NCBI GenBank assembly: GCA_035317825.1
Contig: DATHGB010000005.1
Coordinates: 1 to 32,736 of the forward strand
Direction of reading: 5' to 3'
Source: Candidatus Saccharimonadales bacterium
GTDB lineage: Bacteria > Patescibacteriota > Saccharimonadia > Saccharimonadales > Saccharimonadaceae
Length of the DNA: 32,736 nucleotides
The notes under the pieces were generated by a model. That model was given only the letters and a program-made list of their open reading frames with translations. It ran no database searches and was not told the origin of the DNA. Positions 1-32,736 of the stretch are shown here, piece after piece. The position numbers and the translations under genes are program-made. Positions within the stretch are counted from its first letter, which is position 1; each line of letters starts with the position of its first letter.

Positions 1-978
1 AGCGATATCCGCGACAATGTCGGCTATAGTCCGATCACAAGGGTCAAACGAAAAGATGGATCGTTCGACCTAACTCCGCTTATCGTAGGAAGCCAAGGAA
101 CGCTTGGAATTATTTCAGAAATGATTATGAAGAACGAATTCGTTAGCGCACATATGGCCGTGGCCGCCGTGGCGTTTAGCAGTAGTGAAACTGCTAGGGA
201 TGCGCTGGATAACCTACGTAAACTCGAACCAGCTTTTTTGGAATATTACGACGGTGCATTATTTGAAGCAGCGGCAAGCGAAGGGAAAGTATACGATTTT
301 TACAAAACCGCTTGTGCTAGCGGCAGCGTAAGCACGGTCATTATGATAGGGTTCGATGACTTTAATGAGCGAGCCCGAAGCCGCAAGCTTAAAAAGGTTG
401 CCAAAACATTACAAAATGTTGAAGTGACACTAGTAAGCGCTAACGGGGAAGATGCCCAAGAAATTTTGGCAATCCGTGAAGTAACCGCATACTCCTTACG
501 GCCTGCAGGCAAAGATCTCTCGGCACCTCCACTTTTTGACGGTGCATATATTCCATCCGAACGTTTTGATGATTTCTCATCGGCGGTTGCTACGCTGGCG
601 GCAAAGCATCACGTTACTTTGCCTCTTCACGGCCGAATTCTAGAAAGCGTCTACTCTACGCGCCCTCAATTGCAGTTTCACAAAGTAGGTGACAAGCAAA
701 AAGTATTCAAGCTTCTTGATGAATACGCGAAGATTGTTGAAAGTTGTGGAGGCCATCTGATCGGAGAAGGGGGCGAGGGCCGAGTAAAAGCACGCTTTGC
801 CTATGCTCCACTCGACGACGATATACTCGAGTTTTTCACGGCTGTAAAAGCGATTTTTGATCCGTTTGCTATCCTTAACCCCGGGGTAAAACAAACCGCC
901 GAGATCAGGCAGCTAGTTTCTCAGCTTCGGACAGATTATGACACGGCGCAATTCGCTAGCTATGTTCCCTATAGCTAA
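1..978 (+). CDS. FAD-linked oxidase (GlcD/D-lactate dehydrogenase-like), C-terminal part
   Basis: The reading frame is open from base 1, so the gene begins upstream of the window. The ATG at 121 is internal. The first visible residues end a PCMH-type FAD-binding domain: LIVGSQGTLGIISE, the usual GS(E/Q)GTLGII motif. The rest is the FAD-oxidase C-terminal domain ending in FDPFAILNPGVKQ, close to the FDPxxxLNPGK signature of glycolate oxidase GlcD and D-lactate dehydrogenases. Such enzymes oxidise 2-hydroxy acids with FAD; the substrate cannot be told from this part. The gene ends 41 nt before a tRNA gene, and no terminator is evident between them. Identity at family level is good; the exact enzyme is open. 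Confidence 0.85.
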   Translation, partial: SDIRDNVGYSPITRVKRKDGSFDLTPLIVGSQGTLGIISEMIMKNEFVSAHMAVAAVAFSSSETARDALDNLRKLEPAFLEYYDGALFEAAASEGKVYDFYKTACASGSVSTVIMIGFDDFNERARSRKLKKVAKTLQNVEVTLVSANGEDAQEILAIREVTAYSLRPAGKDLSAPPLFDGAYIPSERFDDFSSAVATLAAKHHVTLPLHGRILESVYSTRPQLQFHKVGDKQKVFKLLDEYAKIVESCGGHLIGEGGEGRVKARFAYAPLDDDILEFFTAVKAIFDPFAILNPGVKQTAEIRQLVSQLRTDYDTAQFASYVPYS

Positions 979-1019
979 GCCTTGAAAATGTCACTTTAAG
1001 CGACTATCATAGCTAAAGC

Positions 1020-1105
1020 GCGCGAGTGGCGGAATGGTAGACGCGCTAGCTTCAGGTGCTAGTGTCCTTCGGGATGTGGAAGTTCGAGTCTTCTCTCGCG
1101 TACCA
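1020..1105 (+). tRNA. tRNA-Leu (anticodon CAG)
   Basis: The cloverleaf folds by eye. The 7-bp acceptor stem is GCGCGAG (from 1020) with CTCGCGT (one G-U pair). The anticodon stem CTAGC/GCTAG encloses loop TTCAGGT, giving anticodon CAG. A variable arm GTGTCCTTCGGGAT, typical of class II leucine tRNAs, follows, then a T-arm with loop TTCGAGT. The discriminator is A and CCA is encoded (1103-1105). It decodes CUG. Confidence 0.95.
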
Positions 1106-1109
1106 GAGT

Positions 1110-1135
1110 AAAAATCGGCTTTTATGCCGATTTTT
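1110..1135 (+). terminator. Intrinsic terminator after tRNA-Leu
   Basis: A 10-bp stem, AAAAATCGGC (1110-1119) with GCCGATTTTT (1126-1135) around loop TTTTAT, lies 4 nt after the tRNA CCA end. The 3' arm itself supplies the U-tract. Being A-rich on the 5' side it could work in both directions. Confidence 0.85.
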
Positions 1136-1192
1136 ACTTTACTATACTTTAGATACTATACTGATATTTACAACACCACCCCTGTTGGCAAA

Positions 1193-1221
1193 TTGCTCAT
1201 ATTTACAGAATTCTTTAAAAT
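1193..1221 (+). promoter_or_regulatory. Promoter for the secreted protein gene
   Basis: TTGCTC (1193-1198), a 17-nt spacer, then TAAAAT (1216-1221). The start point would be near 1228, giving a leader of about 33 nt that contains the Shine-Dalgarno AGGGTGGG just before the ATG at 1261. Confidence 0.55.
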
Positions 1222-1260
1222 GGATATGCAAATATTAAACGTAATAGGGTGGGAACTAAT

Positions 1261-1707
1261 ATGAAAATGAATATCAAAGGGTTAATGTTAGGTTTTGCGG
1301 CATTCGCAATGGCGGTCAGTACGGTTGTCTCTACTGCTCAGCCAGCAGCAGCTGTTGGTCCTTGTGGTTCGAGTTATACCAAGGTTGGATCTTACAATAT
1401 GGCTGCAGGGAATGCAAAGGGTGGAACTCTCGAGATATACTGGTCAAATACAAAAAAGAATAACTGTGCGGTGGCAAGATGCTACGACTGGACCTGTGGA
1501 TATGGTGTACACCGTGAGGTGTATATCAGCAGAACAAATGACAGTTCTTGGAATGACTGGGAATCTGGGTGGAACTGGGTAAGTTATGCAGGTCCTGTCT
1601 ATAGTTACAATTCAGTCGGGCGCTGCATAACCGCCCAAGCCAGATTCTACGCTGGTGTTAATTCTAACTACGGAACAGCTAGAATTGAGGGTAAACACTG
1701 CGGTTAA
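1261..1707 (+). CDS. Small secreted six-cysteine protein, actinobacterial-like
   Basis: A 148-residue protein with a clear Sec signal peptide: basic n-region MKMNIK, hydrophobic core to about residue 25, and a likely cut after AQPAAA near residue 31. The mature part of about 117 residues is rich in Tyr, Trp, Gly and Ser and has six Cys (GPC, NNC, ARC, TC, GRC, KHC), enough for three disulfides. Phrases such as CGSSYTKVGSY, GTLEIYWSNTKKNNC and YAGPVY resemble, from memory, small secreted proteins of Streptomyces and other Actinobacteria (spore-associated-protein-like), whose function is unknown. A GTG at 1249 is possible, but the AGGGTGGG Shine-Dalgarno and the signal peptide favour ATG 1261. 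It is a single gene with its own promoter and terminator. Saccharibacteria live on actinobacterial hosts, so surface action or gene transfer is plausible, but that is inference. Confidence 0.8.
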   Translation: MKMNIKGLMLGFAAFAMAVSTVVSTAQPAAAVGPCGSSYTKVGSYNMAAGNAKGGTLEIYWSNTKKNNCAVARCYDWTCGYGVHREVYISRTNDSSWNDWESGWNWVSYAGPVYSYNSVGRCITAQARFYAGVNSNYGTARIEGKHCG

Positions 1708-1730
1708 ATAAAAAAGTCTCGTAACTATTA

Positions 1731-1771
1731 AAACTTAAAACGCTATTCGAACGGATAGCGTTTTAAAGTTT
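1731..1771. terminator. Convergent (bidirectional) terminator
   Basis: The inverted repeat AAACTTAAAACGCTAT / ATAGCGTTTTAAAGTTT (one unpaired A) encloses loop TCGAACGG. It sits between the secreted-protein gene and the convergent ATPase gene. T-rich tails occur on both strands, so it can end both transcripts. Confidence 0.8.
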
Positions 1772-1795
1772 AGATTAGTAATAAGCGTACAGACC

Positions 1796-2332
1796 CTATT
1801 TGGATTGATGCAGGCTACGGATTTGTTTTTTGAACTGGGCGAACTGATCCTCGAACTCTAATGTGCCGTCAATTTCGACATAATACTCATCAGGCATGGA
1901 GGGTGCTTCAATTTCACTCGCTACCCGCAGTACATGTTCGGGGGCAAACCGCATCTGATCATTGGTAATTTCTCGATTTTCTCCGCGTTCAACGGCTATA
2001 TCTATCGGGGTTTTTATCCAGATCACAGCAACGTCTGCACCAAGCTTATGAGCGATCGCAGCGTATCTTGCCCGGTCTTTGACGAAATTGTAGTTTGCAT
2101 CACACACAACGGAATGACCCGCACTTAAGGCTTCGTGTGCAGCATACGCAAGTGCGCCAAATACGAGCAGATGATCAGTCGAGCCGTGATGTTCTTCAGG
2201 CTTATCAAATAAATGTCGTCTTAGGTGGTCACTATTTAAGCGGAGAGCTTTAATTTGTGTTGCAAATCTTTTTGAGAAATGACTTTTTCCAGAGCCAGGA
2301 TATCCCAACATAAGATATAGGGTACGTTTCAT
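1796..2332 (-). CDS. P-loop ATPase/kinase of the AAA_33 (zeta-toxin-like) type
   Basis: A 178-residue protein starting MKRTLYLMLGYPGSGKSHFSKR, with Walker A GYPGSGKS at residues 9-16. It continues with an Arg-rich segment (LNSDHLRRHLF) and a Walker B-like hydrophobic strand ending VVCDANYN. IWIKTP and an Arg-containing lid region (ERGENREITND) follow, as in small P-loop kinases that phosphorylate nucleotides, sugars, RNA ends or UDP-GlcNAc. The family is broad and the substrate is unknown. It stands alone on the minus strand with no antitoxin-like partner beside it, which argues against a classical toxin-antitoxin reading. The ATG has only a weak AAAGA-like Shine-Dalgarno. Confidence 0.8.
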   Translation of the reverse strand: MKRTLYLMLGYPGSGKSHFSKRFATQIKALRLNSDHLRRHLFDKPEEHHGSTDHLLVFGALAYAAHEALSAGHSVVCDANYNFVKDRARYAAIAHKLGADVAVIWIKTPIDIAVERGENREITNDQMRFAPEHVLRVASEIEAPSMPDEYYVEIDGTLEFEDQFAQFKKQIRSLHQSK

Positions 2333-2441
2333 GATTCTTTAACAGGGGTCGCATTAACTATATTCGTATAAATAAGCTTAAGCATATCAGAAATTATATC
2401 ACGTGCATGAATGGTTTTAGCAATTATTTATCTCCTTTCGC

Positions 2442-2447
2442 TACAAT
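2442..2447 (+). promoter_or_regulatory. -10 element for a leaderless RNA methyltransferase mRNA
   Basis: TACAAT (2442-2447) ends 6 nt before the ATG at 2454, which places the likely start point at the start codon. I see no good -35 hexamer, and only AGGGA directly against the ATG as a possible ribosome site. Confidence 0.5.
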
Positions 2448-2453
2448 AGGGAT

Positions 2454-3062
2454 ATGAATGAATTATCCGTAGGTGTTGGACCATATGAAAAGCCATGGCC
2501 CGTAGGATTCCAATACGATGTTGTACTACTAGAAAATGGCGACCGTCGGAACGTTGAAGATAAATATCGCTACTGGACGGTAAATGCCATTAAAGCCGAC
2601 CTCGACAAAACTCGAGTCGATCTTCATATTGCGATCGAGAATTGGCAGCATGACCTTAATATTGGTACGATTGTACGAAATGCCAATGCCTTTAATGTAG
2701 CGGCCGTACATATTATTGGTCGCCGTCACTGGAATCGTCGAGGAGCGATGGTAACCGATCGTTATCTTGATATTATTCAGCACCAAACGGTCGAAGATTT
2801 CGTGAAGGCTGTAGATGGCCGTCATATCATAGCCGTAGATAATCTACCTGGCGCCGAGCCTCTTTCTGAAACAATGCTACCTAAAAAAGCGGTGCTCGTA
2901 TTTGGAGGTGAGGGACCAGGGTTAAGCCAAGAAATGCGTGATGCTTCTGAAAAAATGGTGATGATCGAGCAATTAGGGAGTACACGATCTGTCAATGTTG
3001 GCGTGGCGGCTGGTATCGTTATGTACGCATGGCTGCAGCAGCATATTTTTAGCGTTGATTAG
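2454..3062 (+). CDS. TrmH/SpoU-family RNA 2'-O-methyltransferase
   Basis: A 202-residue SPOUT-fold methyltransferase that transfers a methyl from SAM to a ribose 2'-OH in rRNA or tRNA. The three SpoU motifs are present. Motif 1 is NIGTIVRNANAF (residues 69-80, with the Asn and catalytic-type Arg). Motif 2 is LVFGGEGPGLS. Motif 3 is STRSVNVGVAAGIVMYAW, which forms the trefoil-knot SAM site. The N-terminal 50 residues are not the L30e-like substrate-binding domain of RlmB-type enzymes, so the RNA target cannot be assigned. A -10 hexamer 6 nt upstream of the ATG suggests a leaderless message. Confidence 0.88.
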   Translation: MNELSVGVGPYEKPWPVGFQYDVVLLENGDRRNVEDKYRYWTVNAIKADLDKTRVDLHIAIENWQHDLNIGTIVRNANAFNVAAVHIIGRRHWNRRGAMVTDRYLDIIQHQTVEDFVKAVDGRHIIAVDNLPGAEPLSETMLPKKAVLVFGGEGPGLSQEMRDASEKMVMIEQLGSTRSVNVGVAAGIVMYAWLQQHIFSVD

Positions 3063-3082
3063 ATAAATTCACACGCTATATA

Positions 3083-3111
3083 TTGTGTCAATCTTGTCGG
3101 ACTGTCATAAT
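3083..3111 (+). promoter_or_regulatory. Promoter giving a leaderless mRNA for the gene at 3118
   Basis: TTGTGT (3083-3088), 17-nt spacer, CATAAT (3106-3111). The ATG at 3118 is 7 nt downstream, at the expected start point. This decides the start: a GTG at 3085 in the same frame lies inside the -35 hexamer. Confidence 0.65.
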
Positions 3112-3117
3112 GAGAGT

Positions 3118-3678
3118 ATGGAAAATAGTTCAGAAACTAGACACGTAACAAGGATTCATATCGAACTAACACCGAGTGATCCCGTTGAGTCTGCGCTCCA
3201 TGAATTTATAAATGATGATGAGCAAAAATTGCATATCTTTACAGGTGCACGGCATATCGTGAATACCACTGAAGCCCATACGCACGTCTTCAGGGAAAGG
3301 CTTGCGCATATAGAAAAAGCCTTGGCTATGGTTGCGCACAACTCTATATTTCTAAGTGGGAATACCCGATTCATACCGCGTAAAGACGGGGGTGGCAGAC
3401 TTTTTATCGAACCGATGCAGCCGGATAGATTGACGAATATCGTCGGCAGGATGAATGGCATCGCTTCCCTAGAGGGCGTTAGTGATACCGGTCTTTTGTA
3501 TGTTGATTTTAGCAGCCAAAGTTTAAAGGAAGATATTCTCGAGCGAAGACGCGCGTTCAATGAAAAAGCTAAAGATCCTTCAACGCGTGAGCGTTTTTAT
3601 GTCGGAAGCCCTCATCTCGTTACGCTTGATATTCCGCAATATAAAATACGCGGACGGCCATTAAATGAAGTAAGCTAG
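3118..3678 (+). CDS. Hypothetical protein, 186 aa
   Basis: I do not recognise this protein. It begins MENSSETRHVTRIHIELTPSD and is soluble, with mixed alpha/beta character and no signal peptide or membrane segment. Visible features are an HVT motif near the N-terminus, a glycine-rich RKDGGGRLFIEP in the middle and SPHLVTLDIP near the C-terminus. The paired H..T motifs with flanking hydrophobic residues faintly recall 2H phosphoesterases (2'-5' RNA ligase-like), but the second motif is HxxT rather than HxT, so I make no functional call. The start was chosen from the promoter. It sits between the RNA methyltransferase and hisS, each with its own promoter. Confidence 0.7.
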   Translation: MENSSETRHVTRIHIELTPSDPVESALHEFINDDEQKLHIFTGARHIVNTTEAHTHVFRERLAHIEKALAMVAHNSIFLSGNTRFIPRKDGGGRLFIEPMQPDRLTNIVGRMNGIASLEGVSDTGLLYVDFSSQSLKEDILERRRAFNEKAKDPSTRERFYVGSPHLVTLDIPQYKIRGRPLNEVS

Positions 3679-3682
3679 TTCA

Positions 3683-3691
3683 TGGTATAAT
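3683..3691 (+). promoter_or_regulatory. Extended -10 promoter of the hisS leader
   Basis: TG-G-TATAAT (3683-3691), an extended -10 element. The ATG of the leader peptide at 3698 begins after six bases, so the transcript should start with this AUG or within 1-2 nt of it. No clear -35 hexamer is seen, as is common for extended -10 promoters. Confidence 0.75.
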
Positions 3692-3697
3692 TACCCT

Positions 3698-3751
3698 ATG
3701 ATTTATCAATCTATCCATCACTCGCATCTGCTGCCGGAACGTGTCGGATAG
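3698..3751 (+). CDS. Histidine-rich leader peptide of hisS (17 aa)
   Basis: A short ORF reading MIYQSIHHSHLLPERVG and ending TAG at 3749. Codons 7, 8 and 10 are His (CAT CAC TCG CAT, 3716-3727), in the transcript that leads into histidyl-tRNA synthetase. It starts at the predicted transcript 5' end (leaderless). The terminator at 3772-3800 follows 20 nt after the stop, and hisS follows that. CCGGAACGTG (3734-3743), just after the His codons, can pair with CACGTTTTCGG (3782-3792) in the terminator loop and 3' arm. By analogy with his, trp and leu leader peptides, a ribosome stalled at His codons for lack of charged tRNA-His would free 3734-3743 to form the antiterminator. A ribosome reaching the stop codon would cover it and let the terminator form. 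Translation of the ORF is not proven. Confidence 0.72.
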   Translation: MIYQSIHHSHLLPERVG

Positions 3752-3771
3752 ATTTCTTTTTACTAAAAAAT

Positions 3772-3800
3772 AACGCCGATTCACGTTTTCGGCGTTTTTT
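3772..3800 (+). terminator. Attenuator terminator before hisS
   Basis: Stem AACGCCGA (3772-3779) / TCGGCGTT (3789-3796), loop 3780-3788, with the T-tract running to 3800. It lies between the leader peptide and hisS, and I see no second promoter between it and the hisS Shine-Dalgarno. It therefore appears to be conditional rather than a gene end. Its loop and 3' arm also pair with 3734-3743. Confidence 0.85.
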
Positions 3801-3833
3801 GATCCATTTATTATTTATTTTAGGAGAATTACT

Positions 3834-5231
3834 ATGTCCAGATCTAAAAGCTCACGCTTGCGTTTACCGGATAAAAATGCAACAATAACCCCTATGAGTA
3901 GTTTGTCTTCGCAACCCTACAAAGGTACGCGTGATTCTTACCCCGAAGATATGCGTGTTCGAAACTATATTTTTGCGCAGTGGCGTCGAACCGTTAAATC
4001 GTTTGGATACGAAGAATACGGCACACCTCTTTTAGAGCCGCTTGAACTTTATGCCGCTAAATCCGGTCAAGAACTCGTTAGCGAGCAAACCTACACGTTT
4101 ACCGACCGCGGTGGCCGCGTTGTAGCCATCCGTCCCGAACTAACGCCGAGCGTCAGCCGCATGGTAGCTGCTAGACGCCAGGAAATGGCATACCCAGCCC
4201 GTTTATATAACATTAGCAACTACATGCGCTACGAACGCCCTCAGCGCGGTCGTGAACGCGAATTCTGGCAGATGAATGTCGATATTTTTGGCGTGGAAGG
4301 CGCTCTGCCGGAATCTGAAGTAATCGGCATAGGCTATACGCTGCTTAAAAACCTTGGCGCGACTGACGAGATGTTCATCATCAAAATTAATAACCGAAAA
4401 GTTATTAATTATATGATGGCACAGTATCTTGGCCTTGATACTATTCAGGCGCAGTTAATGATCAAGCTATTTGACCGCAAGAATAAGATTGCAGCTGAGG
4501 ACTTTCGTGATCAGGCAATCGAGATTTTTGGCGAACAAGCCGCCCCGGAAGGTCTAAAAAAGATTTCCGCACTTCTGTCCGCTAAAAGCATGGGCGAATT
4601 ACCTGAGGATATTCGTGAAAGCGGAGCTGTAAAGGAAGTCCAAGAACTATTTACGCTGTTAGAACGTGCCGGTGTTAAAAATGCTATTTTTGACATTACC
4701 CTAATGCGAGGCCTCGACTACTATACGGGTACTGTATTTGAATTTTTCGACACGCACCCGGACAATAACCGTGCGATGTATGGCGGTGGCCGCTACGACG
4801 GACTTGTCGGTTTGTTTGGCGCCGAACCTATTTCGGCAGTTGGTATGGCACCCGGCCTTACGATGACCGAATTATTTTTACAGACGCACAAACTCCTGCC
4901 CGACCTTCCTTCTACGACCGAGGTTTATATTGTTGTACTTGGCGACGCTCTAAAAGGTGCTATGAAATTAGCGAGCGATCTACGTGAAGAAGGCGTGAAT
5001 ACCGAACTTGATATCACTGGTCGTAAACTCGACAAGCAGCTTAAGACAGCGGTGAAAAAACACATTCCATTCATTATTTTTGTTGGTGATGACGAGCTGC
5101 AAAGCGAGATCTATCCATTCAAGGACACCGCTTCAAGTGAAGAGCAAAAACTGAGCTTCGAACGTATTGTCAGTAGTGTCAAAGATCGCCGCCGCAAGCA
5201 TGACGACGATTTAGACGATTTGTTCGAGTAG
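3834..5231 (+). CDS. hisS: Histidyl-tRNA synthetase
   Basis: A 465-residue class II aminoacyl-tRNA synthetase that charges tRNA-His. After an unusual basic N-terminal extension of about 20 residues comes the normal beginning QPYKGTRDSYPED. Class II motif 2 is YMRYERPQRGREREFWQMNVDIFG. The histidine-binding HisA motif is RGLDYYTGTVFEF, followed by YGGGRYDGL and motif 3 in GMAPGLTM. The last 100 residues form the anticodon-binding domain. The Shine-Dalgarno AGGAGAA (3822-3828) fixes the ATG at 3834. An ATG at 3894 would remove the extension but has no ribosome site. Expression probably depends on the attenuator upstream. The stop codon is 26 nt before trigger factor, whose own promoter overlaps the end of hisS. 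Confidence 0.96.
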   Translation: MSRSKSSRLRLPDKNATITPMSSLSSQPYKGTRDSYPEDMRVRNYIFAQWRRTVKSFGYEEYGTPLLEPLELYAAKSGQELVSEQTYTFTDRGGRVVAIRPELTPSVSRMVAARRQEMAYPARLYNISNYMRYERPQRGREREFWQMNVDIFGVEGALPESEVIGIGYTLLKNLGATDEMFIIKINNRKVINYMMAQYLGLDTIQAQLMIKLFDRKNKIAAEDFRDQAIEIFGEQAAPEGLKKISALLSAKSMGELPEDIRESGAVKEVQELFTLLERAGVKNAIFDITLMRGLDYYTGTVFEFFDTHPDNNRAMYGGGRYDGLVGLFGAEPISAVGMAPGLTMTELFLQTHKLLPDLPSTTEVYIVVLGDALKGAMKLASDLREEGVNTELDITGRKLDKQLKTAVKKHIPFIIFVGDDELQSEIYPFKDTASSEEQKLSFERIVSSVKDRRRKHDDDLDDLFE

Positions 5232-5248
5232 TCTACATCTGTTATAGT
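5220..5248 (+). promoter_or_regulatory. Promoter of tig, near-leaderless
   Basis: TTGTTC (5220-5225), 17-nt spacer, TATAGT (5243-5248). It overlaps the hisS stop codon. The ATG at 5258 follows after 9 nt, so the leader would be 0-3 nt. No Shine-Dalgarno is present. Confidence 0.65.
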
Positions 5249-5257
5249 AGTCCGAGT

Positions 5258-6541
5258 ATGAAGACTACCGTAAAACACCTATCCGACACAAAGGTTGAGC
5301 TAACTATCTCGCTTGACGCTAAAGAACTTAAAGACGCCGAACAAGTGGCGCTTACAAAACTATCAAAATCCGTGAAAGTCCCGGGCTTTCGTAAGGGTAA
5401 CGTGCCAGCTAGTGTGGCTGCAAAGCATGTTGATCCTAATTTGCTTTCGCAACAAACCCTTGAAGATGCGCTTTCAAAGTCTGTAGCCGAAGCCTTTACG
5501 GCCGAGAATCTACAAGTACTTGACCGCCCCGCTGTCGATGTTAAGAAATTCGTTCCCGGTAGCGAAGTAGAATTCACAGCCGAAGCTGAAATCTTACCAA
5601 AAATAACGCTAGGTGACTATAAAAAACTGAAAGCTAAAAAAACAGCCGCTAAAGTTGTTGCAGCCGATGTTGACGAAGTCGTTGAACGTATGCGTATTGG
5701 CATGGCCGAGAAAAAAGATGTGAAGCGCGCTGCTAAAAATGGCGACGAAGCAACAATCAACTTCATTGGTAAAAAAGATGGCGTTGCGTTTGAAGGCGGT
5801 ACAGGTAACGACTATCCTTTGACTCTTGGAAGTAACTCATTTATTCCAGGGTTCGAAGAAGGTATTATTGGTAAAAAATCGGACGAAACATTTGATCTTG
5901 AACTTACGTTTCCCGATGATTATCACGCGGCTGACCTAAAAGGCGCTAAAGTTGTTTTTGAAACGACTCTGACAGCTCTTAGGGAAATCGTCCTACCTGA
6001 ACTTACTGATGAATTCGCAGCCAAAGCTGGTCCTTTCACTTCTATTAAAGAGATGAAAGATGACATCAAAAACGAACTAGCTGCACAAAAAGACCGTGAA
6101 GCCGTCGAAAAACTTAAAGACGAACTTGTTAAAGAACTCGTTGAAGTAAGCAATGCTCCGACTCCAGATGTCCTAGTTAAGGATCAAGCCGAATCAATCG
6201 AACGCGACATGACGCAGAACTTGATGTACCAAGGCTTAACGCTTGAACAGTATCTTGAGAACAAGGGCTTCGGATCAAAAGAAGAATGGCAAGAAACTGA
6301 AGTTAAAGACGCAGCAATCGCACGCGTTAAAGCCGGACTTGTGCTTGCTGAACTTAGTAAAGCTGAAAAGATTGAAGCAACGAATAAAGAACTCGACGAA
6401 CATGTCGAACTATATAAAAAACAGTACGCCAATAACCCGCAAATGGTCGCGCAATTCGATCAGCCAGAAGCTCGTCGTGATATTGCTAACCGTCTACTGA
6501 CCGAAAAAACAGTTGATCGTCTCATAGAACTCAACAGCTAA
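5258..6541 (+). CDS. tig: Trigger factor
   Basis: A 427-residue ribosome-associated chaperone and peptidyl-prolyl isomerase, of usual length. The N-terminal ribosome-binding domain carries the signature VPGFRKGNVP (residues 41-50; the GFRxGxxP loop contacts ribosomal protein L23 at the exit tunnel). The central FKBP-type domain spans roughly residues 150-240 (GDEATINFIGKKDGVAFEGG, SFIPGFEEGIIG, TFPDDYHAADLKGA). The C-terminal helical chaperone domain is Lys/Glu-rich. The promoter suggests a leaderless or nearly leaderless mRNA. No terminator is visible after it; the next gene starts 33 nt on with its own promoter. Confidence 0.96.
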   Translation: MKTTVKHLSDTKVELTISLDAKELKDAEQVALTKLSKSVKVPGFRKGNVPASVAAKHVDPNLLSQQTLEDALSKSVAEAFTAENLQVLDRPAVDVKKFVPGSEVEFTAEAEILPKITLGDYKKLKAKKTAAKVVAADVDEVVERMRIGMAEKKDVKRAAKNGDEATINFIGKKDGVAFEGGTGNDYPLTLGSNSFIPGFEEGIIGKKSDETFDLELTFPDDYHAADLKGAKVVFETTLTALREIVLPELTDEFAAKAGPFTSIKEMKDDIKNELAAQKDREAVEKLKDELVKELVEVSNAPTPDVLVKDQAESIERDMTQNLMYQGLTLEQYLENKGFGSKEEWQETEVKDAAIARVKAGLVLAELSKAEKIEATNKELDEHVELYKKQYANNPQMVAQFDQPEARRDIANRLLTEKTVDRLIELNS

Positions 6542-6558
6542 TAGTTTTTTTGCTTGCG

Positions 6559-6567
6559 TGGTATCAT
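6559..6567 (+). promoter_or_regulatory. Extended -10 promoter of the cfa-like gene
   Basis: TG-G-TATCAT (6559-6567) ends 6 nt before the ATG at 6574, so the message should be leaderless. No -35 hexamer or Shine-Dalgarno is apparent. This argues against an earlier in-frame start at 6550 upstream of the promoter. Confidence 0.6.
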
Positions 6568-6573
6568 AGAAAT

Positions 6574-7686
6574 ATGAGCGCAGAGCAGACGATTCGGCAG
6601 CTCCTTGCCGAGGCAGATGTGAAAATAAACGGATCTAGACCGTCAGATCTGCAGGTTCTTGATGATAGATTCTATGGACGTGTCCTTCGCCACCGCGAAC
6701 TTGGTCTAGGTGAGTCGTACATGGATCGCTGGTGGTCATCAAAGGCGCTTGACGAACTGATCGCAAAAGTCCTGAGCGCTAATCTTCGCCGCAAAGTTCG
6801 GATTAGTCCTGAAATGGCTTGGACGTTTGTTCTGTCGTCTATTACTAATCGCCAAACTATTACGGGTGCTAAGAAGAACGCTTCTCATCACTACAATATC
6901 GGCAATGATCTTTATGAGCGGATGCTAGATAAGCGCATGGTCTATAGCTGCGGCTACTGGCGAAATGCTAAAAATCTGGACCAAGCCCAAGAGGCAAAAC
7001 TCGATTTGATCTGTCGCAAACTTCATCTGAAAAAAGGCATGAAAGTGCTCGATATTGGTTGTGGCTGGGGAGGTTTTTCCAAGTTTGCAGCTGAAAAATA
7101 CGGTGCAGTTGTTACGGGCGTTAGTCCGGCCGCCGAACAAGTCAAACTTGCCCGTAAACGCACAAAGGGTCTATCGGTGACGATCAAGCAACTTGATTAC
7201 CGCGATGTGAAAGGCAAATACGACCGAATTGTATCTATCGGCATGCTGGAACATGTCGGAAATAAAAACTATCCGACGTTCTTTAACCAGTGTCTAAAAT
7301 TATTAAAACCTGACGGTTTGATGTTGCATCACACAATCGGGGCTAATCATACTACCAGGGCTAATGACCCCTGGATTGATAAATATATTTTTCCAGGTGG
7401 GCATTTGCCCTCGCTTGCCGAATTAACCAAGGTGACGCAAAAGCAATTTATCATTGAAGATATACATAACTTTGGCCCGGATTATGACAAAACATTAATG
7501 GCCTGGCATGCTAATTTTGTAAAGCACTATAAAGAGATTAAAGGCGAATATGACGAACGATTTTACCGTATGTGGACATACTATCTGTTGGTATGTGCTG
7601 GCCTATTTCGCGCCCGTCACGCACAGCTCTGGCAAATCGTCATGCGTCCTAGAGGACGTAGTGATACCTACGAAAGCATTCGTTAG
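6574..7686 (+). CDS. cfa: Cyclopropane-fatty-acyl-phospholipid synthase family methyltransferase
   Basis: A 370-residue SAM-dependent enzyme of the CFA synthase/mycolic-acid methyltransferase family, which adds a methylene to unsaturated acyl chains of membrane phospholipids. The N-terminal lipid-binding helical domain spans residues 1-100. The family signature HHYNIGNDLYERMLDKRMVYSCGYW follows, then the SAM-binding motif VLDIGCGWGG (158-167). Next are IVSIGMLEHVG and HTIGANHTTRANDPWIDKYIFPGGHLPS (His and Tyr active-site region). The end MWTYYLLVCAGLFRARHAQLWQIV matches the family's usual C-terminus. The start is set by the extended -10. The stop codon lies inside the CIRCE element of clpP. 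Other small-molecule methyltransferases of this family cannot be excluded. Confidence 0.9.
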   Translation: MSAEQTIRQLLAEADVKINGSRPSDLQVLDDRFYGRVLRHRELGLGESYMDRWWSSKALDELIAKVLSANLRRKVRISPEMAWTFVLSSITNRQTITGAKKNASHHYNIGNDLYERMLDKRMVYSCGYWRNAKNLDQAQEAKLDLICRKLHLKKGMKVLDIGCGWGGFSKFAAEKYGAVVTGVSPAAEQVKLARKRTKGLSVTIKQLDYRDVKGKYDRIVSIGMLEHVGNKNYPTFFNQCLKLLKPDGLMLHHTIGANHTTRANDPWIDKYIFPGGHLPSLAELTKVTQKQFIIEDIHNFGPDYDKTLMAWHANFVKHYKEIKGEYDERFYRMWTYYLLVCAGLFRARHAQLWQIVMRPRGRSDTYESIR

Positions 7687-7709
7687 CACTCTGGGTTGAC
7701 GAGTGCTAA
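7683..7709 (+). promoter_or_regulatory. CIRCE operator (HrcA site) before clpP
   Basis: A perfect match to the CIRCE consensus TTAGCACTC-N9-GAGTGCTAA: left arm 7683-7691, spacer 7692-7700, right arm 7701-7709. The left arm overlaps the cfa stop codon, and the element overlaps the clpP -35 hexamer, the right place for HrcA heat-shock repression. Confidence 0.95.
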
Positions 7710-7724
7710 TTGACGGCGTAAAAT
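7696..7724 (+). promoter_or_regulatory. clpP promoter
   Basis: TTGACG (7696-7701), 17-nt spacer, TAAAAT (7719-7724). The clpP ATG at 7732 follows after 7 nt, so the mRNA is predicted leaderless. CIRCE covers the -35 hexamer. Confidence 0.8.
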
Positions 7725-7731
7725 AGAGTAT

Positions 7732-8328
7732 ATGAATAAGCCAAGCAATTATCTCGTACCAACAGTTATCGAAAAAACACACGAGGGTGAGCGTGCCTTT
7801 GATATCTATTCTCGCCTGTTAAGCGAACGTATTATTTTCCTCGGCGAGGAAGTAAATGAACATACGGCTAACATCGTTGTAGCCCAACTTTTACACCTTG
7901 CGTATGATGACCCTAAAAAAGACATCAAACTATATATCAACAGCCCAGGGGGTAGCGTATACGACGGCCTAGCGATCTTTGATACTATTCAGTTTATTGC
8001 ACCTGATGTACAAACAATTGGTATTGGACTACAAGCCAGTATGGGCGCATTCCTGCTCAGTAGTGGAACAAAAGGCAAGCGTGTCGCACTTCCAAATAGC
8101 CGTATTATGATCCACCAACCGAGCAGTGGCACTCAAGGTAAGATTACCGACCAAGAGATCACCCTGCGTGAAGGATTGTTCCTCAAGCACCGCTTAAATG
8201 AAATCCTTGCTAAAAACACCGGTCAGAAATTATCTAAAATCGAAAAAGACGTTGATCGTGACTTTTGGATGAGTGCCGAAGAAGCCGTCAAGTACGGTCT
8301 TATCGACGAAGTAATCGAAAAGGCTTAA
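7732..8328 (+). CDS. clpP: ATP-dependent Clp protease proteolytic subunit ClpP
   Basis: A 198-residue serine peptidase that forms the tetradecameric chamber of ClpXP/ClpAP/ClpCP. The catalytic triad is visible: Ser103 in [14 protein letters not shown], His128 in [10 protein letters not shown] and Asp177 in [12 protein letters not shown]. The oxyanion segment [15 protein letters not shown] and the handle-region residues are also present. Length and start agree with the family. It is transcribed alone from a CIRCE-controlled promoter with no room for a leader, and I see no clpX beside it. It ends 4 nt from a convergent gene. Confidence 0.97.
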
Positions 8329-8332
8329 CTAC

Positions 8333-8722
8333 CTAAAAATGAGGTAACCATTTAAACTTACGGTCTGGGTTGCTTTCATACATCTCTTCATATTCATCGA
8401 GAATTCCGGCATTGCGCGCTGCTCCAATCGCATTCTGCCGAGTGCACCATGCCTTAGTTGATCGTGGAAATAGATTGTCTGCATCACCCTCTACTAGGGC
8501 AGTCTCTAATTTCTTGCGATGACCCAACTGCTCTTTAATAAGTACGCCACCAAGTGCTAGTCCTGCCATGTATAGCGGAATAGTAGCGGCATTTTTTGAT
8601 TCTCGCGTTGTATATAACTCGAAAGCTTTACCCGCTAGTGCGACCGTAGACACAAGGCTTAGTGCAACTCCTATTGGGGTTGTTCTGAGTGTTTCGATAG
8701 ATTTTTTGGGTAACTTATTCAA
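8333..8722 (-). CDS. Small membrane protein, unknown function
   Basis: A 129-residue protein I do not recognise. Two hydrophobic stretches, about residues 16-33 and 46-63, suggest a short membrane hairpin. A charged cytosolic tail follows, with FPRSTKAWCTRQNAIGAARNAGILDEYEEMY. The only start in reach is TTG at 8722, because an in-frame stop lies a few codons upstream. A TTAGAT-like -10 sits about 5 nt before it, so this may be another leaderless mRNA, though a TTG start makes that less certain. It converges on clpP with a 4-nt gap and no strong terminator between them. Confidence 0.6.
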   Translation of the reverse strand: MNKLPKKSIETLRTTPIGVALSLVSTVALAGKAFELYTTRESKNAATIPLYMAGLALGGVLIKEQLGHRKKLETALVEGDADNLFPRSTKAWCTRQNAIGAARNAGILDEYEEMYESNPDRKFKWLPHF

Positions 8723-8770
8723 GATTTATCTAATATATAATATTTTGACAAAACACACAATAGCGTGCGA

Positions 8771-8800
8771 TTGGCATGTTTTAAAAATAACTGTTATAAT
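8771..8800 (+). promoter_or_regulatory. Promoter of small-gene unit 1
   Basis: TTGGCA (8771-8776), 18-nt spacer, TG-T-TATAAT (8792-8800, extended -10). The start near 8807 gives a leader of about 30 nt with a perfect Shine-Dalgarno. Confidence 0.75.
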
Positions 8801-8837
8801 ACATATACACCTAGACCTCTGAAAGGAGGTGAGTGAT

Positions 8838-9023
8838 ATGGCTATGCGTAATTGGGTGGAAGACGATCCCCTCTGCTGTTCGACTGGTGCGGATAAGCCC
8901 GACAAAGGGCCCACCGTCAACGCTGGACCGTTCGGGTGGCTGCGTGTCGCAGTCGCTGCGTGTGTAATAGCAGTGGCTTGCGTGGAGGGTAGTATCCAGG
9001 GCATCCGGGCTCTGCGCCGCTAA
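8838..9023 (+). CDS. Small single-pass membrane protein (61 aa)
   Basis: The Shine-Dalgarno AAAGGAGGTGA (8822-8832) matches anti-SD almost perfectly and places the start at ATG 8838, 8 nt after GGAGG. A GTG at 8829 is inside the Shine-Dalgarno and was rejected. The protein has a polar N-terminal half with CC and Pro/Gly (DDPLCCSTGADKPDKGP), one hydrophobic segment (about residues 36-53) and a basic end GIRALRR, suggesting one membrane pass. No family is recognised. The coding sequence is clearly GC-richer than clpP and rpoB around it. It is the first of several independent small-gene units in the window. Confidence 0.65.
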   Translation: MAMRNWVEDDPLCCSTGADKPDKGPTVNAGPFGWLRVAVAACVIAVACVEGSIQGIRALRR

Positions 9024-9025
9024 GT

Positions 9026-9135
9026 GCGTCGGTCACGACGCTCAAATAGGTTCGTTTAGTCGATAAGCCTATGAGGGCGACCCTCTCTATGTTTGTCCTG
9101 AGCGATAGACCTCCGTGGTTAACCCTGCGGAGGTC
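9026..9135 (+). other. Run of RNA hairpins downstream of small-gene unit 1
   Basis: Four consecutive hairpins follow the stop codon: GCGTCG/CGACGC around GTCA (from 9026); ATAGGTT/AAGCCTAT with one bulge; GAGGG/CCCTC around CGA; and GACCTCCG (9108-9115) / CGGAGGTC (9128-9135). The last resembles the GC-rich end hairpins of other small-gene units but lacks a U-tract. Between 9136 and 9318 I see no gene, only a TATAAT-like box (9183-9188) and a GGTAA/TTACC inverted repeat. Confidence 0.45.
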
Positions 9136-9318
9136 GTCTCATGTTCGGATACTTTTACAAAAGCTCAAAGTAGTCGCAAATTTATAATCGGGATATAACA
9201 TGAATTAGTCTTGTTTGTTGTATATTCCACGCTTGAACAGCCATAAGCGGCATGTTTAAATTGGTCGGTAAGTCAGCAAAATCATTCAAATTACCAACTT
9301 TTGCAGGGAGTGAGAATG

Positions 9319-9450
9319 ATGGCCGACCAGGCCGAAGATGAAAGAGCCAGACGGCGTGCGGCAGTTCTTGAGCAGATTGAAAAAAACAAGCGCCTCAATC
9401 AACAAGCTAAGACTGATGCCGAGCGAGCACGTCGACAACAAAACAGATAG
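9319..9450 (+). CDS. Tiny highly charged protein (43 aa)
   Basis: A 43-residue ORF with Shine-Dalgarno AGGGAG (9305-9310) 8 nt before ATG 9319; the ATG at 9316 is also possible. The sequence begins MADQAEDERARRRAAVLEQI and is almost entirely Arg, Lys, Glu, Gln and Ala, so it should be one amphipathic helix or coiled coil. No hydrophobic core and no family recognised. It ends directly in an intrinsic terminator, which supports it as a real transcription unit. The promoter is unclear. Confidence 0.55.
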   Translation: MADQAEDERARRRAAVLEQIEKNKRLNQQAKTDAERARRQQNR

Positions 9451-9468
9451 AGCTCCGGCTCTCTTTTT
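9449..9468 (+). terminator. Intrinsic terminator of the 43-aa gene
   Basis: Stem AGAGC (9449-9453) / GCTCT (9458-9462) with loop TCCG, then CTTTTT. The stem begins inside the stop codon. Confidence 0.75.
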
Positions 9469-9485
9469 GTTGTGACTTACGGAAT

Positions 9486-9522
9486 ACCCGCACTATCACA
9501 TGCTTATTGTGATGGTGCGGGT
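9486..9522. terminator. Long 15-bp hairpin
   Basis: ACCCGCACTATCACA (9486-9500) pairs along its whole length with TGTGATGGTGCGGGT (9508-9522), with one G-U pair and loop TGCTTAT. It lies 17 nt after the previous terminator and before the next promoter. It is followed by TTGCTGTTAATTTT, so it may be a second terminator or a processing site. Confidence 0.5.
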
Positions 9523-9545
9523 TGCTGTTAATTTTAGGTAATTTA

Positions 9546-9554
9546 TGATATAAT
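9546..9554 (+). promoter_or_regulatory. Extended -10 promoter of small-gene unit 3
   Basis: TG-A-TATAAT (9546-9554). The start near 9561 gives a 30-nt leader to the ATG at 9591. No clear -35 hexamer. Confidence 0.6.
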
Positions 9555-9590
9555 AAATTCTAACATACGCCAACACGGGGAGTGGGCAAA

Positions 9591-9794
9591 ATGAAACGTG
9601 GAAAGTATGTCCAGGACATCCTGGCCGGTGTCGCCGGTCTGGCGCCTCTCGGCCTCTGCCTTTACGAGGGCTGGCTAGGAGCGGCGCACATCGCAGCAGC
9701 TGTCGTCGGCGGCGCTCTTCTGACCTTCGGGGTCGGATTGGGCATGGAGGTCTGGTGCAAAGACAGGGCTGATGCCAAAGTCAGCAAGCTCTGA
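9591..9794 (+). CDS. Small two-pass membrane protein (67 aa)
   Basis: ATG 9591 is preceded by GGGGAG (9577-9582), 8 nt away. A GTG at 9582 overlaps that site and was rejected. The protein has a basic start MKRGKYVQ. Two hydrophobic segments follow (about residues 10-26 and 31-54, Gly/Ala-rich: ILAGVAGLAPLGLCLY and IAAAVVGGALLTFGVGLGM), then a charged tail EVWCKDRADAKVSKL. This fits a small membrane hairpin, perhaps holin-like or an oligomer-forming peptide, but there is no family evidence. The coding sequence is markedly GC-rich compared with flanking genes. Confidence 0.65.
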   Translation: MKRGKYVQDILAGVAGLAPLGLCLYEGWLGAAHIAAAVVGGALLTFGVGLGMEVWCKDRADAKVSKL

Positions 9795-9823
9795 AGCGCA
9801 ACCTTCCTCCGCATGAGCGGTTT

Positions 9824-9859
9824 CTGATGGTCGTGAGAGCAGTTAGCTCCGACCATCAG
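9824..9859 (+). terminator. Hairpin terminator of small-gene unit 3
   Basis: CTGATGGTC and GACCATCAG form a 9-bp stem extended by GAG/CTC inside. The T-rich CCATTTTTATTTTTT follows about 8 nt later. Confidence 0.65.
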
Positions 9860-9911
9860 GAACTTGCTCCATTTTTATTTTTTAATCCATAAATTTCCTC
9901 CGTTTAAAGCC

Positions 9912-9940
9912 TTGACTTATTGTCAAGCAGGCTTCACAAT
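9912..9940 (+). promoter_or_regulatory. rpoBC promoter with overlapping inverted repeats
   Basis: TTGACT (9912-9917), 17-nt spacer, CACAAT (9935-9940). Two inverted repeats overlap it: CTTGAC/GTCAAG (9911-9916 and 9922-9927, 5-nt spacer) and TTATTGT/ACAATAA (9917-9923 and 9936-9942) with AAG/CTT continuing the symmetry inside. They lie upstream of the expected start (about 9947), so they look like a protein-binding operator rather than an RNA hairpin. Confidence 0.55.
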
Positions 9941-9958
9941 AAGTATCAAGAAGTAGTG

Positions 9959-10018
9959 TAGCTGTGGTTACGTGTGCACTAACGTCCGGCGGCAATGGAC
10001 GTGAAATCACCACAGTTA
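9959..10018 (+). ncRNA. Structured leader RNA of rpoB
   Basis: In the roughly 140-nt leader, a 10-bp stem forms between 9959-9968 (TAGCTGTGGT) and 10009-10018 (ACCACAGTTA). It encloses an asymmetric internal loop (13 nt against 6 nt) and an inner hairpin ACGTCC (9982-9987) / GGACGT (9997-10002). A second hairpin GAATC/GATTC (10022-10040) follows. It resembles a ligand- or protein-binding 5' UTR, such as an L10-type autoregulatory site. I cannot match it to a known family. Confidence 0.5.
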
Positions 10019-10086
10019 AGGGAATCTTCGGCGCCGATTCTACAAACCTAATCACTAATACAATTTATTTGCGAGGAGTATAACGC

Positions 10087-13000
10087 GTGGCAAAAACCAA
10101 GCAGAGCGCAGCAAAGCGTGTCTTTTTTACTAAAGGCGACACAGCTTTACCGCTACCAAATCTCATCGCTCACCAAAAAGATTCTTGGCGTGAATTCGTC
10201 GAGACTGGTCTGAGCGAAATATTTTCAGAACTTAATCCTATCGAGGATTACACAGGACAAAAACTAGAATTACGATTCAAGGAATATGCGTTCCAAGATC
10301 CAAAAACTAGCGAGCAAGACGCAAAGGAAAATAACTTAACCTTTGACGCTCCTTTGCATGCCAACGTAGAACTTACCAACAAAGTTACTGGTGAAGTTAA
10401 AGAACAAGAGATTTATCTTGGTGACTACCCATGGATGACCGACCGCGGTACGTTTGTGATTAACGGTACCGAACGTGTCGTTGTTTCTCAGCTTATCCGT
10501 AGTGCAGGTGTATTCTTTACTGCCGATAGCGGTGTGGGCCGTAATAACTACGGTGCTAAACTAATTCCTGGCCGTGGTGCATGGTTGGAATTTGAAACCG
10601 CTGCTAACGGTACTATTTATGTTAAGATCGACCGCCGCCGTAAACTTCCTGTTACTACACTTTTGCGTGCCCTAGGCCACAGCAAAACATCTGAAATCAA
10701 AAGCCTTTTTGCCGATGTTGACACCGGTGAAGTAAAATACATCGATGCAACGCTTGAAAAAGACCCTTCAAAGGGTGCAAACGAAGCACTAATCGAAGTA
10801 TACCGACGTCTACGTCCGGGCGACCTTGCCACGGTCGACAACGCACGTAGCATGATCGAACGTATGTTCTTTGACTTCAAACGCTTTGACTACAGTCGCG
10901 TTGGTCGTTACAAACTAAACCGCCGTTTAGGTGTTGATGTTCTAAACACGACTGAAAACCGTGTTTTCCAAATGAGCGACCTTATTGCCATTATTAAGGA
11001 GATTATTCGCCTTAATAACTCTCAGGAACCTGCCGACGACATCGACGCACTATCTAACCGCCGCGTGAAACTAGTTGGTGAGCTTGTTGCTCGTCAGTTC
11101 CGCGTTGGTATGCTGCGTATGCAACGTAACGCCATGGACCGTATGTCTATGTCTGACATCGAAACAGTTACTCCAGGCCAGCTAATTAACGCTCGTCCTG
11201 TCGTTGCTGCCGTTCGTGAGTTCTTTGCCAGTTCACAGCTTTCACAGCTGATGGACGAAGTTAACCCGCTTGCCGAGCTTTCACACAAACGCCGCCTAAG
11301 CTCAATGGGCCCTGGCGGTCTTTCACGCGAACGTGCTGGATTTGACGTGCGTGACGCGCACCCAACTCACTACGGACGCCTATGTTCTGTAGAAACTCCA
11401 GAAGGTGCAAACATTGGTTTGGTGCTGAACTTAGCGACCTATGCACGTGTTAACGAATATGGTTTTATTGAAACCCCTTACCTTAAGGTAGTTAAAGGCA
11501 AAGTTACCGAAGAGCTTGTCTACCTAGACGCTTCACAAGAACTCACCGAAGTTATTGCTGACGCTGGTGCCAAGATAAACGATGACGGTACATTCGCCGC
11601 TGAACGCGTGAGTGCTCGTAACAACCTGAACCCAGAACAAGTTGACGTATCTGAAGTAACCTACATGGATGCTGCCTACAAGCAGATCCTCGGTTCAACT
11701 GCATCACTCGTGCCATTTATCGAGAAAAACCGTGTTGACCGTTCACTTACTGGTTCAAACATGCAGAAGCAAGCTGTCCCGCTTTTGACGCCACAGGCTC
11801 CAATCGTTGGTACTGGTATTGAAGGCGAACTTGCTAAAAATACGAGTCAGCTAGTTACCGCTGAGGGTGATGGTGAAGTTGTCCGTGCTGATGGTGACGA
11901 AATCCACGTTAAGTACAAAGACGGAACTAAAGTGTACGAACTTACTCACTTTGCTAAGTCAAACGACGACCGTTCAATCAACCAGAAAACCCGCGTTAAC
12001 CGCGGCGACAAGGTTGTAGCCGGCGACGTACTAATCGAAGGTGCTTCAATCGCTGATGGCGAGCTAGCACTTGGTCGTGACCTTACTGTGGCATTTATGC
12101 CTTGGGGTGGTTACAACATGGACGACGCGATCGTCCTAAGCGACCGTATCGTTCAGGAAGACGCTCTAACAAGCATCAACATCAAGGACTACACCGTAGA
12201 AGTCCGTGAAACCAAACTAGGTCCAGAAATCGTTACCCGCGATATTCCAAACGTATCTGAAGAATCACTTCGTCACCTAGACGAAACTGGTGTCGTTCAG
12301 ATCGGTTCTGAAGTAAAAGCCGGCGACGTACTTGTCGGTAAGATTACGCCAAAGGGTGAACAAGAACTAAGTTCAGAAGAACGACTTCTTCGTGCGATCT
12401 TCGGTGAAAAAGCCAAGGATGTCCGAGATACTTCACAGCGTATGAACAACGCCGGTGGTGGTAAAGTCGTCGGAATCAAGATCTTTAGCCGTGAAAACGG
12501 TCACGAGCTTAAAGCTGGTGTGCTCATGCAGATTCAGATCTTCGTTGCGCAACTTCGCAAAATTAGCGTTGGTGACAAGCTTGCTGGTCGCCACGGTAAC
12601 AAGGGCGTTGTTGCTAGGATTCTCCCTGTAGAGGACATGCCATTCATGGAAGACGGTACCCCAGTTGACGTAGTACTTAACCCGCTAGGCGTGCCTTCTC
12701 GTATGAACATTGGTCAGCTATTTGAAACGCACCTTGGTATGGCCGCACGTGCTCTTGGGTACAAAGTTGCAACCCCACCATTTAACGGTGTTCCAAACGA
12801 TATCATTAGCGACGAACTTGAAAAAGCTGGTTTTGCCCGTGACGGTAAATCACAACTATTCGACGGTCGTACTGGTGATGCATTCGAAGAACGGACAACT
12901 GTCGGTGTGATGCACATTATTAAGCTTCACCACATGGTAAGTGACAAGATTCACGCTCGTTCAACTGGTCCATACACTATGGTTACCCAGCAGCCGCTTG

Positions 13001-13443
13001 GTGGTAAAGCGCAAAACGGTGGTCAGCGATTCGGAGAGATGGAAGTATGGGCACTTGAGGCGTATGGTGCTGCTACGACCCTTCAGGAAATGCTTACGAT
13101 CAAATCAGACGATGTCTATGGTCGTGCAAAAGCATACGAATCAATCATCAAGAACGAAGCGATTGTTGGTCCTAAACTGCCAGAATCATTCAACGTGCTC
13201 GTAAAGGAACTTCAAGGACTCGGCCTACGTGTCGACCTATTAGTTGATTCCGAAGATGCTATTGTTGATGCCGAACAGGTAATTGCCGCAGCTGGTCCAG
13301 CCGACAAGACTGTTCCTGCACTTGATGACACTGAAGTCGAAACCGTTCTAGATGAAGCTGATGAACTTGGCGACATTGACGGTGAAGATGGAATAAGTAT
13401 TCAAGACATTGATGAAATAGAAGAAATTAAGGAGGAGGCGTAA
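10087..13443 (+). CDS. rpoB: DNA-directed RNA polymerase subunit beta
   Basis: A 1118-residue beta subunit, in the short range for bacteria and without large lineage insertions. The GTG start at 10087 follows GAGGAG (10072-10077) at 9 nt. The rifampicin-pocket region reads SSQLSQLMDEVNPLAELSHKRRLSSMGPGGLSRERAG and keeps the residues usually linked to sensitivity. Other landmarks are YGRLCSVETPEGANIGL, MPWGGYNMDDAIVLS, the catalytic-centre segment KLAGRHGNKGVVARILPVEDMPF and the C-terminal GGKAQNGGQRFGEMEVWALEAYGA. The last 60 residues form an acidic tail. It is followed after 1 nt by rpoC, whose ribosome site (AAGGAGGAG) lies in the rpoB end, so the two are translated together. Confidence 0.98.
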   Translation: MAKTKQSAAKRVFFTKGDTALPLPNLIAHQKDSWREFVETGLSEIFSELNPIEDYTGQKLELRFKEYAFQDPKTSEQDAKENNLTFDAPLHANVELTNKVTGEVKEQEIYLGDYPWMTDRGTFVINGTERVVVSQLIRSAGVFFTADSGVGRNNYGAKLIPGRGAWLEFETAANGTIYVKIDRRRKLPVTTLLRALGHSKTSEIKSLFADVDTGEVKYIDATLEKDPSKGANEALIEVYRRLRPGDLATVDNARSMIERMFFDFKRFDYSRVGRYKLNRRLGVDVLNTTENRVFQMSDLIAIIKEIIRLNNSQEPADDIDALSNRRVKLVGELVARQFRVGMLRMQRNAMDRMSMSDIETVTPGQLINARPVVAAVREFFASSQLSQLMDEVNPLAELSHKRRLSSMGPGGLSRERAGFDVRDAHPTHYGRLCSVETPEGANIGLVLNLATYARVNEYGFIETPYLKVVKGKVTEELVYLDASQELTEVIADAGAKINDDGTFAAERVSARNNLNPEQVDVSEVTYMDAAYKQILGSTASLVPFIEKNRVDRSLTGSNMQKQAVPLLTPQAPIVGTGIEGELAKNTSQLVTAEGDGEVVRADGDEIHVKYKDGTKVYELTHFAKSNDDRSINQKTRVNRGDKVVAGDVLIEGASIADGELALGRDLTVAFMPWGGYNMDDAIVLSDRIVQEDALTSINIKDYTVEVRETKLGPEIVTRDIPNVSEESLRHLDETGVVQIGSEVKAGDVLVGKITPKGEQELSSEERLLRAIFGEKAKDVRDTSQRMNNAGGGKVVGIKIFSRENGHELKAGVLMQIQIFVAQLRKISVGDKLAGRHGNKGVVARILPVEDMPFMEDGTPVDVVLNPLGVPSRMNIGQLFETHLGMAARALGYKVATPPFNGVPNDIISDELEKAGFARDGKSQLFDGRTGDAFEERTTVGVMHIIKLHHMVSDKIHARSTGPYTMVTQQPLGGKAQNGGQRFGEMEVWALEAYGAATTLQEMLTIKSDDVYGRAKAYESIIKNEAIVGPKLPESFNVLVKELQGLGLRVDLLVDSEDAIVDAEQVIAAAGPADKTVPALDDTEVETVLDEADELGDIDGEDGISIQDIDEIEEIKEEA

Positions 13444-13444
13444 T

Positions 13445-17275
<3,831 letters not shown>

Positions 17276-17293
17276 CTAGAACGATCGGTTCAA

Positions 17294-17330
17294 AAAATGC
17301 CCCGCTTGTATTAAGCGGGGCATTTTGTTT
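17294..17330 (+). terminator. Terminator of rpoBC
   Basis: A 14-bp perfect stem, AAAATGCCCCGCTT (17294-17307) with AAGCGGGGCATTTT (17313-17326), loop GTATT, then GTTT. A strong intrinsic terminator. Confidence 0.93.
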
Positions 17331-17339
17331 GAAAATTAC

Positions 17340-17368
17340 TTGACACTTTACTTTTGCAAGCGTATCTT
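17340..17368 (+). promoter_or_regulatory. Promoter of small-gene unit 4
   Basis: TTGACA (17340-17345), 17-nt spacer, TATCTT (17363-17368). The start is expected near 17375, only about 14 nt before an intrinsic terminator. Confidence 0.6.
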
Positions 17369-17388
17369 GGTATGTAAGCGAGAGATGC

Positions 17389-17409
17389 TCCCACTTGGGA
17401 GTTTTTTTC
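17389..17409 (+). terminator. Early terminator in the leader of the 64-aa gene
   Basis: CTCCC (17389-17393) / GGGAG (17398-17402), loop ACTT, followed by seven T. It lies between the promoter at 17340 and the gene at 17451, with no second promoter seen after it. It therefore looks like an attenuator. A tiny ORF (ATG 17385, 15 codons) runs through the hairpin. Confidence 0.65.
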
Positions 17410-17450
17410 ACGCTGATTGTCCAAAGTTCTGATCGAGGAGGGGTTATTTA

Positions 17451-17645
17451 ATGTCCAAGCGGGATGATGTGTCCACAACGCCAGATCGTCGTCGAGTACG
17501 AGTCTGGTTCGGTAAGCATCCCATCTGTGATGTGACGAAGCCTTCGGTGGAGGCCGCAACATACGAAGCTGGTATGCGCCGGCGATTCGCTGGCCTGAGG
17601 GTCACGAATCATGAGGTACTAGCCACTGGTGAGACGATCGACTAG
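17451..17645 (+). CDS. Small basic protein, unknown (64 aa)
   Basis: ATG 17451 follows the Shine-Dalgarno GAGGAGGGG after 8-9 nt. The protein begins MSKRDDVSTTPDRRRVRVWFG and contains a central RRRFAGL. It is Arg-rich, with no membrane segment or signal peptide, and mixed beta/alpha by eye. No family recognised. It has its own promoter, a possible attenuator and a long GC-rich end hairpin, like the other small-gene units, and its codons are GC-rich compared with rpoC. Confidence 0.65.
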   Translation: MSKRDDVSTTPDRRRVRVWFGKHPICDVTKPSVEAATYEAGMRRRFAGLRVTNHEVLATGETID

Positions 17646-17658
17646 AACGGGCAATTAC

Positions 17659-17724
17659 GCCCGGGGAGAGCGCCCTCAGGATTAACACCCTGTTAAAGCC
17701 GCTCCTCCGGGCTCTTTCCTTTTC
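17659..17724 (+). terminator. GC-rich terminator of the 64-aa gene
   Basis: GCCCGGGGAG (17659-17668) pairs with CTCC-T-CCGGGC (17702-17712), one T bulged, with a smaller CAGG/CCTG hairpin inside. The pyrimidine-rich TCTTTCCTTTTC follows. Confidence 0.7.
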
Positions 17725-17736
17725 TGGAACTTATTT

Positions 17737-17745
17737 TGTTATAAT
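17737..17745 (+). promoter_or_regulatory. Extended -10 promoter, leaderless EEP gene
   Basis: TG-T-TATAAT (17737-17745) ends 7 nt before ATG 17753. No Shine-Dalgarno. Confidence 0.7.
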
Positions 17746-17752
17746 AGGTATT

Positions 17753-18685
17753 ATGTCTGAACGATTAGTCCTCTTGAATGCCGGTTACAGTACCCACAAG
17801 CCTAAAAAAGGCGACATTCCTTCTAATGAGGGGAAGATCCTCGACTTTATCGCAAGTCAGAGAAAAGACGAAAATGATGAAAATGATCCGGGTAGTACAA
17901 CATTTGTACTGATTGACACTATATGGAGTAATAGATTCGGTGAAAACGACCCCGATACGGGTGAAAACAAATCCCTAGCTAGCCATTTAGGGTTACGAGC
18001 AGCCTTTACGACGCTTATTGACGATGATGAATACGCTAATAACGAATGGAAGAGTCAGATAAATGTCACTATTGGAACTGATCACCAAGTCGCAATGGAG
18101 AATGGTAAGCCTCTTTCGCAAATCGTGCGACTAGGCGAAGGTAAGGAAAAAGCACGAAATGCCTTAATCACGACGTTAGAGTTCAAATCGGCACTAGGGT
18201 CGAATGCTGTAAAATTACTAAAATTGGCAGCCGTCTATCCTCCCGAAACTGACCCCCATGCCCAGATGAGGCACATCAGTGGTCTTAATACAGCACTAAA
18301 CGGCGAGGGTATTATACCTAGACCTTCTGGCTACCAGATAGTTGCCGGTGATCTTAACGGTCTGGATGAACACGCCCGCTACAAACCAGGACTCCCGAAG
18401 CTGGGCAGTAAACTTGTAGAACTTTGGGCCAAGAAAGCCGAGCGTTCCACAGATCCGAGTTACTGGGACAAAGTAGCGCTTACATTAGACAAACGTCTTG
18501 TGATACCAAAAATGCGATCGTTCAGGTATCTAGAAGCTGGAGCAGGCTCAACCTTCCATAGCCGGGCATCTATACTCGATCTAGATCGCATACACTACTA
18601 CGGCCTTCGCAAAAAAGGAGCAAAAACTGTCGGAAAAGGCTTGTCTGATCATAGAGCTGTTGTGTTCGATTTCGATTTGTTATAG
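17753..18685 (+). CDS. Endonuclease/exonuclease/phosphatase (EEP) family protein
   Basis: A 310-residue protein. The EEP catalytic signatures are AGDLNGLDEH (GDLN at residues 199-202, the GDFN-type Asp/Asn pair), DLDRIHYYGL and the C-terminal GLSDHRAVVFDFDL with the Ser-Asp-His triplet near 298-300. The N-terminal LLNAGYSTHK fits the metal-binding Asn strand of the fold. The family cleaves phosphodiester or phosphomonoester bonds in nucleic acids, lipids or inositols with Mg2+; the substrate is unknown here. There is no signal peptide or membrane anchor, so it is probably cytosolic. The message is predicted leaderless. It sits between the rpoC and rpsL units. Confidence 0.82.
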   Translation: MSERLVLLNAGYSTHKPKKGDIPSNEGKILDFIASQRKDENDENDPGSTTFVLIDTIWSNRFGENDPDTGENKSLASHLGLRAAFTTLIDDDEYANNEWKSQINVTIGTDHQVAMENGKPLSQIVRLGEGKEKARNALITTLEFKSALGSNAVKLLKLAAVYPPETDPHAQMRHISGLNTALNGEGIIPRPSGYQIVAGDLNGLDEHARYKPGLPKLGSKLVELWAKKAERSTDPSYWDKVALTLDKRLVIPKMRSFRYLEAGAGSTFHSRASILDLDRIHYYGLRKKGAKTVGKGLSDHRAVVFDFDLL

Positions 18686-18693
18686 CGTAACCC

Positions 18694-18722
18694 TCGACAG
18701 TTCACAATCTTTTTGCTATAAT
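18694..18722 (+). promoter_or_regulatory. Promoter of rpsL-rpsG
   Basis: TCGACA (18694-18699), 17-nt spacer, TG-C-TATAAT (extended, 18714-18722). It starts just after the EEP stop codon. The start near 18729 gives a leader of about 150 nt containing GGAC/GTCC and GGGACA/TGTCCC hairpins (the latter within 18830-18855), possibly a ribosomal-protein control site. Confidence 0.8.
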
Positions 18723-18877
18723 CACAGATGAGTTTCCTCTTTTAAACCGTAGTGGTGATTTGAATGTGTACACACCCATCGGAAGTTAAAGGAATGACAC
18801 GACGAGGACATGCTGAGTCCAGATCGTAATATAGGGACACCCCTTGTCCCATTTGTAATGAAATAACAGGAGTTTTC

Positions 18878-19294
18878 ATGCCAACGATTAACCAATTGGT
18901 GCGAAAGCCACGCAAGACTGCTGGTAAAAAAAGTAAGTCACCTGCGCTTGGCCGCATCCACAACGCGCTAAAAACGCGTTACTATGATCAGAATAGCCCG
19001 CTAAAGCGTGGTGTTTGTATCAAAGTAACAACTAAGACACCTAAAAAGCCTAACTCGGCTCTTCGTAAGGTTGCACGTGTGCGCCTAACAAACGGCCAAG
19101 AGGTTTGGGCATACATTGGTGGCGAAGGTCACAACCTACAGGAACACGCCGTTGTGCTAGTTCGTGGTGGTCGTGTGCCAGACCTTCCAGGTGTTCGTTA
19201 CCATATCGTACGTGGCGCCCTTGACCTTCAAGGCGTTGCAAAACGTCAACAAGGCCGTTCAAAGTACGGTGCTAAAAAGGAGGATAAAAAGTAA
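18878..19294 (+). CDS. rpsL: 30S ribosomal protein S12
   Basis: A 138-residue S12, part of the decoding centre. It has the usual [13 protein letters not shown] start, [31 protein letters not shown] (the Lys of PNSALRK lies next to the A site), [35 protein letters not shown] and the end [10 protein letters not shown]. It is about 14 residues longer than the common 124-residue form, mostly as a longer N-terminal region before RGVC and a basic tail. The Shine-Dalgarno CAGGAG lies before ATG 18878. Its stop codon overlaps the rpsG start by one base (TAATG), so the pair is translationally coupled. Confidence 0.97.
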
Positions 19295-19773
19295 TGCCTC
19301 GTAAAGTCACTAGAAAGCTTCAGCGCGAGCTAAAGCCTGACCGCAAATATCAGTCTGTACTTGTACAGCGCCTGATCAACAAGTCTATGATTGATGGTAA
19401 AAAACTAGTTGCTGAACGTGCGGTTTACGCTGCACTTGAAACAGCTGCGAAAAAGCTTGAAAGCGAAGACCCACTAGAGGTATTCGAAAAAGCGCTTCGT
19501 AACGTCGCTCCAAACTTCGAAGTTAAATCTCGTCGTGTTGGTGGTGCTAACTACCAAATTCCATTCCCAGTTCAGGGTCACCGCCAACTGCACTACGCGT
19601 ACAGCTGGTTGGTTCAGTCTGCTCGTAACCGTAAAGGTATGCCATACTCTCAGCGCCTAGCGCTTGAAGTCGTCGACGCCTACAACGGTGCCGGTGCTGC
19701 TTTCAAAAAGAAAGAAGACACCCACAAAATGGCCGAAGCAAACCGTGCATTCGCACACTTCGCCCGAAGCTAA
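19294..19773 (+). CDS. rpsG: 30S ribosomal protein S7
   Basis: A 159-residue S7, which nucleates the 30S head by binding the 3' domain of 16S rRNA. It has [37 protein letters not shown], the VKSRRVGGANYQIPFPV hairpin and a C-terminal helix with NRAFAHFARS. The ribosome site AAGGAGG lies inside the rpsL end. In most bacteria fusA follows directly; here a terminator ends the unit and three features intervene. Confidence 0.97.
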   Translation: MPRKVTRKLQRELKPDRKYQSVLVQRLINKSMIDGKKLVAERAVYAALETAAKKLESEDPLEVFEKALRNVAPNFEVKSRRVGGANYQIPFPVQGHRQLHYAYSWLVQSARNRKGMPYSQRLALEVVDAYNGAGAAFKKKEDTHKMAEANRAFAHFARS

Positions 19774-19786
19774 TCTACAGTTTCAA

Positions 19787-19819
19787 AAAAACACCTCGCC
19801 GAAATGGCGAGGTGTTTTT
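19787..19819. terminator. Terminator of rpsL-rpsG
   Basis: A 14-bp perfect stem, AAAAACACCTCGCC (19787-19800) / GGCGAGGTGTTTTT (19806-19819), loop GAAAT. It is symmetrical in A/T flanks and may also stop the convergent aldo/keto reductase transcript. Confidence 0.93.
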
Positions 19820-19856
19820 GTTTAACGGCGCGAATTCCACTGGACAAATCCGCTTC

Positions 19857-19873
19857 GATGCAGCCACTGCATC
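19857..19873. terminator. Hairpin downstream of the aldo/keto reductase gene
   Basis: GATGCAG (19857-19863) / CTGCATC (19867-19873) with a 3-nt loop, flanked by CCG/CGG. It lies 11 nt beyond the minus-strand stop codon. Without a U-tract it is more likely an RNA 3'-end stabiliser than a terminator. Confidence 0.4.
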
Positions 19874-19884
19874 AATCCGGTATT

Positions 19885-20748
19885 TCAGTGCGAGTTCATT
19901 GTCATAGGGTCAGCGCCACCTCGAATACCCGTGTCTAGCGCATTGATTTGTTCTATATCTTCAGTACTGAGCTCAAAATTGAAAACGTCGAAATTTTCTT
20001 TGATGCGTTCTTCGTGAACGGACTTTGGAATGACAATCAAGTCGTTTTGTAAGTGCCAACGAATAACAACCTGGGCGGCAGACTTATTGTACTTAGAGCC
20101 TATCTCCTTAATCACGGGATTATCTAGGACGGGCGTGACATCGTTTTTGCGTGATCCGCCGCCACCAGGACCGCCAATCGGACTCCACGACTCGACCTTT
20201 ATATCATTACCTTTGCAGAACTCACGCATGGCAACCTGTTGGAAATAAGGGTGAAGCTCTACCTGGTTAACCGTAGGCAATATCACGGACTCTTTCATGA
20301 GTCGTTCCAGGTGTTCGATCGCGAAGTTACAAACACCAATTGCTTTTACTCGGCCGCTTTCATGTAGCTGCTCCATTGCTTTCCAGGTATCTAGATATTT
20401 ATCTAGTTCTGGCGCAGGCCAGTGAATCAGATAAAGATCCACGTAATCTAGCCCTAGCTTCTTTAGACTAACGTCGAAGGCTTTTAGGGTAGAGTCAAAC
20501 CCTTGGTCGCTGTTCCATACTTTTGTCGTGACAAATAACTCCTCGCGTTTGATGCCGCTGCGGCGAATTCCTTCACCGACACCCTGTTCGTTACCGTACA
20601 CGGCTGCTGTATCAATTAGGCGATACCCAGCTTTAATTGCAGCATCAACAGCACTTGCCACTTCTTCGCCGTCTTTAGCATTCCAGACCCCTAGGCCGAT
20701 TTGTGGCATAACCACACCATTATTTAACGTAATTGTTGGTTGAGACAT
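19885..20748 (-). CDS. Aldo/keto reductase
   Basis: A 287-residue NADPH-dependent oxidoreductase of the (beta/alpha)8 AKR superfamily, AKR5-like (2,5-diketo-gluconate reductase/prostaglandin F synthase type). The catalytic tetrad is visible: Asp46 and Tyr51 in GYRLIDTAAVYGNE, Lys76 in VTTKVWN and His109 in DLYLIHWP. Also present are IGVCNF, NQVELHPYFQQ, WSPIGGPGGGGSR and the nicotinamide-phosphate loop IPKSVHEERIKEN. It reduces aldehydes or ketones; the substrate is unknown. ATG 20748 follows a strong AAGGAGGG site on the minus strand, and a TATAAT box (complement of 20769-20774) lies upstream. Confidence 0.93.
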   Translation of the reverse strand: MSQPTITLNNGVVMPQIGLGVWNAKDGEEVASAVDAAIKAGYRLIDTAAVYGNEQGVGEGIRRSGIKREELFVTTKVWNSDQGFDSTLKAFDVSLKKLGLDYVDLYLIHWPAPELDKYLDTWKAMEQLHESGRVKAIGVCNFAIEHLERLMKESVILPTVNQVELHPYFQQVAMREFCKGNDIKVESWSPIGGPGGGGSRKNDVTPVLDNPVIKEIGSKYNKSAAQVVIRWHLQNDLIVIPKSVHEERIKENFDVFNFELSTEDIEQINALDTGIRGGADPMTMNSH

Positions 20749-20828
20749 TAGCCCTCCTTAATATCTCTATTATACGTTAAATCAAACTCCGAATACAGAA
20801 AACACGATGTCAAGTTGAGGGGAGAGAA

Positions 20829-20857
20829 TTGACTAAAGTTATATTTTATTATATTAT
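20829..20857 (+). promoter_or_regulatory. Promoter of small-gene unit 5
   Basis: TTGACT (20829-20834), 17-nt spacer, TATTAT (20852-20857). The start near 20864 gives a leader of about 44 nt. Confidence 0.75.
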
Positions 20858-20907
20858 GATACAGATACGTCCAAGAACAGTGCGATCATTCTGAATTGGA
20901 GAAGTAC

Positions 20908-21138
20908 ATGAACACTACCGAGTCAAACGAGAACGGGTCGACTGGCAAGCGGCGGTACATCGCCATTGCGGTTGCGTCTACAGCTGTCTCTTTCGTTGTT
21001 TTCGTGTTTGCTATCGCGGTATCGTCGTGGGAATTCAACAAGACTCATGTATTGCATGGCGCGTACGTCGGGATCGGCATCGGCTTAGGTACGACCATCT
21101 GCGCCTGGTGGGATGACAAGAAGAAATCTAGGTCCTAG
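20908..21138 (+). CDS. Small two-pass membrane protein (76 aa)
   Basis: ATG 20908 follows GGAGAAG with normal spacing. A TTG at 20896 would overlap the ribosome site and was rejected. The protein begins with a polar Thr/Asn/Glu-rich stretch (MNTTESNENGSTGKRR). It has one strong hydrophobic segment (about residues 17-40) and a second Gly-rich one (about residues 50-66, YVGIGIGLGTTICAWW), and ends DDKKKSRS. Two membrane passes with a basic cytosolic tail are likely. No family recognised. No clear terminator follows; the hammerhead ribozyme motif at 21271 lies in its presumed 3' UTR. Confidence 0.65.
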   Translation: MNTTESNENGSTGKRRYIAIAVASTAVSFVVFVFAIAVSSWEFNKTHVLHGAYVGIGIGLGTTICAWWDDKKKSRS

Positions 21139-21270
21139 CTCTGACAGCGCCGTCCTGGATGTATCGCTACACGCGGGAGTAGCTTAATGCAGCGAGATTT
21201 TCATCGCGTTGCAGGTCCCGAAAGGTATAGATTTGTGGTTGAAAGTATTTTACTTTCGCCTGCTATATCT

Positions 21271-21325
21271 TACTGCTTTACAAATGTGTATTTGTACTGA
21301 TGAGTCCAAAAGGACGAAAGCGGAC
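21271..21325 (+). ncRNA. Hammerhead ribozyme motif (type III)
   Basis: The core CTGATGA (21297-21303) and GAAA (21316-21319) are intact. Stem II is GTCC/GGAC (21304-21307 and 21312-21315) with loop AAAA. Stem I is a perfect 7-bp hairpin TACAAAT/ATTTGTA (21279-21285 and 21290-21296) with loop GTGT. The expected NUH cleavage triplet is CTT (21276-21278), so cutting would fall after 21278. Stem III is short: CTGC (21273-21276) with GCGG (21320-21323), 4 bp including one G-U pair. The short stem III and the non-GUC triplet may lower activity. No other topology fits better. Confidence 0.72.
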
Positions 21326-21421
21326 AAAGAATTTCCAAATGAGCGGGAAGTGGACGACTAGCACTGGCATGCCCTTTCGCTTATACATAAGGTTACTGGG
21401 TAAAGTTCCGACCAGTAACAC

Positions 21422-21450
21422 GTGACTTTTACACCGTAATCTGCTATAAT
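21422..21450 (+). promoter_or_regulatory. fusA promoter
   Basis: GTGACT (21422-21427), 17-nt spacer, TG-C-TATAAT (extended, 21442-21450). The start near 21457 gives a leader of about 75 nt with an A/T-rich hairpin. The ribosome site AAGGAAG (from 21513) lies rather far (about 13 nt) from the ATG. Confidence 0.7.
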
Positions 21451-21532
21451 GACAAGTAAAGAGTTATTTTTTATGCCTTAAATTTGGCCAAAAATAACGA
21501 AAATAATAAGCAAAGGAAGAGCAAGACACGCT

Positions 21533-23629
21533 ATGGCACAAAAAAATGTCCCGCTAAAGGACTTTCGTAATATCGGTATTATCGCCCACATCGACGCGGG
21601 TAAAACAACCACAACTGAGGGTATTCTTTACCGTACTGGAATCAACCACAAAATTGGTGAGGTTCGTGGTGCTGACGGTGATAGTGCTACAACAGACTGG
21701 ATGGCACAGGAAAAAGAACGTGGAATCACCATTACTTCTGCTGCCGTAACCGCATTCTGGAAGGGTCACAAGATCAACATCATCGACACCCCAGGACACA
21801 TCGACTTCACTGCCGAAGTAGAACGTTCACTTCGTGTTCTTGACGGTGCCGTAACCGTATTCGACGGTAAGATGGGCGTAGAAGCCCAGACCGAAACCGT
21901 GTGGCGTCAGGCAAACAAATACGGTGTGCCACGTATCTGTTTCATTAACAAGATCAACCAAATTGGTGGTGATTTCTACAAATCACTCGATACTATTCAC
22001 AACCGTCTTTCAAAACATGCTCTTCCTATTCACCTTCCTATCGGATTTGAAAAAGAAATCAACGGTCTTGTTGACCTAGTTGACATGAAATCGTATACCT
22101 ACGAGGACTACACGGACAAGGCGCTTGTTCCAGGTGAGATTCCTGCTGACATGCTTGAAAAAGCAAAGAACGCCCGTAGCCTACTAGTTGAAGCAGCTGT
22201 CGAAGCTGACGACGAACTATTCGAACGCTTCCTTGAAAAGGGTGAAGAATCGATTACTATCGATGAACTAAAAGCAGCCCTGCGTAAGCGCGTGCTTGCT
22301 GGTGACTTTTACCTAGTTACTGGTGGTGACGGCCGTGGTGTAATCGTTGAAAAGGTGCTCGACCTCGTTGCTGACTACCTACCATCTCCACTTGACGTTG
22401 ACGGTATTTGGGGCGAAAACCCTAAAACTGGCGACAAAATCGAACGCAAACCATCAGAATCAGAGCCTATGGCTGGTCTAGCATTCAAGATTGCAACTGA
22501 CCCATTCGTTGGTAAGTTGATCTTCGTTCGTGTCTACAGTGGTGTTATCAAGGCCGGTTCATACGTCCTAAACACGACTACAGGCAACAAAGAACGTATC
22601 GGCCGTATCGTTCGTATGCACGCCGACAAGCGTGAAGAGATCGATTCTATCGGTGCTGGTGACATCGCCGCTGTCGTTGGCCTGAAAGACACCTTTACAG
22701 GTGCAACTATTTCCGACCCAGCTCACCCGATTACCCTTGAAAGCATTACATTCCCAGAACCGCCTGTATCAATTGCGGTAGAGCCTAAAACTAAGGCTGA
22801 CCAGGAAAAAATGGGTGTTGCACTTCAGCGTTTAGCCGAAGAAGACCCAACTTTCCGTGTTCATACCGACGACGAAACAGGCCAGACAATTATGTCAGGA
22901 ATGGGTGAGCTTCACCTGGATATCCTTATCGACCGTATGCGCCGCGAATTTAACGTCGAAGCAAACATCGGTGAACCACAGGTTGCGTTCCGTGAATCTA
23001 TCAAGGGCACATCAAAAGTCCAAGGTAAGCATGCCAAGCAATCTGGTGGACGTGGTCAGTATGGTGACGTTTGGGTTGAATTTGAACCAAACGAACCTGG
23101 TAAAGGCTTCGAATTCGTCGATGTCATTAAAGGTGGTGTCGTGCCACAAGAATACCGAAAACCTGTCGAACAAGGTATCCGTGAAACACTTCTTGGCGGA
23201 GTTATCGCTGGTTACCCTGTAGTAGACGTCAAAGCGACGCTTTACGACGGTAGCTACCACGACGTGGACTCAAGCGAACTTGCCTTTAAACTAGCAGGTG
23301 CACTTGCAACGCGTGAAGGTATCAAACAAGCGAAACCGATTCTGCTTGAACCTGTCATGAAAGTTGAAGCAACTACTCCTGAAGAATTCATGGGTGACGT
23401 TATCGGAGACCTTAACGCTCGTCGTGGCCGTATTGATGCCATGGAAGACCTACTCGGCGGTGCCAAGCTCATCCGTGCCTATGTGCCACTTGCTAGCATG
23501 TTTGGCTACACCGGTGATCTACGCTCAATGAGCCAAGGCCGTGCGGCATCTACGATGGAACTTGCTAACTACGAAGAAGTACCACCAAACGTAGCGCAGG
23601 AAATCATCGAGAAGCGATCTAGCAAATAG
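21533..23629 (+). CDS. fusA: Elongation factor G
   Basis: A 698-residue translocase GTPase of normal length and domain order. G1 is AHIDAGKT (18-25), G2 RGITITSA (63-70) and G3 DTPGH (85-89), with domains II-V following (for example [23 protein letters not shown] and the domain [17 protein letters not shown]). Unusual: the G4 motif is NKIN at residues 139-142 ([12 protein letters not shown]) instead of NKxD. In GTPases the Asp of NKxD reads the guanine base, and the Asp-to-Asn change in EF-Tu is known to shift preference toward xanthine nucleotides. It has its own promoter and terminator, unlike the usual str operon arrangement. Confidence 0.97.
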
Positions 23630-23646
23630 TCGTTGATCGAAACAAG

Positions 23647-23678
23647 AAATACACCGTCAGCGATGGCGGTGTATTTTT
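23647..23678 (+). terminator. fusA terminator
   Basis: A 12-bp stem 23647-23658 / 23665-23676 (AATACACCGTC with GGCGGTGTATT, one G-U), loop AGCGAT, then a short T-run. Almost the same hairpin occurs at 28523-28552. Confidence 0.85.
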
Positions 23679-23829
23679 AATAGTAAAACTAGGAGCTACG
23701 GCTAGACTTATAGTGGGAAACATCACCCCAATTAAATTTATATATAAGTAAGCCCATCTTGAACTCTTTAATACATTGATGCAACACGATACACTGTAAA
23801 GCAAACAGATGAATAATTAGGGAGATCAT

Positions 23830-25038
23830 ATGGAAATATTCCAAGAACGACAACATGAGTGGCTGCAGATTTTCTTAAAACATATTCGCGATCGAACAAT
23901 CAACATTCATGTGCGCGAAGACGAAAGATACAAGTTTGAGGCTGTGCAGCATTTTCAAGCGCATTTTGATCTTCAGACGCCAGACCTGGCAGGTAATCTT
24001 GAGGAGGCTGTTCTTAATAATAATCTAGTTGCAGGCGCGATGTACTTTCCCCGGAAGATGCTTCTTCTATATGCACAGGTATTTCCCGAAGACACTCGTC
24101 GGGTTTTACAGAACCTCTTTGACGAGGCGCAAGATATAGGTAAGCGGATTACTGAAGCGCAAGAAGCATTTTTGGAACTAGAGAAACGACGAGCCGCAGA
24201 GATAAATGAAAAACCCGCGAACACATATATTGGTTTACGTTTTCTAAGCCTATTACTTAGTTGTTATGATCCCAATCAATACAATGCGTTAAAACCGGCA
24301 GAGTGGCGAGTTTTTTGTAGGTTTATCGATCCTGGGTTTTCAATGCCAAATCATACTCCTGCAGGCGAACAGTACAAAATCTATAACAGTTACATTGAAC
24401 CTTTGCGAGAGTTTCTGAAAACACGTAGTGAAATTAAAGAAATTAAAGATAAACTAACCGAAGGCTTACTTTTTAAAGATGATGCGTACCGCTGGATGAC
24501 GCAAGATGTGATTTTCGTAACTGCCCGTGCCTACGCGAACACCCGTGCTAAACAGGTTGAAACTGATGATCAGGCTATGGACGAAGTAGGGTCGGATGTC
24601 ACCGAGATAGCACAAGTAGACGATCTCAATACCGGATTTATGGCGTATGAGCTTCACCTGGAAGAATACGTCATAAAGAATTGGCGCAACATTAATTTTG
24701 GTGAAAAGCTGGAAATGTACCTTGAAGAGGATGGAACGACCGGTCAGCAGTATACAACGGACGTAGGCATCATGGACATCTTAGCGCGGGATGAGAATAA
24801 TGACTTCGTAGTAATTGAACTCAAAAGGGCTGAATCTGGATATAAAGTGGTTGGCCAGGTTCTAAATTATATGGGATGGGTGCAAGACAAGTTAGCGGCT
24901 GAGGGTCAAAAAGTAAGAGGGCTTATTATTGTCGGAAAAGCGGATAAGACACTCCGTGCTGCAATCCGACCTGTCGAGAATATGATTTCGTTGAAAGAGT
25001 ACCGTATGCAGATGTCTCTAGAGTCCCCTAGGGAATAG
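23830..25038 (+). CDS. PD-(D/E)XK nuclease-domain protein (NucS-like C-terminus)
   Basis: A 402-residue protein. The C-terminal domain has the PD-(D/E)XK active-site pattern seen in NucS/DUF91-type endonucleases: Asp316 in TDVGIMDILARD, then Glu330 and Lys332 in FVVIELKRAESGY, followed by VVGQVLNYMGWV and VRGLIIVGKADKTLRAAIR. The N-terminal 300 residues are helical and charged and I do not recognise them; they may bind DNA or sense substrate. ATG 23830 follows TTAGGGAGATC. A weak promoter-like pair (TTTAAT, 17 nt, TACACT) lies in 23760-23800. The DUF2130 gene starts 14 nt downstream, so the two form an operon. Possible roles are DNA repair or defence against foreign DNA. Confidence 0.75.
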   Translation: MEIFQERQHEWLQIFLKHIRDRTINIHVREDERYKFEAVQHFQAHFDLQTPDLAGNLEEAVLNNNLVAGAMYFPRKMLLLYAQVFPEDTRRVLQNLFDEAQDIGKRITEAQEAFLELEKRRAAEINEKPANTYIGLRFLSLLLSCYDPNQYNALKPAEWRVFCRFIDPGFSMPNHTPAGEQYKIYNSYIEPLREFLKTRSEIKEIKDKLTEGLLFKDDAYRWMTQDVIFVTARAYANTRAKQVETDDQAMDEVGSDVTEIAQVDDLNTGFMAYELHLEEYVIKNWRNINFGEKLEMYLEEDGTTGQQYTTDVGIMDILARDENNDFVVIELKRAESGYKVVGQVLNYMGWVQDKLAAEGQKVRGLIIVGKADKTLRAAIRPVENMISLKEYRMQMSLESPRE

Positions 25039-25052
25039 TAAAGGAGATTATC

Positions 25053-26339
25053 ATGAATACCATCACATGCCCTCACTGTGGCAAAGCAGTCGAAGTAGAT
25101 AAAGTCCTCGAGGGGCAGATTGAAGCTCAGGTTATTGCTGCCGAGCATAAAAAGCACGAGGCCGAACTAGCGAAGGTTCGCCAAGAGGTTGAAGAAACAG
25201 CGAAACGCGAACGTGACGCCGCACTTTTACGCACAGCTAAGCAGATCGAAGGCGAAAAGGAATTATTGAAGCAGCAAGCAGCAGATGAATTGGAACTAGC
25301 CAAACGAAAGCTAGAGCAAGAAGCGGCTAGTCTCGCCAAAAAAGCCGCGTCCGAACAGGATGGTCTGGTTAAATCCCTCCGTGAAGATGCCGAAAGCGCC
25401 AAAGAAGATAGTAAAAAGCTCCGCGAAGAATTAAGCGGCATGATGAAACTACTCCGTGAGGAAAAGCAAGGACGAGCAAATGCCGAACTGGATGCTGCGA
25501 AGAAGCTAGCTCAAGATGAAGATAAAATCCGCGAAGAAGTGCTAAAGAACGCCGACGAGAAATACCGGCTAAAGACCATGGAGCAAGAGAAGAAGATTGC
25601 TGACATGCAAAAGTCGCTCGACGAGGCGCAGCGTAAAGCAGCCCAGGGATCTCAGCAGAACCAAGGCGAGGTATTAGAACTTGACCTGGAAAACCGCCTG
25701 CGCGAGGAATTTCCGTTTGATGACATCAGCGAAGTTAAAAAAGGCCAGCGTGGTGCGGATATAGTCCAGACGGTCAAAAACCAAGCCTTTGCCGCCTGCG
25801 GCATACTACTTTGGGAAACGAAGAACGGCAAATGGCAGCCAGCGTGGATTCCAAAGTTCAAACAAGACATTCGCGAGGCAAATGCGAATATTGGCGTGAT
25901 CGTATCGCAGGAAATTCCTAGCGAATACGGCGATATGAAGCATCTAGAAGCTAACGTATGGGTAGTAAAGCCCAAACTAGCGCCAGTCCTCGCGGCTGCA
26001 CTACGCGGCACAATACTGCAAGTAGACGCGGCCAACCGTAATAACGAAGGCAAAGATGCCAAGATGGAAGCCCTCTACCAGTTCCTGGTTGGTCCTGAAT
26101 TCCGTCACCGAGTAGAGGCTATCGTTGAAAACTACGGGACGTTGCAATCTGAAATTGAAAAAGAAAAGCGCGCAGCATCGCTACGTTGGGCGCATCAGGA
26201 AAAGGCGATCCGTGCGGTTATAGATAATACGATCGGTATGTATGGCGATCTACAAGGGATTACCAGTAGGGCACTGCCGGCGATTAAATCGCTTGAAATT
26301 GACGAAGAAGAGTACGAGCAACCCCGATTGATAGATTGA
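25053..26339 (+). CDS. DUF2130 family coiled-coil protein, possible nuclease
   Basis: A 428-residue protein with an N-terminal CPHCGK knuckle, a long Glu/Lys/Ala-rich coiled coil (about residues 25-205) and the DUF2130 domain (LDLENRLREEFPFDDISEVKKGQRGADIVQ, then CGILLWETKNGKWQPAWIPKFKQDIREANANIGVIVSQ). Asp236 (GAD) and Glu255-x-Lys257 (WETK) fit a PD-(D/E)XK-like active site, so DUF2130 may itself be a nuclease; this is an inference from the motif. AAGGAG precedes ATG 25053. It shares a transcript with the nuclease gene upstream. Its stop codon overlaps the -35 of the next unit. Confidence 0.82.
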   Translation: MNTITCPHCGKAVEVDKVLEGQIEAQVIAAEHKKHEAELAKVRQEVEETAKRERDAALLRTAKQIEGEKELLKQQAADELELAKRKLEQEAASLAKKAASEQDGLVKSLREDAESAKEDSKKLREELSGMMKLLREEKQGRANAELDAAKKLAQDEDKIREEVLKNADEKYRLKTMEQEKKIADMQKSLDEAQRKAAQGSQQNQGEVLELDLENRLREEFPFDDISEVKKGQRGADIVQTVKNQAFAACGILLWETKNGKWQPAWIPKFKQDIREANANIGVIVSQEIPSEYGDMKHLEANVWVVKPKLAPVLAAALRGTILQVDAANRNNEGKDAKMEALYQFLVGPEFRHRVEAIVENYGTLQSEIEKEKRAASLRWAHQEKAIRAVIDNTIGMYGDLQGITSRALPAIKSLEIDEEEYEQPRLID

Positions 26340-26364
26340 CATTTAGTAATTTTAAGAGTATAAT
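26336..26364 (+). promoter_or_regulatory. Consensus promoter of small-gene unit 6
   Basis: TTGACA (26336-26341), 17-nt spacer, TATAAT (26359-26364): a perfect sigma-70-type consensus, overlapping the DUF2130 stop codon. The start near 26371 gives a 54-nt leader. Confidence 0.9.
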
Positions 26365-26424
26365 ATTATAGTCAAGATTTATAGTCAAACTGCAAATCGC
26401 GACTCGACCAACGGAGATAAGCAG

Positions 26425-26775
26425 ATGCTCGAGCACTACGTACGACGCGCTAGGAGACTTCCCATGGAGATTAAGCACAGGTGGTGGATGACCTTTCGGG
26501 TTCGCAACCACCCCTCGCCCTTCTACCTTAAGATATACGACTGGAGTCAGAGCCGGTACGGCAAGGTCTCGCGACCAGCCGCCAAGCTCTTCGGCTACCT
26601 GTGGAGCAACCTGTTCGCAGAGCAGATCGCCAGCTATAAGTTTCACCGGGCGGTCTCGAGCCACGTGAAGAGTTTGGAGTTCCAGTTTCGGCTGAGACAG
26701 TTCATCGGGCGTACGGCCAACAGGGAGACCCCTGAGGTTTGCGCCCGAATCCTTCTACGTCAGCCCGACGAGTAG
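26425..26775 (+). CDS. Small basic protein, unknown (116 aa)
   Basis: ATG 26425 follows ACGGAGAT at about 8 nt. The protein is rich in Arg, Lys, Phe, Trp and Tyr (for example YVRRARRLPMEIKHRWW, IYDWSQSRYGKVSRPAAKLFGYLW), with no clear membrane segment or signal peptide. It might bind nucleic acid or membrane surfaces; no family is recognised. It is the first of five consecutive independent small genes before tuf. Codons are GC-rich compared with the DUF2130 gene and tuf. Confidence 0.65.
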   Translation: MLEHYVRRARRLPMEIKHRWWMTFRVRNHPSPFYLKIYDWSQSRYGKVSRPAAKLFGYLWSNLFAEQIASYKFHRAVSSHVKSLEFQFRLRQFIGRTANRETPEVCARILLRQPDE

Positions 26776-26792
26776 TACCTGCCCTTCTGCGG

Positions 26793-26830
26793 TCGAGCCC
26801 CTTACACTACGGTGTCTGGGGCTCGATTCA
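26793..26830 (+). terminator. GC-rich terminator of unit 6
   Basis: TCGAGCCCC (26793-26801) / GGGGCTCGA (26818-26826), with ACAC/GTGT pairing inside the loop, followed by TTCATTT. Confidence 0.75.
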
Positions 26831-26848
26831 TTTCTAGGGATAGCTAGA

Positions 26849-26877
26849 TTGACATAAACACAATTATGATGTATAAC
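26849..26877 (+). promoter_or_regulatory. Promoter of small-gene unit 7
   Basis: TTGACA (26849-26854), 17-nt spacer, TATAAC (26872-26877). The start near 26884 gives a 40-nt leader. Confidence 0.85.
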
Positions 26878-26923
26878 AGTAGTCTGTGGAACACGATGTT
26901 TCATAAACGGCTATTGGGGGATT

Positions 26924-27406
26924 ATGGAGTACGGATGTTTTAAAGCCTTTCGGGCTCGCGTCACTCTAGCAATATCAGAATATGGATGGAAACGAAGGGG
27001 ATTAGGCTTGCCTAAACTCACCTTCTCGTCCAAGGATGAGGCCCGGGCGCACCGACAGCGCCTGGAAGAGATTGAGATTCTCTTCCAGAGGATGCAGACG
27101 TTACAGAACCGTAGGTATCGCTTCAATCGGCGAACCACCCTCGGTGCGGGTAGTTTTAATCCCGAGAAGGATTACAACTTGCGCGTGAACATGCTCAAAG
27201 AGAAGTTCGCGCTGGAACTGACGTTTAAGCGCGAACTTCAAGAGCAGGGATCGCGTACCGGGATGTATTCCCCGTTCTTTGTTTGGATCACGGCCAAAAG
27301 CTTCGAGCTTGACTTTGAGATCCAAGAGACTGAAGAACATCTTCGTCTGGCTGGCTGTAATGTCAAGGAACTTCGCAAGAAGTACGACCCTGACGAAAAC
27401 TATTAA
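26924..27406 (+). CDS. Charged helical protein, unknown (160 aa)
   Basis: ATG 26924 directly follows GGGGGA. The 160-residue product is rich in Arg, Lys and Glu, with stretches such as DEARAHRQRLEEIEILFQRM and LQEQG suggesting amphipathic helices or a coiled coil. There is no signal peptide or membrane segment, and one late Cys. No family recognised. It is a single-gene unit with its own near-consensus promoter and GC-rich terminator, and its coding region is GC-richer than the housekeeping genes nearby. Confidence 0.62.
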   Translation: MEYGCFKAFRARVTLAISEYGWKRRGLGLPKLTFSSKDEARAHRQRLEEIEILFQRMQTLQNRRYRFNRRTTLGAGSFNPEKDYNLRVNMLKEKFALELTFKRELQEQGSRTGMYSPFFVWITAKSFELDFEIQETEEHLRLAGCNVKELRKKYDPDENY

Positions 27407-27424
27407 CTCCACAATTCACCAATG

Positions 27425-27469
27425 GTCGAAGCCTCCGCGCATGTATGTGTTCGGAGGCTCGACTCTTTT
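27425..27469 (+). terminator. GC-rich terminator of unit 7
   Basis: GTCG-A-AGCCTCCG (27425-27437, one A bulged) pairs with CGGAGGCTCGAC (27452-27463), followed by TCTTTTT. Its first 17 nt (27425-27441) recur exactly at 28469-28485. Confidence 0.85.
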
Positions 27470-27477
27470 TAGAGGTA

Positions 27478-27483
27478 TATAAT
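27478..27483 (+). promoter_or_regulatory. -10 box of small-gene unit 8
   Basis: TATAAT (27478-27483). The -35 would fall within the preceding terminator stem and is poor. The start near 27490 coincides with the 5' base of the hairpin CAAGAC/GTCTTG (27491-27508). Confidence 0.55.
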
Positions 27484-27490
27484 GAAAGTA

Positions 27491-27508
27491 CAAGACGACT
27501 GTGTCTTG
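27491..27508 (+). repeat. 5' UTR hairpin CAAGAC...GTCTTG, copy 1
   Basis: CAAGAC (27491-27496) / GTCTTG (27503-27508) at the expected transcript 5' end, followed by the Shine-Dalgarno AGGGGGTGA. The same arrangement occurs at 28597-28613. Confidence 0.6.
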
Positions 27509-27532
27509 GACAACCATTAGGGGGTGAGCGCG

Positions 27533-27961
27533 TTGATACGTGGCTACCTGGCGGCTTGGTATGCCGTAGGCAAAGATGTGAAGTCAAAGATCGTGGTAGT
27601 GCCTGTCCCGGCTAAAATGCCCGACGAAGCACCACGCACGGTCGAGCAGGCATTGCTGATGTCCGACATACTGGGCAAACGTAGCAAGCGTCTGACAATT
27701 CGCATTATGCGGACAATCAGAAAGCGACGCACGCTCAAACGGCAAGAGAAGCTCTTAGGGCAGACGAGACACTTGCTGAAATGGATCAATCTCCGACAGA
27801 TCTATCTAAACAAGGCGACGAACCTCCTATGGCTGAAGGGTTGCGAGCCTAGCGAGGGGATCACATTGCGCGAGAAGCTTCTGCGTGAGGAACGCCGCCT
27901 TGCGACTCTTGCGCTCGAAAAGCTTAAAGAGATATCGGCCGAAATGGAGCAGCAAGGCTAG
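27533..27961 (+). CDS. Arg/Lys-rich helical protein, unknown (142 aa)
   Basis: The Shine-Dalgarno AGGGGGTGA (27519-27527) places the start at TTG 27533, 8 nt after the G-run. The in-frame GTG at 27524 lies inside that site and is unlikely. The protein is strongly basic (for example KRSKRLTIRIMRTIRKRRTLKRQ) and helical, with a Leu-rich C-terminal part REKLLREERRLATLALEKL that could form a coiled coil. No membrane segment or family recognised; RNA or DNA binding is possible. Fourth in order after the nuclease pair, with the usual unit structure. Confidence 0.58.
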   Translation: MIRGYLAAWYAVGKDVKSKIVVVPVPAKMPDEAPRTVEQALLMSDILGKRSKRLTIRIMRTIRKRRTLKRQEKLLGQTRHLLKWINLRQIYLNKATNLLWLKGCEPSEGITLREKLLREERRLATLALEKLKEISAEMEQQG

Positions 27962-27977
27962 CGGCTTCGTCCCTAAT

Positions 27978-28017
27978 GGTCCGCTCCCGGGTATTCGTAA
28001 TATCCGGGAGTCTGACC
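27978..28017 (+). terminator. GC-rich terminator of unit 8
   Basis: CTCCCGG (27984-27990) / CCGGGAG (28004-28010) with TATT/AATA inside and GGTC/GACC outside (27978-27981 and 28014-28017). It has only a short T-run afterwards. Confidence 0.65.
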
Positions 28018-28028
28018 CCTTGTATCGA

Positions 28029-28057
28029 TTGACAAAATTATGTTTTTAGACTATAAT
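28029..28057 (+). promoter_or_regulatory. Consensus promoter of small-gene unit 9
   Basis: TTGACA (28029-28034), 17-nt spacer, TATAAT (28052-28057): perfect consensus. The start near 28064 gives a 41-nt leader with two copies of GTCTTGAC. Confidence 0.9.
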
Positions 28058-28104
28058 AACTTCCGTCTTGACACCGTGTCTTGACTCGACTATGGAGGTG
28101 AATC

Positions 28105-28446
28105 GTGCGCGCATCGAAGCCTATCATGCTTCAGGGCTTTACGGAGAGGTCTCTTCGTGAAGCGGTCAGCGATCCCGCAACGCGTCTGACGATGATCCGG
28201 GCATTCAGCAATCGACGTGTCCGGCTGTCGGCAAGAATCTGGGACAAGACCAATGGTCTGTACGGCTTGCCACTGGTCGTCCCGCCGGAATACGGCATGA
28301 CCCGCGAAGAGTACGCCAGGGACTTCCGGCCGTTTCGGAAGCTTGAGCGGCTCGTCCTGCTGGCCAGCCCACTCGACATGCTGTTGATCAGCCTCTGCTG
28401 GGCAGGGCGCTCCCTTTCTAGGAAGATGCGTCAGTTCCGCAGGTAG
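28105..28446 (+). CDS. Small basic protein, unknown (113 aa)
   Basis: The GTG start at 28105 follows GGAGGTGA (from 28094) at 6 nt. The protein begins MRASKPIMLQGFTERSLREA. It has many Arg residues, a central Pro-rich YGLPLVVPPEYG, one hydrophobic stretch LERLVLLASPLDMLLISLCWAG near the C-terminus that could be a membrane or buried helix, and a basic end RSLSRKMRQFRR. No family recognised. GC-rich codons and the independent unit layout match its neighbours. Confidence 0.62.
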   Translation: MRASKPIMLQGFTERSLREAVSDPATRLTMIRAFSNRRVRLSARIWDKTNGLYGLPLVVPPEYGMTREEYARDFRPFRKLERLVLLASPLDMLLISLCWAGRSLSRKMRQFRR

Positions 28447-28468
28447 TTCGCACCACGACAGCTTCGTA

Positions 28469-28504
28469 GTCGAAGCCTCCGCGCACTTACCCTGCGTGGA
28501 GGCT
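28469..28504 (+). terminator. GC-rich hairpin of unit 9
   Basis: AGCCTCCGCGCA (28474-28485) / TGCGTGGAGGCT (28493-28504), 12 bp with one G-U and a 7-nt loop. There is no U-tract. The 17 nt at 28469-28485 are identical to 27425-27441. Confidence 0.65.
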
Positions 28505-28522
28505 TGACTTCGCAAATTACAC

Positions 28523-28552
28523 GAATACACCGTCAGAAATGGCGGTGTATTC
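28523..28552 (+). repeat. Second copy of the fusA-type terminator hairpin
   Basis: GAATACACCGTC/GGCGGTGTATTC (12 bp, loop AGAAAT) nearly duplicates the fusA terminator at 23647-23676 (loop AGCGAT). It follows another hairpin and precedes the next promoter. It lacks a good U-tract and so may be a relic or a processing site. Confidence 0.6.
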
Positions 28553-28559
28553 ACTTTCA

Positions 28560-28588
28560 TTGACAAATGAGCAATTAGAATTTATAGT
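28560..28588 (+). promoter_or_regulatory. Promoter of small-gene unit 10
   Basis: TTGACA (28560-28565), 17-nt spacer, TATAGT (28583-28588). The start near 28595 lies just before the hairpin at 28597. This rules out the longer in-frame reading beginning at 28539. Confidence 0.85.
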
Positions 28589-28596
28589 AATGAACA

Positions 28597-28613
28597 CAAG
28601 ACGGCCCGTCTTG
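28597..28613 (+). repeat. 5' UTR hairpin CAAGACG...CGTCTTG, copy 2
   Basis: A perfect 7-bp stem 28597-28603 / 28607-28613 with loop GCC at the expected transcript 5' end, followed by GGGGGTGG. It matches copy 1 at 27491-27508. Confidence 0.6.
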
Positions 28614-28634
28614 CATGACTATGGGGGTGGAGAG

Positions 28635-28940
28635 ATGCTCGATTACGACCACAGTGTCGTTCCGGCGACCGAGGCCGATGATCCTGCTCAACTGATTGAA
28701 GAGTTGTGGGTCAACGGGAAGTTCAGTGACATTTTGTACGTACGTCTCATGGACGTCCTCGAGCCCGAGGACACCGTGCAGGCTCAGGTGCACCGCGCCG
28801 TCACCTGGTGTTTCGGAGCGGCTCAGCCGATCTTGCAGTACGCGGAGTATGTCAAGGCCAGCTACGAGCTTGCTCGTGTGCAGCTCTGGAGCAACCCTGT
28901 CGTTGCGGCGATGAGCCGGCTGCGAACCATCATCTCGTAA
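28635..28940 (+). CDS. Small acidic protein, unknown (101 aa)
   Basis: ATG 28635 follows GGGGGTGGAGAG. The start was set by the promoter (start near 28595) and ribosome site. The protein begins MLDYDHSVVPATEADDPAQL and, unlike its basic neighbours, is acidic in the first half (EELWVNGKFSDILYVRLMDVLEPEDTV). The helical second half ends SRLRTIIS. No signal peptide, no clear membrane segment, no family recognised. It is the last of five consecutive small units before tuf. Confidence 0.6.
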   Translation: MLDYDHSVVPATEADDPAQLIEELWVNGKFSDILYVRLMDVLEPEDTVQAQVHRAVTWCFGAAQPILQYAEYVKASYELARVQLWSNPVVAAMSRLRTIIS

Positions 28941-28978
28941 AGCAGGGACTGAAAAGTCCTTTCGCTCTGTACCATAGT

Positions 28979-29023
28979 CAATCCCCGAACACATGTTGTT
29001 GTGTCCGGGGATTGATCTTTTTA
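28979..29023 (+). terminator. Terminator of unit 10
   Basis: CAATCCCCG (28979-28987) / CGGGGATTG (29006-29014), with ACACA/TGTGT pairing inside, then ATCTTTTT. A strong intrinsic terminator. Confidence 0.9.
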
Positions 29024-29052
29024 AGAACGTGCGAACTTCTTCAAACATACTC

Positions 29053-29081
29053 TTTACGAACAGGGAATAACCCTGTATAAT
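29053..29081 (+). promoter_or_regulatory. tuf promoter
   Basis: TTTACG (29053-29058), 17-nt spacer, TATAAT (29076-29081). The spacer contains a CAGGG/CCCTG inverted repeat (29061-29075). The start near 29088 gives a 65-nt leader with an AGTCT/AGACT hairpin and the ribosome site AGGAG. Confidence 0.8.
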
Positions 29082-29152
29082 TGACCTCATACGTCGTGGA
29101 GTCTGTTCTAGACTGCCGTACGAAATATAATTAATAGGAGAATTAACCTAAC

Positions 29153-30337
29153 ATGGCAGATTTCGATCGAACCAAGCCTCACGTCAACGTCGGTACAATG
29201 GGTCACGTTGACCACGGAAAAACTACACTAACTGCTGCAATTACAGCTGTTCTTGCAAAACGTCTTCCAAGTGACACCAACAAAAAAGTTGACTACGCAC
29301 AGATTGACAACGCACCTGAAGAGCGAGCACGTGGTATTACCATCGCTTCATCTCACCAGGAATACGAATCAGCTAAGCGTCACTACGCTCACGTCGACAT
29401 GCCAGGTCACGCCGACTATGTTAAGAACATGATCACAGGTGCTGCACAAATTGATGGTGCTATCCTTGTGGTTGCCGCAAACGATGGTCCACTTCCACAA
29501 ACTCGTGAGCACGTACTTCTTGCTCACCAGGTGAACGTGCCAAAGATCGTTGTGTTCCTAAACAAGATGGACCTTGCTGATCCTGAACTAGTTGAACTAG
29601 TTGAGATGGATGTTCGTGAACTTCTAACTAAGAACGGCTACGACGGCGACAACGCTCCTATCATCAAGGGCTCTGCTACTAAAGCTCTTGAAGGCGACGC
29701 TGCAAGCGAAGACGCTATCATGGAACTAGTTGACGCACTTGATACCTACGTCGAAGAACCAGTTCGTGATCTAGACAAGCCTTTCCTAATGCCTATTGAG
29801 GACGTGTTCTCAATCAAGGGTCGTGGAACAGTTGCTACTGGTCGTATTGAACAAGGTATTGTTAAGATCAACGATCCAGTTGAAATCGTTGGCGTGAAAG
29901 CTACTCAGCAATCAGTCGTTACTGGTATCGAAGCTTTCAAAAAGAACCTTAACCAAGGTCAAGCTGGCGACAACGCTGGTATCTTGCTTCGTGGTATTGA
30001 ACGCGAACAAGTTGAACGCGGTCAGGTGCTTGCAAAACCAGGTTCAGTATCACCACACACTGAATTTGAAGCTGAAGTATACATCCTTAAAAAAGAAGAA
30101 GGTGGCCGACACACACCATTCAGCAAGGGTTACAAACCACAGTTCTACTTCCGTACTACGGACGTAACTGGTGAAGTTGAACTTCCTGCTGATAAAGAAA
30201 TGGTTATGCCTGGTGACACTTTGACTTTCAAGGTAACATTGCTACAGCCAATCGCCATGGAACAAGGTCTAAACTTCGCTATTCGTGAAGGTGGCCGTAC
30301 CGTTGGTGCTGGTGTTGTAACCAAGATCACTAAATAA
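29153..30337 (+). CDS. tuf: Elongation factor Tu
   Basis: A 394-residue GTPase that delivers aminoacyl-tRNA to the ribosome. G1 is GHVDHGKT (17-24), G2 RGITI, G3 DMPGH (82-86, usually DCPGH) and G4 NKMD (137-140, usually NKCD). Domains II and III follow normally ([40 protein letters not shown], ending [10 protein letters not shown]). No cysteine is visible in the protein, so both Cys usual in these motifs are Met here. It is transcribed alone, 5.5 kb from the end of fusA, rather than right after it. Codon choice is strongly biased, as in highly expressed genes. Confidence 0.98.
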
Positions 30338-30360
30338 TCTCGTAGTAATACGATTATTCA

Positions 30361-30386
30361 AAAGAGCTCCGTACGGAGCTCTTTTT
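30361..30386. terminator. tuf terminator
   Basis: AAAGAGCTCCG (30361-30371) / CGGAGCTCTTT (30374-30384), an 11-bp stem whose central TA leaves a tight loop, followed by TT. A strong intrinsic terminator. Confidence 0.9.
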
Positions 30387-30405
30387 GTTATCGAAGAGAT
30401 AACTA

Positions 30406-30434
30406 TTGACACGAGTACCAAAAGATAGTATAAT
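30406..30434 (+). promoter_or_regulatory. Consensus promoter of the leaderless glycosyltransferase gene
   Basis: TTGACA (30406-30411), 17-nt spacer, TATAAT (30429-30434): perfect consensus. ATG 30442 follows after 7 nt with no Shine-Dalgarno. A strong case for leaderless transcription, and it rules out an upstream start at 30406. Confidence 0.88.
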
Positions 30435-30441
30435 TAATCCA

Positions 30442-31290
30442 ATGATTTCAGTAAGCCGTGCAAATTTCCTACGTACTACTCCCTCTGAGGAGCTTGTATC
30501 AGAATTTAGTAACTACACCAGTCACCAGTTTTCAAATGAAGGCGTACCAGTACTTATTGCCGCCCGAAACGAGCAAGAAGATTTACCTGCGACTCTTATT
30601 AGTCTAGCTTATAGTGGTATCGACGTTCGTCCTATTGTTATTGAAAATGGTAGCGATGATGAAACGGCCAGAAGGGCTATGAAGATGGGCGCAACAGTGC
30701 TCCATAGCGACATGCCTTTTAAACTTGCCGCTCTTCAAGAGGGTGTTCAGATGCTTGACGATCAAGATAGGATTTATGATAAGCCATTACTATTTACTGA
30801 TGCCGATACTCTTGTAGGTAGAAATTGGTCAGAAACTATGGCGAATGCAGCGCTCACTCCTAATGAAAAGTTATCTCGAGTTGTCTGTGGGTCTGCCATC
30901 ATATGGAATGGTCCAAGTATGGCCATAGATACACTTCGCACAGCCAATGCCATAGTTAAAGATACATTATCTTCACTACGAGGCACTGAACCCATTGGCC
31001 GCGGTCATAACATGGCTATTAACTTTGCCAACGAAGACGCTATTGACATGTATGCTAACCTTGACCCTACGTTATTTATCGCCGAAGAACAGGCGATCAT
31101 GGATGCGATTAAGCGAACTGGCGGGGAAGTCGTTCAGTCATTAGGCCTGAAATCGATCGTTCTTACTAGGGGTGATCGTTTCGAAACCCTAAGAGATTGC
31201 TTTGGGGTAAAAGGTGATACAACCAGGGAAAATCGGAAACAACTTTATCCTGAATACGACGGTATTACACCCTACACGTCCCTAGAGTAA
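30442..31290 (+). CDS. GT2-like (GT-A fold) glycosyltransferase
   Basis: A 282-residue protein with the family 2 pattern. VPVLIAARNEQEDLPATLISLAYS (residues 35-57) forms the nucleotide-sugar strand. IVIENGSDDETARRA follows, then LLFTDADTLVGRNW, whose Asp120-Ala-Asp122 is the metal-binding DxD. The middle has GRGHNMAINFANEDAI and LFIAEEQAIMDAIKRTGGEV, similar in place to the acceptor/catalytic ED region. No membrane segments are seen, so it is probably cytosolic or peripheral. Donor and acceptor are unknown; cell-surface glycan synthesis is the usual role. A terminator follows. Confidence 0.8.
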   Translation: MISVSRANFLRTTPSEELVSEFSNYTSHQFSNEGVPVLIAARNEQEDLPATLISLAYSGIDVRPIVIENGSDDETARRAMKMGATVLHSDMPFKLAALQEGVQMLDDQDRIYDKPLLFTDADTLVGRNWSETMANAALTPNEKLSRVVCGSAIIWNGPSMAIDTLRTANAIVKDTLSSLRGTEPIGRGHNMAINFANEDAIDMYANLDPTLFIAEEQAIMDAIKRTGGEVVQSLGLKSIVLTRGDRFETLRDCFGVKGDTTRENRKQLYPEYDGITPYTSLE

Positions 31291-31308
31291 ATATAAAAGC
31301 TCATGCAG

Positions 31309-31337
31309 AACCCCGCTCCAACCGGAGACGGGGTTTT
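31309..31337. terminator. Convergent terminator
   Basis: AACCCCG (31309-31315) / CGGGGTT (31329-31335) with CTCC/GGAG stacked inside and loop AACC, then TT. It lies between the glycosyltransferase gene and the convergent 99-aa gene and may serve both. Confidence 0.88.
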
Positions 31338-31365
31338 CGTCTGCGACAGTTGGTGGGCGGGGTAG

Positions 31366-31665
31366 TTAGGACTTGTGCCCTAGGGGCGGGAAGAGGATCG
31401 TAACCCATCTTCTTTGAACGATGACTTTGGTGAAGTTTTTCAACTCTACCGAGTTTCGACAATCGTTCTCGATTAGAGACTGAGCATTGTCCGGAAGATC
31501 GAATCTACTACAGATTCTGATTTTATTCCCTTTGACAATAGACCCATTTCTAGTGGTTGGCTTCCACACTGCATCGATGTGCCGTGCTCTTTCTTTGATG
31601 CGTCCCATTACCTCCGTGATTAGTTCGTCCGACGACTGACCTTCGTGGTTGTAGTGGTTGGACAA
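31366..31665 (-). CDS. Small protein, unknown (99 aa)
   Basis: On the minus strand the ribosome site GGGAGGAG lies 2 nt before TTG 31665; with the promoter beyond it this supports the start. The protein begins MSNHYNHEGQSSDELITEVM and continues with charged segments (GRIKERARHIDAVWKP, GSIVKGNKIRICSRF) and an end VIVQRRWVTILFPPLGHKS. No membrane segment or family recognised. Its layout matches the other small-gene units, but it is the only one on the minus strand. Confidence 0.6.
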   Translation of the reverse strand: MSNHYNHEGQSSDELITEVMGRIKERARHIDAVWKPTTRNGSIVKGNKIRICSRFDLPDNAQSLIENDCRNSVELKNFTKVIVQRRWVTILFPPLGHKS

Positions 31666-31685
31666 TGCTCCTCCCGATTGACGCC

Positions 31686-31705
31686 CTACTAACGAGCCTT
31701 AGTAG
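31686..31705 (-). other. Leader hairpin of the 99-aa gene
   Basis: CTACTAA (31686-31692) / TTAGTAG (31699-31705) with a 6-nt loop, located at the expected 5' end of the minus-strand transcript just before the ribosome site. Confidence 0.5.
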
Positions 31706-31713
31706 TAAGACTT

Positions 31714-31741
31714 ATAATACGGTGTAATTTCAGAAAGTCAA
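31714..31741 (-). promoter_or_regulatory. Promoter of the 99-aa gene
   Basis: On the minus strand: TTGACT (complement of 31736-31741), 16-nt spacer, TATTAT (complement of 31714-31719). Confidence 0.7.
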
Positions 31742-31823
31742 TAGATAGAATAGCGATATATAATAGAAAGTTGTATAATATATATTGTCCAAATCGGACG
31801 AGAGCACCGGGCTAGCACCCTAA

Positions 31824-31852
31824 TTTACAATATGCATTATCTAAGGTATAAT
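31824..31852 (+). promoter_or_regulatory. rpsJ promoter
   Basis: TTTACA (31824-31829), 17-nt spacer, TATAAT (31847-31852). The start near 31859 gives a leader of about 90 nt. The stretch between this and the divergent promoter at 31714 is A/T-rich with further TATAAT-like boxes and two copies of AGCACC, without a gene. Confidence 0.78.
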
Positions 31853-31948
31853 AACCGACATATCAAATAATCATATCGAGAACTCGGCCGTGGCAGAATA
31901 ACACTGGACCATAGCAGAGGTTACGATATAGCACCAAGGAGTATAGTT

Positions 31949-32278
31949 ATGGCAGAAAAAGCCACAACCCCAGCAGGCCTACGAATTCGTATTCGCCTAA
32001 AAGCGTATGACCATAAAGTCATCGACCAATCAGCAAAACAAATTATCGATACGGCTATCCGTACCGGCGCGAGCATTGCTGGCCCTGTACCACTACCGAC
32101 TCGTCGTTCTAGCTTTACGGTTGTAAAGTCACCTCACGTTTACAAGACTGGTGGTGAAACATTCGAAATGCGCGTGCACAAACGTCTAATCGACATTACA
32201 AACGCGACACCGAAGACTATCGATAGCCTGCAAAACCTCAGCCTTCCAGCTGGTGTTGACGCAGAAATCCGTATGTAA
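31949..32278 (+). CDS. rpsJ: 30S ribosomal protein S10
   Basis: A 109-residue S10 (NusE), a 30S head protein and antitermination factor. Visible: [40 protein letters not shown], the extended loop [33 protein letters not shown], and the end GVDAEIRM. The usual family length is about 102; the extra residues are an N-terminal [16 protein letters not shown] precedes ATG 31949. A terminator follows directly, so it is not cotranscribed with rplC and the rest of the S10 operon as in most bacteria. Confidence 0.97.
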
Positions 32279-32294
32279 TTTATTGGTTACTATT

Positions 32295-32326
32295 AAAAAA
32301 CTCCGCTGTAAACGCGGAGTTTTTTA
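32295..32326. terminator. rpsJ terminator (bidirectional)
   Basis: AAAAAACTCCGC (32295-32306) / GCGGAGTTTTTT (32314-32325), loop TGTAAAC. A strong intrinsic terminator that can also end the convergent membrane-protein gene. Confidence 0.93.
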
Positions 32327-32341
32327 ATATTGTTTTGAAAC

Positions 32342-32569
32342 CTAGTAATGTACGTTCGAGGAATTATTACTTTCATCGATTTGGTCGTATGCGGCCTGTA
32401 GCTTCATATTTAAACTAAGTACCCATATGCCAAGAGCGAGAATCAATCCACAGAGGATAAGCCAGTAGACTGATTGGTGAGTAAATTTTAAGGTAAAAAA
32501 TGGTGATGGATTAGGTGATTTCCTGAATGAACGGTGCTCAATAGGTTTTTTCTTTGTTGTAGCCATCAT
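32342..32569 (-). CDS. Small single-pass membrane protein (75 aa)
   Basis: ATG 32569 on the minus strand follows AAGGAA. The protein has a basic cytosolic N-terminus (MMATTKKKPIEHRSFRKS), one strong hydrophobic segment SVYWLILCGLILALGIWVLSL (about residues 33-53) and a polar, helical tail AAYDQIDESNNSSNVHY predicted outside the cell. The layout resembles short bitopic proteins of division or envelope complexes (FtsL/DivIC-like), but there is no sequence support for a specific name. It converges on rpsJ. Confidence 0.65.
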   Translation of the reverse strand: MMATTKKKPIEHRSFRKSPNPSPFFTLKFTHQSVYWLILCGLILALGIWVLSLNMKLQAAYDQIDESNNSSNVHY

Positions 32570-32654
32570 AAAATTCCTTAAATTAACGTTTTCTTAAGTA
32601 TGATTTAATTAGCCGGAAAGTGCAATAGAACAGTTGTACTTATGCTTTTCACTT

Positions 32655-32663
32655 TGATATACT
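32655..32663 (+). promoter_or_regulatory. Extended -10 promoter of the right-edge gene
   Basis: TG-A-TATACT (32655-32663) ends 7 nt before ATG 32671, another predicted leaderless start. Confidence 0.6.
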
Positions 32664-32670
32664 CTATAGA

Positions 32671-32736
32671 ATGACACGGCCAAAACAAAAAAGACCGCGT
32701 ACTTATGCACGAAACCGCGCTGCCATAAGTCGGCGT
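32671..32736 (+). CDS. N-terminal fragment of a basic protein (cut by window end)
   Basis: Twenty-two codons are visible before the window ends: MTRPKQKRPRTYARNRAA and a few more. The start is supported by the leaderless promoter spacing. The strongly basic start could be the cytosolic tail of a membrane protein or of a nucleic-acid binder. Nothing more can be said. Confidence 0.5.
   Translation, partial: MTRPKQKRPRTYARNRAAISRR

Follow-up and report, generated by a model that had tools for sequence, protein, structure and literature searches.

How do Saccharibacteria, which are ultrasmall and mostly dependent on other bacteria for amino acids, sense the supply of these compounds? Little is known about this. 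In the window analysed here, i.e. the whole stretch of 32,736 nt from a Candidatus Saccharimonadales bacterium (contig DATHGB010000005.1), the question can be put to a single gene: upstream of hisS, a short ORF with His codons is followed by an intrinsic terminator. Leader-peptide attenuation is a textbook mechanism, and we consider it very probable that this region is a ribosome-mediated transcription attenuator sensing charged tRNA-His and controlling hisS. At the level of sequence, the case is carried by the anatomy of the element, its conservation, its covariation and its mutually exclusive folds.

Anatomy of the hisS upstream region

All features described here lie on the plus strand, between positions 3683 and 5231. 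An extended -10 (TGG-TATAAT, 3683-3691) marks P1, the putative promoter of the leader transcript. A 6-nt spacer (TACCCT, 3692-3697) separates it from the ATG of the leader peptide ORF (MIYQSIHHSHLLPERVG; 3698-3751, ATG...TAG, 17 codons), which has homologous ORFs in 59 genomes. The sensor codons (3716-3727) are His7 (3716-3718), His8 (3719-3721) and, after Ser9, His10 (3725-3727). In the MFE structure, region 1 (AATCTATCC, 3708-3716) is the 5' arm of a protector (1:2) hairpin, whose 3' arm (GGATAGATT, 3746-3754) overlaps the leader stop codon and the end of region 2. The latter (GCCGGAACGTGTCGG, 3733-3747) is the antiterminator arm and is antisense to the whole terminator hairpin. An intrinsic terminator folds between the leader and the structural gene (3772-3800; stem 3772-3779/3789-3796, loop 3780-3788, U run to 3800), its stem beginning 20 nt past the leader stop. 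It is followed by the Shine-Dalgarno (SD) sequence AGGAG (3822-3826) of the long hisS start (ATG 3834). From this ATG, hisS (3834-5231) encodes a histidyl-tRNA synthetase of 465 aa that matches NCBIfam TIGR00442 above the cut-off (E 9.8e-103). The closest relatives of this hisS are mostly labelled Candidatus Saccharibacteria. A sequence-only reading of this DNA had reported the extended -10, the six bases, the 17-codon His ORF, the terminator at 20 nt from the leader stop and the hisS ribosome site; all of them were found in place.

No recognisable -35 was found for P1 by inspection of the window sequence; P1 is therefore recognised there by its extended -10 and its conservation. Among 52 relatives, 13 have a perfect TTGACA -35 at 16-18 nt spacing. 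The -10 directly precedes the leader ATG, which has no SD sequence: the distance is 6 nt in the window, and of the 46 relatives whose -10 was scored, 36 have 6 or 7 nt. Hence, the AUG would be at or adjoining the 5' end of the transcript in nearly all elements, and in the window transcription would begin at the ATG or no more than 1-2 nt from it, making the leader ORF leaderless. This geometry, proposed from the window alone, is therefore kept in relatives. Leaderless starts look ordinary in this genome, judging from the frequency of TATAAT followed by ATG after 4 to 8 nt (120 vs 68 in the control). Among 30 such TATAAT-ATG places checked in the genome, a short His ORF with a terminator was found only at the hisS leader. 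A second identical TATAATTACCCTATG, on contig 21 of the same genome, is by eye a leaderless phosphoglycerate-mutase-like gene and not another leader.

A putative second promoter, P2 (3858-3896), lies within the first 20 codons of annotated hisS: TTGCGT (3858-3863), a 17-nt spacer ending in TGC, AACAAT (3881-3886) and, after 7 nt, a leaderless ATG (3894). This ATG is the canonical HisRS start (MSSLSSQPYKGTRD), where the HisRS of relatives begin. Many relatives, with or without a leader, have TTGCAA-17-(TG)-nAnnAT-ATG at the same position, and this motif is plainly noncoding in those without an upstream ORF. In the window and its close relatives, P2 is at the same time coding, its translation (LRL..KNATITP) extending the protein at the N-terminus. 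P2 probably gives a leaderless hisS transcript that escapes the attenuator and encodes 445 aa, in addition to the attenuated transcript, which is SD-led and encodes 465 aa. It would dilute regulation by the attenuator. Since the parts of the attenuator are under clear selection, a start downstream of the terminator would represent a basal supply completed by an inducible supplement, rather than a refutation of the attenuator.

Distribution of the element and genes downstream

Among the hisS upstream regions of 30 relatives, seven, window included, carry the same element; their leaders are clearly related but diverged, and one comes from another family. A first covariance model was built from these seven examples and searched in 101 whole genomes. 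It was limited to the protector hairpin and the terminator because the antiterminator test had to stay unbiased. Matches were obtained in 27 genomes, 20 of them beyond the starting seven. The true extra matches sit upstream of hisS, of his biosynthesis genes or, for one, at a contig end. One extra match was false on inspection. With a second model, the inspected total reached 59 genomes from 13 families of one order (Candidatus Saccharibacteria). Covarying pairs and His codons, sought across Saccharibacteria along the lines of the sequence-only reading, were both found, and the element itself is present in at least 59 genomes.

No true match was found outside the order in a phylum-wide sample of 380 genomes, nor any match outside the order at E <= 0.001 in a class sample of 393 genomes. 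Weak phylum-wide matches (L073-L081, E 0.007-0.05) have no His leader and were taken as chance, as was L058. The element is absent from most sampled relatives, with matches at E <= 0.1 in 72 of 393 genomes of the order.

In 47 of the 59 genomes, hisS follows the element in the same orientation, at most about 2.9 kb away (in one of them as a distant HisS/HisZ-like protein). The remaining elements precede hisG/hisD (L049, L057, L071), hydrolase or unassigned genes, or run off the contig end. Besides hisS, the elements thus precede genes encoding HisG (PF01634), HisI (PF01502) and HisD (PF00815). For instance, in G091 a HisS/HisZ-like protein is followed by hisG, hisH, hisA, hisF (by eye) and hisI. 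In L045, L046, L049, L052, L057, L067 and L071, the histidine pathway is partial (hisG, fused or not to a HisE-like domain, hisI, hisD) and often adjoins hisS.

Several leaders precede genes of other kinds. An AstE/AspA-like hydrolase accompanied by a conserved unassigned Cys-containing protein (about 220-250 aa) is found in L036, L048, L055, L061, L087, L089 and L100, and is a candidate histidine-releasing pair. Peptidase M15 proteins (VanX/VanY-like; D,D-dipeptidase-like) belong to the His-leader operon in L041, L065, L083, L090, L095 and L098, and an M20 peptidase is under a His leader in L069. Furthermore, L054, L056 and L065 encode a protein with a DapF/PhzF-like GGEFCGNA motif, which could be an epimerase acting on histidine; Pfam returned only a GNAT domain for the L054 protein and nothing for that of L065, the DapF-like motif being unmatched. 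Judging from the leader alone, these hydrolases, peptidases and GGEFCGNA proteins would serve histidine salvage.

Five genomes (L055, L057, L097, L099, L100) have no separate leader: there, a TrpR-related protein of the YerC/YecD type (PF01371; TIGR02531 above cut-off for L057) ends in the same motif, ..HHSHLSPARAE, followed by the stop codon. The same arm and terminator come after these fused sensors, with hisG/hisD or hydrolase genes further downstream. YerC has been proposed to be HisR, the histidine repressor of Firmicutes (PMC9413887). We give about even chances to a broader reading, namely an order-wide histidine regulon of Saccharibacteria built on one type of leaderless attenuator. It would include hisS, hisG/hisI/hisD (in one genome also hisH/A/F) and uncharacterised hydrolases that would cleave host-derived peptides or conjugates to free histidine; for some lineages, the sensor codons would be part of the C-terminus of a TrpR/YerC (HisR-like) protein, so that synthesis of the regulator would itself be the histidine measurement.

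Conservation, pairing and ribosome position

The leader ORF is enriched in His codons, with 3 His among 17 codons in the window and 142 among 1003 residues in 58 leaders. When leaders are aligned on their last His, His occupies positions -3, -2 and 0 in 36, 44 and 58 of the 58 leaders, respectively, position 0 being the anchor by construction and only -3 and -2 being independent. In 44 of 58 leaders, precisely 24 nt separate the last His codon from the stop. His codons are thus kept in the relatives that carry the element. The residues at +1 and +2 after the last His ([ILM][LSQ], before Pro) are almost invariant, which RNA pairing does not account for. Nine leaders have only one His codon. Pairing of their 3' half is stronger (-14.2 vs -10.8, p 0.002), a difference given little weight because six of the nine share one diverged leader type (..HxQPE.VL..), probably by common descent. 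An unusually strong antiterminator 3' half was noticed in the single-His leaders L051, L053, L071, L089, L093 and L101 (..SHMQPESVLR, then stop), in which the required ribosome position may differ.

The pairing of CCGGAACGTG (3734-3743) with CACGTTTTCGG (3782-3792), one T being bulged, was recovered by folding. Its extent had been understated: it also takes in G3733-C3793 and, with four more pairs that reach the terminator 5' arm, TCGG (3744-3747) with CCGA (3776-3779), i.e. 15 pairs in total. Once freed, region 2 folds with 3776-3779 and 3782-3793, at -20.2 kcal/mol in the window vs -11.9 for the terminator. The fold of the 105-nt leader is 3.5 sd more stable than those of its shuffled versions. 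For 27 elements, the duplexes between each arm and its own terminator sum to -706.9 kcal/mol vs a mean of -527.6 (sd 17.8) after swapping. In a separate count, position-wise pairs on positions 4-9 amount to 213 of 318 vs 173.6 (sd 6.5); none of 20000 swaps was as good in either test, both being without phylogeny correction. The terminator helix is paired in 100% of cells among 25 aligned relatives. In the same relatives, seven of the eight pairs of the protector hairpin have changed on both sides, for instance CTATCC/GGATAG, CTAACC/GGTTAG and TTACCC/GGGTAG, and 82% of cells are paired; this hairpin is weak or absent in some relatives.

Folding states were computed with only the RNA beyond the ribosome left free, the footprint being 13 nt from the first base of the A-site codon. 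This value is that of E. coli ribosomes. All 57 elements form the terminator when the ribosome is at the stop codon; when it is held at the upstream His codons, all 57 form the antiterminator and none the terminator. The two structures are thus mutually exclusive in the computed folds, and set by ribosome position. When arms were swapped among elements, the antiterminator folded in 30.8 of 57 (maximum 39), and with shuffled arms in 2.75. Together with the swap and pair tests, these folds indicate that the alternative pairing is retained in relatives. In all 49 leaders with several His codons, a ribosome stalled with the first His codon in its A site blocks the terminator; using the same footprint, a stall at the sole His would leave it unblocked in four of the nine single-His leaders. 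The sequence-only reading had placed the stall at codons 7-10. In the window, a stall at His7 or His8 is predicted to trigger readthrough, but the terminator still forms when the ribosome stalls only at His10. The working sensor codons should therefore be His7 and His8, a slightly narrower set. Without translation, the antiterminator is the preferred equilibrium fold in 43 of 57 relatives, not in the window; hence, default-off in those relatives would depend on co-transcriptional kinetics.

We infer the following for transcript starts, stalling, order of pairing and response to histidine. Transcription from P1 would begin at the leader AUG, and a 70S ribosome would initiate on this leaderless end. 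With ample His-tRNA, the ribosome would reach the stop codon and cover region 2, the terminator would form and hisS would be off. When His-tRNA is short, the ribosome would halt at His7/His8, opening the region 1 hairpin and freeing region 2. The latter would pair first with the terminator loop and then invade both stem arms, so that RNA polymerase would continue into hisS. In an untranslated transcript, such as read-through from the upstream gene, in which the AUG is not at the 5' end and has no SD sequence, the region 1 hairpin would stay and transcription would terminate. P2 would supply basal hisS regardless of the switch.

Alternative explanations and known attenuators

Conservation could bear on the peptide instead of an RNA switch: the leader would encode a small peptide (HxH[ILM][LSQ]P motif) that has a function of its own or arrests the ribosome, and its transcript would simply end at an ordinary terminator. 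The great constancy of H-[ILM]-[LSQ]-P (+1, +2), not fully explained by RNA pairing, points this way. However, residues past the Pro vary together with the terminator loop, the leader arm is antisense to each genome's own terminator, the position of the element is tied to hisS and his genes, and five leaders are tails of a larger protein; we regard such a peptide as highly improbable. It is also very unlikely that hisS is expressed only from P2, the P1 leader and its terminator being a remnant or an insulation from the upstream gene. P2 is indeed conserved in the family whether or not the leader is present, and many relatives have a hisS without any leader, but His codons, compensatory pairs and geometry would not be maintained in 13 families if the leader were a remnant. 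Moreover, an in-frame start with an SD sequence (3834) is retained in the window, where it could serve only transcripts from P1.

Since hisS T-boxes are common in Firmicutes (PMC2965389), the switch might also be a T-box or another riboswitch binding tRNA or a metabolite directly. The T-box covariance model had no match in the window or in 12 related loci. In the leader region, all Rfam families stayed below their gathering scores, and even the matches at E <= 10 included no T-box and no proteobacterial His leader. Furthermore, about 100 nt, half of them coding, are too small for a T-box, and this explanation appears extremely unlikely.

The preferred reading, a ribosome-mediated attenuator, has known relatives. 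The E. coli pheST attenuator (pheM leader) likewise acts by leader-peptide attenuation on an aminoacyl-tRNA synthetase gene, with Phe codons, an SD-led leader and a different RNA. Like the proteobacterial his operon attenuator (hisL), the Saccharibacteria element combines His codons in a short ORF, a protector, an antiterminator and an intrinsic terminator, ribosome position being the signal (PMC9413887). Unlike hisL, it is leaderless and has scattered His codons (HHxH) in place of a long run; its region 2 is complementary to the loop and the two arms of the terminator, whereas that of hisL concerns the 5' arm alone; and in the window it would control hisS and has no Rfam match. His attenuators have also been predicted for his operons of Firmicutes (PMC9413887). 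In Sinorhizobium meliloti, the RNA starts with the ATG of trpL, a leader peptide that is therefore leaderless too (PMC7298713), although it concerns tryptophan and trpE(G) in an alphaproteobacterium.

The sequence-only reading knew of no leader-peptide attenuator of a synthetase gene in CPR bacteria. For CPR/Patescibacteria this stands, no earlier report of this type having been found in the open-access literature searched. However, a His leader peptide with a terminator has been predicted before hisS-family genes, hisS* and hisZ, in Bacillus (PMC2965389). These leaders belong to a different phylum and are described as having a stretch of His codons. In the same open-access literature, no description was found of an arm antisense to the whole hairpin, of a leaderless start combined with a synthetase gene, or of fusion to a TrpR-like regulator.

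If this reading is true, a conserved histidine switch read by the ribosome implies coupled transcription and translation in the radiation to which Saccharibacteria belong, and leaderless starts can drive attenuation. The leader arm antisense to an entire terminator hairpin offers a clean variant for studies of attenuator kinetics. Moreover, the element would mark the genes that the cell treats as its histidine response, hence providing functional leads for unnamed hydrolases.
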